Assembly (NCBI GenBank): GCA_022822785.1
Contig: JAJEAL010000117.1
Location: forward strand, 1 to 64,000
Origin: Candidatus Poribacteria bacterium
Lineage (GTDB): Bacteria > Poribacteria > WGA-4E > PCPOR2b
DNA length: 64,000 nt
Direction of reading: 5' to 3'
Shown: one piece after another, positions 1-64,000 of the stretch
Layout: the number at the start of each line of letters is the position of its first letter
Numbering within the stretch: position 1 is the stretch's first letter
Program-made: the position numbers and the translations under genes
The notes under the pieces: model-generated
The model's input: only the letters and a program-made list of their open reading frames with translations
The model's database searches: none
What the model was told of the DNA's origin: nothing

Positions 1-121
1 CCTTCATTTTGCAATCGGTCAATAAGTTGCCCGATCCCACACCATTTTAATCCCTGCGCTGGCTTTTTAGGCGCTCCTCGTTGAAAACTTAATACTGATT
101 TTGAGACGCTATTGTTTGCTT

Positions 122-136
122 TGGCACGGTAATTGC
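122..136 (+). promoter_or_regulatory. sigma-54-type -24/-12 promoter box
   Basis: TGGCACG, four bases, then TTGC: an exact match to the known sigma-54 core consensus TGGCACG-N4-TTGC. It lies about 112 bases before the start of the exported protein at 249. A related box occurs at 1356-1370 within a duplicated upstream region, and a divergent sigma-54 gene is in the same window (36335-37669). No activator binding site was identified. The match is seen; use as a promoter is inferred. Confidence 0.55.
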
Positions 137-248
137 CCATACAGGATTGGACAAGTTGAGCGGAGCGAAATCCCCGATGGGTTGGGATAGTCCCGATTTA
201 TCGGAGCAGCGCCCTGATTCTTGAGATATTAAACAGGAGGTAGTAGAG

Positions 249-926
249 ATGAAAATGGTTGTTGGTGCTACGGTAATAGCTATCCTGATAGTATGTGGTG
301 CGTACTTTGGCAGTCATTTGTACTATGGGGACGACCCTGTTCCCCTCACTGTTGACAGTCAACCTCATAGGGTCTCCGTTGGAACTTCGACGGTGGATAA
401 TTCCGAAGTTGATGAACTAACGACTTCCGGTGTTTTCACTGACGAGTCAGATAGCTACGCTGCTGAGTCTCCTGACACGGTGGGACACTCTCATGAGGAG
501 TCCGCTTATTCTCCTGACAAACAAGTGATTGATGAACCGTTCCCAGAAGCGTGGGATTGGGAGGAGGAACTCCGTGAAGGGCGTCATGAGGAGTCTGTCA
601 CAGATCTATCGGATCAAGAACTCCGTGAGCGGTTTTTAGCGGATGTCGAAAGCGGCAAGTTCGCCCGTAAGATGCGTGAATATTTTGAGCGTGAACACGG
701 CAAAGGACCTGAAGTTGATGTGCTGGTTCGCTACTACGATAAACTTTTCAAGGGTCAGGCGACGTTGTCAGATCACATAGAATTCAAGATAGCCCGCCAG
801 GCATTGGGCGTGGCTGGATCTCAGGAAGCGGCCTCAATTGACAGCTCAATCGAACACCTTCAGGAACATGGTGATGGGTCGGTCGGAGGTAAATTAACCG
901 TAACTACATTGGACCGCTTGCGATAA
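249..926 (+). CDS. Signal-anchored protein of unknown function
   Basis: 225 aa. A clear ribosome site (AGGAGG, about 9 bases upstream) supports this ATG. Residues about 4-24 form one hydrophobic segment, so the protein is probably exported or anchored in the membrane. Residues 30-110 are acidic and rich in Ser, Thr, Asp and Glu (likely disordered); residues about 115-200 look helical and charged. No family was recognised. Upstream lies the sigma-54-like box at 122-136; downstream lie a propeller-tail relic and a strong terminator, suggesting a single-gene unit. The layout (short anchor plus acidic linker) resembles the small protein at 4350-4622. Confidence 0.75.
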   Translation: MKMVVGATVIAILIVCGAYFGSHLYYGDDPVPLTVDSQPHRVSVGTSTVDNSEVDELTTSGVFTDESDSYAAESPDTVGHSHEESAYSPDKQVIDEPFPEAWDWEEELREGRHEESVTDLSDQELRERFLADVESGKFARKMREYFEREHGKGPEVDVLVRYYDKLFKGQATLSDHIEFKIARQALGVAGSQEAASIDSSIEHLQEHGDGSVGGKLTVTTLDRLR

Positions 927-972
927 CGATGAGCCGGTCACAATGATTGATCAAACTACAGAAAGGAGTTAG

Positions 973-1131
973 GAAACGGATCACTTCCAAGGCGATTTGG
1001 CCCCCCGGGAATGGGATTCGCGTCTGCCGGTTTCACCGCAGGGGTTGGTTCCAAAGCGTTGGGGCGAAATTAAGTCTAACTCGTATAATCACCGAGGGAT
1101 TGGAGGCTATCCAATCCCTTCAATTCCTTAA
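973..1131 (+). pseudogene. Relic of the C-terminus of a TolB-like propeller protein
   Basis: In the frame beginning at 973, directly after an in-frame TAG, the translation contains REWDSRLPVSPQGLVPKRW followed by GEIKS. This matches the end of the intact propeller gene at 3123-4079 (QEWNPRLPISPQELTPTRW, then GKIKT). Only about 50 codons remain and there is no start codon or propeller body. The reading continues past the usual end to a TAA at 1129-1131. A 63-codon frame with a TTG start over the same bases is probably chance. This shows that a propeller paralogue once stood here. Confidence 0.6.
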
Positions 1132-1157
1132 CGCATAAGAAAGAACAGTTGGTAATT

Positions 1158-1199
1158 GCGGTATCATCCCTTTTTTCACGGGTATGATACCGCTTTTTT
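1158..1199 (+). terminator. Rho-independent terminator
   Basis: GCGGTATCAT (1158-1167) pairs perfectly with ATGATACCGC (1184-1193). The stem is extended by CCC/GGG next to the loop with a one-base bulge, and is followed by six T (1194-1199). It closes the unit of the gene at 249 and its downstream relic. Confidence 0.85.
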
Positions 1200-1261
1200 G
1201 TGCTTGGATCGACCGTCCCCTTAGGAATTACACCCTTCTGTTTGTAATAGGGCAATTTATT

Positions 1262-1402
1262 TTGTCCTATATAACACCGTTCTGATTGCTGCGCGGGCTT
1301 TTTCGTATCTTTCCGTTAAAAATTCATGCTGACTTTGAGATATTATTGTTTGTTTTGGTATGGAAATTGCTCGGGTCCTTTATAGGAGTTCACAAGTATC
1401 AA
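1262..1402 (+). repeat. Second copy of the upstream region found at about 45-165
   Basis: The two stretches share, in the same order, an ACC-GTT/ATT start, a TGCGC..GGCTTTTT block, a GTTAAAA/GAAAAC block, the GACTTTGAGA / GATTTTGAGA block with TATTGTTTG, the sigma-54-like box and a later ACAAGT. They differ by many substitutions, so this is an old duplication of a regulatory region. The first copy precedes the gene at 249; this one precedes a stretch of decayed coding sequence and the gene at 1729. Confidence 0.6.
1356..1370 (+). promoter_or_regulatory. Degenerate sigma-54-type box
   Basis: TGGTATG, four bases, TTGC: it keeps the essential GG and GC with correct spacing but deviates at two positions of the -24 element compared with 122-136. 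It lies in the duplicated upstream region and could drive the gene at 1729, though 359 bases away. Confidence 0.35.
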
Positions 1403-1595
1403 CCCTATCTACCAATGGTGCTAGTTTGCAACGGTTGATACGCTCTCTAGTCAGAAACCGAGCAGGTTGGTCTGCAACCTGTAGTCCAGATGGAGACTTT
1501 GGCTTTTACGGAAACTTATCCGGGTTTTATCAATTCGGCCTAAAACAGATGGAATCCAGAGAACTACGTTCAACAAGTTCCTCTCCTAAAAAACC

Positions 1596-1724
1596 TATTC
1601 TCATACCGAATATCTTAGTGATGTCGGAGATGCAATAGAAATCGTGGAGAGAAATTTCGCCTTGCAGCCTGACACTGTTTCAAGAATTACGGAGGGCTTA
1701 CTATTCCGAGATGAGGAGGAATAA
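1596..1724 (+). pseudogene. Short decayed coding tail
   Basis: One frame reads without stop from 1596 to a TAA at 1722-1724, with natural-looking sequence (EYLSDVGDAIEIVERNFALQ, then PDTVSRITEG). It is closed upstream by a TAA at about 1587 and has no start codon. It overlaps the ribosome site of the next gene. It probably is the end of a lost gene upstream of 1729; no homologue was recognised. The rest of 1400-1590 shows no convincing gene. Confidence 0.3.
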
Positions 1725-1728
1725 GACC

Positions 1729-2472
1729 ATGTTAATGCGTATGTCATTCACAATAACAATGTCTATTTTTTTCGCAGGATGGATCTGTTGCGTCATGTTT
1801 GGTCGTAATGACCAATCAGTGGCGTCGCCTGTGGAAACCGAAATCCAACTCTTACAAGTAGGTAGGTTTCACGGCGACGAGGTTTCAGCAGAATCAGGGG
1901 AAATCTGGCTGGGATTGTATCCGATGTCCGATGGGTACGCGTTAATCCCTTCAAGGATTACAGTGGGAACCGTTTATGACCCGTTTGTTGATAATGCCGG
2001 GGAGAAGACCGGAAAAGCGGTATCGGTAGAGGAACAGACGCGCCCGCTTTTTCTGATAAAGGGTTTAGATGTACCTAAAGGAAAATACATCAGGACACTA
2101 TCCGCCGAAGGGGCAATTTTGCCCCCCGGTAAGTACCTTGACCTTAGATTGGATGGCAAAAATGAATATCATTTAACAGTTTATGGCGAAGGGGAGGTAG
2201 GACCGAACGGATTTACTTCACTGCAAAACTACAGCCTTGAATTATCCAAGCGGCATCTATCACAGGAGCTGATCGCGTACAGTTCAACGAATGGTGCCAT
2301 ACCCGCCCTGCTCTGGGCAGGAGATCTGGATGGGGACGGTCAATTGGATCTGGTCATTAACGCGACCCCACATTACGCTGTATATTCTGCGCCGATGTTG
2401 TTCCTTTCATCAATGGCGAAGGATGGAAATTTAGTGCAGAAGGTTGCGGCATTTGTCGCTACCGGATGCTAG
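1729..2472 (+). CDS. Exported FG-GAP/VCBS-like protein
   Basis: 247 aa. The ATG at 1729 is chosen because AGGAGGA lies 8 bases before it; an in-frame ATG at 1711 has no such site. Residues 5-24 form a signal peptide. The middle (about 30-160) is predicted beta-rich. Near the C-terminus AGDLDGDGQLDLV is a classic calcium-binding FG-GAP/VCBS signature, followed by a hydrophobic strand and a terminal Cys. Such secreted proteins bind ligands or surfaces; the ligand here is unknown. The gene is followed by a 37-base relic of the propeller tail (2548-2584). Confidence 0.7.
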   Translation: MLMRMSFTITMSIFFAGWICCVMFGRNDQSVASPVETEIQLLQVGRFHGDEVSAESGEIWLGLYPMSDGYALIPSRITVGTVYDPFVDNAGEKTGKAVSVEEQTRPLFLIKGLDVPKGKYIRTLSAEGAILPPGKYLDLRLDGKNEYHLTVYGEGEVGPNGFTSLQNYSLELSKRHLSQELIAYSSTNGAIPALLWAGDLDGDGQLDLVINATPHYAVYSAPMLFLSSMAKDGNLVQKVAAFVATGC

Positions 2473-2547
2473 TACACTAGAACGTGTTGGTATTTCCGTG
2501 CTAATAGTGTATGACAGGTGAATCGAAGGACTTAGAATAGGAGTTCA

Positions 2548-2584
2548 CCACAACGCTTTGGGAAAAATAACAACAACCAAGTAG
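2548..2584 (+). pseudogene. 37-base relic of the propeller C-terminal tail
   Basis: This stretch aligns base by base with the last codons of the gene ending at 4079: an ACAACGC block, GGGAAAAATAA, then CAACAACCAAGTAG, giving GKITTTK and a stop. No open upstream part remains. It is the second of three such tails within 4.1 kb (also 1.0 kb and 4.05 kb). Confidence 0.5.
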
Positions 2585-2644
2585 AATTGATGTAGCGATT
2601 GGCTCTCAGCATTCAACAGCCCACGCCGGGCAAGGAGTAAGGAA

Positions 2645-2859
2645 ATGATAACGCATGAGTACCTCAACCTGCGGATAAATCAAGTAGACAGAATAGCAGC
2701 GAAACAATCCGGGCTCCCGTCTCTATTCTACACTATCAAGCGATGCTACGGAGATAACGAGGCATCCAACTATCTCCATACCTACAAGAACTCCATGGTT
2801 ACAAGAAAACGGGTGGTGGACGCTTTTTCAGCGCGGTAGGGGATACAACTTGTTTTTAA
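2645..2859 (+). pseudogene. Frameshifted copy of the small gene at 4675
   Basis: The first 49 codons are nearly identical to the gene at 4675-4878 (shared YLNLRINQVDRIAAKQSG). A 17-base imperfect tandem duplication (2774-2790 and 2791-2807, 14 of 17 bases equal) then shifts the frame, so translation ends early at 2839 after 64 residues. In the other frame the original end is still readable (KKTGGGRFFSAVGDTTCF, stop at 2857-2859) and lines up with the end of the intact copy. The ribosome site CAAGGAG is kept, so a 64-aa product may still be made. Confidence 0.65.
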
Positions 2860-2910
2860 GTGGATTTGCTTGTGCTATTGACGCCTCTATCGTCAAAGGA
2901 GACCATAACA

Positions 2911-3105
2911 ATGTCTGATTACTACGTTGGAATGAAATACGAAACCTTCTTAGCGCGCAACAGGAACAATATACTCCGCAGCGATCTACTGTTCGACTGT
3001 GAGGGCGGGAATGCGTCAGAATACCAATGGAATGACGGCAGGATAGTCTTCATCCTATGGCATTCACGGCTGAACCAACTCCGTATCATTTATATCGAAG
3101 AATAA
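2911..3105 (+). CDS. Small protein of unknown function
   Basis: 64 aa. The ATG at 2911 has AAAGGAG 8 bases upstream; a longer frame starting at 2860 lacks a site. The sequence (MSDYYVGMKYETFLARNRN onward) is soluble-looking, with no signal peptide, and ends in beta-like segments (RIVFILWHSRLNQLRIIYI). This resembles small beta proteins of the lipoprotein-assembly (SmpA/BamE) type only vaguely. It is followed 17 bases later by the propeller gene, so co-transcription is likely. Confidence 0.5.
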   Translation: MSDYYVGMKYETFLARNRNNILRSDLLFDCEGGNASEYQWNDGRIVFILWHSRLNQLRIIYIEE

Positions 3106-3122
3106 AAGGGAGCAAATTGCTG

Positions 3123-4079
3123 ATGAAACGGCATCGCATTATCCTCGTGGTTTGCTTTTGGCTGGTCACGAGCCCCCTTTGGGGCAAAATTGCTTTTTAT
3201 TCTACGCGGGATGGAAACAGCGAAATCTATACGATGGACTCTGACGGGGGCAACCAGACTCGATTCACGTTCAATGAAGCGAGTGATGTTAACCCCGTTT
3301 GGTCTCCCAACGGCCAACAGATTGCTTTCGGCAGCGATCGGGATGGAAATTGGGAGGTGTATGTGATGGACGCCGATGGGCAGAACCAACGGCGGTTAAC
3401 ACATCACCCCGGCATTGATGGTTATCCCGATTGGTCGCCTGATGGCTCTCAAATTGCGTTTGATAGCACCCGAAGTGCGCTTGAGATTTATGTAATGAAC
3501 GTCGATGGTGGCGATATCAAACAGGTGACAGACCTAGGGTTTGCCTCAAGACCGCGGTGGTCGCCGGATGGACAGTGGATACTGTTTATGGCGGGGCAAA
3601 TTTATGCCATCCGTCCCGATGGCACGGACCAGTGGCGGGTTTCTGAACCGAAGCCGGATGCAGGGATGTACTTGGGTGGGTGGTCGCCCGACGGGAAACA
3701 GATTGTGTATGTAGAAGCGATACACTCTAGTGTTAATGCTTCCACTCCAGTCATTGTCACCCTACCCCCTGCAGACCCGCAAGGGGGACTCAAGCGAGTA
3801 GCGGTTAAGATACCACGAAGAATAAAGGCTCTTCATTCTGTTTCTTTCTCTGCCGATGGGAAGGCAATACTCTTTAATGGTAAGAAACATTTTGTCAGGG
3901 AGGGTGTTAAGGGGGATTCGTGGAATATCTACCGCTTTGGACTGGTTGATAAGCAGCTGATACGGCTGACCCACAGTCAGGGAGCTGATGTTGTCCCACA
4001 GGAGTGGAATCCGCGCTTGCCTATCTCGCCACAGGAACTAACCCCAACGCGCTGGGGGAAAATAAAAACAACCAAGTAA
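3123..4079 (+). CDS. Exported TolB-like beta-propeller protein
   Basis: 318 aa. The ATG at 3123 follows AAAGGGAG; the upstream 22 codons in frame overlap the previous gene and are disregarded. Residues 1-20 are a signal peptide ending near LWG-K. At least five PD40/WD40-like repeats follow (pattern NPVWSPNGQQIAFGSDRDGN, YPDWSPDGSQIAF, RPRWSPDGQWILF, GGWSPDGKQIVY, SFSADGKAILF), the TolB-type propeller. It is likely periplasmic and binding a protein or glycan. The end, LPISPQELTPTRWGKIK, is a tail that recurs at 1.0, 2.55 and 40.6 kb in unrelated or broken genes. A terminator follows directly. Confidence 0.85.
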   Translation: MKRHRIILVVCFWLVTSPLWGKIAFYSTRDGNSEIYTMDSDGGNQTRFTFNEASDVNPVWSPNGQQIAFGSDRDGNWEVYVMDADGQNQRRLTHHPGIDGYPDWSPDGSQIAFDSTRSALEIYVMNVDGGDIKQVTDLGFASRPRWSPDGQWILFMAGQIYAIRPDGTDQWRVSEPKPDAGMYLGGWSPDGKQIVYVEAIHSSVNASTPVIVTLPPADPQGGLKRVAVKIPRRIKALHSVSFSADGKAILFNGKKHFVREGVKGDSWNIYRFGLVDKQLIRLTHSQGADVVPQEWNPRLPISPQELTPTRWGKIKTTK

Positions 4080-4086
4080 AAATAAG

Positions 4087-4119
4087 AGAGGGGGCGATTA
4101 TGCCTCCTTTTTTATTTTA
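4087..4119 (+). terminator. Rho-independent terminator
   Basis: AGAGGGGGC (4087-4095) pairs with GCCTCCTTT (4102-4110), with two G-T pairs and a six-base loop, running into T-rich sequence up to 4119. It ends the propeller gene. Confidence 0.75.
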
Positions 4120-4135
4120 GGAAGGAGCACATATC

Positions 4136-4285
4136 ATGGTTTTCAGAAGTGCAATTATCACCGCATTTGCCTTTTTAAGCGCCGGGTTGTATCTCTATTT
4201 AATGCTGCTCATTTTTCTAATGATGGAAAGTCTATTCGCTTTGGTGGAAAACAGAATAGTGCTATCAGTTCTGACGGGTCGATAA
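4136..4285 (+). CDS. Possible 49-aa membrane peptide
   Basis: ATG at 4136 with GAAGGAG 9 bases upstream, and an open frame of 49 codons with a long hydrophobic stretch (residues 6-36). The second half overlaps a relic of propeller coding sequence in another frame (4198-4353), so the lower part of this frame may be accidental; the ribosome site and first 20 codons look like a genuine signal-peptide start whose original reading frame was lost. Expression is uncertain. Confidence 0.3.
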   Translation: MVFRSAIITAFAFLSAGLYLYLMLLIFLMMESLFALVENRIVLSVLTGR

Positions 4286-4353
4286 GCGACTCATACTATT
4301 ATTCATTTAGATACCTTGGCACATTAAGATGCCACAAAGGGGTGCTCCCATGA
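4198..4353 (+). pseudogene. Relic of a propeller blade
   Basis: In the frame of 4198 the translation FNAAHFSNDGKSIRFGG is a PD40 blade (compare FSADGKAILFNG in the gene at 3123), followed by about 35 further codons to a TGA at 4351-4353. There is no start in this frame. Together with the signal-peptide-like start at 4136 it suggests a deleted propeller paralogue with a frameshift between the two pieces. Confidence 0.5.
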
Positions 4354-4622
4354 AATTAAGAATTGCAATTGTCGCTGTTATGGTCCTTTTAGTCGCAGGA
4401 TTGTACTTCTATCTCAACCCTGTAGAGAAAGGGCAACCGCTGTTTCGCAAGAGTGAGCCTAATACCGTTGAGGAATCTGTGGTGCCTGATAATTCCGATA
4501 ATTTGGATCGCAATGATATTCCCAGGCAACAAGAACCCAAAAGTCCTGAAAGGGTTCAGCCCAAACATTTCCACACGATCGTGGTACTCCTCGGAAAGCA
4601 TCTGTCAACCGCCGATAGCTAG
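4350..4622 (+). CDS. Small signal-anchored protein, unknown
   Basis: 90 aa. The ATG at 4350 has AAAGGGG 8 bases upstream; an in-frame ATG at 4329 has none. Residues 2-21 form a hydrophobic anchor (IAIVAVMVLLVAGLYFYL). The rest is polar, rich in Pro, Glu and Asn, probably disordered, and the last 15 residues look out of character and may follow a frameshift. Layout is similar to the gene at 249. No function can be given. Confidence 0.5.
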   Translation: MKLRIAIVAVMVLLVAGLYFYLNPVEKGQPLFRKSEPNTVEESVVPDNSDNLDRNDIPRQQEPKSPERVQPKHFHTIVVLLGKHLSTADS

Positions 4623-4638
4623 TGGAGCAATTGACAAT

Positions 4639-4925
4639 CAAATTTCAACAGCCCTCCGGGCAAGGAGTAAGAAAATGACAACGCGTGAGTATCTCAACCT
4701 GCGGATAAATCAAGTAGACAGGATAGCAGCGAAACAATCCGGGCTCCCGTCTCTATTCTACACTATCAAGCGATGCTACGGAGATAACGAGGCATCAAGC
4801 TATCTCCATACCTACAAAGGAACGAAGGGTCGCCCAAGCGTTGTTTTCATCGCGGGAGGCAATGCAACTCGTTTTTAGGGAGATTTGTCTGTGTTATTGG
4901 CACTTCTAACGATTAACCTTTAACT
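4639..4925 (+). repeat. Duplicated gene segment (other copy 2605-2897)
   Basis: Both copies begin with TTCAACAGCCC and CGGGCAAGGAGTAAG before the start codon, keep nearly identical first halves of the gene, and then share a weaker match through the stop codon into the 3' flank (CAACT-GTTTTTA, GATTTG, GTG-TATTG). The graded similarity suggests gene conversion or selection on the front part only. Confidence 0.65.
4675..4878 (+). CDS. Small protein of unknown function, intact copy
   Basis: 67 aa. ATG at 4675 with CAAGGAG 8 bases upstream. No signal peptide; the first 50 residues look helical and basic (YLNLRINQVDRIAAKQSG, YTIKRCYGDNEAS), the end is glycine-rich (VVFIAGGNATRF). It is 95 percent or more identical to the first 49 codons of the frameshifted copy at 2645, and the similarity continues about 45 bases past the stop. 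So a whole gene with flanks was duplicated, recently in the front half. It was not recognised as a known family. Confidence 0.55.
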   Translation: MTTREYLNLRINQVDRIAAKQSGLPSLFYTIKRCYGDNEASSYLHTYKGTKGRPSVVFIAGGNATRF

Positions 4926-4941
4926 GTAAGGAAGTTTTGCC

Positions 4942-5175
4942 ATGAAACGCTTTGCCACACTAACCCTGATATTTGCACTATCAATCGTTTGTGTAATTGA
5001 TTCTTCTGCAGGTCTATATCCCCCAGGAACGTGGGATCACACTGCGATGGCAACTATATCGACACTTGAAGCGACGCATATCGTTGTCGGTGAAGTAACG
5101 CATGTCTCTTTTGTCTTTCGGCAAGACGGCTCTGAACCCCTCAGTTTGGTAAATCTCAAAGGAGGAGTATCATGA
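4942..5175 (+). CDS. Short exported protein, probably truncated
   Basis: 77 aa. AAGGAAG lies 10 bases before the ATG. Residues 1-23 form a signal peptide (cleavage near SSA-G). The mature part contains THIVVGEVTHVSFVF, which has the look of the beta-strand start of a larger secreted domain, but the frame stops after 50 more residues. The stop overlaps the start of the next mini-gene by 4 bases (ATGA). Confidence 0.45.
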   Translation: MKRFATLTLIFALSIVCVIDSSAGLYPPGTWDHTAMATISTLEATHIVVGEVTHVSFVFRQDGSEPLSLVNLKGGVS

Positions 5176-5240
5176 AAGCCCTAGCAATCGTAACCATCGC
5201 ACTAACCATCGGATTCACTGTAATTACCCCCAAAAACTAG
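5172..5240 (+). CDS. Signal-peptide-only mini-ORF
   Basis: ATGAAAGCC start preceded by AAAGGAGG (5-6 bases), overlapping the previous stop. The 22 codons encode one hydrophobic segment (LAIVTIALTIGFTVI) and then TAG. It is either the start of a deleted exported protein or a tiny membrane peptide; the former is more likely given the decay around it. Confidence 0.35.
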   Translation: MKALAIVTIALTIGFTVITPKN

Positions 5241-5441
5241 ACAGTTGACTAAGGTATATTTCTCACTGGGAAAGCGGTCGTCATCTGTGCGACAATATGG
5301 GTCAGATTTTACACCTTAAATATAGCCCGTGGCTGTCTAAAGGATGGGGGTAAGCTCATCTATACCCAGCCACCAACATAGAGCTATTAACTTTCTGCTC
5401 GGTATCACCTAACAGGCCAATGTCATAAAGGAGAAACTCTC

Positions 5442-8400
5442 ATGTATGCACGGCACAAACAACCCATAGTCTTTATCCTATTTCTCTGCTGTTTTGTATC
5501 TGTTCTCTTACCGATTGCCCACGCTCAAGACGAAACGGTTGATGAAAAAATCGTCATGCGCTATAAGCAGATGCTGGAGCGCAAACCGAAAGAGGGTAGT
5601 ACGTTTGACCGCTTGTATCAGCTTTATCTTGAAGGGCAGGGCTTGGACCAGATGGTTGTTGACTATCAAACGGAGGCGGGGGCAAAACCGGAGGATCCGA
5701 ACCTACAATTGATTCTGGGGCATATCTACAAGCGATTGGGCAAAAATACGGAAGCAATCGCGGCGTATAAGCGTGCTGTTGATTTAGCACCGGACAATTA
5801 CTATCCGCACTTTGCGCTTGGACAGATGTATGCGACGTTGCGTCAGCATGAGGAAGCAACAGCTGCGCTCACAAAGGCGGCGGATCTTGCGATAGCGTCA
5901 CAGGCTGCCACGCCTGATGAATTGACAGCTACCTATAAAGCGCTTGGACGCGCCTATTTCCGTCGCGATCGGATAGATGAGGCGATTGCGGCGTGGGTCA
6001 AAATGGCTGAATTGGATCCGGAGAACCTCTTCTCCCGTATTGAGTTGGCGGATCTGTTTCGTGAGGGTGAACTTTACACCCAAGCCATCGAACAGCACGA
6101 GGCGATTGTCGAATTGAAGCGGGATGACCCGTATCGAGTCTGTTTGAGTCTGCGGGAGATTGGGAAGATTCAGGAGGAGATGAGGGGATACGATGCTGCC
6201 GTCCAAAGCTATGACAAAGCCCTTGCGTTGACAGGGCCTGGAAACTGGTTACGAAAAGACTTGCATCAACGCATCATCGGTATCTACGCCCACAACGGGG
6301 ATTGGCCCGGCTTAATCACCTATTATGAGGGCAAACTCGCCCAAACACCGAATGATGTGGAATTGATTGGCTTGCTTGCCAGTGCCTATATCGAGAATGA
6401 GGAGATGGATGAAGGCATCGCCAAGTACAGGCAGGGATTGGAACTTGCTCCGACGGACGCTGGACTCCGCCTGAACCTTATCGCTGTTTTCCGTAACACC
6501 GAGAGATTTGAAGAAGCGGCAGCAGAATATGAAATCTTCAGCGAGGCGCAGCCGGACGATTTTGGGATCTACCGTGAACTCGGCGAATTGTACCTGCAAC
6601 TGGAGGACGAAGATAGAGCAAAGGCAACCTATCAGCGGATGATTGACCGTGATTCAGATAATGCAGGAACCCACCTCATCCTCGCTGAAATTTACACAGG
6701 GCATGGATGGACAGATGATGCTGTTGCAGCATACGAAAAAGCAATTTCGCTCGCGCCTGACAATCTCGATTACATCGAGTATTTCGGTGAATTCTACTTT
6801 CGTCAAGGAAATCGTGAGAAGGCTGTCGAGACGTGGAATCGGATGGTCGCCCCCCTATTTCCCCCCGCAAGCGGGGAGATAAAGGGGGGTAGTGCCGAGA
6901 ATTATGACCGCCTCGCACAGTTGCTGGACACCAAGTATTTCCGGGGGGAAGCCATCGCCGCAAGTCGAAAGGCGGTTGAGTTGGGGCCCGGTGAGTATCG
7001 CTACCGTGAGGCGTTGGCGCAGCGGTTGATGGAAAACAAGGATTATGAGGAAGCGTTGGCTGAGTACACGGAAGCTGCGAAGTTAGCACCGAACCCCTTC
7101 TTCGCAGAGCGGATGACCGATCAGCAGATTGAAATCTATCGGCGTCAGGGTATCTTGGCGGAGAAAATTGACGAGTTGGAAGGGTTGCCTGAAAGTTTTG
7201 AACAACAGAAACAGCTTGCCAAAATGTATCTCAAGCTGGGGAACGTGACAAATGCACTTGCAATTCTGATTCAGGCAAGAGGACTCAAACCAGATGATGT
7301 ACAAGTCAATCGCTGGCTGGTGGAGCTGTATACCAGAAGTGGACGGCGTGACGAAGCGGTCGCTATTTACAATCATCTCGTTCAGGTTGATGCCGGGAAT
7401 GCACGGGAATACTATTCAGATAACGCACGTCTCCATCTGCGTGCGATGGACTTCGACGCCGCCATCACAGCCGCAAAACAGGCGATTGCACATAGCCCCC
7501 GGAATCCGGAGGGGCACCAACTACTTGCCACAATCGAGAAGCAGCGTGGACATTACGACGCGGCGGCCGATAGCCTCAAACAGGCAATCCGTTTGCGCTC
7601 CGACTCCACCGACATTCGTGCCGAACTTGCAGATGTGTATCAGCAAGCGGGCGATTATCGGCAGGCAATTGAGCAGTATTGGCGATGCTGGGATCTGAGC
7701 GACGAACTCAGTGATAAGCTCTCGTTCGTCAATCGGTTAGAGGGCGCATATTATGATCTTGGACGAAGCGATGAGTTGGAAGATACGCTCCGGCAGATAG
7801 CAAGGGTAAACCCAAATGACCGAGGTCCCGTGTTAGGATTAGCAGAATTGTACCGGAGGCAAGGAGACCTACCCGCTGCGAGAGAACAATTGGCACGAGC
7901 ATTGGAGCAAGAGACGCAGAATCCCGCCCTACTGACGCAGTTAGTTAAAATTAACCTCGAACTTGGTGAAACGCAGCAGGCGCTTTCGTATCAGCAGCGG
8001 CTTGTCAAGGCACAGCCTAATCCTTATCACCAACAGAAACTTGGCGAAATGCTCTTTGACATTGGTCGAGAGCAGGAGGCAGTTCAGACGTGGTCAAAGC
8101 TGCTGCACGTTAGAAATAAAGATGTCGAAGCGGAGATAAAACTGGCAGAATTACTCAGTCAACATGGGTTGCTTGATGAAGCGCTTTCTGCGTTAGATCG
8201 TGCCGGAGAGAAAGTAACGGAGGCGAAAAAACTGTATCATATAGGTGCGTTGCTGGTCGAGATGAACGAATTGGAGCGCGCTACATCACATTTCGATCGA
8301 ATACTGGCGATGCCCGAACCGTCTTCAGAAGCTAAGAAAAATGTGGGACAGGCTGGCCGCCCAACTGTTGGATCATCTCAGAAATCGTTCCTACCCGATA

Positions 8401-11400
8401 CACGCCGGTTCAACTTAGTGAGAGATCTCGTCCATCGAATTCAGCGACCATATTGGGGCTCAACTGGCGCGAGGTGGCTGCCGAGCAGTTTTGAGGAAGC
8501 TCAAGTTGGAGCGTTGACCCAACTCGGACTCATCGCCCAGCGCGAGCAACGGCTTGATGATTTTATTGCAGGTTTTGAGGCGAAGGCGGAGGCACACCCC
8601 CAGGATCTCCGGGGCTTGGAAACTTTAGCGCAGGTCAGCATTCTGATGGAGAACCCCGATAAAACGCTGCAAACTGTCGAGCGCCTGATTGCGTTGTCAC
8701 CGAGCGATTTGTCCTATAGAGCGATCCAGCTTGATCAGGCATTACAGCGCGACTTGGATTACGAAGGGGCAAAGAGCTATCTCGATGGACTCAGCCAACT
8801 CTCTCTTGAAGCGCGGTTATGGTATACCAGCCAATTGGCAAACACCCTCTATCGGGGTGGCAATCAGGCTGATGCGGAGAAGTTGGTGCATGAAATCGAA
8901 GATACGGGTGTAACAGATGTGCAGGTTCTATCGGAGGTTGTCAGGACATTGACACAGATCGGAGAGACAGACGCGGCAGAGCGAATCTTAGCGCAGCTGC
9001 CTGCTACTTCAAACGTTACCCGAGGGGCAAGCCGAGCGGGTCAGGGGGCACGGTCTCGCCGGACCATGTATTCAAACCTTTCCTACGCCTACGTGCGCGA
9101 TGGACAGATTGACAAGGCAGTCACCGTCTTCCGGAAATTTTTCGAACACACCAAAGCTGCCGTTGCCAACTCCCGTATGATCTCAATTGCATACAGTTCG
9201 CACAGCTACGGTGGGTATAATCCGGTGCAAACCAATTTCCCAGCGTCCAGCATCTACTATAATCAAGATCGGCTGCAATTCTTGCAAGAGTTTTTTCTTT
9301 ATCTCTGGACGTGGAATCAACTGGAGCCGTTATATGCAAAGTTTCAGGCAGAATTTGAGGGGGCTAAAGGCGAAGATCGGATTTATCCCGGTTTGGCGTT
9401 GAGTTATTTTTATTGGTGGGAAGGAAAACGCGATAAGGCAGAGGAAATTTTAGCGGAATTGCAAGCGGAGTTTCCTGATAATCTAACGCTGACGCTCCAG
9501 GCCGCCTTTGTCTCCCTCCATACTGGAAACCATCAAGAAGCAATGGAGGCTTTCACTAAGGTTGCCGATAAGGATCGGCGGAATCGCCAACAGTATAACG
9601 ACCTTATTCTACAAGTTGCCATCTACACAGGCGATACAGTCAAGGTGCGCGAACTACTATCAAAGATCCTCAGTTCACCCGTTAGTGCGAGATCACTACA
9701 ACAATTTGCTGAAAAGCTGCAGCAGAGCGGGTTGATACAGTATGCGATTGTGGCATCGAAGGGCGCGATGAAGCTCGCCATGGGACAGCGTGATCCGAAC
9801 TTTTTGATTCAACTAAGTCAACAGTTAGAAGAGCTCGGCAGAGGACAGGATGCGGCAATCGTTGCAGAAAGAGCCTTGCGCTTTGCTAACCGGCGGGATC
9901 GGTACGGGCAGACGATGCACAATTGGTACTTCCAGCAGGCGTCAAATATGGCGCGCCGTCGAGCGACCAAGGAACGGGAGGATCTACTTACTCTGGCTGC
10001 CGAGAAAAACCCAAACTCTTTTCGCGCACAGATTAATCTCGCCACCTATTATGAAGCCATGAATCAAATCGATAAAGCTTCAAAAGCCTTTGACACTGCG
10101 TTAGGTTTGCGCCCAAAGGATGGGGTGACCCGCCAGCGGTATGCCCAGATGCTGATGCGGGGTGGCCGTGCTGATGCAGCGGTCGCGCAATATACTATAC
10201 TGCTCAGAGATGATCCCAACGCACTTGGTCACAATTTCTGGAACGTGATGCACACTTTTTTCCGAGCGGGAAAAGCAGCGGAGATTGCTTCTCTGGCGAA
10301 GGGAACGATCCGCCCTTCGATTGGGCGTGGCTTCGGTCCTCCTTTTGCAGAAAGTGTGGCGCAGGAATGTATTAGGTTCAATTATCCTGAAGGTGCGGTG
10401 GAGATTTATGAAAAGCTGCTGGCGGTCAATCCCAGTAATACTCGGACCTATGATCAGCTTGCATCCGCGTACACTGCAGCCGGTGATCGGGACAAGGCTA
10501 TCCAATTCCTGCGCACACAGTTGAAGGACAGTGAATCAGCAATCTTGAAAAATCGCAGAACGCAGATTCAGATGGTCCAGAAGTTAATTGAGTTATACAA
10601 GGTGTCGGGAGAGTTAGATGTGCTACGTGAAGAGTATGAGGGGCGGTTGGCAGAGAATCCCGATGACACGCTGCCGGTCTACTTGGTTGCGTTAATGCGG
10701 GTTGAAAGCGGGGCGATTGAAGGAGCTGAACCGCTTGTCAATCAACTGTTAGATGATCCATCAGTAATAAATCAGGAATGGTACAACAAACTCGCGGAAG
10801 CCTATCGCACCGCGGGCGACCAAGAACGCGAGGTACGCCTGCTTGAGCGGGCAGTTCAAAAACTCAGTCCGTGGAATACCTATCAGAAGTCCGATATGTA
10901 CGGAAAACTTGGCGCAGCGCAGGCACAACAAGGGGATAAGGAGAAGGCAGCGGACAGTTTTAGGAAAATGGGAAGTCTGCGCCTGCTGGTGTTTGGGGGT
11001 AGCAGCTATTGGGAAAAACAGGAAATCGCCAGTCGATTTATGCAGCACGAAATGTGGGATGATGCCGAGGCGATGTATACGGAAGTCCTCAATGATCTAT
11101 CGGTGGATCAGTACCATCGTGAACAGGCGCAGGAACGGTTGATGGAGATTAAGCGGCGAAAAAGTGGGCTTCAGACGACAACCCGTCTAGAAGAAAAAAC
11201 GGGGAAGATGAAGGTTGGCATACAGCGGGTATTGGCGAAGCAGTACATGCAGCGCGACCAACTCAGCAAAGCAGCAACGCTCTACAAGCAGATCATCGCG
11301 GTGATGCCCGAAGACCTTGAATCCCGTGCGGAACTCGCCCGGATTTATTCACGCCAAAATAAACACGAGGCGGCAATCACCGAATGGGACACGTTGCTAG

Positions 11401-14282
11401 AAGCGGATCCGGAAAACATGAAATATCAGGACGGACTGGTGAATGCCTATCAATCCGCTGACAGAACTGATGAGGCTATTGAGCTCGCACAAGGGTTCAT
11501 CGAAGCGGAGGAGAGTGGCGTTCACTATGCTCGCCTTGCCAAAGTTTATGCAGCCATTGATCGGATTGATGAGGCGATTGCCACTTATCAAAAGGCAATC
11601 GAGATTAATCCCGGCGATAAAAATGTCTATCAAGAGTTGGCACAACTCTACATACGGAAAGAGGATTTTGAGTCGGCAGAAAAGATGTTCCAGTACGCAA
11701 TCCAATACACCGGGGAAGAGTGGGAACGGCAGGACATTGAACGACAACTGATGGAGCTCTATCGTCGTCAAGGGAAGCTAGAAGGTATGCTTCAACAGGC
11801 AGAATCTGAAGGGCTGCTTTCTTTCGAGATGCAGCGGCAGCGGGCACAGGATTATGCCAGTCAAGGTGAATGGGAACAAGCTGCGAATGCCTATAAGAAG
11901 GCAATGGACATGACCACACAGAGCTGGGAGAGGAATGAGGTTTCTACAGAGTTGGTAAAAATCTATGCACAACTTGGACAGATCGATGCCGCTATTGATC
12001 TCTATAAAACCCTGTCCCGGTCCGGTCTAGGCGGTATGTCTATGACTTGGTCGAGCCCAACAGGTTTCCAAATCTACTTTGCCGGTGACCAGGCGCGTGA
12101 ATCCCTGATTAATACCTATCGGAGTCAGGGCAAGTTGGATGACCTGCTCGCCTACTTTGAGGCGCAGGGCTTGGAAACAGCTGAAAATCCAACGAGGCTT
12201 GAAATCACCGCCGAAATCCATCGAACTCGCGGCGATTATGCAAACGCTGCGAAAAGTTATCAAACGCTTGCCAAAGTCCAACCCGGGAACGTTCGGAGTT
12301 ATTATTACGCTGCTGCGGCTCTTAATAAAAATGGTGAGCCGGAACTGACGCAAACGATGTTGGATGAGGGAGAAGCTGCCCTATCTGCCGACATGCAGTG
12401 GAATCAGGATATGTGGCGTTTGACAGCACTTGGGAGTATCTGCGTTGAGGGAGAGCTATACAATCCGGCAATTAAGCTCATTGAAGACGCTATCATGTAT
12501 GCTGGACGTTACGGCGGCGGTGGTCACGAACGTCCACAACTGTATAATATGCTCGCTCAAAGCTATCTCGGCATGGAACGCTATGAGGAGGCGATGAATG
12601 CCTATCAAGATCTGGAAAATGCTGCTCAGGACGATGGAATGCGACAGGTCGCGCGAGATGGGATGCGTCGGGCATACAGAGCCGGGAATCTGCATGAGAA
12701 GATGGCTGCCGAGCGGGTGCAGGCGGTTGAGAACAATCCCGAGGACCCGGATGCCCACTTCGCCTTAGCGCAAACCTACGAATGGAGCGGTATGCACGAC
12801 AAGGCAATCGCCGCTTACAAGCGTGCCGACGAGTTGAATCCTGACAGCACCATTATCTTAGACCGGTTAGCAAAACTGTATACCGATGCAGATCCTGAAC
12901 AGGCGAAAATTCTCTACAAACGCCTCATTGCACTGGTAGATGAGCCTAGCGACCGCCTCCAAAAGCGGTGGCTGTTGATTGAAGTATACAAGAGGCTAGA
13001 CGAACTCGACACTGCCATCGCAGAGCTGCGTGACTTTGTCGAAGCAGCTGCGGAAGAGTTTGAACGTGAGGCAGCACTCCGCTTGCTCTGGAACATCTAC
13101 AAGGATGAAGAACGGAAAGGCGAAAGGGTTGCTATTTTTGAAGAGCTTGCATCGCAAATTGGAGAAAATGCAACCGTGTATGAACTGCTCGGAGATGCCT
13201 ACGAAGCGGTAGGGAATCAAGAAAAAGCGAGCATAGCTTACACACAATGGGTTGAATTCCGTCAAACAGAGATAAATCGGGGGGGACGCAATTGGGACTA
13301 TTACCACCTTGCGGGCCAACTGCTCCGAAAGGGGATCATGCCCGACAAAGCGCTTGAATTCGCCAAACGTGTGACGCAGGCACACCCTGACCCGCACTAT
13401 GACGCGATGTTGGGAGAGGCGTACCTCCTCAATGAACAGTATGAGGAATCTGAGAAGAGTTTCAAACGGGCACTTGCCAACCCTGATTTACCTTTCGATA
13501 CAGAGGCGATATGGCCCCATCTGAAGCGAGCGGGTAAAAATGTGAAGGACGAGGAACGTTTTATACAGTTGATGGAGGTATTAACAGGAACCATCCTCCT
13601 TAATACAACCGAACGGATGCACGCAAATTTGGTGTTGTCGACGTTCTACCACGAGCACAATCAACCCGAAGAAGCGGAACGATATATGCGGAAATCGGGC
13701 ATTGTGCCTGAAAGCGCGTGGTGGGTTCTTGGGCCGTTTGACAATGCAGGGGATGTCGGCTATAATAAAGCTTACATACCGGAGGCCGCCGTGGAGATTG
13801 ATAAAACCGCGGCATACGAAGGCACAGATGGACAAATCGGTTGGGAACAGAGGACGGATGAGACCTTTGATGGCTTAGTTGATTTCGCACCAATCTTCGG
13901 TTTCGAGGGCTTAAATCCAGCGCTAGGCGACATGGAACAACCAAATCCTCAGCTTGACACTGTACTTGCCTACACCTGGACGACAGTCGCCGCTCCCGAT
14001 GAACGAGGAGCACGGATCTGGATCTCTACCCACAACCCCGCGAAAATTTGGTTCAACGGGAAAGAAGTTTCCACAATCAACCAAGCCCAGCAACCTATGC
14101 CTGATAATCAACACATGGTCCCCGTGACGCTCCAAGCCGGGGAAAATAGCATCCTCGTCAAACTCAGTGGACGGCAGTGGGGATGGAAACTCCAGTTGTG
14201 GTTCACAGACGTAGATGGCTTCCCGTTTGAGGATTTGGAGTTTATAAATTCACCGACAATCCAACAGGCAGTGGAGAAATAA
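5442..14282 (+). CDS. Giant exported TPR protein (2946 aa)
   Basis: A strong site (AAAGGAG) precedes the ATG. Residues 1-29 are a signal peptide (cleavage after AHA). From about 45 to 2700 the protein is an almost unbroken array of tetratricopeptide repeats (recurring A-x-x-xY-x-KA-x-x-LxP pattern), dozens in number. The last 190 residues (about 2755-2935) begin with WWVLGPFDN and form a predicted beta-sandwich of the type seen in planctomycete-like exported proteins. It most likely scaffolds other proteins in the periplasm. It heads a same-strand run with MoxR, DUF58 and vWA genes, where TPR proteins of the BatC/BatE type are usual, though far smaller. An in-frame palindromic insert lies at 6850-6889. 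Confidence 0.9.
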   Translation: MYARHKQPIVFILFLCCFVSVLLPIAHAQDETVDEKIVMRYKQMLERKPKEGSTFDRLYQLYLEGQGLDQMVVDYQTEAGAKPEDPNLQLILGHIYKRLGKNTEAIAAYKRAVDLAPDNYYPHFALGQMYATLRQHEEATAALTKAADLAIASQAATPDELTATYKALGRAYFRRDRIDEAIAAWVKMAELDPENLFSRIELADLFREGELYTQAIEQHEAIVELKRDDPYRVCLSLREIGKIQEEMRGYDAAVQSYDKALALTGPGNWLRKDLHQRIIGIYAHNGDWPGLITYYEGKLAQTPNDVELIGLLASAYIENEEMDEGIAKYRQGLELAPTDAGLRLNLIAVFRNTERFEEAAAEYEIFSEAQPDDFGIYRELGELYLQLEDEDRAKATYQRMIDRDSDNAGTHLILAEIYTGHGWTDDAVAAYEKAISLAPDNLDYIEYFGEFYFRQGNREKAVETWNRMVAPLFPPASGEIKGGSAENYDRLAQLLDTKYFRGEAIAASRKAVELGPGEYRYREALAQRLMENKDYEEALAEYTEAAKLAPNPFFAERMTDQQIEIYRRQGILAEKIDELEGLPESFEQQKQLAKMYLKLGNVTNALAILIQARGLKPDDVQVNRWLVELYTRSGRRDEAVAIYNHLVQVDAGNAREYYSDNARLHLRAMDFDAAITAAKQAIAHSPRNPEGHQLLATIEKQRGHYDAAADSLKQAIRLRSDSTDIRAELADVYQQAGDYRQAIEQYWRCWDLSDELSDKLSFVNRLEGAYYDLGRSDELEDTLRQIARVNPNDRGPVLGLAELYRRQGDLPAAREQLARALEQETQNPALLTQLVKINLELGETQQALSYQQRLVKAQPNPYHQQKLGEMLFDIGREQEAVQTWSKLLHVRNKDVEAEIKLAELLSQHGLLDEALSALDRAGEKVTEAKKLYHIGALLVEMNELERATSHFDRILAMPEPSSEAKKNVGQAGRPTVGSSQKSFLPDTRRFNLVRDLVHRIQRPYWGSTGARWLPSSFEEAQVGALTQLGLIAQREQRLDDFIAGFEAKAEAHPQDLRGLETLAQVSILMENPDKTLQTVERLIALSPSDLSYRAIQLDQALQRDLDYEGAKSYLDGLSQLSLEARLWYTSQLANTLYRGGNQADAEKLVHEIEDTGVTDVQVLSEVVRTLTQIGETDAAERILAQLPATSNVTRGASRAGQGARSRRTMYSNLSYAYVRDGQIDKAVTVFRKFFEHTKAAVANSRMISIAYSSHSYGGYNPVQTNFPASSIYYNQDRLQFLQEFFLYLWTWNQLEPLYAKFQAEFEGAKGEDRIYPGLALSYFYWWEGKRDKAEEILAELQAEFPDNLTLTLQAAFVSLHTGNHQEAMEAFTKVADKDRRNRQQYNDLILQVAIYTGDTVKVRELLSKILSSPVSARSLQQFAEKLQQSGLIQYAIVASKGAMKLAMGQRDPNFLIQLSQQLEELGRGQDAAIVAERALRFANRRDRYGQTMHNWYFQQASNMARRRATKEREDLLTLAAEKNPNSFRAQINLATYYEAMNQIDKASKAFDTALGLRPKDGVTRQRYAQMLMRGGRADAAVAQYTILLRDDPNALGHNFWNVMHTFFRAGKAAEIASLAKGTIRPSIGRGFGPPFAESVAQECIRFNYPEGAVEIYEKLLAVNPSNTRTYDQLASAYTAAGDRDKAIQFLRTQLKDSESAILKNRRTQIQMVQKLIELYKVSGELDVLREEYEGRLAENPDDTLPVYLVALMRVESGAIEGAEPLVNQLLDDPSVINQEWYNKLAEAYRTAGDQEREVRLLERAVQKLSPWNTYQKSDMYGKLGAAQAQQGDKEKAADSFRKMGSLRLLVFGGSSYWEKQEIASRFMQHEMWDDAEAMYTEVLNDLSVDQYHREQAQERLMEIKRRKSGLQTTTRLEEKTGKMKVGIQRVLAKQYMQRDQLSKAATLYKQIIAVMPEDLESRAELARIYSRQNKHEAAITEWDTLLEADPENMKYQDGLVNAYQSADRTDEAIELAQGFIEAEESGVHYARLAKVYAAIDRIDEAIATYQKAIEINPGDKNVYQELAQLYIRKEDFESAEKMFQYAIQYTGEEWERQDIERQLMELYRRQGKLEGMLQQAESEGLLSFEMQRQRAQDYASQGEWEQAANAYKKAMDMTTQSWERNEVSTELVKIYAQLGQIDAAIDLYKTLSRSGLGGMSMTWSSPTGFQIYFAGDQARESLINTYRSQGKLDDLLAYFEAQGLETAENPTRLEITAEIHRTRGDYANAAKSYQTLAKVQPGNVRSYYYAAAALNKNGEPELTQTMLDEGEAALSADMQWNQDMWRLTALGSICVEGELYNPAIKLIEDAIMYAGRYGGGGHERPQLYNMLAQSYLGMERYEEAMNAYQDLENAAQDDGMRQVARDGMRRAYRAGNLHEKMAAERVQAVENNPEDPDAHFALAQTYEWSGMHDKAIAAYKRADELNPDSTIILDRLAKLYTDADPEQAKILYKRLIALVDEPSDRLQKRWLLIEVYKRLDELDTAIAELRDFVEAAAEEFEREAALRLLWNIYKDEERKGERVAIFEELASQIGENATVYELLGDAYEAVGNQEKASIAYTQWVEFRQTEINRGGRNWDYYHLAGQLLRKGIMPDKALEFAKRVTQAHPDPHYDAMLGEAYLLNEQYEESEKSFKRALANPDLPFDTEAIWPHLKRAGKNVKDEERFIQLMEVLTGTILLNTTERMHANLVLSTFYHEHNQPEEAERYMRKSGIVPESAWWVLGPFDNAGDVGYNKAYIPEAAVEIDKTAAYEGTDGQIGWEQRTDETFDGLVDFAPIFGFEGLNPALGDMEQPNPQLDTVLAYTWTTVAAPDERGARIWISTHNPAKIWFNGKEVSTINQAQQPMPDNQHMVPVTLQAGENSILVKLSGRQWGWKLQLWFTDVDGFPFEDLEFINSPTIQQAVEK
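6850..6889. repeat. Palindromic element inserted in frame in the TPR gene
   Basis: Forty bases form an imperfect inverted repeat (16 of 20 positions pair): C6-TATTT-C6-GCA against AGCGGGGAGATAAAG6. Translated it gives PLFPPASGEIKGG, a proline/glycine-rich stretch that interrupts otherwise regular TPR sequence. Similar palindromes that yield PP..GEIKGG-like peptides are known as dispersed repeats that can insert into coding regions in other bacteria. Confidence 0.65.
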
Positions 14283-14299
14283 GAGTACGAGGAGAAATT

Positions 14300-14977
14300 A
14301 TGAAATATCCAATCATTTTGACCACCGTTGGGTTATTTTTGTTAAACCCAATCGCCTCACCGCAAGGAGAGAGCGGATCTGATTCAACGAAAACCCGCTG
14401 GAATGAGCGTTATGATCGCGATATGTATATCTACGGCAAAGAACCAGCAGCTTTTCTTGAGAAGAAAATTGAGAAACTAAAGAAGGGGAAAGCGCTCGTC
14501 TTGGCGATGGGGGAGGGACGGAATGCGGTCTATCTTGCCCAAAATGGCTTTGATGTCACAGGCGTAGATATTTCCGAAGTCGCTATCGAAAAATGCAACA
14601 AGCTAGCAAAGGAAAGAAACACAACGGTCAACGCTGTTGTCGCCGATTTGACAGACTATGACATGGGCGAAGCGCAGTTTGACTTGATTACAAAATTCTA
14701 CTACTACGAACCGTCAATCTTTCCACAGATTATTGACGCGCTCAAGCCGGGGGGCATGTTTATCCTTGAGCAGTTCTCAATTGACCACCTCAAATACAGG
14801 GAAACTAGCCGCTTTGGTCCGAGAAACCCCGACTACCTCATAAAACCCAACGAACTCTTGGAACACTTCAAATCGTTGCGGATACTCTACTATGAAGACA
14901 CCGTCGTGGAACTTGATGAAGGGATGCACAAAGGAGCGGCGGCAGTCATTCGACTCATCGCAGAGAAAGTGGAGTAG
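14300..14977 (+). CDS. SAM-dependent methyltransferase-like protein with signal peptide
   Basis: 225 aa, 17 bases after the TPR gene, with GAGGAG before the ATG. Residues 1-21 look like a signal peptide (IILTTVGLFLLNPIAS). The rest is a class I methyltransferase fold of the TehB/thiopurine type: WNERYDRD at about 34, motif I ALVLAMGEGRNAVYLA at about 69-84, VTGVDIS at about 90 and LKPGGMFILEQF at about 151-162. Cytosolic enzymes of this type bind S-adenosylmethionine, which is not expected outside the cytoplasm, so either the leader is an anchor with the domain inside or the start is misleading; no better internal ATG is evident. Confidence 0.8.
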   Translation: MKYPIILTTVGLFLLNPIASPQGESGSDSTKTRWNERYDRDMYIYGKEPAAFLEKKIEKLKKGKALVLAMGEGRNAVYLAQNGFDVTGVDISEVAIEKCNKLAKERNTTVNAVVADLTDYDMGEAQFDLITKFYYYEPSIFPQIIDALKPGGMFILEQFSIDHLKYRETSRFGPRNPDYLIKPNELLEHFKSLRILYYEDTVVELDEGMHKGAAAVIRLIAEKVE

Positions 14978-15057
14978 TTGTTGAACAAAGTACACATTCT
15001 GATGTAAACGCAGTCCGACCTTTAATTGGTGTCCAAAATCAGAAAGGAACCGAGCAA

Positions 15058-16524
15058 ATGCCCGAAAAATTGATACTCGAAAAGATTCGCAGTGTACGTC
15101 GTCGTTTGGGCGTGCAAAGGATGTTTCAAACGTTAGCAAGATTTTTATGCTACGGCTTACTGATATGCGTGCCGTTGTTTGTCGTCGATAGTTTCATTGC
15201 AACGTTTGATATTTCGCCCCTCACCCTACTATGGAGCGCGCTCGGTCTCTCCGCCATCGGGTTAATCGTGAGTCTGTTGCGCCCAATCAATCTCCACGAA
15301 GCCGCCCGGACAATTGACCTCAAAGTCTCCTTGAAAGATCGCGCTGTGAGTGGACTGGAGTTTATTCAGCGGCAGACCGATGAGATGTTGACAGCGTTAC
15401 AACTCAAAGATACCTCTGACCGCCTGCAATCGGTAACCGCACAGGAGGTTGTGCGCTATTCCGTTCCACGCGAAACCAAGTTCATCGCTTTGATTGTGGC
15501 AGTGGCGTTGGCGTTCTCCTTCATTGAATTTTTCGATCCGCCCGAAGCACCGGCGACGGTTGACTTCTCCCCACAGATAGCCGCGGAAACCGATTACCTG
15601 TTAAAGCAGATTAAGGAATCCGAAAAGGCAGCCGAGGAGGTTGGGTTGGAAAATACACTACAGGAGATCGAAGAGAAGGCACTTGAACTCAAACGAAAAG
15701 GAATTACGCCGAAAGAAGCCCTCGCCAAGTTGACCGAAATGACTGAGATGTTATCGGCAAAGATGGATAAGGCAGGAGTTGCGAAGGTAGATGCACTTAT
15801 GAAGGGGCTTGGAGAACAGTTTATTGCCAACCCCAACTTAAGCGACTTCGGCTATGCTCTGAAGGAAGGGAAATACGAAAGGGCAGCAGAACGGCTGTAT
15901 CGGTTGTCCAACAAACTCAGTGATCTCAATTCTGAGCAGCGTCAAAACATTGCTGATGCGTTCCAACGGGGTGGTTCAAGTGTGCAGGGAACGGAGATAG
16001 GGGGTTTCGGAAACCAATTGACCAAAGCCTCAACCGCGTTAGCACAAAATAATTTAAAGGAAGCCGAAAAATCTCTCCAGGATGGATGTGAGAATTTATT
16101 AGCCTGTGCACTTGCGAAGGAACGTGACGGGCTGCTGGCAAAGCTACATTCCCAATGCCAAGCTTGCAAAACAGGGATCGGTAAGGCGTGCAACGGCGGT
16201 GGTAGTTCAGGCAACGGCATAGGTGCCGGAACAGATTCCAATCCATACGGTGTTTTGACCAATCTTGATTCTTTCCGTCACTTGGAACAGATTACGGGTG
16301 TGCAGGGTGCCGGGGAGTCCACCGTTGAGACCACAGAAGTGCCTATTGATGGAAATCCTGAAACCTCCACCGATGGACGAAGCGCGGAAGACAGTTATAA
16401 AGAGGTCTATACTAAATATCACAAGCTCTCTGAGGACGCACTTTCTCAAGAACAGATTCCGTTGGGTTACAGATTCTACGTGAAGCGATATTTTGAATCT
16501 ATCAAACCGAATGATGAGAAATAG
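15058..16524 (+). CDS. Membrane protein of the Bat/MoxR cluster (DUF4175-like)
   Basis: 488 aa; AAAGGAA precedes the ATG. Membrane segments at about 23-43, 54-73 and 142-160; between them a short charged stretch with RPINLHEAARTIDLK, a pattern seen in DUF4175-like proteins beside MoxR/vWA genes. The remaining 320 residues are exported or cytoplasmic helices (coiled-coil-like 180-310) followed by a Cys-rich turn (six Cys between about 342 and 382) and a Gly/Ser linker. The exact function is unknown; its place directly before moxR suggests a structural partner of the vWA proteins. Confidence 0.7.
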   Translation: MPEKLILEKIRSVRRRLGVQRMFQTLARFLCYGLLICVPLFVVDSFIATFDISPLTLLWSALGLSAIGLIVSLLRPINLHEAARTIDLKVSLKDRAVSGLEFIQRQTDEMLTALQLKDTSDRLQSVTAQEVVRYSVPRETKFIALIVAVALAFSFIEFFDPPEAPATVDFSPQIAAETDYLLKQIKESEKAAEEVGLENTLQEIEEKALELKRKGITPKEALAKLTEMTEMLSAKMDKAGVAKVDALMKGLGEQFIANPNLSDFGYALKEGKYERAAERLYRLSNKLSDLNSEQRQNIADAFQRGGSSVQGTEIGGFGNQLTKASTALAQNNLKEAEKSLQDGCENLLACALAKERDGLLAKLHSQCQACKTGIGKACNGGGSSGNGIGAGTDSNPYGVLTNLDSFRHLEQITGVQGAGESTVETTEVPIDGNPETSTDGRSAEDSYKEVYTKYHKLSEDALSQEQIPLGYRFYVKRYFESIKPNDEK

Positions 16525-16555
16525 GAGGCGTGAAACGCAAAACGGTGCGTGTGAG

Positions 16556-17602
16556 ATGATTTCATTGTTTTTGCGTTTTACGGGTCAAATGGCACCAGAT
16601 CAACCCCAATTTCATCCGGATTCAGAGCAACTTGAGGGGCAATACGAGGGATTTCGCGACACTTTTAATCGTATCCAGCGCGAGGTCTCAAAGCAGATTG
16701 TTGGACAGCAGGAGATTATTGAGGGTGTCCTAATTTGCTTGATGACGGGCGGACACGCACTTTTAGAGGGCGTCCCCGGTCTGGGGAAAACATTGCTGAT
16801 TCGGACGCTTCACGAAGTGCTCGATCTGGGGTTTTCCCGAATACAGTTCACGCCGGATCTGATGCCCGCAGACATCATCGGTACCAACGTCGTTGCCGAA
16901 GATGAAAGTGGTCGCAAGTTCTTTGAATTCCAGCAGGGACCTGTGTTTGCGAATCTGATTCTCGCCGATGAGATTAACCGTGCGACGCCCAAAACACAGT
17001 CGGCACTGCTTGAAGCCATGCAGGAAAAATCTGTGACGGTTGCAGGTGCACATCACGAATTACAGCGTCCGTTCTTCGTCATGGCGACGCAAAATCCACT
17101 GGAGATGGAGGGCACCTATCCGCTCCCCGAAGCACAACTGGATAGATTCTTCTTCAAGCTCAAGGTCGAATATCCGAGCCTTGACGAACTGGACCTTGTT
17201 ATGGAGCGCACAACGAAGCGAGAGATGCCCCTCGTTGAAAAGGTTTGTGACGGTGAACAGATTAACGGATTAGAGGAGATTGCGCGTGATATTCTCATCG
17301 CAGAAGAGGTCCGCAGATATGCTCTCCGCATTGTGTTAGGCACACATCCCGAATCGGAGGACGCGCCGGAACTCACGAAAAAGTATGTCCGCTACGGTTC
17401 AAGTCCCCGTGGTGCCCAAGCGTTGATCCTCGCATCGAAGGTCAAAGCCATTCTAGATGGGCGTTACAATGTCGCACGGGCGGATATTCAAGCGGTCGCT
17501 CTTCCGAGTCTACGCCATCGGCTCATCCTCAGTTTTGAAGGCGAGGCAGAGGGGGTTGACCCTGATCAGATTATTGAGCATCTACTGGAGGTTACGGTAT
17601 GA
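16556..17602 (+). CDS. moxR: MoxR-family AAA+ ATPase
   Basis: 348 aa from ATG 16556. The frame is open back to 16493 but those codons overlap the preceding gene; 16556 (GTGAG just upstream) is the most likely start and 16589 a weaker alternative. Walker A is GVPGLGKT, Walker B LILADEINRA, sensor 1 MATQNP, with the MoxR insert EGTYPLPEAQLDRFFF; the C-terminal lid follows. MoxR ATPases act as chaperones that load or activate vWA proteins, here encoded directly downstream. The C-terminal end was copied into the spacer that follows (17621-17762). Confidence 0.93.
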   Translation: MISLFLRFTGQMAPDQPQFHPDSEQLEGQYEGFRDTFNRIQREVSKQIVGQQEIIEGVLICLMTGGHALLEGVPGLGKTLLIRTLHEVLDLGFSRIQFTPDLMPADIIGTNVVAEDESGRKFFEFQQGPVFANLILADEINRATPKTQSALLEAMQEKSVTVAGAHHELQRPFFVMATQNPLEMEGTYPLPEAQLDRFFFKLKVEYPSLDELDLVMERTTKREMPLVEKVCDGEQINGLEEIARDILIAEEVRRYALRIVLGTHPESEDAPELTKKYVRYGSSPRGAQALILASKVKAILDGRYNVARADIQAVALPSLRHRLILSFEGEAEGVDPDQIIEHLLEVTV

Positions 17603-17620
17603 GCTACTACATTATCCCGT

Positions 17621-17762
17621 TGCAGGCATCGTGAAAAACACTCAATCCATCTCAGTCTCAACTTTGAAGGTGGGGTAGAAAGAATTGCCCTAGATCAAAT
17701 TATTCGGCATCTGCTAGAGGTTGTTTGGTCGGAATATATCATCAATTGGAAGGGAAAGATAT
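17621..17762 (+). pseudogene. Relic of the 3' end of a second moxR gene
   Basis: Read in the frame of 17621, this spacer gives CRHREKHSIHLSLNFEGG, then DQIIRHLLEVVW. The end of the intact MoxR reads LRHRLILSFEGEAEG, then DQIIEHLLEVTV. The open frame runs on to the TGA overlapping the next ATG. Divergence is considerable, so the duplication is old, and only about 45 codons survive. Confidence 0.65.
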
Positions 17763-18228
17763 GAAACGGTTCTGTCTTATTCTAACCCTATGTGGTCTAT
17801 GGGGCATCCTCCTCACAGCTGTGTTTGCCCAAGTCCCGAGAACGGGAACAGTTCGTGGTAATATTGTTGATACCTCAGAGGCACAACTCCCGATTGAAGG
17901 AGTCTTGGTTGTTATGGTCGATGCTAGCGGTTCCGAGCATGAAACACTGACGGATAACAATGGTGATTACAAGATAAGTGGATTGACCCCGGGCCGTTAC
18001 CTGCTTAGTATTTACAGGGCTGGATACGGTGACCGCACTGGCAAACGGGTCACAGTTGTTGCCGGCGGAGACCACTACGTGCTGATGAAAATGACCAAAA
18101 AGGCAGGGCTGATTGACCTATTGCCAGAGGAATTTGACTCTTCGCCTTGGCTGTTCCTTCTCTGTTTGGGAGGTGCTTTTGTTCTAGGTTATCTCATTGG
18201 TCGAACCAGTCGCCGTTCAGACCACTAA
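17761..18228 (+). CDS. Exported carboxypeptidase-regulatory-like domain protein
   Basis: 155 aa. ATG 17761 with AAGGGAAAG upstream (an in-frame start at 17725 lies inside the moxR relic). Residues 1-22 are a signal peptide (VFA-Q). Residues 27-110 form one CarboxypepD_reg/CnaB-like beta-sandwich (GTVRGNIVD, PIEGVLVVMVD, TDNNGDYKISGLTPGRYLL). Residues about 128-146 are a membrane helix followed by RTSRR, so the C-terminus stays inside. Probably an anchored periplasmic domain belonging to the Bat-like complex. Confidence 0.75.
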   Translation: MKRFCLILTLCGLWGILLTAVFAQVPRTGTVRGNIVDTSEAQLPIEGVLVVMVDASGSEHETLTDNNGDYKISGLTPGRYLLSIYRAGYGDRTGKRVTVVAGGDHYVLMKMTKKAGLIDLLPEEFDSSPWLFLLCLGGAFVLGYLIGRTSRRSDH

Positions 18229-18265
18229 AGACTGCACAGCTAACTTGCCGCTGGAGTTTCCTGCC

Positions 18266-19162
18266 ATGAACAACGCTCAATCTACCCAATCTGCCTTCGA
18301 TGGCGAGTTCCTAAAAAAGTTGGAATACCTTTATATCGTTTCCAAGAAGATTTTTGCGGGACGGATCAAGGCGGAGCGACGCAGTACGCGGCGCGGTGTC
18401 AGTGTCGAGTTCGCTGATTACCGTAACTACACCGCCGGAGACGATTTTCGCTATATCGACTGGAACGCCTTCGCCCGCTTAGACGAGCTTTTGCTGAAAC
18501 TTTATGAGGAGCGGGAAGACCTGCACATCTACTTTCTCCTTGATGCTAGCCAATCGATGACCTACGGTGAACCGCAGAAGTTACTCTACGCCAAGCGCGT
18601 GGCTGCAGCACTTGCCTATATCAGCCTGTCCAACTTAGACCGTGTTAGTATCACCGCTTTCACGGATCGAGATCTGAATCGGTTACCGACTGAGCGTGGA
18701 AAGGGAAAAATCTTCACGGTGCTTGATTTTCTGGATCGGATTGATGGGGCAGGCGAGACCGATTTGGAAAACGCCTTCCGCAATTTTGTGCATACAACGA
18801 AACGGCGTGGGTTAATTGTGCTAATCTCCGATCTCTTTGATCCGCGCGGGTTTACAGATGGCCTCAACGTGTTGCAGTTCCAGAAGCATGACCTGTTCGT
18901 GGTGCACATCATTGACGACAAAGAAGCAGCGCCCAATTTGCGGGGCGATTACCATCTCGTTGATGTTGAGACAGATCAGCTCCGTCCAGTAACCATCAAT
19001 GAAAATCATCTCAAACGCTACAAGGCGTTGTTCCAACAGTATTGCGATGATCTCAGGCGATACTGCGTTCAGCGCGAAATCGGTTTCATTCGGACAAGCC
19101 CCCAATTGCCCTTTGATGAACTGATCCTACGCATCTTTCGGATGGGTGGATTTGTATCATGA
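18266..19162 (+). CDS. DUF58 family protein (vWA-like)
   Basis: 298 aa from ATG 18266 (CTGGAG upstream); the 23 codons before it in frame overlap the previous gene. The DUF58 core is clear: GRRRS-type stretch ERRSTRRGVSVEFADYRNY, then GDDFRYIDWNAFARLDELLLKLYEEREDL, and the vWA metal site FLLDASQSMTYGE (DxSxS). DUF58 proteins are the standard partners of MoxR ATPases. The stop overlaps a chance ATG; the next true start is 10 bases on. Confidence 0.92.
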   Translation: MNNAQSTQSAFDGEFLKKLEYLYIVSKKIFAGRIKAERRSTRRGVSVEFADYRNYTAGDDFRYIDWNAFARLDELLLKLYEEREDLHIYFLLDASQSMTYGEPQKLLYAKRVAAALAYISLSNLDRVSITAFTDRDLNRLPTERGKGKIFTVLDFLDRIDGAGETDLENAFRNFVHTTKRRGLIVLISDLFDPRGFTDGLNVLQFQKHDLFVVHIIDDKEAAPNLRGDYHLVDVETDQLRPVTINENHLKRYKALFQQYCDDLRRYCVQREIGFIRTSPQLPFDELILRIFRMGGFVS

Positions 19163-19171
19163 CAAAACGCT

Positions 19172-21046
19172 ATGAACTTCCTATCGCCGACTGCATTCTT
19201 GCTATTCGGGCTCGCGGCACCAATTGTGATGCTCTATATCCTCAAATTACGCCGTCGCCGCGAACCGGTGTCCACCTTACTGTTTTGGGAACAGATCTTC
19301 AGAGAGAAGCAGACAACCTCGCTGTTTCAAAAACTGAAGCAGCTGTTGTCCCTTCTCCTGCAGCTGCTATTCCTTGCGCTTTTAGTCCTCGCGCTTGCCC
19401 GACCACAATTTGCGTTCATGACCAAGTCGGCACGACAGATTATCCTGATTATTGATCGTTCAGCGAGCATGAACGCCGCTGATGACACGCTCTCGCGTTT
19501 GGAATCAGCCAAGCAGCAGGCATTACACATGGTCGATAATCTCCGCTTTATCGACGAGATGATGGTAGTCAGCTGCCACACCCAACCTGTAATCCATAGC
19601 CCTTTCACCAATCATCAGAAATCGCTACGTAGTGCGATTGAATCAATTAGTCCCACAGATGTAAAAACAGACCTCCAGCCGGCGTTGGCTGTCGCCCATT
19701 CTGTGGCACAGACGAAGCCTAACCCAGAAATTGTTGTTTTCAGCGATTTTCATCAGGTTCCAGATGCGCTTCTCAGACAGCAGGAAAGCGTTCAGCCACA
19801 TTTCTCGGATGCGAAGGTTCATCTGGTACCAGTTAATCTCGGCGTGGCAGACAACGTCGGCATCACACAGTTTCGGGTGCGGAAGAGTCTAGTCAACGCC
19901 TTTGATTACCAAACCTTGTTGACGGTTATCAATGCGTCAATCGAGGAAAAATCCTTCAACGTGGAACTTTATCTCAACGACGCTATTCTGGATGTCCGTC
20001 CTTACACCCTCGCGCCCGGTGAGAGCAAATCCGAACTCTTTACCAACTTTACGATGGAGGGTGGTAGGCTAAAAGCTGCCTTGGATGTCGAAGATGCGCT
20101 ATCTACCGATAACGTTGCTTACGCTGCGCTACCAAAGCGCGAACAAATTCCTGTTTTACTTGTCACCCCGGACAACCCATTCCTCGAAAATGCGCTCGCC
20201 GTTGATGAAAAAGTGGATCTGACCGTCGTTGCCCCGGACCAATACGAACCCGGTGTGATGGACTATACAGTTATCATTTTTGACCGTTATAACCCATCGA
20301 CACTCGGTGATGGCAACTATATGTTTATCTATCCTCCGAAAACAGGGGCGATTTGGCAGATTGGCGAATCACTAGAAACCCCAATCATCACAGAGTGGGA
20401 ACGTGACCATCCCATTCTACGCCACGTTCATCTGGATAATGTCCAGATAACCGAAGCGTATCAGGTCCGCGTCCCGGCTACAGCGAGCGTGCTTGTCCGT
20501 TCATTTGGAGATCCATTGCTCATTGTTGAGGAGGGTCAGAATCGAAGAATCGTTTTTATTGCCACCGACACCCTGAAATCGGACCTGCCCTTGCGAATCG
20601 CTTTTCCGCTGATTGTTGCGAATACGATTCAGTGGTTTCAAGGGAAATCGGAGATTGAAGAATATCACCTTCAGACAGGGGAGGTTTTGAAAAAGTGGAT
20701 CGACGAAGCCGCCACAGTAGAAAGCGTGACGGTTGTGGGACCGGTGGGTGAGTCGTGGGAAATTCCTGTTGAAAAGGGTGAATTGCTCTTTGATGAAACC
20801 TCAACGGTGGGGTTTTATGAGCTAAAAATTGGTGAAAATGAAGAGGTCTGGGCGGTCAATTTAACCGATTTAGCAGAATCACAAATCCACACGGCTGAAG
20901 GAGTGGCGGATCTATTGGAGGAAGAAGAGCTCGTATTAAGTAGTTCTGCGCTCTTGAATTATCCGCCGTGGGTTTATCTAATTTTGCTCGCGGTTCTGTT
21001 AAGTGCCGTCGAATGGTTTCTCTATCAACGGAGGCGAATTGACTAA
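19172..21046 (+). CDS. BatA-type membrane protein with vWA domain
   Basis: 624 aa. Starts MNFLSPTAFLLFGLAAPIVM, the typical BatA N-terminal helix, then the RRRREPVSTLLFW loop and a second helix (about 51-71). A vWA domain follows, with the metal site IIDRSASMNAADD at about 91. Residues 250-560 are beta-rich periplasmic sequence, and a last helix (about 598-616) precedes QRRRID. It probably senses or binds a periplasmic partner under control of MoxR. Its stop lies one base before the next ATG. Confidence 0.88.
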   Translation: MNFLSPTAFLLFGLAAPIVMLYILKLRRRREPVSTLLFWEQIFREKQTTSLFQKLKQLLSLLLQLLFLALLVLALARPQFAFMTKSARQIILIIDRSASMNAADDTLSRLESAKQQALHMVDNLRFIDEMMVVSCHTQPVIHSPFTNHQKSLRSAIESISPTDVKTDLQPALAVAHSVAQTKPNPEIVVFSDFHQVPDALLRQQESVQPHFSDAKVHLVPVNLGVADNVGITQFRVRKSLVNAFDYQTLLTVINASIEEKSFNVELYLNDAILDVRPYTLAPGESKSELFTNFTMEGGRLKAALDVEDALSTDNVAYAALPKREQIPVLLVTPDNPFLENALAVDEKVDLTVVAPDQYEPGVMDYTVIIFDRYNPSTLGDGNYMFIYPPKTGAIWQIGESLETPIITEWERDHPILRHVHLDNVQITEAYQVRVPATASVLVRSFGDPLLIVEEGQNRRIVFIATDTLKSDLPLRIAFPLIVANTIQWFQGKSEIEEYHLQTGEVLKKWIDEAATVESVTVVGPVGESWEIPVEKGELLFDETSTVGFYELKIGENEEVWAVNLTDLAESQIHTAEGVADLLEEEELVLSSSALLNYPPWVYLILLAVLLSAVEWFLYQRRRID

Positions 21047-21047
21047 T

Positions 21048-23624
21048 ATGGAAATTGCTCGTCCCTTCGCACTTTTGCTACTTTTGCTGATACCTTTCCT
21101 TTATTATGGTCATCGTCGAAGCCTCGTTGATTTATCGCTGCCGCAACGCATCGTCAGCCTGATTCTACGAGCCCTCATTATCGTTCTGCTCATTTGCAGC
21201 CTTGCCGGAATTCAATATCTGACGTCCGGTGGAAAATTGGCGGTGATTTTCCTTGCGGATATTTCTGATAGTATCTCAGAAGAGGGATTAAAGGAGGCAC
21301 AGGGTTATATTGATGAAGCGATAGATAGCCTAAGCGATCAGCAAGTAGGTGTGATGGCTTTCACAAATGAGACGCAAGTGATTCAAGAGCTCCAGTCGAA
21401 ATCCGATGAGACATTAGATCTTACCGAAATCAAAGGGTATTGGCTCGATGAGAACGAAAAAGCAGGGGCTGCCACAAACATCGCTCAAGCAATTGAGACA
21501 GCATGGGGTATTTTTCCTGCAAATGTCAACAAGCGGATTGTGCTTATCAGCGATGGCGTTGAGACACGTGGTGATGTGCTTCGTGCCGGATTGCGCGGAA
21601 AAGCTTTTGGTGTACAGATTGACACCGTGCCTATCTACCCCAGCGATGCCCCCGAAGTCATGATTGAGCGCATTGATGCGCCGATGCAGGTCAAACAGGG
21701 AGAACCGTTTCATTTGGAGGTCTTTGTCCACAGCAATCGCGAGGATTTCGCCGAGGTGCGACTGCACAAAAACAAATTTGAGGTGGCAAAGCAGACTGTC
21801 CGATTAGAGGTGGGTGAAAATCGTATCCGTTTCTCTCAGACTGCGACCGAGAGTGGGATGCTGACGTACGATGCGATTTGTGCGGCAATTCAGGACACCC
21901 GTTATGACAACAACCACGCTCTGGGTATTGTTGTTGCGTCTGGTAAGCCCAAGGTGCTTCTGATTGACGAGAACGAGTCACAAGCCCGCTATCTGGCGCG
22001 TGTCCTTGAGGACGCAGAGATTCAGGTGAATGTCCGAAACGGCTTGGGGGTGCCCAGCGAGTTATCCGACCTACAGAACTACGATTTGGTCGTTTTCAGT
22101 GATGTTCCTGCCAACCGTCTAAACCAGAAGCAGATGGAATTGATTCGCACCTACGTCCAAGATCTCGGGGGCGGATTCATGATGCTGGGAAGTGAAAACA
22201 GCTTTGGACTCGGTGGGTACTACAAAACTCCAATTGAGGAGATTCTGCCTGTCCGCACGGATACGGAGAAAAAGAAGGAGACGCCGAGCATTGCGATGGT
22301 ACTGGTAATCGACAAGTCGGGAAGTATGGACGGTATAAAAATTGAACTGGCGAAAGAAGCAGCGCGTGCAACAATTGAGCTACTCGGCCGACGCGATAAA
22401 ATCGGTGTCATCGCCTTTGACGGCTCGCCACACTGGATTACGGAAATATACACCGCTTCTGACAAACTCTACGTCTCCGATCGGGTCGGGTCGCTCAAAG
22501 CAGGTGGTGGTACAAATCTTTATCCGGCACTCCAGCAAGCATATCTTGCTCTAACTGAGACCACTGCGAAACTCAAGCATGTCATTGTTCTAAGCGACGG
22601 TCAGTCACAGCCGGGCGATTGGTACGGCATCGTCAATTCGATGCGTGCCGAACGGATGACTGTTTCCGCCGTTGGTATCGGCAGCGGTGCGGACATGAAT
22701 CTGCTGTCGAACATCGCCAATTGGGGCGGAGGGCGCGCCTATTTCACACAGGACCCTTATAATATCCCGCAAATCTTTGCTAAAGAAACCGTTACCGCCT
22801 CCAAATCCGCTATCATTGATGAGCCGTTTATCCCGCAGATTATTAAACTCACACAAGTCTTGCAGGGGATCGACCTTGAACTGGCGCCTTTTCTGCTTGG
22901 CTATATCTCGACCCAGCCAAAGCCGACCGCCGAGGTCTTTCTGGTTTCAGATCGCGGCGATCCGCTGTTAGCAAGTTGGCAGTACGGCTTAGGTAAATCC
23001 GTCGCCTTTACTTCGGACGCCAAAGCACGATGGGCAGCGGATTGGTTGGAATGGGCGGGCTTTGGCAAGTTTTGGACGCAGTTGGTACGCGACACGATGC
23101 GCAAGTCAACAGTCAGCAACTTTCAGGCCCGCATTGAACGGGAGAAGGGCACCGCCCATCTCACCATTGATGCCCTGAACGAAGCTGGGGATTTTCTGAA
23201 CAACCTCGAAAGCGATATCTCCCTGATTCCGCCGAATCTAAAAAAGCAGCAACTTAACATCACACAGATGGCGCCGGGCAAATATGAAATTGATTTTGCC
23301 GTTGACGAGATGGGCCCATATTTCGTCAACATCATGCAGAAACAACACGGCAAATCGGTCAACACACAGGTCACCGGCACCGTCGTTTCCTACCCTGATG
23401 AATACCTTGTCCATCGCGCCAACGAAACCCTCCTGAAGCAACTCGCGTCTACCTCCGGTGGCAAGTTCGCGCCCTCGCCACAAGACGCGCTTCGTGCACC
23501 GGAGCAGCCGGTTGTCCGGCGCATTCATCTGTGGCGACCGCTGCTTATCATCGCTGCGTTTCTGCTGTTAGCCGACATCGCATTGCGCCGAATAGATCTG
23601 ATGAGAGAAAGACGGACGGATTGA
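21048..23624 (+). CDS. Large membrane protein with two vWA domains
   Basis: 858 aa from ATG 21048 (GGAGGCG upstream); a longer in-frame start at 21003 lies within the previous gene. Two N-terminal helices (about 5-20, 30-52) are followed by a first vWA-like domain (LADISDSISEEG, about 67), a beta-sandwich, a glutamine-amidotransferase-like domain (PKVLLIDENESQARYLARVL to GGGFMMLGSENSFGLGG, about 303-392), and a second vWA domain with a complete metal site (VIDKSGSMDG, about 421). A C-terminal helix (about 828-846) ends in RRIDLMRERR. This order is known from large vWA proteins beside BatA-like genes. Confidence 0.88.
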   Translation: MEIARPFALLLLLLIPFLYYGHRRSLVDLSLPQRIVSLILRALIIVLLICSLAGIQYLTSGGKLAVIFLADISDSISEEGLKEAQGYIDEAIDSLSDQQVGVMAFTNETQVIQELQSKSDETLDLTEIKGYWLDENEKAGAATNIAQAIETAWGIFPANVNKRIVLISDGVETRGDVLRAGLRGKAFGVQIDTVPIYPSDAPEVMIERIDAPMQVKQGEPFHLEVFVHSNREDFAEVRLHKNKFEVAKQTVRLEVGENRIRFSQTATESGMLTYDAICAAIQDTRYDNNHALGIVVASGKPKVLLIDENESQARYLARVLEDAEIQVNVRNGLGVPSELSDLQNYDLVVFSDVPANRLNQKQMELIRTYVQDLGGGFMMLGSENSFGLGGYYKTPIEEILPVRTDTEKKKETPSIAMVLVIDKSGSMDGIKIELAKEAARATIELLGRRDKIGVIAFDGSPHWITEIYTASDKLYVSDRVGSLKAGGGTNLYPALQQAYLALTETTAKLKHVIVLSDGQSQPGDWYGIVNSMRAERMTVSAVGIGSGADMNLLSNIANWGGGRAYFTQDPYNIPQIFAKETVTASKSAIIDEPFIPQIIKLTQVLQGIDLELAPFLLGYISTQPKPTAEVFLVSDRGDPLLASWQYGLGKSVAFTSDAKARWAADWLEWAGFGKFWTQLVRDTMRKSTVSNFQARIEREKGTAHLTIDALNEAGDFLNNLESDISLIPPNLKKQQLNITQMAPGKYEIDFAVDEMGPYFVNIMQKQHGKSVNTQVTGTVVSYPDEYLVHRANETLLKQLASTSGGKFAPSPQDALRAPEQPVVRRIHLWRPLLIIAAFLLLADIALRRIDLMRERRTD

Positions 23625-23725
23625 ACCGCTTAATGGCGAATCATGTGTGGGAGCTTATTGCTGCACAGGTTCTGAGCGAATAGTTATTGTGAGAATTTAT
23701 CAGCATTCATAGGAGGATGGATACT

Positions 23726-24796
23726 ATGCAAGACACCACGTGGGCAAGTGTGAACGAAAGCGACTACGCAATCAAAGTCGAAACCGACAAACTCGAAGCG
23801 GTCATCCCTAAGAAAGACCCTAAACATTGGATGACTGGGATCGAAAAGGGATCGTTTCTCGACAAAGCCACCGGTTTCCGAGAAATCGGTGATGGCTTGA
23901 TGGTTATTGATTGGCTGATGGAGGCGGGCAGCGACGAAGGCTACGGCGATCAGATAATTGCCCCGGACGGGCACGGTGTCGGCAGATACTCTTGGTATGA
24001 AAACGAGACGGAACCGGACCGGCAGTACTCCACACGCATGTCTCACGGCAGCAGCCATCGTAAGCGCTTGGTTGAAGGTCCGCAACTCTGCCATAGAATG
24101 AAACCGGTGCAGCCGGAGGTCATCCACGGCGCAGATTTTATAGCGGTTACAACCACGTATCAGTACGAATACGCCGCTCCCGGGCGCAAAGCCGGCTCGC
24201 GGTGGACACAGCAGATTGTATTCCCCAAAGGCGAACGGTTCTTCGTGCTAATGGACAAAATTGACAGCGTCAACGATTCGCCGGAGATGTTCCTCCGCAA
24301 CGACACGCCGGGCTGTATCCGTCATGAAAAGGGCGATACGTTCAGCGAGGTTTATCTCAGCTATCTGAGCGGTCCCAACGGGGTGCGTATACCGTCCAGT
24401 GAATTCTTCACGCCGTTCCCACCGGACCTGAAATTCGGCTATCGCCGCGACCTGAACAGAACCCCGGAACATTTTATCCGTGCATACCATTTGCGCGACA
24501 AAGAGACGGGTGAAGATGGTCCTTGGCTGGCAGGTCTGACGCTTGAACCATCTGTAGTCTATGAGGCGTGGTGCAGCCAACGGCCCGGGGGCATCATTGT
24601 TATGATCGAAGAGATCCACGGGAAACCTGTGAAGGCGGGGGACTCCTTCAGTGCCGCCCACATTGTGGGTTATTTCGACACGATCGAGGAGATGCACACA
24701 GTATATGACCGTCATAAGGGGCACACGGCATTGGTTGCTGACGCATCGGGTTGGCGGTTGATAAACGCAGCAAGTCAGTTAGCTACCTGTCCATAA
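23726..24796 (+). CDS. Protein of unknown function, mutarotase-like fold possible
   Basis: 356 aa. AGGAGG at 23711 touches the ATG at 23717 but is well spaced from the ATG at 23726, so the latter is chosen. No signal peptide. It is rich in beta strands and aromatic residues, with conserved-looking His and Arg (DGHGVGRYSWYENE, RMSHGSSHRK, YQYEYAAPGRKAGSRWTQQ). The overall look is that of sugar-processing or galactose-mutarotase-like proteins of this lineage; no catalytic motif was recognised. It is transcribed alone and converges with the kinase gene. Confidence 0.6.
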   Translation: MQDTTWASVNESDYAIKVETDKLEAVIPKKDPKHWMTGIEKGSFLDKATGFREIGDGLMVIDWLMEAGSDEGYGDQIIAPDGHGVGRYSWYENETEPDRQYSTRMSHGSSHRKRLVEGPQLCHRMKPVQPEVIHGADFIAVTTTYQYEYAAPGRKAGSRWTQQIVFPKGERFFVLMDKIDSVNDSPEMFLRNDTPGCIRHEKGDTFSEVYLSYLSGPNGVRIPSSEFFTPFPPDLKFGYRRDLNRTPEHFIRAYHLRDKETGEDGPWLAGLTLEPSVVYEAWCSQRPGGIIVMIEEIHGKPVKAGDSFSAAHIVGYFDTIEEMHTVYDRHKGHTALVADASGWRLINAASQLATCP

Positions 24797-24805
24797 AGCT
24801 TGATT

Positions 24806-25678
24806 TTATTTATTATGTGCCGACATCACCCGTCGAGCAAGATCTTGCGCTTTATGCCGATCTCCCGCCGGTGTTGAAGCTAGACGCGCGAACATCCACA
24901 GCCAAACGCGTTCCCGATCCACACCGAGTAGGTCTGCAAATCTGTTAATTGTAGTCTTTGGTTTTGAGCGCAATCGTTCCCTACAATTGAGCAGGTGCTG
25001 GATCGCATCGTAAGCTGGATCGCCGTAAAACGGCTTGGGATCAATAACAAGCCACGGTTGGCGTCCCGCTCGAAGCACATTCCCCGCGTGCAAATCCGTT
25101 GCTAGCAATACATCACGTGGCGCATCCTTTAGCAGCTCTTCAAGAATTTGCACCCCCTCCTTAGCCAATCCCGGATCGGGCCAACGATCTGCCTGTTCTA
25201 GGGACTCCTTGGTCCACCATGCAATCATTTCTGACAGTGGCCGAAACGGATGTATCTCAGGTAGCGTCTGCCACAATCTTCTCAACAGTTTGGCAATAAC
25301 CTGATCCTGTTCATTTTCAGGTTGCTCTCGTAGCGTGGTGCCCGGTTCACACCGTTCAAGCAGCATCGCGTTCAGGTCAAGGTCTGCCTCTAAGACGAAA
25401 ACGGTTGGATCACCGTCCCAGAACAGTAAACCCTCAATTTCGTTTTCTGCCTCCATATGCGGCAAACCAATCTTTAGCACAGCGGGTGTGCCATCTCGTC
25501 GGACACATGGTGCGACCCAAGAACAGCTCGCTTCTTCTTCAAAGGGCGGGCTAAGGTTCAATGACCACCGCTCCTTGAGATCTGTGATGGCTTTGGGTAG
25601 CTGTGCTAGCCAAGCAGCCCCCTCAACGGTTTGGCGGCAATTGGTGGCGACCTGTTCAGGGATATGAATATCGTACAT
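24806..25678 (-). CDS. APH(6)/hydroxyurea-phosphotransferase-like kinase
   Basis: 290 aa from the ATG at 25678 (AGAGG upstream); a longer frame from 25720 has no site. It has the layout of the streptomycin 6-phosphotransferase family: AAWLAQLPKAITDLKERWSL at the front, ATP-binding Lys in PAVLKIG, catalytic LLATDLHAGNVL (Asp and Asn), and metal-binding VIDPKPFYGDPAYD. Members phosphorylate aminoglycosides or other small hydroxyl compounds; the actual substrate cannot be read from sequence and resistance should not be assumed. Confidence 0.8.
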   Translation of the reverse strand: MYDIHIPEQVATNCRQTVEGAAWLAQLPKAITDLKERWSLNLSPPFEEEASCSWVAPCVRRDGTPAVLKIGLPHMEAENEIEGLLFWDGDPTVFVLEADLDLNAMLLERCEPGTTLREQPENEQDQVIAKLLRRLWQTLPEIHPFRPLSEMIAWWTKESLEQADRWPDPGLAKEGVQILEELLKDAPRDVLLATDLHAGNVLRAGRQPWLVIDPKPFYGDPAYDAIQHLLNCRERLRSKPKTTINRFADLLGVDRERVWLWMFARLASTPAGDRHKAQDLARRVMSAHNK

Positions 25679-25958
25679 TCGATAAGACCTCTGCTCTCGC
25701 TTGAGCGGCGCTTCTGCCACTCTTGAGACGGTGGATTTGTGCGCCGGTTTTAGTGTGACGGGTTGATATGAGCCACTATTTTACAAGGTTGGTGTGGGTT
25801 TGTCAATAAAGTTGCGGACATGAGTGGGTGTGTGAATCTATCAATCAGAGCGGTTGGTTTAAGTTGACCTAAAGTTTACCAATTTCCCCAAATCCTTCGT
25901 ATATTTTCTCTTTTATTAAGAGACTATTTTTTATCGAATTCGTCAAATTATAAACCTA
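25679..25958. other. Intergenic region between divergent genes
   Basis: Together with 25959-26069 this is a 390-base gap between the divergently transcribed kinase and CotH genes. It becomes AT-rich from about 25850. Apart from the promoter at 25959-25987, no gene, RNA or clear repeat was seen. Confidence 0.5.
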
Positions 25959-25987
25959 TTGATCTACGGGTTGAGCTGTGGTACTAT
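25959..25987 (+). promoter_or_regulatory. Sigma-70-type promoter of the CotH-ankyrin gene
   Basis: TTGATC, 17 bases, TACTAT. It would start transcription near 25994, 76 bases before the GTG start at 26070. This argues against the longer reading frame that begins inside the promoter. Confidence 0.5.
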
Positions 25988-26069
25988 TGTAGATAGGCGG
26001 CAGCTCATACACTTAGGCTGCGTTGCGTCAACATTGCGGGAAAAGGTGCTGGCAGAAAGGATAAAAAAA

Positions 26070-28307
26070 GTGAGATTGAATCGAACGACATTAAATATTG
26101 GAATAGTGACAGCATTGTGCTTTTGGATCTTCGTGAACGGTGTGCTAGCCAAAGAATTGACCTTGAACGATATCTTCCCCACTGATCGGGTGCTGGATGT
26201 GCAAATCACCGTCGCGGATAAGGATTGGGATACAATTCGCTATCAATCACGAAATTTTTTCTCGGCACTGCATGAGAGCCGCAAAGTCGCCCCACCTGAG
26301 GCACCCTACACCTACGTCGATGCGAGTGTGACCATTGATGGCGTGACATTTCCCAACATTGGACTTCGCAAGAAAGGATTCCTCGGATCGCAAAGCACCA
26401 CTCGCCCATCGCTCAAGATCAAGCTGAATTACACCGACAAAGACGCTGGGATTGAAGGCTTGACCAACCTAACACTCAATAACAACCAACAGGACGTCAA
26501 TCTGGTGAGTCAATTCATGGGGTATGCCCTGTTTAACGCCGCCGGCTCGCCTGCGCCTAGGTGTGCGTATGCGAAGGTGACAGTCAACGGGCAAAATCTC
26601 GGTGTCTATTCGCATGTGGAGACAGTGCGTAAATCATTTCTCAAGCGTGCCTTCGGTAATAGTGATGGTACGCTGTATGAAGGTCCCTACGTTGATTTTT
26701 ACGAGGGGTGGTTGGGTAGTTTCGAGCACAAAACCGGCGCAGATGCAGCAGGACGGGAGAGGATTCAACAACTCATTAAGGTTCTCAGTGGTGATGGCAA
26801 AGAAATTGAGGGGGCGATTGGCGAACTAGTTGACCTCAATTCATTCTACATCTATTGGGTGATGGAGGGGCTGCTGGGATTTTGGGATGGCTACTCCGGC
26901 AACAACAACAACTTTTTTATCTACCTCAACCCGGCGACGGACAAATTTCACTTCTTACCTTGGGGTGCCGACTCGCTCTTTACCAAGCACAGTAAACTCC
27001 AACACCACAACAGAGCCGGCGCACCTATCTCTGTGAAGACCCAAGGATTACTCGCACACAAATTGTATCAACGGAAATCTGTTCGGGAGCGTTACGCCAA
27101 GACAATGATGGGTATTCTTGAAAGCTATTGGAATGAAGCAGAATTGTTAGCCGAACTTGACCGGATTGATGCGATGGTTGAACCGCACTTGGTCGAGGCC
27201 CAACGCTTCTTTGGGGATAGGGATGAGGGAAAAAGTTATTCACGTGCAATGGCACGGCAAGAGACACAGAGATTTATCAGTGAGCGTCGTGCCGATATAA
27301 CGACAGAAATTGCGGGTGGACTGCCGGAATGGAGAGCGGTCCCAGATGAGCCGTTCGTTACAAGGGGCGATGATTGGTCTAGGAGACGAGAAAATCCCGC
27401 TGGAAGCGATATTTGGAGCGCTATCGCAGCCGGAGATATCAAAGCAGTTAAGGGGCACTTGGCTAAAGGTGTGGATATCAATGCCAAGGATAGTACATTC
27501 GGTTCGACAGCTCTATCGTCGGCGGCGCTGTTAGGGCATACTGAAGTCATTGCGCTGCTGCTTAAGGCGGGTGCGGATGTCAACGCAATGAATCGGGATG
27601 GTAGCACGCCATTGCATAACGCGGCTTTTCTCGGTCAATATGAAGCAGCTGAACTGCTACTTGATAATGGGGCGGAGGTCAATATCAGGAATGGGGATGG
27701 GGCCACACCGTTGGAGGCAGCAGCGGCGGATTGGGAAACCACTCGTTTTATTCTTGGATTGTTGGAAATAAAGATAGATGAGGAAAAGATAGAAGCCGGC
27801 AGAACCAAAGTTGTTGAGCTGCTTCGTCAACATGGTGCAACGACAAACGCAAGAAGTGTGAGTAATGTACTGTGTGACGCCGTCAGAAATGGAGATCTTC
27901 GGGCCGTCAAGAAGCAGTTGGCGAACGGTGCAGATATCAATGCCGAGGATAATGAATTTGGAGTAACTGCCTTGTCGTGGGCAACGCTTAGAGGCGATAC
28001 GGCAATAGCGCAATTTTTAATCGCAAAAGGTGCGGATGTCAATGCGAAGAATCGAGATGGCAGTACGCCATTGCACAGTGCAGCATTTCTCGGACGCACC
28101 GAAATCGCTAAACTGCTGATTCAGAGGGGCGCAGATGTGAACCCAAAGAACTACAGAGGCGAAACCCTGATTGATGTCTCGATGGTGGATTGGGAAACCA
28201 CTGCATTTATCGCAGGACTGTTACAGATAAATGTGGAAGCAGGGCAGGTAAAAGCTGGCAGAACCAAAGTTGTCAAAATCCTTCGCCAACATGGCTCAGA
28301 ACACTAG
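26070..28307 (+). CDS. Exported CotH-kinase-like protein with ankyrin repeats
   Basis: 745 aa from GTG 26070 (AAAGGA 7 bases upstream). Residues 1-24 are a signal peptide (WIFVNGVLA). Residues about 30-420 match the CotH family: VLDVQITVADKDWDTI, FPNIGLRKKGFLGSQS, RPSLKIKLN, NNNQQD, GVYSHVETVRKSFL, and the Asp-containing FLPWGADSLF. CotH proteins are atypical protein kinases or cell-surface proteins. A linker leads to two copies of an ankyrin block (about 445-595 and 599-745), each with GADVNA-x-NRDGSTPLH and a WETT-x-FI-x-GLL segment, so the block was duplicated internally. CotH fused to ankyrin is unusual. The stop shares CTAG with the convergent gene's stop. Confidence 0.85.
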   Translation: MRLNRTTLNIGIVTALCFWIFVNGVLAKELTLNDIFPTDRVLDVQITVADKDWDTIRYQSRNFFSALHESRKVAPPEAPYTYVDASVTIDGVTFPNIGLRKKGFLGSQSTTRPSLKIKLNYTDKDAGIEGLTNLTLNNNQQDVNLVSQFMGYALFNAAGSPAPRCAYAKVTVNGQNLGVYSHVETVRKSFLKRAFGNSDGTLYEGPYVDFYEGWLGSFEHKTGADAAGRERIQQLIKVLSGDGKEIEGAIGELVDLNSFYIYWVMEGLLGFWDGYSGNNNNFFIYLNPATDKFHFLPWGADSLFTKHSKLQHHNRAGAPISVKTQGLLAHKLYQRKSVRERYAKTMMGILESYWNEAELLAELDRIDAMVEPHLVEAQRFFGDRDEGKSYSRAMARQETQRFISERRADITTEIAGGLPEWRAVPDEPFVTRGDDWSRRRENPAGSDIWSAIAAGDIKAVKGHLAKGVDINAKDSTFGSTALSSAALLGHTEVIALLLKAGADVNAMNRDGSTPLHNAAFLGQYEAAELLLDNGAEVNIRNGDGATPLEAAAADWETTRFILGLLEIKIDEEKIEAGRTKVVELLRQHGATTNARSVSNVLCDAVRNGDLRAVKKQLANGADINAEDNEFGVTALSWATLRGDTAIAQFLIAKGADVNAKNRDGSTPLHSAAFLGRTEIAKLLIQRGADVNPKNYRGETLIDVSMVDWETTAFIAGLLQINVEAGQVKAGRTKVVKILRQHGSEH

Positions 28308-29194
28308 TCTTTCTTGTTCAAGGATCGGGCTAGGTTCGGCGGACTTATTTGCTGTTGGCGCTTGAGCGCCGTGACAATTTCCGCATTGCCCTCACGCAAC
28401 GCCATGTCGAGCGGTGTTTCTCCACCATAGGGCTGAAATAGGACTCTCTTAAATTCCCTGAGGGGCCAGACCAGCGTTGTGACCTCGATTGTCCATTCGG
28501 CGAACTGCTTCGGGTCACTTATTCGGCTGACTGTTTTGAGCGACGGGTTGGCGCCGTGGTCGAGTAGCATCCGAACCATCCGCAGATTGCCCAACCGGGC
28601 GGCGAAATGTAACGGTGTCTCCTTGCCGTATCGCACGAAATGTTCGTTATCCATAATAGGCTCATCATCAAGTCCGCTTAACGCTTGTGCATTGACATCT
28701 GCCCCTGCTTTAATTAGGGTATAGGCTTGTGCGAGGTGGGTGTTGTCATCGTGACGTGCCTGAACATGGAGCAAAGTTTCGCCGTTGTAGGTCCATGCGA
28801 AATTCGGATCCAGTCCATTTTCCATCATGAGTAGGAAGGAATCGAAGTTGGTGACCCCGATGGCATGGAACCCAAGATAGCACGGTTGGTTGATGTCCGT
28901 CCCTTGACTGAGGAGATACCGGTTAATCTCATAATCGGTGCTGGGCCAATGCGTGCCTAAATCACTGTTATTTACGTCCGCACCTGCTTCTACGAGCGCC
29001 TTAACTTTATTGAGATTTTTGAGGTTGATGCTCGCACTAAAGAGCGGTCCCCACTGCCGGATTCTTCCGTTCGGTGATGTGTGATTCACTTTCACGTTCA
29101 CGAGTTCCGGTGATTCGGCGAGCATTTGTCGAACTGTCTGTGCATCTGCTTTTTCAAATTCTGTTTGCCAACGTTCGGTGAGTCCTTGGTTCAT
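28304..29194 (-). CDS. Ankyrin-repeat protein
   Basis: 296 aa; AAGGAG 7 bases before the ATG. No signal peptide, so probably cytoplasmic. Ankyrin repeats run from about 25 to 280 (GPLFSASINLKNLNKVKALV, GADVNNSD, LLHVQARHDDNTHLAQAY, ETPLHFAARLGNLRMVRMLL, ETPLDMALREGNAEIVTAL). Repeats 2-3 are irregular. Such proteins bind protein partners. The stop codon lies within the CTAG that also contains the stop of the facing CotH-ankyrin gene; both are ankyrin genes but no recent shared sequence was seen. Confidence 0.85.
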   Translation of the reverse strand: MNQGLTERWQTEFEKADAQTVRQMLAESPELVNVKVNHTSPNGRIRQWGPLFSASINLKNLNKVKALVEAGADVNNSDLGTHWPSTDYEINRYLLSQGTDINQPCYLGFHAIGVTNFDSFLLMMENGLDPNFAWTYNGETLLHVQARHDDNTHLAQAYTLIKAGADVNAQALSGLDDEPIMDNEHFVRYGKETPLHFAARLGNLRMVRMLLDHGANPSLKTVSRISDPKQFAEWTIEVTTLVWPLREFKRVLFQPYGGETPLDMALREGNAEIVTALKRQQQISPPNLARSLNKKD

Positions 29195-29300
29195 TTCTTC
29201 TCCTTTTTAACGGAAAACCGGTGGATTTTCAATAGGTGGTAACTTAGTTTACTGTGCACCAATCGTTGCAAAATGTGAAATGATAGATGCAATTATAACA

Positions 29301-29312
29301 TAACATATGTTA
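29301..29312. promoter_or_regulatory. Perfect 12-bp palindrome, possible operator
   Basis: TAACATATGTTA, 20 bases before the start codon of the PhyH gene at 29332, in an AT-rich stretch. A palindrome this close to a start is a candidate regulator site; no regulator gene lies beside it. Confidence 0.3.
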
Positions 29313-29331
29313 AGTATCAAGGAAAAACCCC

Positions 29332-30066
29332 ATGAAAGAACTATTGGAATTTTATAAGAAGAACGATTACGTTATTGTCCCGGACGCTCTATCTTCTGAT
29401 GAAGTTTGTACTATTAATGAAATCATAGATCGCGACCTCGTCGAGAATCCGGCGATGTGGTTTGAGCGGGAAGACGGCCATTATCAACTCAATGTCCATC
29501 TGCTGATTACACATCCCGATATTGATTTCACCATGCGTCCGCCGCGGCTGTTGCCGTTGCTGGAAACGATTATGGGACCTGATTTATGTGCGGAAGAACA
29601 TTCGGTACGCATTCGCAGGCCCAATCCCGATGGTCCCACCAGTTGCCGCTGGCACCGTGATGTCGGTCCCGGCGCAAATGAAATTCCCCACTCCACCCCG
29701 TATATCTCTGTTGTCTTTTACCTGAACGATGTAGATGATACGACGCATACCTTTAGCGTACTGCCCGGTTCGGCGCATACGAGAGAGCAGCCGCTTGACG
29801 CTTATGACCTCACCCAAGCGCACCATATCACCGGTGCTGCGGGCACCGCTGTCCTGTTCAACGCGATAATGTTCCACGCTGGCAATGTCCGGCAGACCTC
29901 CGCAGAACGTCGGACCATTCATCTTTACTGTGGTCGTACCACAGATCGCTACTTAAGCAATTATACCATTTTCCCACGCCGACTGTCGGAAGGTAAGGAC
30001 GAAGCCACCCAAAAATACTACAGTCGTCCCAATCCAATTACCAAATTGCTGTTAAAGCGGTTTTAG
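29332..30066 (+). CDS. Phytanoyl-CoA dioxygenase (PhyH) family protein
   Basis: 244 aa; AAGGAA upstream of the ATG. Double-stranded beta-helix Fe(II)/2-oxoglutarate oxygenase: iron ligands WHRD (HxD, about 104-107) and FHAGN (about 182-186), and RRTIHLY with the 2-oxoglutarate-binding Arg about ten residues later. The N-terminal YVIVPDALSSDEVCTINE is typical. All metal ligands are intact, unlike three other paralogues in this window. The substrate is unknown. Confidence 0.9.
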   Translation: MKELLEFYKKNDYVIVPDALSSDEVCTINEIIDRDLVENPAMWFEREDGHYQLNVHLLITHPDIDFTMRPPRLLPLLETIMGPDLCAEEHSVRIRRPNPDGPTSCRWHRDVGPGANEIPHSTPYISVVFYLNDVDDTTHTFSVLPGSAHTREQPLDAYDLTQAHHITGAAGTAVLFNAIMFHAGNVRQTSAERRTIHLYCGRTTDRYLSNYTIFPRRLSEGKDEATQKYYSRPNPITKLLLKRF

Positions 30067-30149
30067 ATAGAGAACAGCATTCATTTCTTATAAAGCGAGG
30101 AGTTCGTTCGGATAAATCGTTACACCTATTTAGTCTACGGAGGAATCAG

Positions 30150-31037
30150 ATGGCAACATCAGATGTGATGTCTATAATTCAAGATGTTACGGCTCAGACA
30201 GAAGGGGTTATCGGAGTCGCCGCGAAACATCTGGAGACAGGGGTGCATGTTCACTATAACGCCGATACAGTATTCTTCACGGCTAGCACACTGAAAGTGC
30301 CGTTATTAGTAGAATTGTACCGGCAGGTCGATGCGGGCATCATTGACGTGAACCAACGCATTGAGCTGACCGAAGCTTTACGGGTGCCTGGGTCCGGTGT
30401 TCTCAAGGAGCTTTCATCGGGGCTTAAACCGACCGTTCACGATTTGGCGATGCTTATGATTATCATCAGTGATAATACCGCTACCGATATACTTTACAAC
30501 CGGGTTGGAGGAGATAACATCAACAGTACAATGCGGCAGCTAGGGCTGCACCACACCCATATCCCAATGACCTGTCGTGAACTGCTCTACAGCATTACTG
30601 GACTTGAGGTAGAAAATCCCGCGCACACCTATCAGCTAGCGTCGGATCGTTTGAAAAAGGGGGAGTTTGTCTTAGAGGGTAATGGCTTCTCCGAAGATAA
30701 GTCCGATGTGTCGTCACCGAACGATATGTGCCGTTTGCTGGAGCTGATTTACGAGGGCGATATCCTCTCGGCCCAGGCACGGGAGGCAGTTTTGGATATC
30801 CTCAAGCGTCAGCAGTTGAGCACGGTTATTCCGCACGCTCTTCCGTCGGGAACGGTGGTTGCCCACAAAACTGGCAGCTACCGCAGCGTCCGGTGCGATG
30901 TGGGTATCGTATTTTCCCCTACAGGTCCATATACCGTAGCGATCATGGCGAAACAGATAGCAGCTGGCGATCGATTGAGCGTAGATACCGGTCTTGCTGC
31001 TGTCTCTAAAGCGGTGTACGACGAATTGGCTGGATAG
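30150..31037 (+). CDS. Class A beta-lactamase-like serine hydrolase
   Basis: 295 aa; GGAGGAATCAG before the ATG. The three active-site motifs are present in order: STLK (SxxK, about 50-53), SDN (about 110-112) and HKTG (about 239-242). The omega-loop Glu of true class A enzymes is not obvious (the region reads LEVENPAHTYQLASDR). There is no signal peptide, so the protein would stay in the cytoplasm, which argues against a classical resistance enzyme and for an esterase- or peptidase-like role. It could also be an unrecognised internal relative of a secreted enzyme. Confidence 0.8.
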   Translation: MATSDVMSIIQDVTAQTEGVIGVAAKHLETGVHVHYNADTVFFTASTLKVPLLVELYRQVDAGIIDVNQRIELTEALRVPGSGVLKELSSGLKPTVHDLAMLMIIISDNTATDILYNRVGGDNINSTMRQLGLHHTHIPMTCRELLYSITGLEVENPAHTYQLASDRLKKGEFVLEGNGFSEDKSDVSSPNDMCRLLELIYEGDILSAQAREAVLDILKRQQLSTVIPHALPSGTVVAHKTGSYRSVRCDVGIVFSPTGPYTVAIMAKQIAAGDRLSVDTGLAAVSKAVYDELAG

Positions 31038-31074
31038 CCAATCTACCCCCCGCTCGGTGAGGAGATGATTAAAT

Positions 31075-31890
31075 CTACTCTAGAACCGGACGGTCTAGCC
31101 GTGTGTGATAGGGTGGTTCGAGTACGGCCCTTTGTTCCGGCGTTAATCCTTCAAGCATTGACTGGGGCCAATTGGGGAAGTAACCTTTGGCGTATGCCAA
31201 ATTGCCCGGCGAGTATCGGAAGAGCAGAGAACGCCGTTGGTGGTCTGCCTTCCAAGGCAGCGTTCCATGCGTAGTGGCTTCCGTAAAAATAACAACGTCG
31301 CCGGCTTTGCCTGTAACCTGCCGAATGTGCTCTTGATACATTTCATAGCGTTTCATTTCGGGAGGGCAGGCAAGGTTGCCCTTGTGACTCCCCGGAATTA
31401 AGCAAAGCCCACCATCTCCCGGATTGACATCAGCGAGTTGCCACGCCACAACGGTTAATCCACAGTGCATCCTTCCATCTTTGAAGATGTAATACTGGTG
31501 TGGATCGAAGCCGGGCCCAGAAGAACCGTGGAATACATGTCCTTCTGCTCCCTTGCGCATGGTGATTAGTCCGGGGTTGTGATCCATACGGAATCCCTTT
31601 CCTAAGATACCGTGAAGATAGGGCACAATTTTCGGATGGGCAAGCATATTCCGGAAAGGTTCGCACCACGGTTTTTCCCAGCTCAACATTCCGCCGAGGT
31701 CGCCGCGTCCGGTGATGCCTTCCAAGGATTTGGAACCCCCTGACAACGAAAGTTCTCCGACACGCTCGCGGATGCTGTCTGCATGATGGTCAATTGCTTC
31801 ATTGCACGACGTTACTTCATCGGGAGTTAAGACGTTCTCGACAACTAGATAACCGTTGAGGTCAAAAAGATATTTTTCATGTTCGTTCAT
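31075..31890 (-). CDS. PhyH-family protein with altered iron site
   Basis: 271 aa; GAGGAA upstream. N-terminal YLFDLNGYLVVENVLTPDEV and the C-terminal half AWQLADVNPGDGGLCLIPGSHKGN are typical of a Poribacteria-like PhyH subgroup. The expected HxD pair reads FHGSSG, so the Asp ligand is replaced, whereas the distal His (TTHGTLPW) and the Arg (QRRSLLFRY) remain. The protein may use another ligand set (a known feature of non-haem iron halogenases) or be inactive. It converges with the beta-lactamase-like gene. Confidence 0.85.
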   Translation of the reverse strand: MNEHEKYLFDLNGYLVVENVLTPDEVTSCNEAIDHHADSIRERVGELSLSGGSKSLEGITGRGDLGGMLSWEKPWCEPFRNMLAHPKIVPYLHGILGKGFRMDHNPGLITMRKGAEGHVFHGSSGPGFDPHQYYIFKDGRMHCGLTVVAWQLADVNPGDGGLCLIPGSHKGNLACPPEMKRYEMYQEHIRQVTGKAGDVVIFTEATTHGTLPWKADHQRRSLLFRYSPGNLAYAKGYFPNWPQSMLEGLTPEQRAVLEPPYHTRLDRPVLE

Positions 31891-31957
31891 TGTGGTATTC
31901 CTCTATGAGCGTTGGGGTGATTAAAAGTATGTTATGATGTCGCTTGTGGATAGCTCT

Positions 31958-32809
31958 TCAGGGAGCTTGGGGACAGTGCTGATTCCAACCGGGTCTTGGC
32001 ATGAAACCGAGCATCCGCTGCGCCTTTTTTGTACTGATGACACTTGCGTTGTCCTTAAGCGCTCCACGAATCTCGACGCGGTCCCCAAAGTTTTGCTGAA
32101 TCAGCTCGACTGTCGGTTCGCGGAATCGTGTGGTCGGTTGAGCGAGCAGGAATGGTTCGTGTCCCTCTAGGTCTGCCTGAAGTGCTAGCACATGGGCATC
32201 GGCCACGTCGCGGGGATCGGCGTACGCCCACATCACGAGTGTAGTTGGATTGTCTGGTGTGGGTGCGGGCAAGGGAAACTCGGTCTGTCGCTCTGGGGGA
32301 ACGACATTCGTGAAGCGTAGGCTTGCCACAGAGGTCGTTGAGCTTCGGGCAACCATTTCGCCGATGCACTCGCCGATTTGCTTCGACAATCCGTAAGGTT
32401 CAAAGGGCATCATCGGGTGTTCTTCGTCGAGCGGTAGGTACACCGGCACGAAGGCGCGTGGATCATGCGCCCATCCCATGGCGAACGCACTGGAGGAGAA
32501 CACCACCCGGCGGAGCTTTTTTTCTGCCGCTGCCCAAAGGACATTAAATGTGCTCTGGATGTTGTTTTCAAAAACCTCGTGCGGAGTATCGCCCCTGGGC
32601 CCCGGAATCGCGCCCATGTGAATCACCGCCTCTGCGTCTGCCAACAGCTGCGTTGTCTGTTCAGCGTTGCAGAGATCCGCTTGAACAAATGGCGATCGCG
32701 ACTCACTGTAGGGCACACGGTCTGTTCCTAATACGTCATATCCCTTTCCGATGAGACGTTGGACAACGCGTCTACCAAGTCGTCCCGCGGCTCCTGTGAC
32801 TACAATCAT
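31958..32809 (-). CDS. NAD(P)-dependent epimerase/dehydratase (extended SDR)
   Basis: 283 aa; AAGGGC before the ATG. The cofactor motif TGAAGRLG (5-12), the acidic D of GTDRV at the end of beta-2, AVIHMGAIPG and the catalytic YGLSK (about 137-141) are all visible. It is a little shorter than most nucleotide-sugar epimerases. The substrate is not predictable, and it is transcribed in the same direction as the PhyH gene 67 bases further on, so a joint role is possible. Confidence 0.88.
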   Translation of the reverse strand: MIVVTGAAGRLGRRVVQRLIGKGYDVLGTDRVPYSESRSPFVQADLCNAEQTTQLLADAEAVIHMGAIPGPRGDTPHEVFENNIQSTFNVLWAAAEKKLRRVVFSSSAFAMGWAHDPRAFVPVYLPLDEEHPMMPFEPYGLSKQIGECIGEMVARSSTTSVASLRFTNVVPPERQTEFPLPAPTPDNPTTLVMWAYADPRDVADAHVLALQADLEGHEPFLLAQPTTRFREPTVELIQQNFGDRVEIRGALKDNASVISTKKAQRMLGFMPRPGWNQHCPQAP

Positions 32810-32961
32810 AATCTTTGCCCTTCTCGCCTTAGATAGATTCTCGTTTGAAACCGTTCACGTAATGTAAATTGTACCAAACACAGGATCTATGATCAATCAA
32901 AAAGGGCATGTTGGTGGAGAGATGCCAATACTTGGATAAGCGTAAGGACGGTATTAGCGGC

Positions 32962-32990
32962 TTGAAATTTTGAGGTTTTCCTTCTATGAT
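32962..32990 (+). promoter_or_regulatory. Sigma-70-type promoter of tctCBA
   Basis: TTGAAA, 17 bases, TATGAT, about 57 bases before the first gene of the transporter operon. It is the best candidate in the 237-base divergent spacer. Confidence 0.6.
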
Positions 32991-33046
32991 ATAAGGGAAT
33001 CGGGCAGTTGAGTGAGTACAGTGATATACTGATTCTAGGAGATATG

Positions 33047-34042
33047 ATGAAAAATTCAGCGAATATGTCCTATAAAGTGTTTCTGATTCTTAGTGTGTTC
33101 CTGTTTATTTGGTGTATGTTTGTCGGGCGGGTATATGCTGAAGCGGAGATCGACAAAATACATTTCCTCATCCCTGCTGGCGCCGGTGGCGGGTGGGACG
33201 GAACCGCTCGGGGTGTGGGTGAAGCGCTAACGCAATCGAAGCTCATCAAACGCGCGTCATATCAGAATATGTCCGGCGGTAGTGGCGGAAAGGGAATTGC
33301 GTATCTTATCAAAACGGCGAGGCGGCAGCAGGAAACATTGCTGGTCAATTCAACCCCAATCCTTATCCGCTCTTTGCAAAAGGTTTTTCCACACACCTTT
33401 CGGGATTTGACACCTGTTGCCGCTGTGATTGCGGATTACGGTGTGTTTGCTACCCGTCACGATTCGGAGTTTCAGCGTTGGGAAGATGTCCTCGTTGCTT
33501 TTCGAGCTAATCCGCGTCAACTCAGGGTTGGAGGCGGGTCGGGGCAGCGTAGTATGGATGGCTTGGTTGCTGCACTGGCGTTTAAGGCAGCGGGGGGTGA
33601 TCCCAAAACGGTGCGATACATTCCTTACGATGGCGGCGGTAAGGCACTCGCTGGATTGCTTTCGGGAGAAACAGAGATTTTATCGACCGGGTTGGGAGAG
33701 GCACTGGAGCAGCACAAGGCAGGACAGGTTCGCATCCTTGCTATCACTGCGGAGAAGCGATCTGCCGCTGTTCCTGATGTGCCGACTTTGAAAGAATTGG
33801 GATACGATTGCACTTTTGTCAACTGGCGCGGTTTCTTCGGTCCACCGGGGTTAGCTGAGGCGCAAGTTGCCGACTATGCCGACCTGCTTAAAAAGATGTA
33901 TGAAACGTCGGCTTGGGAGACAGTGCGCGTGCGTAACGGTTGGGAGAATCTCTTCAAGCCGGGGAAGGAATTCTCGACCTTTTTGGAAGCACAAGAGAAA
34001 GTCATTGGTGAGCTGATGGGGGAACTTGGTTTTCTTGAATAA
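33047..34042 (+). CDS. tctC: TctC-type periplasmic solute-binding protein
   Basis: 331 aa. Two adjacent ATGs (33044 and 33047); the second has the better spacing (5 bases) from AGGAG. Residues 1-32 are a signal peptide (FIWCMFVGRVYA-E). The family marks are IHFLIPAGAGGGWDGTARGV, NMSGGSGGKGIAYL, VGGGSGQRSMDGL and VPTLKELGYD. It binds a carboxylate in the periplasm and delivers it to TctAB, whose genes follow. The exact ligand (citrate, other tricarboxylates, dicarboxylates) cannot be told. Confidence 0.9.
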   Translation: MKNSANMSYKVFLILSVFLFIWCMFVGRVYAEAEIDKIHFLIPAGAGGGWDGTARGVGEALTQSKLIKRASYQNMSGGSGGKGIAYLIKTARRQQETLLVNSTPILIRSLQKVFPHTFRDLTPVAAVIADYGVFATRHDSEFQRWEDVLVAFRANPRQLRVGGGSGQRSMDGLVAALAFKAAGGDPKTVRYIPYDGGGKALAGLLSGETEILSTGLGEALEQHKAGQVRILAITAEKRSAAVPDVPTLKELGYDCTFVNWRGFFGPPGLAEAQVADYADLLKKMYETSAWETVRVRNGWENLFKPGKEFSTFLEAQEKVIGELMGELGFLE

Positions 34043-34137
34043 TATAATCTGTTCAACCGTCTGATAACGATTCGGGGAGTGGCTCTCCCGGTTAAGAAAT
34101 TATATGGAAGGCGATACAACGCTCAAAGCGGAGATTA

Positions 34138-34626
34138 ATGACACGAGATAAAACGGGAGCACTGGTCATCCTCATCTTTTCAATAGTTTACGGCGCGATG
34201 GCGCTGAATATTCCAGAGGCACCCGGAGTCGAAAGCTCCGGCGTGACCCCTGCTAGCTTGCCGCTAGCGCTAAGTGTAACAGGGGTTGTTGCCTCTCTGC
34301 TGATATTAATACTTCCGGCCGCCCGGCATAGCAATCGTGATGGAGATGGAGCTGCTTTCACGGCTGCCTTTAAGGGACTGAACTGGAAGTGTACAGTTTT
34401 TCTCTTTTTATTCATGATCGGTTATGGATTGATACTCAAACCCCTTGGATTCTTAATTTCTACGATCCTTTTTCTTTGCGGTGGATTTTGGGCGATGGGG
34501 GAACGGCGAATCAAGCTGATGCTGTTGGTTTCAATCGGTATGGCCGTCAGTTTCTGGTTCGTTTTGACACAACTGTTGCGAATCTATCTTGAACCCGGTT
34601 TATTGCGTTTCTTGGAGATAAATTAG
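34138..34626 (+). CDS. tctB: TctB-type small membrane subunit
   Basis: 162 aa, four predicted membrane helices (about 8-24, 42-60, 82-102, 122-145) and the motif DKTGALVILIFSIVYG at the start. TctB is the small membrane partner of TctA. The gene lies between tctC and tctA, 95 and 57 bases away, so one transcript is likely. The ribosome site is weak (AGCGGAG about 6 bases upstream). Confidence 0.88.
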   Translation: MTRDKTGALVILIFSIVYGAMALNIPEAPGVESSGVTPASLPLALSVTGVVASLLILILPAARHSNRDGDGAAFTAAFKGLNWKCTVFLFLFMIGYGLILKPLGFLISTILFLCGGFWAMGERRIKLMLLVSIGMAVSFWFVLTQLLRIYLEPGLLRFLEIN

Positions 34627-34683
34627 CCCGTGTCGTTTTTGAATCAATAGGATTAGACTGGCTAACAGCTTGGAGTTAAATCA

Positions 34684-36198
34684 ATGGTATTAGAAGGGAT
34701 AATGACGGGGTTCTCAACGGCATTTACCCTCACCAATATTTTGATGGTGGCTCTGGGCGTTTTTGCTGGTACATTCATTGGCATGTTACCCGGCTTGGGT
34801 CCAATTTCAGCAATCGCTCTGATGATTCCAATAACTTACGGTTTTGAGCCGTCATCGGGGCTGATTCTGATGTCGGGTGTCTATTACGGGGCGGTTTTTG
34901 GTGGATCAACTTCTTCAATACTGCTGAATGCGCCGGGGGTTGCTGGGACTGTTGCGACAGCGTTTGACGGGTATCCTCTCGCACAAGCAGGGAAGGCCGG
35001 GAAGGCGCTCGCCACCGCCGCGTACTCATCATTTGCCGGCGGAACAATTGGTGCGATGTTTTTGCTCTTTGCGGCGCCGGCGCTTGCTGTCGTCTCGCTG
35101 AGCTTCCAATCTGCTGACTATTTTGCGTTGATGGTCATGGGACTCACCGCTGTCTCGGCTTTTACGGGAAAGGGGCAATTCCTAAAGGCTGCGCTGATGA
35201 CAGTTTTGGGGGTGATGTTATCCACTGTCGGTACCGATAATTCAACAGGGATTCAACGTTTCACACTGGGCCAACTTGACCTAATCGACGGCATCAGTTT
35301 TCTGCTTCTTGCTATGGCAACGTTTGCCCTTTCCGAAGCGCTCACTGCTGCGTTAAGACCGGAGGGTACATCTGACACTACCCGTATCGTAGTCAAAGAA
35401 AAATTTGGTAGCCTTAAGGTTTCAAGACAGGAATTTACGGAAATCGCACCGAGTATTGGTCGGTCTTCTGTGTTAGGTTTCTTTATCGGTGTGCTACCGG
35501 GCGCCGGCGCAACAATCGCCTCTTTTCTGGCTTACGGGATGGAGCAAGCACTCGCAAAGGGGAAAGCAAAGCTCCAATTTGGCAAGGGGAGCTTAAAAGG
35601 GCTCACAGCACCCGAGACGGCGAATAATGCAGCCTCAACAGGGTCATTTGTGCCGTTACTCACTCTGGGTATTCCAGGATCTGGGACAACCGCTGTGATG
35701 TTGGGGGCGCTAATTTCTTACGGGGTGCAACCGGGTCCGCGGTTGTTTGCGGAAAGCCCCGAAGTATTCTGGTCAGTGATTGTATCGATGTATTTGGGGA
35801 ACATTGTTTTATTGATTCTGAATCTTCCCTTGATTCCTTATATTGCTCGGCTGCTCACCGTGCCGAAACCGCTTCTCGTTCCGTTTGTCCTTTTCTTTTC
35901 CCTAATCGGTGTTTACTTGGTTTCTTTCAATAATTTTGATATTTATCTGATGGTGGGGTTTGCCGCCTGTGCCCTCTTTTTTCGGCTCCTCGATTTTCCG
36001 ATGGCACCGATGTTGCTAGGGTTTGTATTGGGCGGGCTGCTTGAAGAAAATCTGAGGCGTGCACTTCTCATTAACGATGGGGCGCTCTCTTTCCTATGGA
36101 CTCGCCCTATCACGCTGAGCATTCTAATTATTACGGTAGTTGTGCTATGCTTGCCCTTGTACCGGTCCTTAGTGGAGAGACTCAGAGAGCGTTCCTAG
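34684..36198 (+). CDS. tctA: TctA-type large permease subunit
   Basis: 504 aa, about 11-12 membrane helices. The signature GTFIGMLPGLGPISAIALMIP and GGSTSSILLNAPG are present, repeated in the second half as GVLPGAGATIASFLAYG and TLGIPGSGTTAVMLGAL, showing the usual internal two-fold symmetry. It forms the sodium-coupled permease with TctB. The length is normal for the family. Confidence 0.95.
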   Translation: MVLEGIMTGFSTAFTLTNILMVALGVFAGTFIGMLPGLGPISAIALMIPITYGFEPSSGLILMSGVYYGAVFGGSTSSILLNAPGVAGTVATAFDGYPLAQAGKAGKALATAAYSSFAGGTIGAMFLLFAAPALAVVSLSFQSADYFALMVMGLTAVSAFTGKGQFLKAALMTVLGVMLSTVGTDNSTGIQRFTLGQLDLIDGISFLLLAMATFALSEALTAALRPEGTSDTTRIVVKEKFGSLKVSRQEFTEIAPSIGRSSVLGFFIGVLPGAGATIASFLAYGMEQALAKGKAKLQFGKGSLKGLTAPETANNAASTGSFVPLLTLGIPGSGTTAVMLGALISYGVQPGPRLFAESPEVFWSVIVSMYLGNIVLLILNLPLIPYIARLLTVPKPLLVPFVLFFSLIGVYLVSFNNFDIYLMVGFAACALFFRLLDFPMAPMLLGFVLGGLLEENLRRALLINDGALSFLWTRPITLSILIITVVVLCLPLYRSLVERLRERS

Positions 36199-36263
36199 TT
36201 GAAGGCAAAACGATGGGAGGGTTTTAATGGACTCTCTCTTTTATTGTTGACTAATTTTTCGGA

Positions 36264-36292
36264 TTGATGTTTGTTTAACCGTTTGCTATCCT
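36264..36292 (+). promoter_or_regulatory. Sigma-70-type promoter of the sigma-54-like gene
   Basis: TTGATG, 17 bases, TATCCT, giving a start near 36299 and a 36-base leader. Hence the sigma-54 gene itself seems to be read by the housekeeping sigma factor. Confidence 0.5.
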
Positions 36293-36334
36293 ATAGATAG
36301 CCGTGCCAGATTGGTATTTAGTGAGGAAGCCCGT

Positions 36335-37669
36335 ATGCGTATTATCGGACCCCAACCGCAAATTTCCGTTGATCCCGCCGCAAGGTCTGTGCGTCCTCCT
36401 GACGCTTATCTCGATCTGTTGACACAAAATGAGCAGGAGTTTCAGAAATATGTGCGGCAGGTCGAATCGCAGCAAGCCTTCCAGCGTTTGGTTGACGAAG
36501 GTTATGTCCGAAAAACTGTCTTTCAAGGGCGAATTCCACGTCATCTGTATGAGGAGTTTCAAGACCGTCAGTTTGTGGAGTTTATGCAGGAGTTTGAGAT
36601 AGAGGCACGCGGCGATTGGCAGCGCGATTTTTTTCGCGAGGATGCGCGGCGGCGTATCATGGAATTGTCGGTTAAGTATCGCGTACCGCGTGGACGGCTT
36701 CTTCACGCGCTTGAATACTGTCGTTACCTCAAGCGATCTTGGGCGGGATATGAAGATAATCTTGAGTTTCATCTACGCCTCGATGATCCGGAATTCCACG
36801 AGCCACCAACAGCGCAAATCCCGCTTGAATCGGCGGAACCGTATGAAGCACTTGCCAAGTTGACAGAGGCGTACGACATTACGCAGTCGGAGTTTGTCGA
36901 ATATTTTATGGATGCGGGTGCCGAATCAGAGGATATCGCTGATGAGTTGGGAATTCCACTAAGCGCGATTCGTGAGATTCGCGATCTTGTAGATCGGGTA
37001 CAAATTGCGAGCTCGGCGCAGGTTACGGTTATCAGTACACCGTCGTCGTCAGGTCAACCGTCTCAGGCAGTGGCGACGGTACGGCAACTTAACAACCCGC
37101 CCCGCGCGGAAATTTACGTTTCGTCGGAAATTGAGTATAATTCTCGCTATCAGATCCAGATCCCTAGCGATCAGGAAACCGACAAAGAAACAGGGCATCT
37201 CCTCGACCAGCTGCGCCTCATCAATCAGCGCAAAAGCCTTACCTTCCGTATCGTTATGTTCATCTATGAATATCAGTATCGTTTCTTCGTCAGTGGGGAG
37301 GAGCTGCATCTTAAGCCTTTGAGTCAAGCACAACTCTCTAGAGAATCTGGCGAGCATGAGTCCACTGTCAGCCGCATTCTACAGGACAAATGTATTGATA
37401 CGCCCACAGGTATCCTGCCGCTCAAGTTCTTTTGTCAGAGTAAGGGGGAGGTTGTTCGCCGCTTGATTGCTGTGCGAGAGCGCCAAGAATTGGCATCAGG
37501 TAAGCGTAAGAAACCGTACAGCGACGCTGAACTTGCGGATATCCTTGAACGGGAATACGATACCAAGATTGCCCGACGAACCGTCACCTACTATCGCAAT
37601 AAATTTCAGGAGACCCCAAAGTTCTATACGCGCCGAAAAAAAATCAGTCAGAACAGTAAGAGCAGGTAA
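36335..37669 (+). CDS. rpoN: Divergent sigma-54 (RpoN-like) factor
   Basis: 444 aa from ATG 36335 (GAGGAAG upstream; a TTG at 36311 is less likely). The C-terminal half is plainly RpoN: RLINQRKSLTFRIVMFIYEY, QYRFFVSGEELHLKPLSQAQ, HESTVSRILQDKCIDTPTGI (helix-turn-helix), and the RpoN box ARRTVTYYR (413-421). The front is unusual: the Gln/Leu-rich region I that contacts activators is not recognisable apart from a weak resemblance at residues 25-50 (LDLLTQNEQEFQKYVRQ). The upstream frame is closed at 36248, so nothing was missed. It may respond differently to activators. Sigma-54-like boxes occur at 122 and 1356. Confidence 0.85.
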   Translation: MRIIGPQPQISVDPAARSVRPPDAYLDLLTQNEQEFQKYVRQVESQQAFQRLVDEGYVRKTVFQGRIPRHLYEEFQDRQFVEFMQEFEIEARGDWQRDFFREDARRRIMELSVKYRVPRGRLLHALEYCRYLKRSWAGYEDNLEFHLRLDDPEFHEPPTAQIPLESAEPYEALAKLTEAYDITQSEFVEYFMDAGAESEDIADELGIPLSAIREIRDLVDRVQIASSAQVTVISTPSSSGQPSQAVATVRQLNNPPRAEIYVSSEIEYNSRYQIQIPSDQETDKETGHLLDQLRLINQRKSLTFRIVMFIYEYQYRFFVSGEELHLKPLSQAQLSRESGEHESTVSRILQDKCIDTPTGILPLKFFCQSKGEVVRRLIAVRERQELASGKRKKPYSDAELADILEREYDTKIARRTVTYYRNKFQETPKFYTRRKKISQNSKSR

Positions 37670-37946
37670 CGCGGTTTTGGGGTGCTATTTTGTAAGGATT
37701 CAGTTCATCTAAAAGGTTGGGGGAATGGCTACGGGGTTTCGGCAAAAACCTGTGAACTGAACAGATATATCTCTGTCTCTGGGTCCTGCCATGCGCCCTC
37801 CGGCAGCTGCGCTTTTTTGCAAACCTGCTGGAGGAATTGGTTCCGGTTCCAGTTATGCGCTGTTGCAGCTTGGACAGTAGCAATCCGCTTTATACAGAAC
37901 ATTGCGGTTCATCTCTCCGTTTTTTAGAGACTTGTCCATTTCTTCA
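37670..37946. other. Intergenic spacer, possible weak terminator
   Basis: A 363-base gap (to 38032) after rpoN. Around 37789-37818 there are nested inverted repeats (CTGCC..GGCAG; GCGC..GCGC followed by six T), which could end rpoN transcription. No coding frame with a ribosome site and no known RNA signature was found here. Confidence 0.35.
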
Positions 37947-37975
37947 TTGACACTCACCATCTCGTGTGCTACACT
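37947..37975 (+). promoter_or_regulatory. Near-consensus sigma-70 promoter
   Basis: TTGACA, exactly 17 bases, TACACT. Transcription would start near 37982 and run into the LON-domain gene at 38033 and the three genes behind it. It is the best promoter match in the window. Confidence 0.8.
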
Positions 37976-38032
37976 TGAAATCCATAGAAACATGCAGCTG
38001 TTCTGTTTATCAATCAGATTGGGGGTAATCGC

Positions 38033-38740
38033 ATGCAAACCGACGCAATCCAAGAACTCGCTGAAGATGAAATGCCCCTTTTTCCGTTGGAGGTTGTGCT
38101 GTTTCCGGGGGGTGTCTTGCCACTTCATATTTTTGAGCAAAGATATCGATTAATGATCCAATACTGCTTGGACAATAATCGACTTTTCGGCATCGTCCTC
38201 ATCAAAAGGGGGGACGAAGTGGGTGAACATGCCGAACCGTATCTCGTTGGAACTGCGGTCAAAATCCTAGAGGTCGATCGTCTCGAAGATGGCAGGATGA
38301 ACCTCATAACGCTTGGACAACACCGGTTTGAAATTATGAAAATTCGGCGGGATCTGCCTTATTTAGTTGGTCAGGTCCGGGCGTTGGAAATAGATGATAC
38401 AGAAACCTCCGAGGACGCAGAGACGCGTGTTGTTAGAGCCATCCAATTATACCGAACTTACGAATCGTTGTTAGCTGATTTGGTTCCCGAATGGAAAACT
38501 GTGGACGAAATTCCAACGATACCTGACCATCTATCGTACCAGATTGCGACACGGCTCCAGATTCCCTTGACAGACAAACAACAGTTGATAGAAACATTGT
38601 CTATACATCAGCTTTTGGACAGAGAAATCGAACTGCTTGAACGAGAAAATAAAAGATTAAAAATAAGCTTACTTGCTCGAAGAAGTTTTGAGAAACATGA
38701 CACTAACATATCACCGTGGAAAAACGCCTTTCTGAATTAA
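38033..38740 (+). CDS. Stand-alone LON substrate-binding domain protein
   Basis: 235 aa; GGGGG before the ATG. It starts like the N-domain of Lon protease (MPLFPLEVVLFPGGVLPLHIFEQRYRLMI; FGIVLIK; GTAVKILEVDRLEDGRMNLI; RFEIMKI) but has no ATPase or protease domain. Such small proteins are common, with no settled function; degradation-tag or adaptor roles were suggested. The first gene after a strong promoter, it heads a same-strand run. Confidence 0.9.
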   Translation: MQTDAIQELAEDEMPLFPLEVVLFPGGVLPLHIFEQRYRLMIQYCLDNNRLFGIVLIKRGDEVGEHAEPYLVGTAVKILEVDRLEDGRMNLITLGQHRFEIMKIRRDLPYLVGQVRALEIDDTETSEDAETRVVRAIQLYRTYESLLADLVPEWKTVDEIPTIPDHLSYQIATRLQIPLTDKQQLIETLSIHQLLDREIELLERENKRLKISLLARRSFEKHDTNISPWKNAFLN

Positions 38741-38783
38741 ACGGCGATTCTTTTCGTCGCCTCACTTGAAATCGAGGACAACG

Positions 38784-39407
38784 ATGCAACGTCAACTTGC
38801 TTCAAATTGCTCTCCTCAAACACCTGGTTCTTTTATTCCAGCCCGAAATTTTTTCTATGTCAGCAACCTGTTGTCGATAGTACGACTTGGATTGACTCCA
38901 TTTCTTTTTTACACCATCATTCGTCAATCTCACTTCGCGGCTCTGATAATAGGGGCGTTAGCAATCCTAACTGACATGCTTGATGGTTACTTCGCACGCC
39001 GTCTGAATCAGCGCACCAATCTGGGTAAGGTTCTGGATCCAATTGCTGATAAGGCGATAATCAGTGCGGTCATTATCGCTCTCATTTTATCAAATTCAAG
39101 TCTCCCGCTGTGGGCTTTTGGCATTGTAATTGTTCGAGATATTTTGATTGTGATTGCCAACATCTTTTTGTTCCATCGGACGCAAACGATTGCCCGATCT
39201 AACGTATGGGGTAAATGTACTACCTTTTTCCTTGCAACCGCGTTGGTCCTTTACATTCTAGCGAACAGCGAATTAATTCCTTCATTTGCTCCTTTTTACG
39301 TTTTGTGTGTCGGTTTGGTGTTTGCGTTGATTTCAATCTCGAACTATGGTTGGCATCTGTTGCGCGTGCTACAGGAGAACAAAACCCAAGCTAAAAAAGC
39401 AACGTAA
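38784..39407 (+). CDS. pgsA: CDP-alcohol phosphatidyltransferase (PgsA-like)
   Basis: 207 aa from ATG 38784 (GAGGAC upstream; TTG at 38766 is less likely). The family motif DG-x2-AR-x8-G-x3-D-x3-D is complete: DGYFARRLNQRTNLGKVLDP followed by IAD. About five membrane helices. Most likely CDP-diacylglycerol-glycerol-3-phosphate 3-phosphatidyltransferase of phosphatidylglycerol synthesis, although cardiolipin or inositol-type activities share this motif. Confidence 0.88.
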   Translation: MQRQLASNCSPQTPGSFIPARNFFYVSNLLSIVRLGLTPFLFYTIIRQSHFAALIIGALAILTDMLDGYFARRLNQRTNLGKVLDPIADKAIISAVIIALILSNSSLPLWAFGIVIVRDILIVIANIFLFHRTQTIARSNVWGKCTTFFLATALVLYILANSELIPSFAPFYVLCVGLVFALISISNYGWHLLRVLQENKTQAKKAT

Positions 39408-39431
39408 CCGTCAAATCAAAGAACGGAAAAC

Positions 39432-39920
39432 ATGGCAACTCCGCTCACCGTAGCCGAAATTACGAATATGATTGGCGTTGAAGAGTCTATCATCCGACAA
39501 ACGCTTGAACGCCGTGACGAAGATCTCGTCCCTTATTTGCGTGACCCTGACGCATCTAGAAAAGAAGCGGATGCCAATGTTCCCCGCCCTCAGACGTTGC
39601 TTTTAGAACGTGAGGGGCTGCCCTTACTTATCACCAAACTCGCTTTTAATATTCCGACCTCAGACATTATTGAAAACCTCGCCTGTCAACTGTTGCACCT
39701 CACACTTGTTCAAGAACAGAATGCCGATCTAACAAGTAAACACCAAGAGCTACAGGAACAGAGTGAGCGGTTGCAACACCACATCAAAGAGTTACAGCTG
39801 AGGGTTGATTCCCTAGAGAGTGAGCTAGCAGAGCAAATCCAGCTACGGGAAAAGGCTGAAGCCGAATCTCGCAAAGGCTTTTGGGGCATCTTCGGACGAC
39901 GGGCATCCAAAGGTTCCTAG
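39432..39920 (+). CDS. Coiled-coil protein with possible N-terminal helix-turn-helix
   Basis: 162 aa, 24 bases after pgsA. Residues 4-35 (TVAEITNMIGVEESIIRQTL) could form a helix-turn-helix of the MerR-like kind; residues about 95-145 are a long coiled coil (heptads of Leu, Gln and Glu); the end FWGIFGRR is hydrophobic-basic and may touch the membrane. No family was recognised. Confidence 0.65.
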   Translation: MATPLTVAEITNMIGVEESIIRQTLERRDEDLVPYLRDPDASRKEADANVPRPQTLLLEREGLPLLITKLAFNIPTSDIIENLACQLLHLTLVQEQNADLTSKHQELQEQSERLQHHIKELQLRVDSLESELAEQIQLREKAEAESRKGFWGIFGRRASKGS

Positions 39921-39962
39921 GAGTTTTCTGGCGAGCTACACCCGTTTCAGAAGAGTCAGCCA

Positions 39963-40556
39963 ATGGGAAAGCAGCGTCGTAATCAGCTACTTGTTATCGG
40001 GACACTCATTATCGGTTTAGTACTACTTTATCAACCGTATTCAGTCCTGCTTCGGGGAGCTGCTTTACTGCTACTGATTATTTCCGCTATCTTATCCGCT
40101 CTCTCCTTTTCAGAAAAGCGAATCATCGAAGTTATCGCTGGGTTAGGACTTATCGCCGGTTTTTCATTTCTCTATCTGCCCGTTCCCGCCGTTTTACACA
40201 GCTCTGCTTTTCACCTCCTTGCTGCGGGTGCAATCGCTTTTGGCATGACAACAAGCCTAATCAGATTCTCTGAAATTGCAGCAGGAGTTGTCGTGATAGC
40301 CGGGCTTGTGTCGCTCTACCAATCCCTTAGCCAACTCTTGCAAAGCAGCGGATTACACCTTATCTTGACGGGTATAATTGTGCTCGCTATTGTTTCCCCA
40401 CGAAAACTGCTAATCGAGCGTGTCTCAATCGGCGGAATTGTGCTTGGATTGGTCTTCCTTTGTCAGCCTTTTGCCATCTTGCTGTATCAAACAGGCTTTC
40501 AGGTTCTCCTCGGCGGCTTGACTGGGTTTATTGTTGTTGCACATAGAGCGGCGTAA
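39963..40556 (+). CDS. Membrane protein of four two-helix repeats
   Basis: 197 aa, 42 bases after the coiled-coil gene. The sequence consists of four units of about 45 residues, each with G-L-x-x-LYQP-x-x-x-LL and a following hydrophobic helix (VLLYQPYSVLLRGAALLLLI; FSFLYLPVPAVLHSSAFHLL; LVSLYQSLSQLLQSSGLHLI; LVFLCQPFAILLYQTGFQVL). It probably has eight membrane helices. No known transporter signature was seen. It is likely the last gene of the unit; the next gene is convergent 14 bases away. Confidence 0.7.
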   Translation: MGKQRRNQLLVIGTLIIGLVLLYQPYSVLLRGAALLLLIISAILSALSFSEKRIIEVIAGLGLIAGFSFLYLPVPAVLHSSAFHLLAAGAIAFGMTTSLIRFSEIAAGVVVIAGLVSLYQSLSQLLQSSGLHLILTGIIVLAIVSPRKLLIERVSIGGIVLGLVFLCQPFAILLYQTGFQVLLGGLTGFIVVAHRAA

Positions 40557-40570
40557 TGCTATATCACAGC

Positions 40571-41305
40571 CTAACGGAAACTGCGTTTTATCTGCCCCCA
40601 AGTAGCTGTGAGTTTTCTCTGGGGCTGCACGGCAAGGTCATCCCATCGAGCTTCAAAGTTGTCGAAGTGAGCGATATTACCGCCCCCAGTCGATAGGTAA
40701 ATTCTACCCTCATCGTAGCTATTATCAAGGAAATCTAGCATTTTTTCGCCATCAACAAACATTTGAAACCGATTGCCCTTTGCAATGACCTTCAATCGAT
40801 ACCATGTATCCAATTGAACATTAAAAGGAGAAAATTTGAGAACTTTTGGTACGATAAGTACGCGTTGTCCTCTTCCCCGACGAGGTAGTAGGTCTCCTAC
40901 ATGCCAAATCACTGCTCCAAGCCCCTTGGTTTTATCTGCGTTTCTACCTATCAAGAAGTTATAAGTTAAGTCATATTGAAGTGTTGGGTGCTTATCGTTC
41001 TCAAATAAAGCATGCGCGCGCAGCCCAATGAGCGGACCATTGGCAACGGCCCCAGCCACTAACTTGCGGATTTTCACAGATACTGTTATCTCATAATCTC
41101 TTGCAACCACACCATCAACAGCAATGATAACCGTGGATTTGCGAGAACCGAGAACCAATTCACCGTTTTGAATACCTCCATCTTCGGCATCTTGTACAAA
41201 CGTCCAGCCTTTTAAATCACCATCGTTGAAATCATCACGAAATATCCCTGCCCATGTTGATGATGCGAATAACGTAAGTATCAGCATAACCATTATGTAC
41301 TTCAT
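40571..41305 (-). CDS. Exported laminin-G/DUF1080-like protein
   Basis: 244 aa; AGGTGA before the ATG. Residues 1-19 are a signal peptide (ASSTWA-G). The body is a jelly-roll of the concanavalin type: FRDDFNDGDLKGWTFVQDAE, GELVLGS, YEITVSVKI, NVQLDTWYRLKVIAKGNRF, MFVDGEKMLDF. Such domains bind or process sugars. The last residues LAVQPQRKLTATWGQIK repeat the tail seen on the unrelated propeller protein at 3123-4079, so this tail is a shared C-terminal module. Confidence 0.82.
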   Translation of the reverse strand: MKYIMVMLILTLFASSTWAGIFRDDFNDGDLKGWTFVQDAEDGGIQNGELVLGSRKSTVIIAVDGVVARDYEITVSVKIRKLVAGAVANGPLIGLRAHALFENDKHPTLQYDLTYNFLIGRNADKTKGLGAVIWHVGDLLPRRGRGQRVLIVPKVLKFSPFNVQLDTWYRLKVIAKGNRFQMFVDGEKMLDFLDNSYDEGRIYLSTGGGNIAHFDNFEARWDDLAVQPQRKLTATWGQIKRSFR

Positions 41306-41410
41306 GTCGCATCACCTGTGTTCAGATAGAGTCAGTTCTATTTGGAGTTTAGACTTCCAAAGCCTTTGAAATTTCGGAAGCCTAAACGGATATAATCATC
41401 GATCTGCTCC

Positions 41411-42946
41411 CTAAGGTGCATACAAATTCCGTGACCGGTACTGGAAGAAGATCATCCGGCGGTTCTGTTCTCCGGTCCAGGGATATGCTCCGTGGGTTTG
41501 GGCGGAGGCGAGGAAAAGGAGCACATCGCCTGCCTTCATCTCTATATGCCGTACCATGTCCATCTCGTTATCGCACGTCCGGATTCCGTCAGGCATGGGA
41601 TAGTGTGTCTTATGACTACCCGGCACACAGACAAAGCCGCCGTCCGCCAAGGTAACATCGCGCAATTGCCAAGCGACATTGAGGTACTCACTATAGACGC
41701 GGCCATTTTGTTGGCGGTAGTGGTTTGCCACCCGTGGTGGGTAGCCGTTGGCGTGTAGAGCATGTCCGGATGATCCTTTTCCCGACAGGAACCCATTGCA
41801 CATCATACACTCATACCCGCTGCCCATGATCCAGTTCATGCGTTGAATCAGGGCGGGATGAGCGATCATCCTTTGGAACGGCTCGCCATACGGTGCGGGC
41901 AGCTGCCACGGGTTACCCATTGACGATCTGCCGACCCCTGTTCCCGCTAACGGTTTTGAGTCTCCAGCCGCGGAGCCGCCTGTGCTGATTTGGTCGGGGT
42001 TGGCGTCAATCGCTTCGTTAGCGGCTGCTAGCCAATCCGCGTCCATCACTCCCCGTAAGACGAGGTGACCACACAGATCCCAGTGAAAAAATTCCTTCTC
42101 ATCAATCCCCGAATCCGGGTCCCGTTTATAGATCGAAGGGTGAAGAATACCGGGCTCCGCTGACAGCGAGACTGTCTTACCATCCGAATGCACTACAGGC
42201 GGCGGATAGCCTCGATTCGGGTTGTGCAACACGGCGCGCTGCACGGGGGTTAGTTCCGCGGTCCATTCGGGCATCGTGTCGTCCTCGCCCGTAATTTCAG
42301 ACGCTGCGGACGGTCGGACGCCGGCGCTGATATAGCCACATTCGAGCAAGCGTTGTGGTCCTTGTCCTTGCCATGGACGTATCCCCCACATCACGGACTC
42401 GGCGCACAACAACAGATCGCCTGCCTGTAAGGTCGGCTGCACGACTAGTCCCATATCGTCGTCCCCACTCACAAGATCTTGAGGAGCATCAACCGAACTG
42501 TTATGGCTCGCTGAAACCACCACCAACCCGCCATCGTCTTCATTTACATCCGCTATCGCCCATATCGCTCGCAACCCCTGACAGAACCGGGTTCCACTGT
42601 GGTGACGATAAGCTCGGGACCAGTCTTGCCATTCGCTGCCGCCCGACAAGGGCACCCTAGCGTCTTCGGAGCCATTGGTGTTCACCTCAAGCAGGTGCGG
42701 GGAACGGTCGAGAAGGAAATCTTCGCCGCAGATTGCCTCCACATATTGGGTCAGCACGGGGTGGTCGCGCAGGAAGTGCAAACCAGCGCAGGAAGATACG
42801 CACGATGGGGATGCAGTGTTTCCTAACTGATCGAGCGCTTCGTTGCATGCCTTTAGTTGATCAGGGGTCAGCACGCCGGGGATGATTAGATAACCTGTTA
42901 CGTCGAAATGATAGTTTTCTTCGTTAGTCATTTCTCTTTTATCCAT
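41411..42946 (-). CDS. Tandem PhyH-PhyH fusion protein
   Basis: 511 aa from the ATG at 42946 (AAAGGAAA upstream); the longer frame to 43066 would overlap the next gene. Two PhyH-type oxygenase domains in a row: first about 10-250 (FDVTGYLIIPGVLTPDQL, AIADVNEDDGGLVVV), second about 295-511 (WDLCGHLVLRGVMDADWL, RDVTLADGGFVCVPGSHKTH). The iron HxD of domain 2 reads LHANG, without Asp, and the distal His sits in TQTHGAYPW. Domain 1 has HHSGTRF. Neither domain has a canonical site. A double PhyH domain is rare. Confidence 0.82.
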   Translation of the reverse strand: MDKREMTNEENYHFDVTGYLIIPGVLTPDQLKACNEALDQLGNTASPSCVSSCAGLHFLRDHPVLTQYVEAICGEDFLLDRSPHLLEVNTNGSEDARVPLSGGSEWQDWSRAYRHHSGTRFCQGLRAIWAIADVNEDDGGLVVVSASHNSSVDAPQDLVSGDDDMGLVVQPTLQAGDLLLCAESVMWGIRPWQGQGPQRLLECGYISAGVRPSAASEITGEDDTMPEWTAELTPVQRAVLHNPNRGYPPPVVHSDGKTVSLSAEPGILHPSIYKRDPDSGIDEKEFFHWDLCGHLVLRGVMDADWLAAANEAIDANPDQISTGGSAAGDSKPLAGTGVGRSSMGNPWQLPAPYGEPFQRMIAHPALIQRMNWIMGSGYECMMCNGFLSGKGSSGHALHANGYPPRVANHYRQQNGRVYSEYLNVAWQLRDVTLADGGFVCVPGSHKTHYPMPDGIRTCDNEMDMVRHIEMKAGDVLLFLASAQTHGAYPWTGEQNRRMIFFQYRSRNLYAP

Positions 42947-42968
42947 AACGGTTTCCTTTCTTATCTCT

Positions 42969-43763
42969 TTATTTAACGGGTGGTCTACGAGGTGTGATTG
43001 GTTGGACAATTGCTCGCCGCTCCGGTGTGAGTCGCGCCAGTAACCCCTCAGAAGGGACATAGGCAAACCGATGTGCGTACAGCGAGGGGAGATAGCGAAA
43101 GATAATCATGCGCCGCTCGCCGGGATTCCTTCGCTCTGCGGAACCGTGGCACAAACAATCATTGAATAACAGAGCATCGCCAGCGTTCAGATATACCTCC
43201 GTAGCGCCTTCAAGCATTTCGCCCGGACCGCTAGAGATACCTGAGTTTTGGTTTTGCATGGGGTGTGGAAGGTCTGACTTGTGGCTGCCGGGGATTATGA
43301 CCGTCGGTCCATCGCCCCAAGCCACATCGGTCAAAGGGACCATTAAGGTCAACAGACAACAACACCATTCGCCTTTACTGCGACCCGTGCGGTTGCGGCT
43401 GTCGGGGACATGGCCTCCAGAATGGACGCCGATATATCCACCTTTACCACGTATGTTAATGAATCCTTCGTTGATGAATGGTCGATCGCGGGGACCGATA
43501 TAGTGGCGGACCAGATCAATCCAAGCGGGGTGATCGATGAGTCGTTCAAAAATCTCTCCGCCTTCGATGATATTTTGCAGGTTCATCCCATCAATTCCGC
43601 CATAGGTGTGGACATCTATATTGCCGTACCACTGATCGATTTGCAGGGGGGGCAGCGCATCAAGAAAATCGTTCATCGCACGGAGGTGATCGGGATCAAT
43701 TGCCCCCTTGATAACTGTGTAACCGTGTAGATCAAACAGGTATTCTTCCATCGGAGTTGGCAT
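42969..43763 (-). CDS. PhyH-family protein with HxG in place of HxD
   Basis: 264 aa; AAGGAG 7 bases before the ATG. Typical front (EEYLFDLHGYTVIKGAIDPDHL) and back (VPLTDVAWGDGPTVIIPGSHKSD; CLCHGSAERRNPGERRMIIFRY with distal His and Arg). The first ligand pair reads GVHSGGH, i.e. H-S-G, so the Asp is replaced by Gly as in some iron-dependent halogenases. It lies 22 bases before the fusion gene and is read in the same direction, so the two are probably co-transcribed. Confidence 0.85.
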   Translation of the reverse strand: MPTPMEEYLFDLHGYTVIKGAIDPDHLRAMNDFLDALPPLQIDQWYGNIDVHTYGGIDGMNLQNIIEGGEIFERLIDHPAWIDLVRHYIGPRDRPFINEGFINIRGKGGYIGVHSGGHVPDSRNRTGRSKGEWCCCLLTLMVPLTDVAWGDGPTVIIPGSHKSDLPHPMQNQNSGISSGPGEMLEGATEVYLNAGDALLFNDCLCHGSAERRNPGERRMIIFRYLPSLYAHRFAYVPSEGLLARLTPERRAIVQPITPRRPPVK

Positions 43764-43890
43764 GTTCTATCTCCTTGACTCGAACAGTGAGCGGAAAGGG
43801 ATTGAACGTTTCAATGTCTGCCGATATTGTAAATGAACTTTTGGGAAAAAGCAATAACTGATTTCGCCGGAGGTCCTTCCATTTTACTCG

Positions 43891-43919
43891 TTGCTTAAAA
43901 TTTCAATGTGCTATATAAT
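43891..43919 (+). promoter_or_regulatory. Sigma-70-type promoter
   Basis: TTGCTT, 17 bases, TATAAT (perfect -10), 30 bases before the start of the DUF5131 gene. Confidence 0.72.
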
Positions 43920-43948
43920 CGGATATCCTGAAGGAGTGAAGAGTTATT

Positions 43949-44704
43949 ATGGCCACTAAATCAAGCATTGAATGGACCGAAGCCACTTGGAATCCGGTGA
44001 CAGGCTGCACAAAGATCAGTCCCGGCTGTAAACATTGTTATGCGGAAAGAATGTCCTTTCGTCTGAAAGCAATGGGGCAACGGAACTACGTAAACGGATT
44101 CGATCTCACACTCCATGAGCGGATGTTAGAAAAACCCCTTTCATGGAAAAAGCCGCAGTTGATTTTTGTCAATTCAATGAGTGACCTATTTCATGATGAG
44201 GTTCCTATAGACTTTATCCTGAAAGTCTTTGGTGTGATGCGGTGTGCTTCTTGGCATCAGTTCCAGGTTCTGACAAAGCGTTCTCAGCGGTTGCTGGAGT
44301 TGAACGATCAAATTGATTGGCCAAATAATGTATGGATGGGCGTCAGCGTTGAAAACCAAGACTACACCTTCCGCATCGATCATCTGAGAAAAACGGATGC
44401 CGTAACCAAATTCCTCTCTCTTGAACCGTTGCTCGGTCCACTTTCAGGTTTGAATTTGGGGCAAATTGATTGGGTGATTGTTGGCGGCGAGTCGGGACCA
44501 GGGGCGAGGCCGATGTACGAAGAATGGGTCATCCAGATTCGGGATCAATGCAATGCGGCGGAGGTTCCGCTTTTTGTCAAACAGATGGGTGAGTCTTGGG
44601 CAAAGATTAAGAAAGTGAAAAGCAAAAAAGGCGGCAATATGGAGGAATGGCCAAAAAATTTACAGATACGAGATTATCCCTCATCAATTGTTGCTGCAGG
44701 ATAG
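43949..44704 (+). CDS. DUF5131 (phage Gp37/Gp68-like) family protein
   Basis: 251 aa; GAAGGAG upstream. Family features: [20 protein letters not shown], then [11 protein letters not shown] (CxxxxxxCxxC, a radical-SAM-like cluster site), [56 protein letters not shown], and LFVKQMG near the end. Homologues occur in phages and bacteria; the reaction is not established, though an iron-sulfur/radical mechanism is likely. It has its own good promoter. Confidence 0.9.
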
Positions 44705-44731
44705 GCGTATAGTGTTTCGAGGAGGTCCGTA

Positions 44732-45790
44732 ATGACACTAAAGGTCGGTATCATCGGTTGTGGACGTATGGCGAACACCATTGAGGACGAACAGATAGCA
44801 AGAAGGGAGCAAGGGAACCACCGGGGCGGCTTGGTGTTACCCTACTGCCACGCCGGCGGTTATGCGGTCGTTGAGGAGACAGAAATGATTGCCGCGTGCG
44901 ATATTGTGGAGGAGAAGCGGAAGGCATTTCAAGAACGTTGGAACGTGCCGCGGGGGTACGCGGATCATCGTGAGTTGATTGATGTGGAGAAACCCGACAT
45001 CCTCAGTATTACAACCCGCCCAGAGCAGCATGCGGAAGCGATGATTTACGGGGCGGAGCACGGTGTCAAGGGGATGTATGCTGAGAAACCGCTCTGCTGT
45101 TCGCTCCTTGAGGCAGATGCCATCAATGAGGCATTTGAGCGAAACGGCGTTTTCCTTGAGTTTGGACCGATGCGTCGAAACTGGGCGGTCTATCGACAAG
45201 CACACAGCATCGCGCATAGTGGAGAGTTGGGAGCGGTGCGGTCGGTGATTGGCTTTGCTGGAAACAGCATCGGCGGACACTTTCTCGACACGTTGCTCTA
45301 TCTGTTGGGTGATCCCGAACCGATTTCTATTCGTGGGACGTTGGGGGAGCTGCATCCCGACGAAGGGGATACCACCAATATGCGATTTATGCGCGATGCA
45401 GCTATCCTATCGGCGTTTGTCGAATTTGATAACGGGACGGCCCTCCATGCGGCGGCGACCGGGGCAAGCCGAGAGTATGAACTGGTTTGCGAGGCGGGGA
45501 TTATCCGAATCCAGAACGATGGCGAGTCCTTGTATGTGCGTAAAGGCGAGGAACAACAGCGCGCCTACGACCCGATTGACGTCGAGCCGGTAACGCCGTG
45601 GAGCGGCACCGAGCGCAAGGTTCGTGAGTTGGTGGAGTCGATAAAAACAGGGGTGCCGGGGGTCAGCAATCTGCGCGCAACGATGTTGGGGACGGAGATT
45701 GGATTCGGTATTTATGAGTCACATTTACGGGGCGGCGTTGCTGTCCATCCACCGGTTCCGACTCGTGAACGTTGGGTATCGAGTTGGTAG
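44732..45790 (+). CDS. Gfo/Idh/MocA family oxidoreductase
   Basis: 352 aa; GAGGAGG before the ATG. The Rossmann motif GIIGCGRMA (about 6-14) and the family signature AEKPLC (about 115-120) with the catalytic Lys are clear, followed by the alpha/beta C-terminal domain with conserved GGHFLDTLLYLLGD. It probably oxidises or reduces a sugar or inositol derivative with NAD(P). Confidence 0.92.
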   Translation: MTLKVGIIGCGRMANTIEDEQIARREQGNHRGGLVLPYCHAGGYAVVEETEMIAACDIVEEKRKAFQERWNVPRGYADHRELIDVEKPDILSITTRPEQHAEAMIYGAEHGVKGMYAEKPLCCSLLEADAINEAFERNGVFLEFGPMRRNWAVYRQAHSIAHSGELGAVRSVIGFAGNSIGGHFLDTLLYLLGDPEPISIRGTLGELHPDEGDTTNMRFMRDAAILSAFVEFDNGTALHAAATGASREYELVCEAGIIRIQNDGESLYVRKGEEQQRAYDPIDVEPVTPWSGTERKVRELVESIKTGVPGVSNLRATMLGTEIGFGIYESHLRGGVAVHPPVPTRERWVSSW

Positions 45791-46015
45791 GGAATCCGAT
45801 GAATATACCAAATAAAATGAGAGAAACTGCTTAAGCTTCAGTGTACAGGCGGCATTGGAGCTCATTGTGAACCACCGCCCGGCTAGGAAACAGTGGATTC
45901 TTATGCGGCAGTGGTTAGGTTGAACGACATAATATCAAGGTTGCAGGATTAGAATCGTTAGGTTTCGTACTTCAATGTGTAGACCGAACTGTGAACATTT
46001 AAGGAGATGAATGTT
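45791..46015. other. Spacer before the predicted nuclease
   Basis: 225 bases. No open frame with a ribosome site, no strong promoter and no terminator were recognised; composition shifts to higher A content toward the nuclease gene. Confidence 0.4.
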
Positions 46016-47965
46016 ATGAAAACAGATCGTCGTCCCAGCGATTCAGAATTATTCGCTTCGTATGCACAAAACGATTTGGGTAAATGGCAAAAACTCAAAG
46101 GACTTCAAGTGAAGCATAAAACTTTGGGAAACGGAATTATCACAGGAGTTGATCGGGCGTTTAATAACCAGATCGATGTCAGAGTCCAGTTTCATAGTGA
46201 TAGTTATTGGACAAGATCGGATCCGTTCAAGGATGAGTTCGTTTCCAATCTTACTGAGCTTGTCCTTACCGATCGGTTGAAACTAAAAATACTCAAAGGG
46301 TGGAAGACAACTCATCAAAAATGGGAACGCACGAAAAAGGATTGGAAAGAAAAACAGCAGAGAGAATGGGAAAGGATACTGGAACAAAAGTTAGAAAGAC
46401 AAAAGGAGTGGGAACGCCCGAAAAAGGATTGGAAGGAAAGACAGCAGAGGAAAAAGAAAAAGATACAGGAACAAGAGTTAGAAAAACAGAAAGAGCTTGA
46501 ATTAAGAAAACAAAAACGAGAATCCGAAAAACAAAGACAACTTGAGTTACGAAGACGGGAAGAAGAAGAAAAAAGGATTCATCGTCGCCCTTTGGAACCA
46601 TTTATTCAAGCAGCTAAACAAGTCTTTAGCACACAAATGAAAGTGACAGTTGACAGCCCAATTTTAAATGCACAGGATATACAACTTGCACTGGAATGGT
46701 ACCGAGGACTAAAGAAACCGGTAATCCTACAACAATCCGGAGCAAATAGTCTCAACAAGGATCTTCTAATAGAAATAGCAAACGATGATGACGAGTTAGA
46801 GCGTGTTCTCTCAGCACGTGCTGCCGAGAAATCTGTCATGGAGTTTTATCAACGTAATGGATACTATGTCGAGGATGTATCGATACATGGAGTTACATCT
46901 GAGAGTCCTGACTGGAAACAGTACGACCTGAAAATTAACGGATCTTCTTTTGACGTGAAAAACTCGCGCTGTTCAGAACAGAACCCTAATAGTTATGTCG
47001 AGCATTGTGTTCCTAGTTTTAAGCGGGATCGAAGCAATCGAGACGTAACTATAGCTGGAGTCCTTTCACCCAACCTCCCAACATCTAAAATACTGAATCC
47101 AGAAAGTCTAATGAACCAAAACACACCAATTCTATTTCTTGGGCTTACAAGTATCAAGGAGTTGACTGAAATAAGAAATGAGTTTGAAACCCGTGATCTG
47201 CTCGAAATTAATCTGCAACGTCGAAATAGAAGTGGATACTTCCTCCCGCCATGGATGTTCAATTATCCAAGATTTCTGTATGGACAACGAGATACTGAAC
47301 TTAACAAGATTGTTGAACAGACCGTTCCTGAATACGGTCTATGGAAAGAGTTCAATCTGAATCCAACTCCCTTATGCACAGCAGCAGGAATAGATCTAGG
47401 ACAACTTTGGAGTTCGGAGATTTTAATAGACTGGGAACGGTCATTTTTATCAACAGTTGTGAGTCGCCCCAAGAAGCATAGGCTATCTTTACCATATTTG
47501 TTTTTGAGCATGCTAAAGCACTTCCTTCAAATGGTGTCTGCGAACGAGGGCATCAGTTATCGCCCCACTGGATATATGAAGTTGATTTATGATCCCAAGA
47601 TAGATCCAAGTTATAATATGCCTTTGGGCATCTATGACCCGCTGTGTACGATTTATAACTTAATTACTTCGTTGGATAAGTTATGGAAGGCTGAACCTGA
47701 GTTAATACGAAGTTTTAAGATGTTTAGACTTTGGGGATTGAATATCTTGAGGGGACGCAGAGAGGAAAATGAACGGTGGAAAACCCTTATTGCATACTGT
47801 GGAGGTCCAAAGTGTGGCAAAGATCCGTTGGTTCTGGGTGATTGTGAGCACTGCCGTGAGTGCGGTATGCTAATCTGCTCTGATTGCAAATTCTGTAGTA
47901 AAAACTGTTCTGAGTACGATTTGAGGAGGCATGAATTTGAAAACTCACAGTCAGGGCAATCATAA
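46016..47965 (+). CDS. Predicted coiled-coil PD-(D/E)XK nuclease
   Basis: 649 aa from ATG 46016, which is 9 bases after AAGGAG; the ATG at 46007 touches the site. Order: residues about 17-70 resemble the SH3/Tudor-like end of UvrD-type helicases (GLQVKHKTLGNGIITGV); 95-195 a charged coiled coil with a duplicated 29-residue unit; about 255-345 a nuclease-like core with E271, D304 and D313-V-K315 (YDLKINGSSFDVKN), matching E..D-(x8)-D-x-K; about 597-633 nine Cys (CGGPKCGK, CEHCRECGMLICSDCKFCSKNC), probably zinc sites. This combination is unfamiliar to me. A Lys/Glu-rich coiled coil and higher A content suggest foreign origin. A role in defence is an inference; no partner gene is next to it except an orphan mazE. 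Confidence 0.7.
   Translation: MKTDRRPSDSELFASYAQNDLGKWQKLKGLQVKHKTLGNGIITGVDRAFNNQIDVRVQFHSDSYWTRSDPFKDEFVSNLTELVLTDRLKLKILKGWKTTHQKWERTKKDWKEKQQREWERILEQKLERQKEWERPKKDWKERQQRKKKKIQEQELEKQKELELRKQKRESEKQRQLELRRREEEEKRIHRRPLEPFIQAAKQVFSTQMKVTVDSPILNAQDIQLALEWYRGLKKPVILQQSGANSLNKDLLIEIANDDDELERVLSARAAEKSVMEFYQRNGYYVEDVSIHGVTSESPDWKQYDLKINGSSFDVKNSRCSEQNPNSYVEHCVPSFKRDRSNRDVTIAGVLSPNLPTSKILNPESLMNQNTPILFLGLTSIKELTEIRNEFETRDLLEINLQRRNRSGYFLPPWMFNYPRFLYGQRDTELNKIVEQTVPEYGLWKEFNLNPTPLCTAAGIDLGQLWSSEILIDWERSFLSTVVSRPKKHRLSLPYLFLSMLKHFLQMVSANEGISYRPTGYMKLIYDPKIDPSYNMPLGIYDPLCTIYNLITSLDKLWKAEPELIRSFKMFRLWGLNILRGRREENERWKTLIAYCGGPKCGKDPLVLGDCEHCRECGMLICSDCKFCSKNCSEYDLRRHEFENSQSGQS
46322..46495 (+). 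repeat. Tandem 87-base repeat in the nuclease gene
   Basis: Two direct copies (46322-46408 and 46409-46495) encode WERTKKDWKEKQQREWERI and WERPKKDWKERQQRKKKKI in parallel positions of a coiled coil. The unit is 29 codons. This is a recent internal duplication that changes the length of the rod. Confidence 0.8.
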
Positions 47966-47973
47966 AAGTCAAA

Positions 47974-48088
47974 GGCTCATGTAAAAACAGAGCGCAATTA
48001 CAATGAAAGCGTTGAGGGCGGGGCAAGATGCCCCGCCTACGGTTTTTGAGGCAAGGCGGTGCTGTCGCACTAATTCTTAACATGAGCG
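47974..48088. mobile_element. 115-bp inverted-repeat element (MITE-like), copy 1
   Basis: Begins GGCTCATGT and ends ACATGAGCG, inverted to each other apart from the first base. It is flanked by the direct repeat AAGTCAAA on both sides (47966-47973 and 48089-48096), i.e. an 8-base target duplication. The interior holds a separate palindrome (GCGGGGCAAGATGCCCCGC). It lies just after the nuclease stop codon and before mazE. No transposase is encoded; it would need one elsewhere. Confidence 0.75.
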
Positions 48089-48119
48089 AAGTCAAATTAT
48101 TTTTTTGAAGGGTTTGACT

Positions 48120-48368
48120 ATGTTGGGTAAAATTCAGAGATGGGGAAACAGCCAGGGGCTTCGGTTTACGGAGGCACTTCTCCAAGAAGCTCAGATGAAC
48201 GTGGGTGATGAAGTAAACGTTTCAGTCGAGAAAGTGCGGATTATCGTTGAATCCGTGACCAAAGTGCGAGGCAAGTATGATTTGAAGGATCTGGTATCGA
48301 AGATACCCCAAGAGTGTCAAGTTGAAGAACTGGACTGGGGTGAGTCTGCTGGAAAGGAAGAGTGGTAA
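48120..48368 (+). CDS. MazE-like antitoxin (orphan)
   Basis: 82 aa from ATG 48120 (GAAGGG upstream). The N-terminal MLGKIQRWGNSQGLRF and the following GDEVNVSVEKVRIIVE are the AbrB/MazE DNA-binding swapped-hairpin fold; the acidic end (ELDWGESAGKEE) is where MazE binds its toxin. The usual mazF follows only as a wrecked 5' piece, so the antitoxin is left alone, possibly still repressing its own promoter. Confidence 0.8.
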   Translation: MLGKIQRWGNSQGLRFTEALLQEAQMNVGDEVNVSVEKVRIIVESVTKVRGKYDLKDLVSKIPQECQVEELDWGESAGKEEW

Positions 48369-48425
48369 ATACCCCGATATATTCCGAAGAAAGAGATTTT
48401 CGTGATTGTGGGTTTTGATCTGTAG
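48362..48425 (+). pseudogene. Remnant of a mazF toxin start
   Basis: Overlapping the mazE stop, a GTG start at 48362 reads VNTPI; after a one-base frameshift at about 48378 it continues YIPKKEIFVIVGFDL and stops. This follows the start of MazF proteins (V-N-TP-x-Y-x-PK-(K/R)-G-D-IVW-x-x-FDP). The rest of the toxin is absent; a palindromic repeat follows at 48428. Confidence 0.5.
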
Positions 48426-48427
48426 GC

Positions 48428-48457
48428 TAGGCGGGACCAACAAGGTGGCCCCGCCTA
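48428..48457. repeat. Short palindrome
   Basis: TAGGCGGG, 14 bases, CCCGCCTA: a hairpin between the mazF relic and the convergent PhyH gene. It may work as a transcription stop or be a dispersed repeat; the GGCGGG/CCCGCC arms occur also inside the MITE-like copy 1 and at 55691. Confidence 0.5.
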
Positions 48458-48480
48458 TCAAAATTCGCTGATTTTTATAA

Positions 48481-49413
48481 TTAATCCGGGTGCAATTCTC
48501 CCAGAGAAGTTTCGTCAGGCGCTATGAAATCAACAGCGGGACTTTCGACGCGACCGTAGGCGTTCCACACCTTAAAGCCGAGCAACGCCAACAGTTCTGG
48601 AGGCGCATTCTCCAAGACCTCTTTTGATGTGCCGAGCGTGAGATTCTCTTGTGTTCGGAATTGGGGACCACAGAATGTCGACAGCACCCCTAGCCGCGGA
48701 CCATCGCTCACATTCGCGCCTGTGCCGTGCCACATACGACCGTCGAACACCATCGCCGTACCTGCGGGACCTGCGGCAGCAATCGGTTCAACATCCTTAT
48801 CTCGCTCTTTGTCTGGGTGCCGTCCCGTCAGATGGCTTCGGGGCACGAGTCGGGTGCCGCCGTTTTCAGCGGTGAAGTCAACCAACATCCACATAACGTT
48901 GACAACGACAGCCGGTGCAATCATCGACGGTGGACCGGCGTCATCGATATCTCGACGTTCGCGTGTAATTGAACCGACAGGGAGCGGAGAGCGATTTCGC
49001 CGGGTCGGTGGCGGCATCCACCACTGATCGGTATGCAGATTCATTGCCACGCCGCCCGGCTTGGCGATGTTGGCGGTATAGCACGACAACAGGTATTGCT
49101 CGCCGAGGACATGCCCAATCAATTCACGGACACCCTTGTGGAGCAGCGGTTCGTGAAAAATCTTTCCCTTATTAATCAGCATCCAGACCCGTTGATTGAT
49201 ACCGCTGTCCCTATCCGTGCCGCCATCCTCAAAAGCGAGCCCCTGTTCCTTTTCCGCGGCTGCCTGCTCTACCAGTCGAGTGCGTAACGCCTCAACCTGT
49301 TTTGGGGTGAGCGCGTTAGCGAGTAGGCAGTAGCCGAACTCGTCTAAATGTGCCTTCGCTAGATTAAGATCAGTTGTCGGTTGAGGCAAATCATTTTTCG
49401 TTGTGCTTGTCAT
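48481..49413 (-). CDS. PhyH family protein with intact iron site
   Basis: 310 aa; GGAG 9 bases before the ATG. Iron ligands LHTDQWW (HxD) and MWHGTGANVSDGPRLGV (His and Arg) are all present; FTAENGGTRLVPRSHLTGRH is typical. About 60 residues longer than the protein at 29332. It lies head-to-tail with an amidohydrolase and an aldolase gene (to 51089), which may form a degradation unit. Confidence 0.9.
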   Translation of the reverse strand: MTSTTKNDLPQPTTDLNLAKAHLDEFGYCLLANALTPKQVEALRTRLVEQAAAEKEQGLAFEDGGTDRDSGINQRVWMLINKGKIFHEPLLHKGVRELIGHVLGEQYLLSCYTANIAKPGGVAMNLHTDQWWMPPPTRRNRSPLPVGSITRERRDIDDAGPPSMIAPAVVVNVMWMLVDFTAENGGTRLVPRSHLTGRHPDKERDKDVEPIAAAGPAGTAMVFDGRMWHGTGANVSDGPRLGVLSTFCGPQFRTQENLTLGTSKEVLENAPPELLALLGFKVWNAYGRVESPAVDFIAPDETSLGELHPD

Positions 49414-49500
49414 GACATTATCTCCAATAATGAAACGTGGTGTGCAAGTTGGGTCATCTGTTCACTAGTAAACTAGTTTATTGATGAACCAATGAACTAA

Positions 49501-50268
49501 TCAACTATCGGTGAATTTCCACACCGCTAGTGCGGTACGGCCGAAAATCCACTCACGGTCTTCCTCGCTCAAATCGGAGAAGTAATCAAGCGGAAACTGA
49601 AGTGAATGATGATAGCCTTCCCTGGAGCTGACCGGTGGATAATCACTCCCCCACATCACCCGTTGCGGTCCAAACGCCTCCACAACCATACGCGCTAGCG
49701 GCGGAACATCCTCGAATGGATAAGGCAGGTTACAGAATTCTCCGAAGCCCGGCAATTTTATTGTTAGATTAGGGTGTTTCGCCAAACCGAGAACGCGCTT
49801 GAACTCATCGTAAGGTGGTGCCGCATTGGTGCCCACACCGCCTAAGTGTTCGATAACAATCTGGAGGTCAGGAAAGAGCTTCAGAACCTCGGCAAATTCA
49901 TCGCTGAGGAGGGTTGATGGGTTTGAGGGAGCACTGACAACAAGATTGAGCTCGGCAGCGGTACGCCACTGTGCCAGCGGATCCGACGCTTCCGCGCGTG
50001 AGTTTGCACCGAGACGAATTCCCACAAGCCCTTGGTCCGCCCAGTAACGCATCCGCTCTCCATCGTCGGTGCTTTCCACAATCATTGCCGAAGCGAGACG
50101 GGTTGGATGGGCCCCCAAACATTCGACGTGGTAACTATTGTCGGTGGTTCCCTGATGTTGTATTAAGACCGCCCGGTCGACGCCAGATTGCGCCATGTGG
50201 TAAAGGAGGGATTCGACGGGTTCGTATTTATTCAGTCCGGCATGACAGTGGGTATCGACAATGATCAT
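49501..50268 (-). CDS. Amidohydrolase family protein (Amidohydrolase_2)
   Basis: 255 aa; AAGGAT before the ATG. TIM-barrel metal-dependent hydrolase: DTHCHAG (HxH), IEHLGG (His) and MWGSDYPP (Asp) are visible in order. The closest known kinds hydrolyse lactones such as L-fucono-1,4-lactone or pyrone dicarboxylates. With the neighbouring aldolase this suggests breakdown of a sugar acid or aromatic intermediate. Confidence 0.88.
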   Translation of the reverse strand: MIIVDTHCHAGLNKYEPVESLLYHMAQSGVDRAVLIQHQGTTDNSYHVECLGAHPTRLASAMIVESTDDGERMRYWADQGLVGIRLGANSRAEASDPLAQWRTAAELNLVVSAPSNPSTLLSDEFAEVLKLFPDLQIVIEHLGGVGTNAAPPYDEFKRVLGLAKHPNLTIKLPGFGEFCNLPYPFEDVPPLARMVVEAFGPQRVMWGSDYPPVSSREGYHHSLQFPLDYFSDLSEEDREWIFGRTALAVWKFTDS

Positions 50269-50330
50269 TGGACAGATCCTTTCTCTGTCATTTGGTTCGT
50301 GTCTGTGGGTCGATTTTCCACAATTGACAG

Positions 50331-50363
50331 TTTTGTGTTGAGATATGAATCTCGACCTACGGG
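50331..50363. repeat. Dispersed palindromic repeat (other copy 55634-55666)
   Basis: Both copies read TTT-x-GTGTTGAGAT-x-TGA followed by ATCTCGACCTACGGG. GTTGAGAT and ATCTCGAC form an imperfect palindrome. Both copies lie between genes. Confidence 0.6.
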
Positions 50364-50414
50364 TTCTGATGGATTGCTACTAACTGGTAACTTAGGTTAT
50401 CTTAGGTGTGCTGC

Positions 50415-51089
50415 TTAGAGTCGCCCGCCGGGTGAGTAGGCAACTCCTACCTTGACTTGAGTTCCCTCCATCTGCTCCACGACATGCTGGAAGCACTCTT
50501 CAACCGTTTTGAATGGAGGATTTGGATATGTTTCGAGACTAAATCCCAAGTCATTCGCACCAAACATGAGCATATCAACGCCGGGTTTTGCAAGTTTTCG
50601 GGCATTGATAATCGCATCAACAGATTCGAGTTGCAGGCTGAGGATACCGTTGTTGTTCCACCATTCCGCGTATTCTAAGCGGTCCATCTCTGGCTTGAAA
50701 CCGTACCCTGAACTGGGACCCCAACTCCGTTTTCCAACTGGCGGATAATAGAAGGCGTCGATCGCTTCTTCAACGGTTTCCTCTGTTTCGACCTGCGGTA
50801 CGCAAATTGCCAGAGGACCCAAGTCGAGAATATTTCCAATGAGATAAGCGTTTCGGGTATGTTTGATGCGTAACTGAACGGGCATCCCTAGCTCTTCCAG
50901 GTTGGCGCAAAATGCAACGAGTTTCTCTTCATTGAATGCTGAATGTTGGGCATCGGTCCCGATTAAATCGTAGGAGTCCTGGCTGAGAATCGCTTCGAGT
51001 TCATCTTTTGAGGCGCTTGTGGATGCGCCGCCGATGTTAATCATTTCACCCCTGTGTATCCGTTGCTTCAACGTGAGTTGTTCTGACAT
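50415..51089 (-). CDS. HpcH/HpaI family aldolase
   Basis: 224 aa; AGGAGG before the ATG. Family features: IGTDAQHSAFN, IKHTRNAYLIGNILDLGP, GPSSGYGF, LSLQLESVDAI (metal-binding Glu) and MFGANDLG (Asp). Slightly shorter than the usual 250-260 aa. These enzymes cleave 2-keto-3-deoxy acids to pyruvate and an aldehyde. It may be followed on the same transcript by the amidohydrolase. Confidence 0.88.
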   Translation of the reverse strand: MSEQLTLKQRIHRGEMINIGGASTSASKDELEAILSQDSYDLIGTDAQHSAFNEEKLVAFCANLEELGMPVQLRIKHTRNAYLIGNILDLGPLAICVPQVETEETVEEAIDAFYYPPVGKRSWGPSSGYGFKPEMDRLEYAEWWNNNGILSLQLESVDAIINARKLAKPGVDMLMFGANDLGFSLETYPNPPFKTVEECFQHVVEQMEGTQVKVGVAYSPGGRL

Positions 51090-51160
51090 ATCTATACGAC
51101 CTCCTGAAATTGTTGATTATGTTATAACCCAAGCTGCCACCAAACTGGAAAAAACATTAT

Positions 51161-51285
51161 GGCTCATGTAAAAAGAGAGTGCAAAACACGAAGAGAACTG
51201 TAGGGGCAACCCTTGTGGTTGCCCTTTTGGGCAGGCACAAGACCTGCCCCTACAGTTTCTGTTACACGATTTCTTAACATGAGCG
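51161..51285. mobile_element. 125-bp inverted-repeat element (MITE-like), copy 2
   Basis: The same ends as copy 1 (GGCTCATGTAAAAA at the left, TTCTTAACATGAGCG at the right) and another 8-base direct repeat at both borders, AACATTAT (51153-51160 and 51286-51293). The interior differs: it contains CTGTAGGGGCA and its inverted copy TGCCCCTACAG (51198-51208, 51245-51255) enclosing further hairpins. The constant ends with a variable centre point to one transposase acting on different cargoes. Confidence 0.78.
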
Positions 51286-51364
51286 AACATTATTTGTGTA
51301 GTAACGTGCTTCGCACCTTTGCGTTAAAATAAACGCTCTTACGCCCAACGTAGGATAAGCAAAT

Positions 51365-54300
51365 TTACTTTAGTATCAGCATCCGTCGCGTCGCTGTGAA
51401 TTCTCCTGTTGTCAGCGTGTAGAAATAGAGACCGCTGGCGAGGGGCTCACCGAGTTGATTGCGTCCGTCCCAATAGGCTGCCCGGCTTCGACTCCGATAC
51501 ATGCCCGCTGCTTGATGCCCTACCGCTAAATGTCGAACTAGCTGCCCGTTTATATCATAAATCGTCAGCGTGACCTCCCCCGGTTCTGCCAGTTGATACG
51601 GAATCCACGTCTCCGGATTAAACGGATTCGGGTAGTTTGCCAATAACGCAGTTTCTTCAGGAATTAGCAAAGCTAGCAAATTTTGGAGATTTTCGATACC
51701 TTGTTTGAAGGCGAGTGACCCATCATCTTCCAACCGTGCCTGTGCTATCCACGCTTCTATCGTCGCAGCATCTATGCTTTCTGTCCCCACCGATGGCGCA
51801 GCGGACGCTGTGGTGTTGCCGAGACTTCGTGCCGTGAGGATGAGGTCGAGGATACTGACGACGCCATCGCCGTTGAGATCCACCGGTGAGCCAGCGGGTA
51901 CTCTCCTCCCCAACTGCTGTGCGATGAGAATCAGGTCCAGAATGCTGACCACACCGTCTCGATTGACATCTCCTGTGGCAAGTTGTGCCTCCACAACGAT
52001 GGTAATTTGATGTGGTCCTGCGGGAATAGCTACCCCTGTGGTGGAGCCGAATTGGAAGTTCTGCAATGCCAACTCTGTTTCACCGGCGGATTTTGCCTTG
52101 AACCTCACCTGAAGCAGTGTGCCGGTGCCATCCACACCTTGGGTGGATAAGCGCGCCGCGTTGAGTCCTACAATTTTACCCACCGCGTTATCAATGGTCC
52201 CACCCTGAAAGAAGGTGGTTCCGCCATCGTTCTTTAGGAAATCGCCTTCACTTACGCTGATAGCTTCAAGTACAGTAGAGTCGAAGGCGATATCAAACTG
52301 CCATCCTGCCAAATCGGTGATATTTTCGGCGCGGATGTCGAGGGTAAAGGTATCGCCTGTATGAATTGGTATTTGGGAAAAAGTGTAGCCTATACCAGTT
52401 GACAACGTATACTCAGTTCCGGTTTCAAATCCAAAAAAGCCGTTAGCATGGGTGTAAACTGCAACTAACAAGACATTTCTCCCCTGCTGAAGTGTGACCG
52501 GTAAAAAGTCGGTGTAATCCTCACTTCTGCCCAGATGAAAGTTTTCGTAAACCAAAGCCCCGTTCAGCCAGACCTTTACACGCCCTGAGCTGCCAACGTA
52601 CATCGTTGTGTTCTGTTCGCGTGGTGAATAAAGGGAGACAGAACCGTAGACAGTGCCGTCATGGATAATACTTTTCAGCATATCCTCAATGTTATTCTCC
52701 CCCGTAGGCGGAAGTCTGTGGAAGGTCCAAACACTATCCCCAACAGAACCTTCCACTATTGCCCCGTGGGTAGCAATATCCATCTCTGTCACTGTGCCTC
52801 CACTCATTTCTGATAGTAAATCCGTGCTGCTATCTAGGTCTGTCTGCGGCAGCACGACCCAAAGCCACGGGCCCTCTATCTTCGGTCCTCCTTCCGGGAA
52901 CGCTGGATTGCTGTGCCAAAGGAGTGTTATATTTTCGCGTAACCTGTCCAAAGGTGAAAAGTCGGGAATCTTGTTGTCGTAGACCGCTAGCCATTTCAAG
53001 TTGTTCAAACCCGCAAGGGGGGATATATCCGATATGTTATTGTGGGAGAGGTGTATCCATGTCAAACTAGCTACTCGCGCAAGGGGGGATATATCCGATA
53101 TGTTATTAAACGAAAGATTCAAACGAGTTAACCCGGTTAACTCCGCGATAGGTGATATATCTGATATTTCGTTACGACGAAAATACAGTTCCTTCAGACC
53201 TGTTAAGCGTGCTAAAGGCGTAAGGTCCGATATCTCTGCGCCACAAATATCTACCCTTTCCATTTTTGTTAATCCCGCAAGGGGCGATAAATCGGAAATA
53301 GGGTTACCCCACGTGAGAATGTCTTTCAGATTGATTAGTCCTGCAAGCGGCGATAAGTCAGATACGTTGTTACGGTTAAAACCTAAAGACTCTAGGTTCA
53401 CTAACCCTGCAAGCGGTGACAGATCCGATACATTACAATCAGTAAAATGTAAATACTTCAGATGAGTCATTCCTGCAAGTGGTAACAGGGACAGATCTGA
53501 TACAGTGTCAAAGGAAAAGTCTAAAATCTCCAAATTGATTAGCCCTACTAGCGGTGAGAGATCAGAAATACCGGTAAAATTATGATCAAGCCTAAGTTCA
53601 CGCAAGTTTATTAACCCTGTCAGCGGTGAGAGATCAGAGATTTGATTATCCCTAAGATTCAACCGCATCAGATTGGTTGCGAACTGAATGCCCGTCAAAT
53701 CTTGGATGCCTCTGTCCCGTGCTTCAACTCTTGTCAACTGCTTCATCTCCTGCACAGTAATCGGGGTATTGGGGCTTTTGCCAAGTGCCTCTGCTATTGC
53801 AGTGTGCAGGTTGGGATCGGGGATCTGAACAATAGTCCCCGGTAACACTTCCGGCTGTGACGGACTGTCTACCTGGTCGTCAGGGAAGTCCAAAGCGTAA
53901 ATAATCGCTGGAAAATTAGACCTCCAGGCGTCCCGTTTCATGCTGCCACTGGGACTGTCCAATACCAATAATCCTGCATTCTGTAATCCTACATTCTCCC
54001 GTATCTTCTCTTGGAAGGTTTCCATCTCTAACCCAACGACTGCGGCAGCATAAGCAGCGCCCACAGGACCTTGGTACACCTCATGGAAACGGGAGATTGG
54101 CTCTATATCATCAACCGCACCGCCCGTCGCTTCCAACGCCTCTTTGTACGTATCCATATCCTCCTGTAAGAGTGCGTCCATCTTTGACTGCTCGACGTAG
54201 AGACGGAGTGCCTGCGCCTTGTCGTACGTTGGATTGGTATTTGCCTCAATCACCGAACGCACCTCGTCTTCAAAGGTCTTCATGCCTTCGGTGTGGCAAC

Positions 54301-55558
54301 CGAAACAGGAGAGTCCGTTCCGCACCCTCGGATCACTCGCTGCGGGATTAGAAACAATCCCTATCGGTGCTGCGTCTAGCCGAGAACCGGACGCATTGGT
54401 AATGTAGTAACCTTGTAACCCGTTAGGCAGATTGAAGATAACCTCGCCGCCGTCATGCGTAAAATCAAGAGGGTAGTTGAAAATGTTCTGTGTGCCGACA
54501 CTGCCAGCAAAGTCGTAGCTCTTCCAGTACGCACCATAGCGGGAGGCGTGTCGTTCTATCACCCGGTTGTGGTTGGAGACGCCTGAATTATTCGTGCCTG
54601 CTCTCCAGACACGCACCCCCGGTGCATTTTGTAGGTTGCGGACCACATCAACCTCCAGTCGGGTCTCCAACTCCCTGTCGGTCAGTGGTAGAGACAGTAG
54701 GTCGTGGTATAACGGGGGTAGAGAGGCATTTGCAAGAAACCAATCGACATGCACCGATGGTATATCAGTTGTCATCTCCGTCTGTAACCGCGTCAGTTGT
54801 GCCTTCAGTGCGGTCTGTGCGGGTGCGTCAAACGAGATGTGATAGGGATATTCTGCTTCTATTGTCGTCCAGCCGTCATTGACATCCCACTCGTAGCGTC
54901 GCAGGTCGATGTAGAGGATTGTTTCTTCTGGGTCAATGGGTTGTGGGTTGGTGACTGTCGCACCCCATGAGAGGCTATTGATCAGTTTGTAGAGTCCTTT
55001 ACGATATTCTTGGAGTATACTCGGTGTTTCGCCTGCGTTATGGAGGTGTGTCATTGTGAAGTATCGGGCAAAGGCACGGTCAAAAGATGGGAGGGACATC
55101 AGGTGTGTTTCGATGGTATTAAGTACCTCACCGGGAGAGATGAAATCGCCATCGGTTGTGGAGGTTGTCGTCCAATCGGGTGCACCGGCTAATATCCAAT
55201 TCCGGATTGTGTTAATTGACTGAGGGGGCAGTTGGGGTTGCCCCAGTGGCATCTGTGCACCATTTTCTGTGCTTCCAAGTAGACGTTTATACAATTCTGA
55301 GGCATCGGGGTTGCCCGGGACGACGGTTCCGTTTTCAATGAGTGCGTTGTGTTCTATTAAGAGTGTCTCTTTATAGGCACCGTCGGGGCCGTGACAGATG
55401 AAGCAGCTTTGTTGAAAGATGGCGTAGGTGTCTAGGGCAATCTGTTGTTGGGCGGATATGTTTTGAGAACCAACGATGAGGATTAATAGACAGATGAGTG
55501 CGATGAGATGCTGCTTACGAATACCAATCAGATTCGGGACGAAATAACGCTTAAACAT
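51365..55558 (-). CDS. Exported haem/LRR/cohesin/dockerin protein (1397 aa)
   Basis: Start at 55558 (AGGAG upstream); the earlier 47 codons in frame read through repeats. Residues 1-36 signal peptide (NISA-Q). First c-type haem motif CFICH (52-56) and a second CFGCH (418-422). About 620-870: leucine-rich repeats of the NISDLSPLAGL kind, some ten units. About 950-1050 a beta-domain, about 1063-1190 a cohesin-like fold (GWQFDIAFDSTVLEAISV), about 1193-1243 a type I dockerin (GDVNRDGVVSILDLILIAQQ twice), and at the end (about 1306-1397) YPNPFNPETWIPYQLAEPG to MLILK, a FlgD/T9SS-like domain. Having both cohesin and dockerin in one chain with haem is extraordinary. Likely surface assembly or electron-linked adhesion. 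Confidence 0.85.
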   Translation of the reverse strand: MFKRYFVPNLIGIRKQHLIALICLLILIVGSQNISAQQQIALDTYAIFQQSCFICHGPDGAYKETLLIEHNALIENGTVVPGNPDASELYKRLLGSTENGAQMPLGQPQLPPQSINTIRNWILAGAPDWTTTSTTDGDFISPGEVLNTIETHLMSLPSFDRAFARYFTMTHLHNAGETPSILQEYRKGLYKLINSLSWGATVTNPQPIDPEETILYIDLRRYEWDVNDGWTTIEAEYPYHISFDAPAQTALKAQLTRLQTEMTTDIPSVHVDWFLANASLPPLYHDLLSLPLTDRELETRLEVDVVRNLQNAPGVRVWRAGTNNSGVSNHNRVIERHASRYGAYWKSYDFAGSVGTQNIFNYPLDFTHDGGEVIFNLPNGLQGYYITNASGSRLDAAPIGIVSNPAASDPRVRNGLSCFGCHTEGMKTFEDEVRSVIEANTNPTYDKAQALRLYVEQSKMDALLQEDMDTYKEALEATGGAVDDIEPISRFHEVYQGPVGAAYAAAVVGLEMETFQEKIRENVGLQNAGLLVLDSPSGSMKRDAWRSNFPAIIYALDFPDDQVDSPSQPEVLPGTIVQIPDPNLHTAIAEALGKSPNTPITVQEMKQLTRVEARDRGIQDLTGIQFATNLMRLNLRDNQISDLSPLTGLINLRELRLDHNFTGISDLSPLVGLINLEILDFSFDTVSDLSLLPLAGMTHLKYLHFTDCNVSDLSPLAGLVNLESLGFNRNNVSDLSPLAGLINLKDILTWGNPISDLSPLAGLTKMERVDICGAEISDLTPLARLTGLKELYFRRNEISDISPIAELTGLTRLNLSFNNISDISPLARVASLTWIHLSHNNISDISPLAGLNNLKWLAVYDNKIPDFSPLDRLRENITLLWHSNPAFPEGGPKIEGPWLWVVLPQTDLDSSTDLLSEMSGGTVTEMDIATHGAIVEGSVGDSVWTFHRLPPTGENNIEDMLKSIIHDGTVYGSVSLYSPREQNTTMYVGSSGRVKVWLNGALVYENFHLGRSEDYTDFLPVTLQQGRNVLLVAVYTHANGFFGFETGTEYTLSTGIGYTFSQIPIHTGDTFTLDIRAENITDLAGWQFDIAFDSTVLEAISVSEGDFLKNDGGTTFFQGGTIDNAVGKIVGLNAARLSTQGVDGTGTLLQVRFKAKSAGETELALQNFQFGSTTGVAIPAGPHQITIVVEAQLATGDVNRDGVVSILDLILIAQQLGRRVPAGSPVDLNGDGVVSILDLILTARSLGNTTASAAPSVGTESIDAATIEAWIAQARLEDDGSLAFKQGIENLQNLLALLIPEETALLANYPNPFNPETWIPYQLAEPGEVTLTIYDINGQLVRHLAVGHQAAGMYRSRSRAAYWDGRNQLGEPLASGLYFYTLTTGEFTATRRMLILK

Positions 55559-55633
55559 AGGAGAGTATCTCCTGAAATGCGAGTTTGCGGAGGTTACGGC
55601 ACGCGGAGTGTGCCTACTACTTTGTAACAACGG

Positions 55634-55666
55634 TTTAGTGTTGAGATGTGAATCTCGACCTACGGG
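55634..55666. repeat. Dispersed palindromic repeat (second copy)
   Basis: The counterpart of 50331-50363, located in the upstream region of the haem/cohesin protein. Confidence 0.6.
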
Positions 55667-55690
55667 CTGCCCCATTTCAGCATAGGTGGT

Positions 55691-55714
55691 GCGGGGCAAG
55701 ATGCCCGCCTACGG
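55691..55714. repeat. Short palindromic repeat
   Basis: GCGGGGCAAGATGCCCGCC followed by TACGG, nearly the same as the palindrome inside MITE-like copy 1 (48018-48042). It indicates a small repeat family present also outside the elements. Confidence 0.5.
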
Positions 55715-55811
55715 TTGGATGCGTAAGTCCTAGCTTTGTAGTCTGATGATTTATCATCGCTATACATCATTCCCAACGCCCGATGAAGCCCCGATTATCG
55801 TTCGTCTGAAC

Positions 55812-55827
55812 GCGCAATAAATTGCGC
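55812..55827. repeat. Perfect 16-base palindrome
   Basis: GCGCAAT, AA, ATTGCGC between two minus-strand genes, followed by CTACTAC. It may form a hairpin at the end of the glutamine-synthetase-like gene's transcript. There is no T run behind it. Confidence 0.4.
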
Positions 55828-55857
55828 TACTACAAACTGAAGTGCACTCACTCCTAT

Positions 55858-57192
55858 CTAGTAAAGCCCAAGGTAATTATCGGTTTCCCACTGACTGATG
55901 CTTTGGTGATAGCTTCGCCACTCCTCACGCTTAACTTCAATGTAATAAGGCGCATATTCAGGTCCAAGTGCGCTCTGAATAACCGCGTCCTCTTCTAGGC
56001 AATCGAGTGCTTGACTGAGTGTTCTCGGTAGCACATCAATACCGCGTCGTTGCAGCTCGTCCAGTGGTACTTCGTAGAGGTTATCGTCGTTGCGCGTACC
56101 GGGAGCAATTTGGTTTTCGATACCATCGAGTCCGGCGGCGAGCGTTGCTGCCATAGCCAAATACGGGTTGGCGGCACCGTCCCCTGAACGGTTTTCAATC
56201 CGTCCGGCATCGGGGATACGGATCATCTGGGTCCGGTTGCTCCCGCCATACGTGATATAAACGGGTGCCCACGTCGCACCGGAGCGGGGTGCCCCGGAGA
56301 TTAGGCGTTTGTAGCTGTTGACAAGGGGATTGGTGACGGCAACGAGTGCTTTTGCATGGTGCAGAATGCCGCCCATGAACCAGTAGGCGAGTTGTGAGAG
56401 ACCGTTTTCATCGGATTCATCGAGGAAGTGATTGGTCTGATTTTCCGTATCCCACAGGCTCATGTGAAAATGTGCGCCGTTGCCGGTTAAGTTTGCAAAC
56501 GGCTTGGGCATAAAGGTCGCCGTCAGTCCCTGCTCTTCGGCGACGGTCTTGACCATCCACTTGAAGAACGTGTGTCGATCTGCGGTGGTCAGTGCATCGG
56601 AATAGAGCCAATTGAGTTCAAACTGACAGTTAGCGTCCTCATGGTCGTTGGCGTATGGATCCCATCCTAACTCCTGTAGATACTTGATTAAGGTGGTCAT
56701 TGTATCGAGGTTACGGTGGAGTGCCCGCAGATCGTAACAAGGCTTACCGAGCGTATCGAGTGGATCCCACGGCGCGTAGCTGCCGTCCTCACCCCGTTTT
56801 AGCAGCATAAACTCTGCTTCGACGCCGACGTTGAAGAGATAGCCTTTTTGTTTGGCTTTTTCCAGTTCTCGCTGCAAAATGGTGCGTGGACAGTAGGGCC
56901 ATGCGTCGTCGCCCACGTGCACATTTCCCGCCAACCACGCCACGTTTTCGCGCCACGGCACGATTGTGAGCGAATTAAAGTCGGGAAGGCTTGCCATATC
57001 CGGGTCATGTGGTCCCTGGCCCATCTCACCTGCTGCAAACCCTGCGAAACCAGCGCCCTCTTCTGCCATATCATCGATATGTGTCGTTGGCACTACCTTT
57101 GCTTTTGGCGCTCCAGCCATTTCTACAAAGGAACAGAGGAAAAACTCGATTCCCTTCTCTGCGACTAACGCTTTAACCTCATCTAACGTCAT
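55858..57192 (-). CDS. Glutamine synthetase-like ligase (GlnT/GmaS type)
   Basis: 444 aa; the ATG at 57192 sits 8 bases after AAAGGAG (an ATG at 57198 is too close). Glutamine-synthetase features: GVEAEFMLL (metal), NGAHFHMSLWD, KRLISGAPRSGATWAP, ENRSGDGAANPYLAMAATLA. Glutamine-synthetase-like proteins next to glutamate-synthase subdomain genes are usually gamma-glutamylmethylamide synthetase (gmaS) or GlnT. It would form an amide from glutamate and an amine with ATP. Genes for the other steps lie upstream on the same strand. Confidence 0.85.
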   Translation of the reverse strand: MTLDEVKALVAEKGIEFFLCSFVEMAGAPKAKVVPTTHIDDMAEEGAGFAGFAAGEMGQGPHDPDMASLPDFNSLTIVPWRENVAWLAGNVHVGDDAWPYCPRTILQRELEKAKQKGYLFNVGVEAEFMLLKRGEDGSYAPWDPLDTLGKPCYDLRALHRNLDTMTTLIKYLQELGWDPYANDHEDANCQFELNWLYSDALTTADRHTFFKWMVKTVAEEQGLTATFMPKPFANLTGNGAHFHMSLWDTENQTNHFLDESDENGLSQLAYWFMGGILHHAKALVAVTNPLVNSYKRLISGAPRSGATWAPVYITYGGSNRTQMIRIPDAGRIENRSGDGAANPYLAMAATLAAGLDGIENQIAPGTRNDDNLYEVPLDELQRRGIDVLPRTLSQALDCLEEDAVIQSALGPEYAPYYIEVKREEWRSYHQSISQWETDNYLGLY

Positions 57193-57230
57193 TATCATGG
57201 CTCCTTTCTCATTACCCTTCGATTTATTTC

Positions 57231-57296
57231 AACGCAAGGACGCAAAGTTTTTTATTATTTTATCTTCGCATCTTTGCGCCGTTGTGCCTTTGCGTT
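57231..57296. repeat. Inverted-repeat block of the AACGCAAAG type
   Basis: Left arm AACGCAAGGACGCAAAG (57231-57247), AT-rich centre, right arm with CTTTGCGCC and CCTTTGCGTT (to 57296). The same right-arm core is seen in GCACCTTTGCGTTAAAA near 51313-51330. Such repeats are common in intergenic DNA of several phyla. Confidence 0.55.
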
Positions 57297-57419
57297 AAAA
57301 ATTATGGTAGATTTTAGAATTACTTAGACACTGCCAATCGGCGCAGTTGGAAACAGCGCCTACCCAACACGGGGACCGAAAGTGTTTATTTATTTTTAGA
57401 ATTCACTATAAAATAAATA

Positions 57420-58763
57420 TTATTCCCGTTCTTTCCACCCCGGTCCGTCGCCAAACACACGGTTCGTCCCGACGAGCGGGATGTCGCAAATCATTGATGC
57501 TTCCAAATTCAGTGCCCTGAGGTCTTCGGGATCGAGGTCGTGTACATCTGCCTTGCCGCAAGCGCGGGCGAGGATCTGGATCTCCGAAGTCATCGCTTGC
57601 AGCAGGTTGGCGACGCGCTCTGCCGCCTCGTCGATGTCAAGGCGTTTCATCAGGTCGGGATCTTGGGTTGTAATCCCGACAGGACAGCGTCCTGTGTGGC
57701 AGTGGTGGCAATGGTACGGCTCGGTGCCGAGTTCGTGGTAGTCCTCGACATAGATAGGTTTGTTACAGTTTAGTGCCATCAGCCCTGCTGTGCCGATATA
57801 GACCGCATCCGCACCGAGCGCCATCGCCTTTGCTGCATCCACACCGTGTCGGATGCCGCCTGCGATGATGAGCTGCACTTCGCCGTACAGTCCGAGGTCT
57901 TCGAGTGCCGCGCGTGCCTCACATACGGCGGCGAGCGTCGGAACCCCTGTGTGTTCCTGACAGATTTCGGCGGATGCGCCGGTGCCGCCTTCCATCCCGT
58001 CCACGACGATGACATCAGCACCTGCCTTTGCCGCCAATTTCACATCATCGAATACTCGCGTCGCGCCCATTTTCACGAAGATTGGCACCTGCCAATCGGT
58101 TGCCTCCCGTAATTCTTCAATTTTGATAATCATGTCGTCGGGACCGAGGAAGTCGGGATGCCGTGCCGGGCTGCGCTGATCAACGCCAAGGGGCAGATCC
58201 CGTTGTTCCGCGACCGTATCCAACACCTTTGATCCGAGCAGCAATCCTCCCGTTCCCGGCTTTGCGCCCTGTCCAATCGTCAACTCAATGCCGTCCGCCA
58301 TCTGTAGATGGTGCACATCAATGCCGTAGCGGGAGGGTAGCACCTCATAAATCAGCGCCCGGCTGTGCTCACGCTCCGCCATCAGCATCCCGCCGTCGCC
58401 CGTGGTATTGGACGAACCGACGATATTCGCGCCCTTTGCGAGCGCGACCTTCGCGTTGTAGGAGAGCGCGCCCCAACTCATGCCGGTGATCATGATGGGA
58501 ATATCAAGTTCAATCGGCTTTTCGGCGAAACGGGTGCCGAGAACGGTTTTGGGTGAACAACGTTCTCGATAGCCTTCGAGCGGAATGCGGGTCAGGGTGC
58601 AGGGGATGAAGGTGAGGTCGTCAAACGTCGCCCATCGCCGTTCACGCAACGTCCCAAATCCGCGGATACGATATCGCCCTAACTCCGCTTTGACTTGGAT
58701 ATCTTCAATGATGTCAGGGGTGAATGTTCCACTGGTTCGGAGGTTATCTGATTTGTCTGGCAT
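57420..58763 (-). CDS. FMN-binding glutamate synthase-like subunit (MgsC/GlxD type)
   Basis: 447 aa. The gltB FMN domain alone: PIMITGMSWGALSYNAKVAL, GSSNTTGDGGM, GQGAKPGTGGLLLGSK, VDGMEGGTGAS, IIAGGIRHGVDAAKAMALGA, and three Cys for an iron-sulfur cluster (CHHCHTGRCPVG, CxxCx4C). It would pass electrons to the imino transfer product. The ribosome site is weak. In the N-methylglutamate pathway this is subunit MgsC; in rhizobia GlxD. Confidence 0.9.
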   Translation of the reverse strand: MPDKSDNLRTSGTFTPDIIEDIQVKAELGRYRIRGFGTLRERRWATFDDLTFIPCTLTRIPLEGYRERCSPKTVLGTRFAEKPIELDIPIMITGMSWGALSYNAKVALAKGANIVGSSNTTGDGGMLMAEREHSRALIYEVLPSRYGIDVHHLQMADGIELTIGQGAKPGTGGLLLGSKVLDTVAEQRDLPLGVDQRSPARHPDFLGPDDMIIKIEELREATDWQVPIFVKMGATRVFDDVKLAAKAGADVIVVDGMEGGTGASAEICQEHTGVPTLAAVCEARAALEDLGLYGEVQLIIAGGIRHGVDAAKAMALGADAVYIGTAGLMALNCNKPIYVEDYHELGTEPYHCHHCHTGRCPVGITTQDPDLMKRLDIDEAAERVANLLQAMTSEIQILARACGKADVHDLDPEDLRALNLEASMICDIPLVGTNRVFGDGPGWKERE

Positions 58764-58864
58764 TATAAAAAAGTTTCTCTCTCATGACTGTGGACGAATG
58801 AAGGCTGCCAAGTGTCCAGTTGTTGCCCACGCTTGCTGAAAATTCGCCAACGATGTCTGAGCGG

Positions 58865-59200
58865 TTAAGCCAGCCATTCGGCATTGGCATCGATCCTTTC
58901 TACTGTGTCTGTATCTGCTAGCAGTTCGCCCGTATCTGCGTCCACCAAAATTTCACCGACACGCCCAATGGTGCCTTTGGCAGGTGATGTAAGTACGACA
59001 GGTACTGACCAGCACAAGCGTTCACCGACATTCAAATCAGGGGTGTCACCGCAAAGTTGATTACTGATTTCACTGATGACAAATTGGGTAACCTTCTGCT
59101 GTGCTACAAAAGCTGTGATGTTTACTTGTGTTGTTATTTCAATTTTGAGGTCCACCGTTGCCCCTTCGGGGACTTGGACACCTTGAACATTCGTGGACAT
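58865..59200 (-). CDS. 111-aa protein within the glutamate-synthase-like operon
   Basis: AGGAGG 6 bases before the ATG. No signal peptide or membrane segment. The front is strand-rich (ATVDLKIEITTQVNITAF), the end has CWSVPVVLTSPAKGTIGRVG, then EILVDADTGELLADTDTVER, resembling short PepSY-like or 'G-x-VGEI-x-VDA-x-TGE' domains. It lies between the GXGXG gene (24 bases) and the FMN gene (102 bases) and is not part of the standard mgs/glx sets I know. Probably an extra subunit or regulator. Confidence 0.75.
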   Translation of the reverse strand: MSTNVQGVQVPEGATVDLKIEITTQVNITAFVAQQKVTQFVISEISNQLCGDTPDLNVGERLCWSVPVVLTSPAKGTIGRVGEILVDADTGELLADTDTVERIDANAEWLA

Positions 59201-59224
59201 TATATTACCTCCTTCTACAACGAA

Positions 59225-59935
59225 TTACAACGCTTCCCGCCACACCGCTCGCTCGTCCTTATCGAAGTTCCACAGCTTGCGCCCAGAGACAACTTTCTTA
59301 AAATTGCGGATAGCGGTCTGTGAATTGCCATCTGTGGAAGGAAGATGCTGAGAGAGCGTGGATTCGAGGAAGGTGAGGTCTTCTTCGGTCGGTTCTTCAA
59401 TTATGGCATCGTTGCCGAGTTCAGCGATATTACCACCGACAAAACAAACCGCTTCATACATCGAATCGGCGAACGCTTCACCGGTATCTCCGCAGACGAT
59501 GATTGTCCCCCGCTGCGCCATGAAACCCGCCATATAACCGCAGTTGCCGCCGACGATAATCAGGCCACCTTTCATCGAAACGCCCAACCGCGCAGCCGCA
59601 TCGCTGCGAATAACAACTGTCCCACCTCGGATTGAAGCTGCTGCGCCGTTGCCCGCATTCCCTTTGACAATAACAGTACCACCCATCATGGACTCCGCCA
59701 ATCCCCAACCCGCGCTCCCTTTGATCCCGACGGTGGGACCGTCAACCATCCCTGCACAGTAGTAGCCAACACTCCCGTTGAAGGTCAACTTCACCGGCTG
59801 TAGGATCGCCACGCCGAGATTGTGCCGTGCGCCAGGATTTCTCAGCCGGATGTCAGTCTTACCGTCCGCGATGAGGCGTTTGATTTCCGTGTTGATGTCG
59901 CGGGTGGTTTTACCGTCACAGATTATGTCTGCCAT
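59225..59935 (-). CDS. GXGXG-domain glutamate synthase subunit (MgsB/GlxC type)
   Basis: 236 aa; AAAGGAT upstream. The right-handed beta-helix domain of glutamate synthase, with repeated G-x-x-G-x-x-x-x-GG (GSAGWGLAESMMGGTVIVKG, NAGNGAAASIRGGTVVIRS, MKGGLIIVGGNCGYMAGFMA, RGTIIVCGDTGEAFADSMYE). It structures the complex between amidotransferase and FMN domains. It overlaps the preceding gene by 13 bases, so translation is likely coupled. Confidence 0.92.
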   Translation of the reverse strand: MADIICDGKTTRDINTEIKRLIADGKTDIRLRNPGARHNLGVAILQPVKLTFNGSVGYYCAGMVDGPTVGIKGSAGWGLAESMMGGTVIVKGNAGNGAAASIRGGTVVIRSDAAARLGVSMKGGLIIVGGNCGYMAGFMAQRGTIIVCGDTGEAFADSMYEAVCFVGGNIAELGNDAIIEEPTEEDLTFLESTLSQHLPSTDGNSQTAIRNFKKVVSGRKLWNFDKDERAVWREAL

Positions 59936-60831
59936 ACACTCACATCCTTTGCTTGTGCTTCGCGCACCTCAGAGCCGTCCCCGAAGGCAGCCCGGATCGC
60001 GATCTCTTCAGTTGCGACAGCGACAAAATCATCTGTTTCGGTAAAGAGTAGCGGTTTGAAGGCGAAGGGATCTTTGGCAAATCCAATATAATCCGTTGTT
60101 GCTGCGAGATAACTGAAGGAACCGTCTAAATCGGTAAGCGACGCATCTAACGCTTCTTTGAACCCCAGTCCTTGGGACAATTGATCTGCGAGGTAAACAC
60201 CGATGACTTCGGAGTCGTTTTCCGTGTAGAATCTGACACCGCGTTGTTCGTAGATGCAGCGTAATTTGTGGTAGTTTGTGATGTGTCCGTTGTGGACAAT
60301 GGCGAGGTCAGGATAGTTGTGCGCCCAGAAAGGTTGCGAGTGACTCAGATCGACACGGCTCTCTGTCGAAAGGCGGGTATGTCCCAAGCCGTGTGTGCCT
60401 CGGAATGTCGAGACGCTGTGGGTTTCATCGAGGTTCTGGGGTGTGCCGACCTGCTTGACAATTTCGAGTTCGCGTCCCATGCTAACAACTTCGATGTCTT
60501 CATCTAAGGACTCAATGAATTGTGTTAATGGTATTGCCTCTCCTCGCAGATCGATGACGAGCCGTAAATACTCAGCAGTTGTTTTCACTTCGTGCACGGA
60601 GCCGAATGCCTTGACCCCCTCTGCGATCGAAGTGCCCCTCTCAGCTGCGCCATCAAGTTCCCCCAATTTTATCTGCAGCGTGAACGCGCCATTTTCTGGA
60701 GGATGATAGAGTGCCACACCTGCCGAATCCGGTCCCCGCACTCCCAGTGCCGTGAGCATTGTGAGAACGGTCTTGCCCACAGGCGCGTTGCTATTTTGTG
60801 TTTTGTTTAAAAAACCAACGATACCACACAC
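59923..60831 (-). CDS. Class II glutamine amidotransferase-like subunit (MgsA/GlxB type)
   Basis: 302 aa, starting with GTG (AAGGAG upstream). MCGIVGF carries the nucleophile Cys2; ALGVRGPDSAGVALY, GHTRLSTESRVDLSHSQPF, AIVHNGHITNYHKLR and TENDSEVI complete the class II fold as in GltB or PurF. It provides or moves the ammonia/methylamine group. The first gene of the operon (302-447 aa subunits, gene order A-B-small-C-gmaS). Confidence 0.92.
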   Translation of the reverse strand: MCGIVGFLNKTQNSNAPVGKTVLTMLTALGVRGPDSAGVALYHPPENGAFTLQIKLGELDGAAERGTSIAEGVKAFGSVHEVKTTAEYLRLVIDLRGEAIPLTQFIESLDEDIEVVSMGRELEIVKQVGTPQNLDETHSVSTFRGTHGLGHTRLSTESRVDLSHSQPFWAHNYPDLAIVHNGHITNYHKLRCIYEQRGVRFYTENDSEVIGVYLADQLSQGLGFKEALDASLTDLDGSFSYLAATTDYIGFAKDPFAFKPLLFTETDDFVAVATEEIAIRAAFGDGSEVREAQAKDVSVWQT

Positions 60832-60883
60832 CCTTAATTTCTCCTTAGTTGTGGTTCAGGCTATCACGTTCAAATGTGAACGG

Positions 60884-61819
60884 TCACAATTTATCAAGTT
60901 CCTGTCTTCTAATCGTGCTATTGATAACCGCGAAATATTCGTGTGGACTTGGGTCATGGTCTTGATAAAACATAACCGCTGTTGGGAAATCTTGATTCAA
61001 AAGGTATGCCACATTTATCTGACGCACGTTCAGGTCGTACTTTGCCGCGAGGGCGGTCGCCTTTTCCCGAATCGCAAAATTTTCATCGGTATACCAGCGG
61101 TTCAATCGGCGATCTTCCGGCACGGAATCTCGGTTAAGCTCTCTTGGAATGAAGAATGATTGGTTGAAATCGGAACCCCACGCGAGGACTGGCAGCTGCT
61201 TCTGTGTGATCAGTTCCTTCATTGAGGCGTCAAAGGGGGTGTAACCCTCCCATACCCCCGACGTAGGCGTTGCAAGCGATAGCTCCGTCGTATTAACAAA
61301 AGAGAACCCACTGAGTTCCTTATTTTTTGCGTAATCCTGAGCTGCTTGAATCCTCGCAGGCGACCAATTGAATGGACCGTAGGCAGAAATCCGACCTTTC
61401 GCCTTCTCGACCTCTAGCACATCAATGATTTCGGCTGCTGGAATACCCTCATTATCTCCTCCGAGCACCACAAGGTCGAGATAATCGATTTCCAGAAGGT
61501 TAAGATTCTCTTCGATGTCGTTGGAGACCGATTTTGGGGAAAAACGGCTCTCTTCCAACACTGAGGTGACCTCATCATGTCCGTGGCAGATTTGAAAAAA
61601 GAGAACGAGGTCATCTCTGATACCAAGACGTTTCATCCAGGAGGCGACATGCTTGCGGGTCTGTGTCTCGCCTCCTTCGCCGTGCATATAGAAGCAATTA
61701 CCGCCCAATTCCACAAACTCATCGAAATCTTTATCATCATGCGCTTTGCTTACACAATGCGGACCAATAATCAGGGGAGAAATTAAGCGTCGACAACCCT
61801 GAATTGGGATTGGTTTCAT
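60884..61819 (-). CDS. Aldo/keto reductase-like protein with changed active site
   Basis: 311 aa from ATG 61819 (GGAG upstream). A TIM-barrel of the AKR family: FDEFVELGGNCFYMHG at the first active-site loop, DIEENLNLLEIDYLDLVVLG, AYGPFNWSPARIQAAQ, LAWGSDF. The usual DxAxxYG reads NCFYMHGEG and the catalytic His (normally L-x-HxP/D) reads VVLGGD. With both residues altered, normal reductase chemistry is doubtful. It may bind a sugar or act differently. Confidence 0.75.
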   Translation of the reverse strand: MKPIPIQGCRRLISPLIIGPHCVSKAHDDKDFDEFVELGGNCFYMHGEGGETQTRKHVASWMKRLGIRDDLVLFFQICHGHDEVTSVLEESRFSPKSVSNDIEENLNLLEIDYLDLVVLGGDNEGIPAAEIIDVLEVEKAKGRISAYGPFNWSPARIQAAQDYAKNKELSGFSFVNTTELSLATPTSGVWEGYTPFDASMKELITQKQLPVLAWGSDFNQSFFIPRELNRDSVPEDRRLNRWYTDENFAIREKATALAAKYDLNVRQINVAYLLNQDFPTAVMFYQDHDPSPHEYFAVINSTIRRQELDKL

Positions 61820-61896
61820 CGCGTTTCTCCAACTTGCAACCATTTGTGGCGTATCTTATCACACTATCAGCGTCCTGTCAAACGTCGTAAAGACAT

Positions 61897-63090
61897 CTAT
61901 TTGTCCCGCAAATCTTTGACGTCCACAGCCAATCCTGAAAACTTGTTCTTTTCAAGAAGGATTTTGGCGGTCTTTTCGCCGATCTGCACACCAATATGTT
62001 CGCCACCTTCTCGCGATTCGGCAATCTGATTTCCCCGAATCATAATTGATTGGGTCTCACCCTGAATGTCAACGCCGATTCCATCTTTGTCCGATCCGCT
62101 GTTCGTAATCCGGTTGTTCTCCACTATGTTCCGATGCGGGCTGCGCCCTTCGTTTGGTTCGTTGCGGAAGGTAATGCCGACCTCTCCGCTGTCCTCGATT
62201 TGGTTGAGTCGGATAATATTGTCGGTGTCTCGATGCCCAATGGAGATGCCATACTGATGGTTGTTGAGAATTTGGTTATTCTCTGCGATCCCGTGTTTCA
62301 CGCCCCAGCAGAAGAAAAGCCCCAACCGATTTCCTGCAAGGTAATTATCCTGCATGATCGGACGTTGGGAACCGGAGCCCGGATGCAACCCCAAATCAGC
62401 GTTGTTCAGGCTTCGGCAATTCGTCACAGTTACGTCGTGGCAAATCTGCCATGAGATGCCGTCGCCGTTATAGTTTCGCGCTTCGACGTTATCAATTGTT
62501 ATCCGCTCACAGTCCTGCATGAAAATGCAGCCGGCATAATTCCCATCGAGGTGTCCATTGTTAGGTTTATTGCCATCGAGGCCGAGATCTCGGATCTCAA
62601 CGTCGCAGATATGTTCGCCGCTCAGGATCGGAAACAGGGTCGAGATCTGTGCGTCATGGTCTGCCCAGAAGTTCTTTTCAAGCGATTTATCAAGCCAGAG
62701 ACGGTTTCCTTCTTTTGCGATAATCGTGCGCTTGATGACATTCGATCCACCGTGATGTGGGGTCTTTGCTCTGAGGCAAATCCCGTACCCTACCTCAAAG
62801 CCGTTGCTATTGGTGAGGGTCACGTCTGAATCGTACCAATCTGAATCGAGGGCAAGCGGTGTGCTCACAGAAGGGTTTTTAATCAGCACCGTTTCATCGC
62901 CGCTCCCTTCGATCCGGATGTTACTTCGCAGATAGATCGCGTTGTTGAGATGATAGACACCGGGCAGGAGTTTCAGTGTACCCCCGCCGAGTGCGGCAAG
63001 ATAATCAATGCCCGCTTGGATAGCACGATCATCGCTGCCGTTAATCTGTCCTTCATCTCTACCTACCGTCATTGATAACGAATTCTGCAT
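61897..63090 (-). CDS. Right-handed parallel beta-helix protein
   Basis: 397 aa from ATG 63090 (AAAGGAG upstream). No signal peptide. The front (AIQAGIDYLAALGGGTLKLL, PGVYHLNNAIYLRSNIRIEG) and the coils with N-x-I-x-x-N ladders (NNQILNNHQYGISIG, NNRITNSGSDKDGIG, GNQIAESREGG) are typical of pectate-lyase/NosD-like enzymes. It may cleave or epimerise an acidic polysaccharide. The lack of a leader is odd for this class. Confidence 0.85.
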   Translation of the reverse strand: MQNSLSMTVGRDEGQINGSDDRAIQAGIDYLAALGGGTLKLLPGVYHLNNAIYLRSNIRIEGSGDETVLIKNPSVSTPLALDSDWYDSDVTLTNSNGFEVGYGICLRAKTPHHGGSNVIKRTIIAKEGNRLWLDKSLEKNFWADHDAQISTLFPILSGEHICDVEIRDLGLDGNKPNNGHLDGNYAGCIFMQDCERITIDNVEARNYNGDGISWQICHDVTVTNCRSLNNADLGLHPGSGSQRPIMQDNYLAGNRLGLFFCWGVKHGIAENNQILNNHQYGISIGHRDTDNIIRLNQIEDSGEVGITFRNEPNEGRSPHRNIVENNRITNSGSDKDGIGVDIQGETQSIMIRGNQIAESREGGEHIGVQIGEKTAKILLEKNKFSGLAVDVKDLRDK

Positions 63091-63156
63091 ACAAGACTCC
63101 TTTCGCCTCTGCCGACTTGTACGAATCATATCTTTTTTTCATTCTAAGGCAATCCG

Positions 63157-63999
63157 TCATTTCTCCTGCATTGATTGTTCGGCGGACAAACTCACCCGTA
63201 TAGCTTCGAGGGCGGTGGCTGCGTCTCTATCTGCTGCGCTTGTCTCCTGAGTCTGGATTTCCTGTATCCACCGTTCCTGAAGCGAAATGTGTGGGGCCTC
63301 AACCGGGGGAATTTCCTCTACCCCTGCCCCGGTTGAACAGCGCCACCTGCCACCACTATCGCTGATTGTGCCACCTGTCAGTACATAGCGGGCGTGCTGT
63401 TCGGATTCGTGGATTTCCACTCCTCCTGCCCAGACCCAACTCCCTACCCCGCCGTTTCTGAACTCGACATTGACGGTATTGACAAATCGGTTATAATTGC
63501 CCTGATCGGTTAATCCTTCGTAGACTGCAGAACCTTCGACTGACCTGACACCTCCGAAGATATCGACAATGGGATAGATGTGGTAGACGAAAAAGTGTGC
63601 TGGTGGACCAGAAATGGGCAGATTAAACAAAATCTCCGGACGAACGCCGCGCCCCGGTGTCAGGCGCAGAAATGTGGTCAACAGTAGATCTCCGAGTTCT
63701 TCTGCTTTCTGTTTAATTGCTCGGTGTGAATTGGACACGGTTTCGGAGTGGTTGATCCGTAGAACACGTTGATTCCTTTGTGTGGCTTCAACTACGGCTT
63801 CACCCGCGTCAATTGACCGTGCCAGCGGATATTCCATAAAGACGTGTTTATCACAACGGAGCGCCGCGAGCGCGATTTCGGCGTGGGTGTCGTTGTGGGT
63901 GCAGATAACGACGCCATCCAGATTATCGCGCTGGACAAGCGTGTACCAATCGGGGATAAACTCTGCGCCATGTTTTTCAGCAAGCGTGTTGCCTGTCTC
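63157..63999 (-). CDS. Gfo/Idh/MocA-like oxidoreductase, 5' end outside window
   Basis: The frame stays open to the end of the window, so the N-terminal Rossmann half begins outside. Visible: NLDGVVICTHNDTHAEIALA, ALRCDKHVFMEYPLARSID (the family's EKP reads EYP), then the alpha/beta C-terminal domain (HIYPIVDIFGG). An ATG at 63837 is internal, not a start. The C-terminal 40 residues are acidic and helical. The EKP-to-EYP change removes the usual Lys. Confidence 0.8.
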   Translation of the reverse strand, partial: ETGNTLAEKHGAEFIPDWYTLVQRDNLDGVVICTHNDTHAEIALAALRCDKHVFMEYPLARSIDAGEAVVEATQRNQRVLRINHSETVSNSHRAIKQKAEELGDLLLTTFLRLTPGRGVRPEILFNLPISGPPAHFFVYHIYPIVDIFGGVRSVEGSAVYEGLTDQGNYNRFVNTVNVEFRNGGVGSWVWAGGVEIHESEQHARYVLTGGTISDSGGRWRCSTGAGVEEIPPVEAPHISLQERWIQEIQTQETSAADRDAATALEAIRVSLSAEQSMQEK

Positions 64000-64000
64000 A

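Follow-up and report, generated by a model that had tools for sequence, protein, structure and literature searches.

The locus described here is one of many clusters of exported-propeller genes in a poribacterial genome, and the broken pieces within it are ordinary remnants of duplicated genes of that kind. The tails stand out because the propeller copies end in the same short tag, which recurs on unrelated exported proteins across the phylum. We give a probability of about 0.65 to the explanation as a whole, in which a duplicated and decayed propeller cluster is combined with a phylum-wide linear C-terminal signal that would be read by a predicted envelope receptor. The locus lies in a stretch of 64,000 nucleotides from a genome of the Poribacteria, a phylum known chiefly from sponges and not known in culture; this whole stretch is referred to below as the window.

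Intact and decayed propeller genes

All features of the locus given in this section are on the forward strand. The intact gene (3123-4079) encodes an exported PD40 propeller of 318 residues with an N-terminal hydrophobic helix (PD40 match, E 1.2e-34). Its C-terminal tag (residues 302-318, 4026-4076) matches the tag model with E 8e-10, a model in which this same tail is one of the rows.

A 3' remnant of a propeller gene (976-1142) comprises the last codons, which include a WGEIK tag, together with a hairpin-like palindrome at 1096-1118 and the stop. Its frame (973-1128) matches positions 284-320 of a 321-position profile of 20 relatives, from which the window protein was excluded, with E 8e-14. 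At the DNA level, 163 nt (980-1142) are 85% identical to the 3' end of a full-length paralog on another contig (C129), and the tag is found with E 2.1e-9 by a model built without this tail. A second propeller-gene tail (2539-2586), whose reading frame is broken on direct reading, is 80% identical to 4033-4081 over 49 nt; the match scores 41.0 bits, and the best of 300 block shuffles scores 24.7. The remaining piece is a blade remnant at about 4195-4257, adjoining the beginning of a small ORF (4137-4200) that looks like the gene of an exported protein. About 21 codons are recognizable; compared with a relative's frame, they are 67% identical to its residues 250-270 and score 32.7 bits, while 200 block shuffles of the piece reach at most 22.7. 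Its profile score of 8.9 corresponds to an E-value of only 0.039, and none of 200 shuffles of the region reaches that score (best 8.7).

An earlier note on this DNA had proposed three tails of one propeller family and a blade relic at 4198-4353. The remnants are real beyond chance, but a single propeller family is too narrow a description of the tails, as unrelated protein families across the phylum share them, and the recognizable blade similarity is confined to the shorter interval given above. Similarity reaches past the short tail, both for the first relic and for a duplicated ORF. The small genes and promoters were also described as duplicated, and copies of both are indeed present. The first of two 64-residue ORFs (2645-2839; 87.5% protein identity to L059:10118-10309, L059 being the equivalent locus in a sister species) has a second copy at 4675-4818, with 48 codons alike and 96% identity over 162 nt, and the regions 1-136 and 1234-1370 are 72% alike. 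The other ORFs of the neighborhood are a 225-residue frame with no family (249-926), a 253-residue frame with a weak FG-GAP repeat (1711-2472), the first 40 residues of which are alike in L059, the second 64-residue frame (2911-3105; 86% protein identity to L059:10384-10575) and a 90-residue frame (4350-4622; 53% identity to L059:9732-9992).

Within the two similar upstream regions, a promoter-like block (84-136) is 79% identical to its copy at 1318-1370. The block ends in TGGCAC-N5-TTGC, which we take to be a consensus of the sigma-54 -24/-12 type, and its GG and GC elements are invariant in four copies from two species. The sigma-54 pattern by itself is not significant (seven matches in the window with at most one mismatch, 4.85 expected), and this account therefore relies solely on the block that is repeated and conserved.

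Repeated duplication and decay, as first suggested for this locus, is well supported: one relative (G001) has four intact propeller genes in tandem (611814-615715), open-frame arrays of this kind being found in relatives, and the sister-species locus carries different remnants, namely a truncated copy and a 5' remnant beside an intact copy. Propeller copies would thus arise by duplication and then be truncated, leaving 3' and 5' stubs.

A C-terminal tag on unrelated exported proteins

The tag has the motif V-x-P-x-G-K-L-x-T-x-W-G-x-(L/I)-K, is about 15-20 residues long and usually ends 2-5 residues before the stop. Its position can be seen in 464 kb of the genome, which contain 368 ORFs of 120 residues or more. 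There, 13 occurrences of the pattern W..[ILV][KR] have fewer than 10 residues behind them, 11 of these being the full tag, whereas each other 10-residue bin out to 200 contains 0-4. The genome as a whole gives 82 matches to the tag model; leaving aside five with E over 1, 74 of the remaining 77 were read. W[GAES].[ILVMF]K is present in 69 of the 74, with V at -10 in 66, and two of the five matches without the motif are type IX tails (C66:480 and C126:1515). The K of the tag is at most five residues from the stop in 51/68 carriers of this genome and in 40/43 carriers from loci found by the phylum search. Invariance of W and K in carrier sets selected by pattern is by construction, because the search patterns require both. 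For propellers picked without regard to the tag, 37 of the 38 listed matches extend to position 315 or beyond of 318.

The tag is found in all 84 Poribacteria genomes searched, including the one studied here (E 1e-3 or better), 27 to at least 103 times in each. Outside the phylum, the search covered 147 distinct genomes from groups other than PVC and further possibly near phyla, and none has the tag: it is absent from all 12 named outgroups at E 0.1 and from 0/99 and 0/40 genomes of two other phyla a match is likewise lacking at E 1e-3. A reversed-tag control gives no match in 21 genomes at E 0.1, with 20 rows in the reversed model versus 47 in the forward one. Among named records, which were fetched by propeller similarity and are therefore rich in carriers, the tag is on 22 of 165 poribacterial ORFs (five of seven loci) versus none of 1695 ORFs from 73 other loci.

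The folds that bear the tag are unrelated: PD40 propellers, laminin-G-like, 3-keto-disaccharide-hydrolase-like, kelch, CBM9 and cohesin/PKD domains. When 63 carriers (from 100 carrier references, with near-copies thinned) were scanned, 19 had Laminin_G_3, 16 PD40, six 3keto-disac_hyd, four kelch and three CBM9_1; cohesin and PKD occur together in one carrier. An unrelated carrier is encoded in the window itself, on the reverse strand (40571-41311): it is 3-keto-disaccharide-hydrolase-like (PF06439, E 3.5e-12) and ends in TATWGQIKRSFR, a tag with E 1.5e-8 that is, however, also a row of the model. No model of the tag is among the families listed for the 63 carriers (25 of 43 for Pfam, 25 of 26 for NCBIfam) or in the full family lists of eight carriers (Pfam) and two carriers (NCBIfam). 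By a permissive home-made rule, 56/59 carriers of this genome and 37/43 from the phylum loci have a signal-peptide-like start; in a random sample the same rule gives 10/12 carriers versus 103/321 other proteins. The tag resembles a general C-terminal sorting tag in being next to the stop codon and common to unrelated exported domains.

Two AlphaFold models show the tag in its protein context. In the propeller (3123-4079), pLDDT is mostly over 90 at residues 21-300 and below 50 for the tag, which lies outside the fold; because confidence is low after the closed propeller, the tag is not part of it. The 40571-41311 protein is modeled as a beta-sandwich, and pLDDT is again below 50 in its tail (residues 227-240). 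Shallow alignments (26 and 17 sequences) may account for the low values. Among 17 carriers aligned with the sandwich protein, conservation is 0.65 for the tag versus 0.26 for the body, above all 60 body windows, a comparison that is biased since these carriers were picked by the tag. For 26 propellers picked by whole-length similarity, the values are 0.53 and 0.49, and 99 of 225 body windows are at least as conserved as the tag; W is present in 25 of these propellers, G in 25 and K in all 26. An origin of the tail from a propeller blade was rejected on the strength of the propeller model and the carriers of other folds.

A predicted sorting route and its alternatives

A short tail common to dozens of exported proteins per genome suggests a hitherto undescribed protein-sorting route, and from sequence the tag looks like a phylum-specific sorting or anchoring signal for Sec-exported proteins. 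An N-terminal signal peptide would direct export through Sec, and the domain would fold in the periplasm, leaving the tag free, as in the models. A dedicated envelope receptor would then bind the tag, probably through its nearly invariant W and K, and pass the protein to the cell surface or anchor it there. The first candidate machine would be a translocon of the SprA/Sov-PorV type. We see about an even chance that the Poribacteria have a sorting system of their own, in which a universal, phylum-restricted, non-membrane C-terminal address and a predicted envelope receptor deliver cargo to the surface.

If so, each genome would send lectin-like, propeller and polysaccharide-binding proteins to the surface, from dozens up to perhaps 200 different kinds. 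Poribacteria are prominent sponge symbionts (PMC3909097), and in such symbionts the delivered proteins would meet the sponge matrix and dissolved polysaccharides. With a phylum-wide tag, the likely surface proteome could be listed directly from sequences, and the tag could serve as bait for finding the sorting machine. The tag looks undescribed: in the mainly open-access literature on poribacterial sorting signals, secretion and C-terminal motifs, and as far as the available text goes, only PMC3909097 bears on it.

The strongest alternative, possible yet clearly below even odds, is that PorV and SprA/Sov of a poribacterial type IX system recognize the tag as a short signal, in addition to the usual long C-terminal domains (TIGR04183). 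Because this genome encodes SprA/Sov-like and PorV-family proteins, the route may be a variant of type IX secretion. The type IX components looked for were SprA/Sov, PorV and TIGR04183 tails. SprA_N is found once per genome in 13/13 genomes, including this one, in frames of 1946-2202 residues; seven are over the cut-off, and the match covers only about 100 of 510 positions. The SprA-like protein matches TIGR04189 with E 2.7e-46 over five stretches, at 157 bits, under the NCBIfam cut-off of 200, and has no match in a PDB sequence search at E up to 0.1. In the genome studied here, the PorV family scores 47.1 bits (cut-off 27), and 52 TIGR04183 tails are over their cut-off. Against this alternative, the tag has no folded domain and is unlike TIGR04183: among 63 tag carriers, the 72-position C-terminal domain model gives one match at E up to 0.1 (0.0034). 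By eye, the two kinds of tail also occupy different frames, apart from two weak tag matches without the motif. The candidate link between the tag and SprA/PorV is drawn from their co-presence in the same genome. A 2014 study reported such sorting domains on poribacterial proteins without the type IX machinery and did not settle how they are secreted (PMC3909097); with SprA-like and PorV-family proteins now in view, that puzzle is open again.

It is unlikely that the tag is instead an amphipathic membrane anchor, or a retention or degradation signal, rather than a sorting address. The spacing of L(-4), W(0) and L/I(+3) could form an amphipathic helix, and a low-confidence helix is modeled at 236-245 of the sandwich protein, but a hydrophobic stretch near the tag (15-residue hydropathy of at least 1.6 within the last 32 residues) is present in only 2/68 and 0/43 carriers.

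Passive spread, by which 3' gene ends with tag, stop and hairpin would move or convert between genes and the tag would be functionless, we regard as improbable. Twelve of the 74 tag-matching frames are under 130 residues, nine of them with the full motif, and the relic at 976-1142 retains tag, palindrome and stop together. This reading sits poorly with a tag that is in every genome of the phylum, keeps its W and K in the aligned propellers and is mostly on exported proteins, and 5' remnants also exist.

The suggestion in the earlier note that the locus may be a source of variants, taken here to mean that relics recombine to vary the exported protein, went unsupported in a light test and seems very improbable. 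Relics and intact gene are side by side, and one relic shares a 40-nt exact match with a paralog. That is the longest exact tract, in a check that covered this one relic (973-1142) against five loci, one of them (L002) from the same genome; the nearest full-length paralog of the intact protein in its own genome is only 60% identical, and the sister-species remnants are stubs of different parts. It is hardly credible that the tag serves to close the propeller structure and that the tails are simply relics of a single family. All 26 propellers picked by whole-length similarity do have it, but the modeled propeller closes ahead of the tag, which is also found at the end of proteins with beta-sandwich, kelch and other folds.

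Comparison with known systems

The sorting signal favored here can be set beside known systems. TolB/PD40 propellers have blades like those of the carrier at 3123-4079, but this protein scores 180.1 bits against TolB (TIGR02800), below the curated cut-off of 343.15, and the tag sits on other folds too. PEP-CTERM is a sorting tag of the same type, group-wide, C-terminal and on dozens of exported proteins; by hydropathy, the tag carriers lack the C-terminal transmembrane helix that characterizes PEP-CTERM and MYXO-CTERM. The latter, as described in PMC11980579, is universal in Myxococcota and consists of a signature motif whose cysteine is invariant, a transmembrane helix and an end rich in arginine. 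It resembles the poribacterial tag in being a group-wide C-terminal tag on dozens of exported proteins, but the poribacterial tag has neither the helix nor a conserved cysteine. The type IX C-terminal domain (TIGR04183, Por_Secre_tail) is likewise C-terminal on exported surface proteins, with dozens per genome and many unrelated cargoes; its model is a domain of 72 positions, whereas the poribacterial tag is about 15-20 residues long, lies outside the fold in two models and is on other frames.

Propeller genes and their remnants at the contig end

An intact gene for an exported PD40 propeller occupies positions 3123-4079 of the window, and three fragments of related genes surround it, so that all four fall inside 3.4 kb. 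The first fragment is the 3' stub of another propeller copy (976-1142, E 8e-14), which a full-length paralogue on contig C129 of the same genome matches at 85% DNA identity over 163 nt. The second is a frame-broken tail stub (2539-2586) that scores higher than all 300 shuffles, and the third is a blade stub of 21 codons (4195-4257) that scores higher than all 200 shuffles. Interspersed small genes of 64 aa (2645-2839, 2911-3105 and 4675-4818) are of two conserved kinds, one of them duplicated with copies starting at 2645 and 4675; a family assignment was sought for these ORFs in the window and none was found. They adjoin the propeller genes of two species. The window also has two copies of a block that resembles a promoter and contains elements of sigma-54 type. 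The assembly consists of 147 contigs, and the window begins with the very first base of contig C21, which limits the view upstream of the first promoter-like block.

Downstream of the array, at 5442-14282, lies a gene for a 2946-aa protein that was judged by eye to be tetratricopeptide-like (TPR). At E 1e-60 its N-terminal part is matched in 19 of 39 genomes, the own genome among them, and some have several copies.

The corresponding locus of the sister species, L059, still has the small ORFs and promoter blocks, and the TPR gene as well. Its propeller content is one intact gene, one truncated gene and one 5' remnant, and two more genes bearing the C-terminal motif described below stand immediately ahead of the TPR gene. 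Upstream of the propeller array in this locus (L059:981-5950) is a two-component pair, kinase then response regulator; the kinase bears two-component-regulator propeller repeats, and the response regulator is sigma-54-dependent. Another propeller paralogue, on contig C130 of the own genome, is likewise flanked by a sigma-54 activator. In a further relative (G001), four propeller genes follow one another with their frames open.

Duplication followed by truncation explains the history of the locus. The earlier note had proposed an array of propeller modules shaped by repeated duplication and decay, and this is borne out by the stubs in the window, the remnants in L059 and the row of four genes in G001; the duplication of small genes and promoters that it described is present as well. 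Its further suggestion, that the array might be a source of variants of exported proteins, gained no support from a light test for a variant-generating role.

A C-terminal tag confined to the phylum among the genomes searched

The intact propeller gene and the first stub both encode WGxIK close to the stop codon. This is the end of a longer tag, V-x-P-x-G-K-L-x-T-x-W-G-x-(L/I)-K, in which we count positions from the tryptophan. A profile built from 19 tails gave 82 matches in the own genome at E up to 10, of which 77 were taken up and 74 read. The pattern W[GAES].[ILVMF]K is present in 69 of the tails read, and these have V(-10) in 66 cases, P(-8) in 46, G(-6) in 47, K(-5) in 57 and T(-2) in 53. 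Among 95 distinct 15-mers from the own genome and loci of the phylum, K(-5) occurs in 86, T(-2) in 80 and P(-8) in 68; the pattern used to select them demands V/I, W and K, and so W and K are invariant in this set by construction. When propellers were instead chosen by whole-length similarity (n=26), W was found in 25 and K in all 26. In propellers chosen regardless of the tag, the body is about as conserved as the tag, which counts against reading the tag as a sorting signal.

The tag was found in all 84 genomes of the phylum, Poribacteria (own included), with 27 to at least 103 matches per genome at E 1e-3. There was no match in any of 147 distinct genomes outside the phylum, comprising 12 named genomes, 99 of the Winogradskyella phylum and 40 of the phylum of a BRC1/Sumerlaeota genome (four are shared between these sets, which extend neither to the PVC phyla nor to others that may be closely related). 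Independent named records give the same distribution, and a reversed tag profile, used as a control, had no matches in 21 genomes. Among the genomes searched, the tag is thus confined to the phylum.

Carriers, a possible export route and type IX secretion

Proteins that carry the tag span unrelated families; the position of the tag, its conservation and the diversity of its carriers are matters of observation. A simple rule for recognising signal peptides classes 56 of the 59 carriers in the own genome as apparently exported; in a random sample it selected 10 of 12 carriers vs 103 of 321 other proteins. Two structures were predicted, a propeller and a CBM66-like beta-sandwich, and in both the tag lies outside the fold, which models the tail as free of it. 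Contig C145 of the own genome holds a 61-aa frame (G000:C145:32676-32723) that reads as a signal peptide almost directly joined to the tag; it may be a naturally occurring minimal carrier, or else a relic.

We envisage a route in which carriers would leave the cytoplasm via Sec, a putative receptor would read the tag, and the tagged proteins would be delivered to the surface. For type IX secretion, a 2014 single-cell study reports that structural genes were not found (PMC3909097). The own genome encodes a SprA/Sov-like protein that matches TIGR04189 at E 2.7e-46, yet below the curated cut-off. The protein is about 2150 aa long (L255:2267-8722, on own contig C109; L256:3892-10404 in G001), and each of the 13 poribacterial genomes searched, the own one among them, has a single match. 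A PorV-family protein scores above the Pfam cut-off (L258:1414-2364; G000:C67:13674-14276), and a cluster of tag-bearing genes lies about 9 kb from its gene. Alongside these two proteins, the own genome has 52 type IX tails above the cut-off. Type IX machinery is one candidate for handling the new tag. Within a 1447-aa frame on the reverse strand, positions 51374-51634 match TIGR04183, the type IX C-terminal domain, at 40 bits; the window therefore contains C-terminal tails of both kinds.

Follow-up and report, generated by a model that had tools for sequence, protein, structure and literature searches.

The gene considered here lies in a stretch of 64,000 nucleotides (the window) of the Candidatus Poribacteria genome G000, from a sponge-associated bacterium. 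It encodes a protein that matches no family in Pfam, NCBIfam or PADLOC and no sequence in the PDB. What does this protein do, and does it act on behalf of its host? The first-pass annotation had read the gene as a predicted, laterally moved and possibly defence-related nuclease with a domain order of no described family. The last of these claims holds against the four collections named, in which the relatives of the protein are likewise without matching families; with the models of PADLOC-DB 2.0.0 (of 2023), the window protein and its relatives gave no match with an E-value better than 0.03. As judged from these searches, we are dealing with an unnamed family of putative nucleases.

The reading frame and its surroundings

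The open reading frame is real. It contains no internal stop codon, and its start at 46016 is well placed, because a Shine-Dalgarno-like AAGGAG is located at 46001-46006. An alternative in-frame ATG at 46007 overlaps this site. The GC content of the gene is 0.407 versus 0.500 in the remainder of the window. The features of the gene and of the region downstream are summarized in Table 1.

Table 1. Features of the predicted nuclease gene and its 3' flank (window coordinates)
Feature	Position	Strand	Basis
Nuclease gene, 649 aa	46016-47965	+	Open frame with AAGGAG; belongs to 23 intact family proteins
SH3/tudor-like N-terminal region, approximately residues 9-95	46040-46300	+	Aligns with L024, L017 and L021; weak hhalign match to UvrD tudor
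Predicted long charged helix/coiled coil, residues 88-204	46277-46627	+	AlphaFold2 (AF2); partly common to L013
Tandem 87-nt (29-aa) repeats, two copies	46322-46495	+	Copies 84% identical
Predicted PD-(D/E)XK nuclease domain, residues 209-400	46640-47215	+	AF2 domain model; Foldseek with non-significant E-values
E271, putative active-site helix acid	46826-46828	+	23/23, inside A-R-x-A-E
D304, putative first active-site aspartate	46925-46927	+	23/23; immediately precedes strand 305-307
D-x-K motif D313-V-K315-N316	46952-46963	+	Strand 310-319; D313, K315 and N316 in 23/23
Predicted middle domain, residues 401-590, fold unassigned	47216-47785	+	LPPW, HFLxM and IYDPL motifs kept in the family
Cys-rich module at the C-terminus (C595-C631) with two putative Zn sites	47798-47908	+	Cys conservation
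Interspersed hairpin repeat of about 115 nt, 3' of the stop codon	47974-48089	.	Copies in G002, G003 and G004
MazE/AbrB-like small ORF without adjoining toxin	48105-48368	+	Pfam MazE_antitoxin E 0.11, under the cut-off

What had been taken for a flanking mobile element turned out to be the interspersed, hairpin-forming repeat behind the stop codon (z-score of the DNA fold: -4.7), present in dozens of copies in the sister genomes G002, G003 and G004; it is no transposon equipped with a transposase. Its palindromic centre of about 28 nt has a far wider distribution in the family. Of the MazE/AbrB-like ORF, further sequence copies are found elsewhere in G000, G002 and G003.

Conserved core and distribution of the family

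The part shared by the members of the family comprises the C-terminal 430 residues or so (approximately 209-632), that is the nuclease domain, the middle domain and the cysteine module. Relatives are present in 6 of 85 genomes of the Poribacteria phylum (in one of them as a remnant only), in 2 of the 64 genomes of the phylum that contains the Latescibacteria, in 9 of 386 cyanobacterial genomes and in a single one of 395 genomes of Desulfobacterota. Plasmid-borne relatives occur in Synechocystis, Variovorax, Roseomonas, Sinorhizobium and Microvirga. A phage collection and IMG/VR, which were searched as well, yielded no relative.

A first alignment of the family was too diverse for a pattern scan, and conservation was assessed in a set of 23 intact homologues. 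Invariant in all of them are L224, W228, A267, R268, A270, E271, D287, W300, D304, D313, K315, N316, V349, G376, W413, P542, L553, F570, C595, G596, C600, C613, L619, C621, C624 and C627, and position 314 is always V or I. Within the core of 424 residues, just four of the 53 aspartates and glutamates (E271, D287, D304 and D313) and one of the 26 lysines (K315) are invariant. The chance of picking E271, D304, D313 and K315 at random is p ~7e-6, and exactly these residues had been named, in PD-(D/E)XK order, from the window sequence alone. Homologues that lack them and occur in nothing but housekeeping settings would have spoken against the nuclease; instead, the residues are present in every intact homologue, and several of these homologues reside in defence islands.

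Predicted fold of the nuclease domain and the cysteine module

In the AlphaFold2 models, which were calculated with 12-13 family sequences, helix 259-280 carries E271, a strand (305-307) follows D304, and the next strand (310-319) carries both D313 and K315. These elements are followed by the strands 345-351 and 372-379 and by a helix, which is the order known from PD-(D/E)XK enzymes. The signature D-x(n)-(D/E)-x-K of these enzymes is represented by D304, D313 and K315 in 23/23 proteins, and the helix acid ahead of the core strands by E271, equally in 23/23. According to the order of secondary structure elements, both the whole-protein model and the model of the domain alone (pLDDT 75.8, pTM 0.78) possess the expected alpha-beta core of helix, three strands, helix and strand around D304, D313 and K315, on which the early nuclease assignment had been made to depend. 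With the domain model as query, ranks 1 to 18 of the Foldseek search were all restriction enzymes, with a best E-value of 0.15 and none significant, and the top matches are mostly type II enzymes of the PD-(D/E)XK fold (NhoI, Eco15I, EcoRV, PvuII and HincII). The full-length model, including the long helix, returned noise only. As a model-based assignment, the PD-(D/E)XK fold of the nuclease domain is well supported, because topology, residues and rank pattern agree with each other, with no single match being significant. It is very likely that the window gene encodes the predicted DNA-cutting enzyme. Kinship with NOV_C/DUF3883 was considered and rejected (hhalign E 0.22, not significant).

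The C-terminal domain with nine cysteines was also recognized correctly (positions 595, 600, 610, 613, 616, 621, 624, 627 and 631). C595, C600, C613, C621, C624 and C627 are found in 23/23 homologues, C631 in 22/23 and C616 in 19/23, so that all except C610 are conserved. Paired cysteines, as expected of the ligands in a zinc ribbon or treble clef, are therefore kept by 19-23 of the 23 proteins, and the eight conserved ones are enough for two putative zinc sites. Among known zinc-finger families, no match to this module was obtained beyond FYVE with an E-value of 0.18.

Exchange of the N-terminus

The first-pass annotation had compared the N-terminal domain with the end of UvrD helicases; this resemblance keeps the register but is statistically weak. 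The hhalign comparisons with UvrD tudor domains are in register, with E-values of 0.0021 and 0.00088 and weak probabilities of 14% and 23%. The Pfam family PcrA_UvrD_tudor (PF21196) appears in the Latescibacteria homologue L024 alone, with an E-value of 0.29 and 11.5 bits versus a cut-off of 23.9 bits; the window protein gives no match to it, and no solved structure was matched in the profile searches with the N-terminus, which is modelled by AF2 with a pLDDT below 50. L024, L017 and L021 have this tudor/SH3-like region in common with the window protein. We regard the UvrD-like identity as suggestive, and only that. The tandem repeat of 29 amino acids inside the coil was confirmed; its copies at 46322-46408 and 46409-46495 lie within the predicted helix.

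The order of SH3-like domain, coil, nuclease and zinc module, as put forward by the first-pass annotation, describes the window protein but is not the architecture of the family, because nuclease, middle domain and zinc module alone are conserved and the N-terminus is exchanged. This is true even for the orthologue L013 at the same locus in G003, where tetratricopeptide repeats (TPRs) take the place of the tudor-like region. Cyanobacterial members have cold-shock-like N-termini (under the Pfam cut-off) and helical repeats. One of them, from cyanobacterium G506 (L095:7906-10767), has a C-terminal SSB domain (Pfam E 9e-20), which points to DNA. The N-terminus of the G002 member (L015:9485-9900) looks GIY-YIG-like by eye (GLYQIY ... 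LLYVGKA), without a Pfam match.

In G003, the N-terminus is a second, complete RpoA, which continues in frame into the nuclease core (L016:8630-11257; G003:C122, JAJDUM010000024.1) to give a protein of 876 amino acids. The fused RpoA carries all three Pfam RpoA domains and is 94% identical at the protein level to the ordinary RpoA encoded elsewhere in this genome (G003:C90). Since omega between the two copies is approximately 0.08 (dN 0.030, dS 0.385), the fused RpoA is kept under purifying selection. Its gene is situated outside the ribosomal-protein operon, next to an IS4-like transposase gene (named by eye). The fusion is known from one metagenome-assembled genome, and our literature searches returned nothing relevant; as far as these and the library searches went, it is undescribed. 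The locus that corresponds to the fusion site in G003 contains in G001 a decayed nuclease copy, of which the last 36 codons are left (L111:11012-11119; G001:C1:3149011-3149118).

Lateral transfer and comparison of loci

That the gene has been moved laterally, as first suspected from its A-rich codon use and its flank, is strongly supported. The GC content of the nuclease gene is below that of its flanks in 23/23 loci, and the dS of the core between the Poribacteria copy (G002, L015) and the Latescibacteria copy (L024) amounts to 0.44-0.69, whereas rpoA differs between two species of the window's own genus (G000 and G002) by a dS of 0.90. In the tree, L024 nests among the copies from Poribacteria. 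Omega values of 0.17-0.61 within the family indicate fast evolution.

The window gene and its G003 orthologue (72% identical) share identical flanking neighbours and occupy one intergenic site. Without the nuclease, 34-95 nt separate the flanking genes in G002 and G005, while in G004 the MazE-like ORF is present at the locus and the nuclease is absent. Neither terminal repeats nor a target duplication nor an insertion into conserved genes was seen at the locus of the window gene and its orthologue. A DUF5131 gene at 43949-44704 of the window is missing at L013, where approximately 1.7 kb of other sequence are found.

Defence genes in the neighbourhood

Outside Poribacteria and Latescibacteria, 7 of the 17 loci are located beside or near defence genes and 10 are without such neighbours, a proportion to be read against a background rate of defence neighbours that was measured roughly. 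In L014, a type III methyltransferase lies directly upstream on the same strand, accompanied by a UvrD helicase two genes on and by PifA. The cyanobacterium G695 (L090:1150-14978) possesses a complete Hma system in the order HmaA, HicAB-like genes, nuclease, HmaB and, further on, HmaC; genes similar to VapC and to nucleotidyltransferases also lie between the Hma genes. Hma remnants surround the nuclease on a Synechocystis plasmid (L008), with VapC nearby. In other loci, the nuclease is found upstream of Gabija GajA/GajB (L011) or near DISARM-like DrmA with Dcm and DUF262 (L010), PbeA and PbeC of Pbe (L095) or a phosphorothioation-associated methyltransferase (L096).

No clear defence neighbour recognized by PADLOC was detected at the Poribacteria and Latescibacteria loci examined, and HmaA, HmaB and HmaC are absent near the window gene. 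A scan of 61 proteins from the window and from other neighbourhoods of these two groups gave only six families, mostly generic or candidate ones, with one member each. The suspected relation to defence is thus supported by several homologues in defence islands of other phyla, and a defence role in the Poribacteria host would have to be deduced from these distant relatives, because clear defence neighbours are missing there. The assumption that the gene acts alone agrees with the situation in Poribacteria, but not with that of relatives adjoining methyltransferases, Hma or Gabija.

Possible functions

We consider it probable that the product of the window gene is a DNA endonuclease which depends on a metal and belongs to an unnamed, laterally spreading PD-(D/E)XK family; the most likely role of this enzyme would be that of a restriction-like effector in the defence against invading DNA. 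The conserved domain with E271, D304 and D313-x-K315 would cut DNA with the help of a metal, and the exchangeable N-terminal module, here the tudor/SH3-like region and the long coil, might select the target or the complex and may also drive oligomerisation. In Poribacteria and Latescibacteria, the N-terminus could be an address, either tudor-like or RpoA, by which a restriction-like nuclease rides on RNA polymerase and cuts transcribed DNA, for instance that of phages or plasmids. Since tudor domains of PcrA/UvrD bind RNA polymerase (PMC5397179, PMC8318588) and the RpoA fusion exists, this tethering is a testable idea, albeit unproven and in our opinion unlikely. A nuclease of transcription-coupled or general DNA repair might be recruited to RNA polymerase in the same way, and the selection on the fused RpoA, the tudor-like N-terminus with its polymerase-binding fold in PcrA/UvrD (PMC5397179), the UvrD helicase downstream in L014 and the SSB fusion in L095 are all consistent with it. 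However, the patchy distribution, the transfer between phyla and the high omega values are unlike housekeeping repair, and most of the N-termini are not known binders of RNA polymerase, which makes such a function rather improbable.

The wide lateral transfer, the low GC content and the exchange of the upstream part, with the core standing behind rpoA, TPR or cold-shock-like sequences, might also be expected of a selfish, homing-like module whose cutting aids its own spread and not defence. To this we assign a low probability, since the window gene and the G003 orthologue occupy the same intergenic site, at which the marks of insertion looked for were not seen, one copy has decayed in place, and phage and IMG/VR sequences yielded no match. 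It is still somewhat less probable that the protein is an RNase or a growth-stopping toxin, which a small neighbour (the MazE-like ORF, VapB or HicB, for example) might keep in check. The MazE-like ORF downstream, the HicAB-like and VapC-like genes near L090, VapC near L008 and the cold-shock-like domains of cyanobacterial members would suit a toxin, but the MazE-like gene of G004 does without the nuclease, other loci have no conserved small partner, and in the fold search it is DNA restriction enzymes that stand out. If the non-significant Foldseek E-values meant that the likeness in fold is misleading, the protein could lack catalytic activity and bind DNA or serve as a scaffold; this is highly improbable, because the full catalytic set together with D287 is the only invariant constellation of acids and lysine in the core.

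The restriction-like endonuclease, which we favour, is of interest because its family is new to Pfam, NCBIfam and PADLOC, has members within or next to several defence systems, Hma among them, and offers an invariant active site that lends itself to mutagenesis. Moreover, the in-frame fusion with RpoA makes a delivery of the nuclease by RNA polymerase directly testable.

Comparison with known systems

The N-terminus of the window protein shares with the PcrA/UvrD Tudor domain the pattern G-x-x-V/I-x-H-x-x-x-G-x-G-x-I/V in register. Unlike this Tudor domain, which is C-terminal, the similar region is N-terminal here, and the likeness is statistically weak. NOV_C/DUF3883 shows a weak in-register likeness around the helix glutamate and ED-x-S, but has EVKG where the window nuclease has DVKN.

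In regard to type III restriction-modification, the nuclease gene of L014 comes immediately after that of a type III methyltransferase, and both are encoded on one strand. In contrast to type III systems, no ResIII helicase-nuclease subunit was recognized beside it, and the helicase two genes on is of the UvrD type. The relation to Hma and other DUF499-centred, BREX-related systems is one of position: the nuclease is placed between HmaA and HmaB in L090 and among remnants in L008, and in the parts of the Hma literature available to us no dedicated nuclease is named (PMC8565338, PMC12839542). The nuclease itself is not a homolog of HmaA, HmaB or HmaC, and most loci, including that of the window, are without Hma.

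From the type II PD-(D/E)XK enzymes, the family differs by the lack of any sequence similarity, by the fusion to a middle domain and a putative two-zinc module, by the offset of 8-13 residues between D304 and D313 and by being mostly without a dedicated cognate methyltransferase. What it has in common with EcoRV, HincII, PvuII, NhoI and the N-terminal domain of Eco15I is the order of helix acid, D and (D/E)xK.
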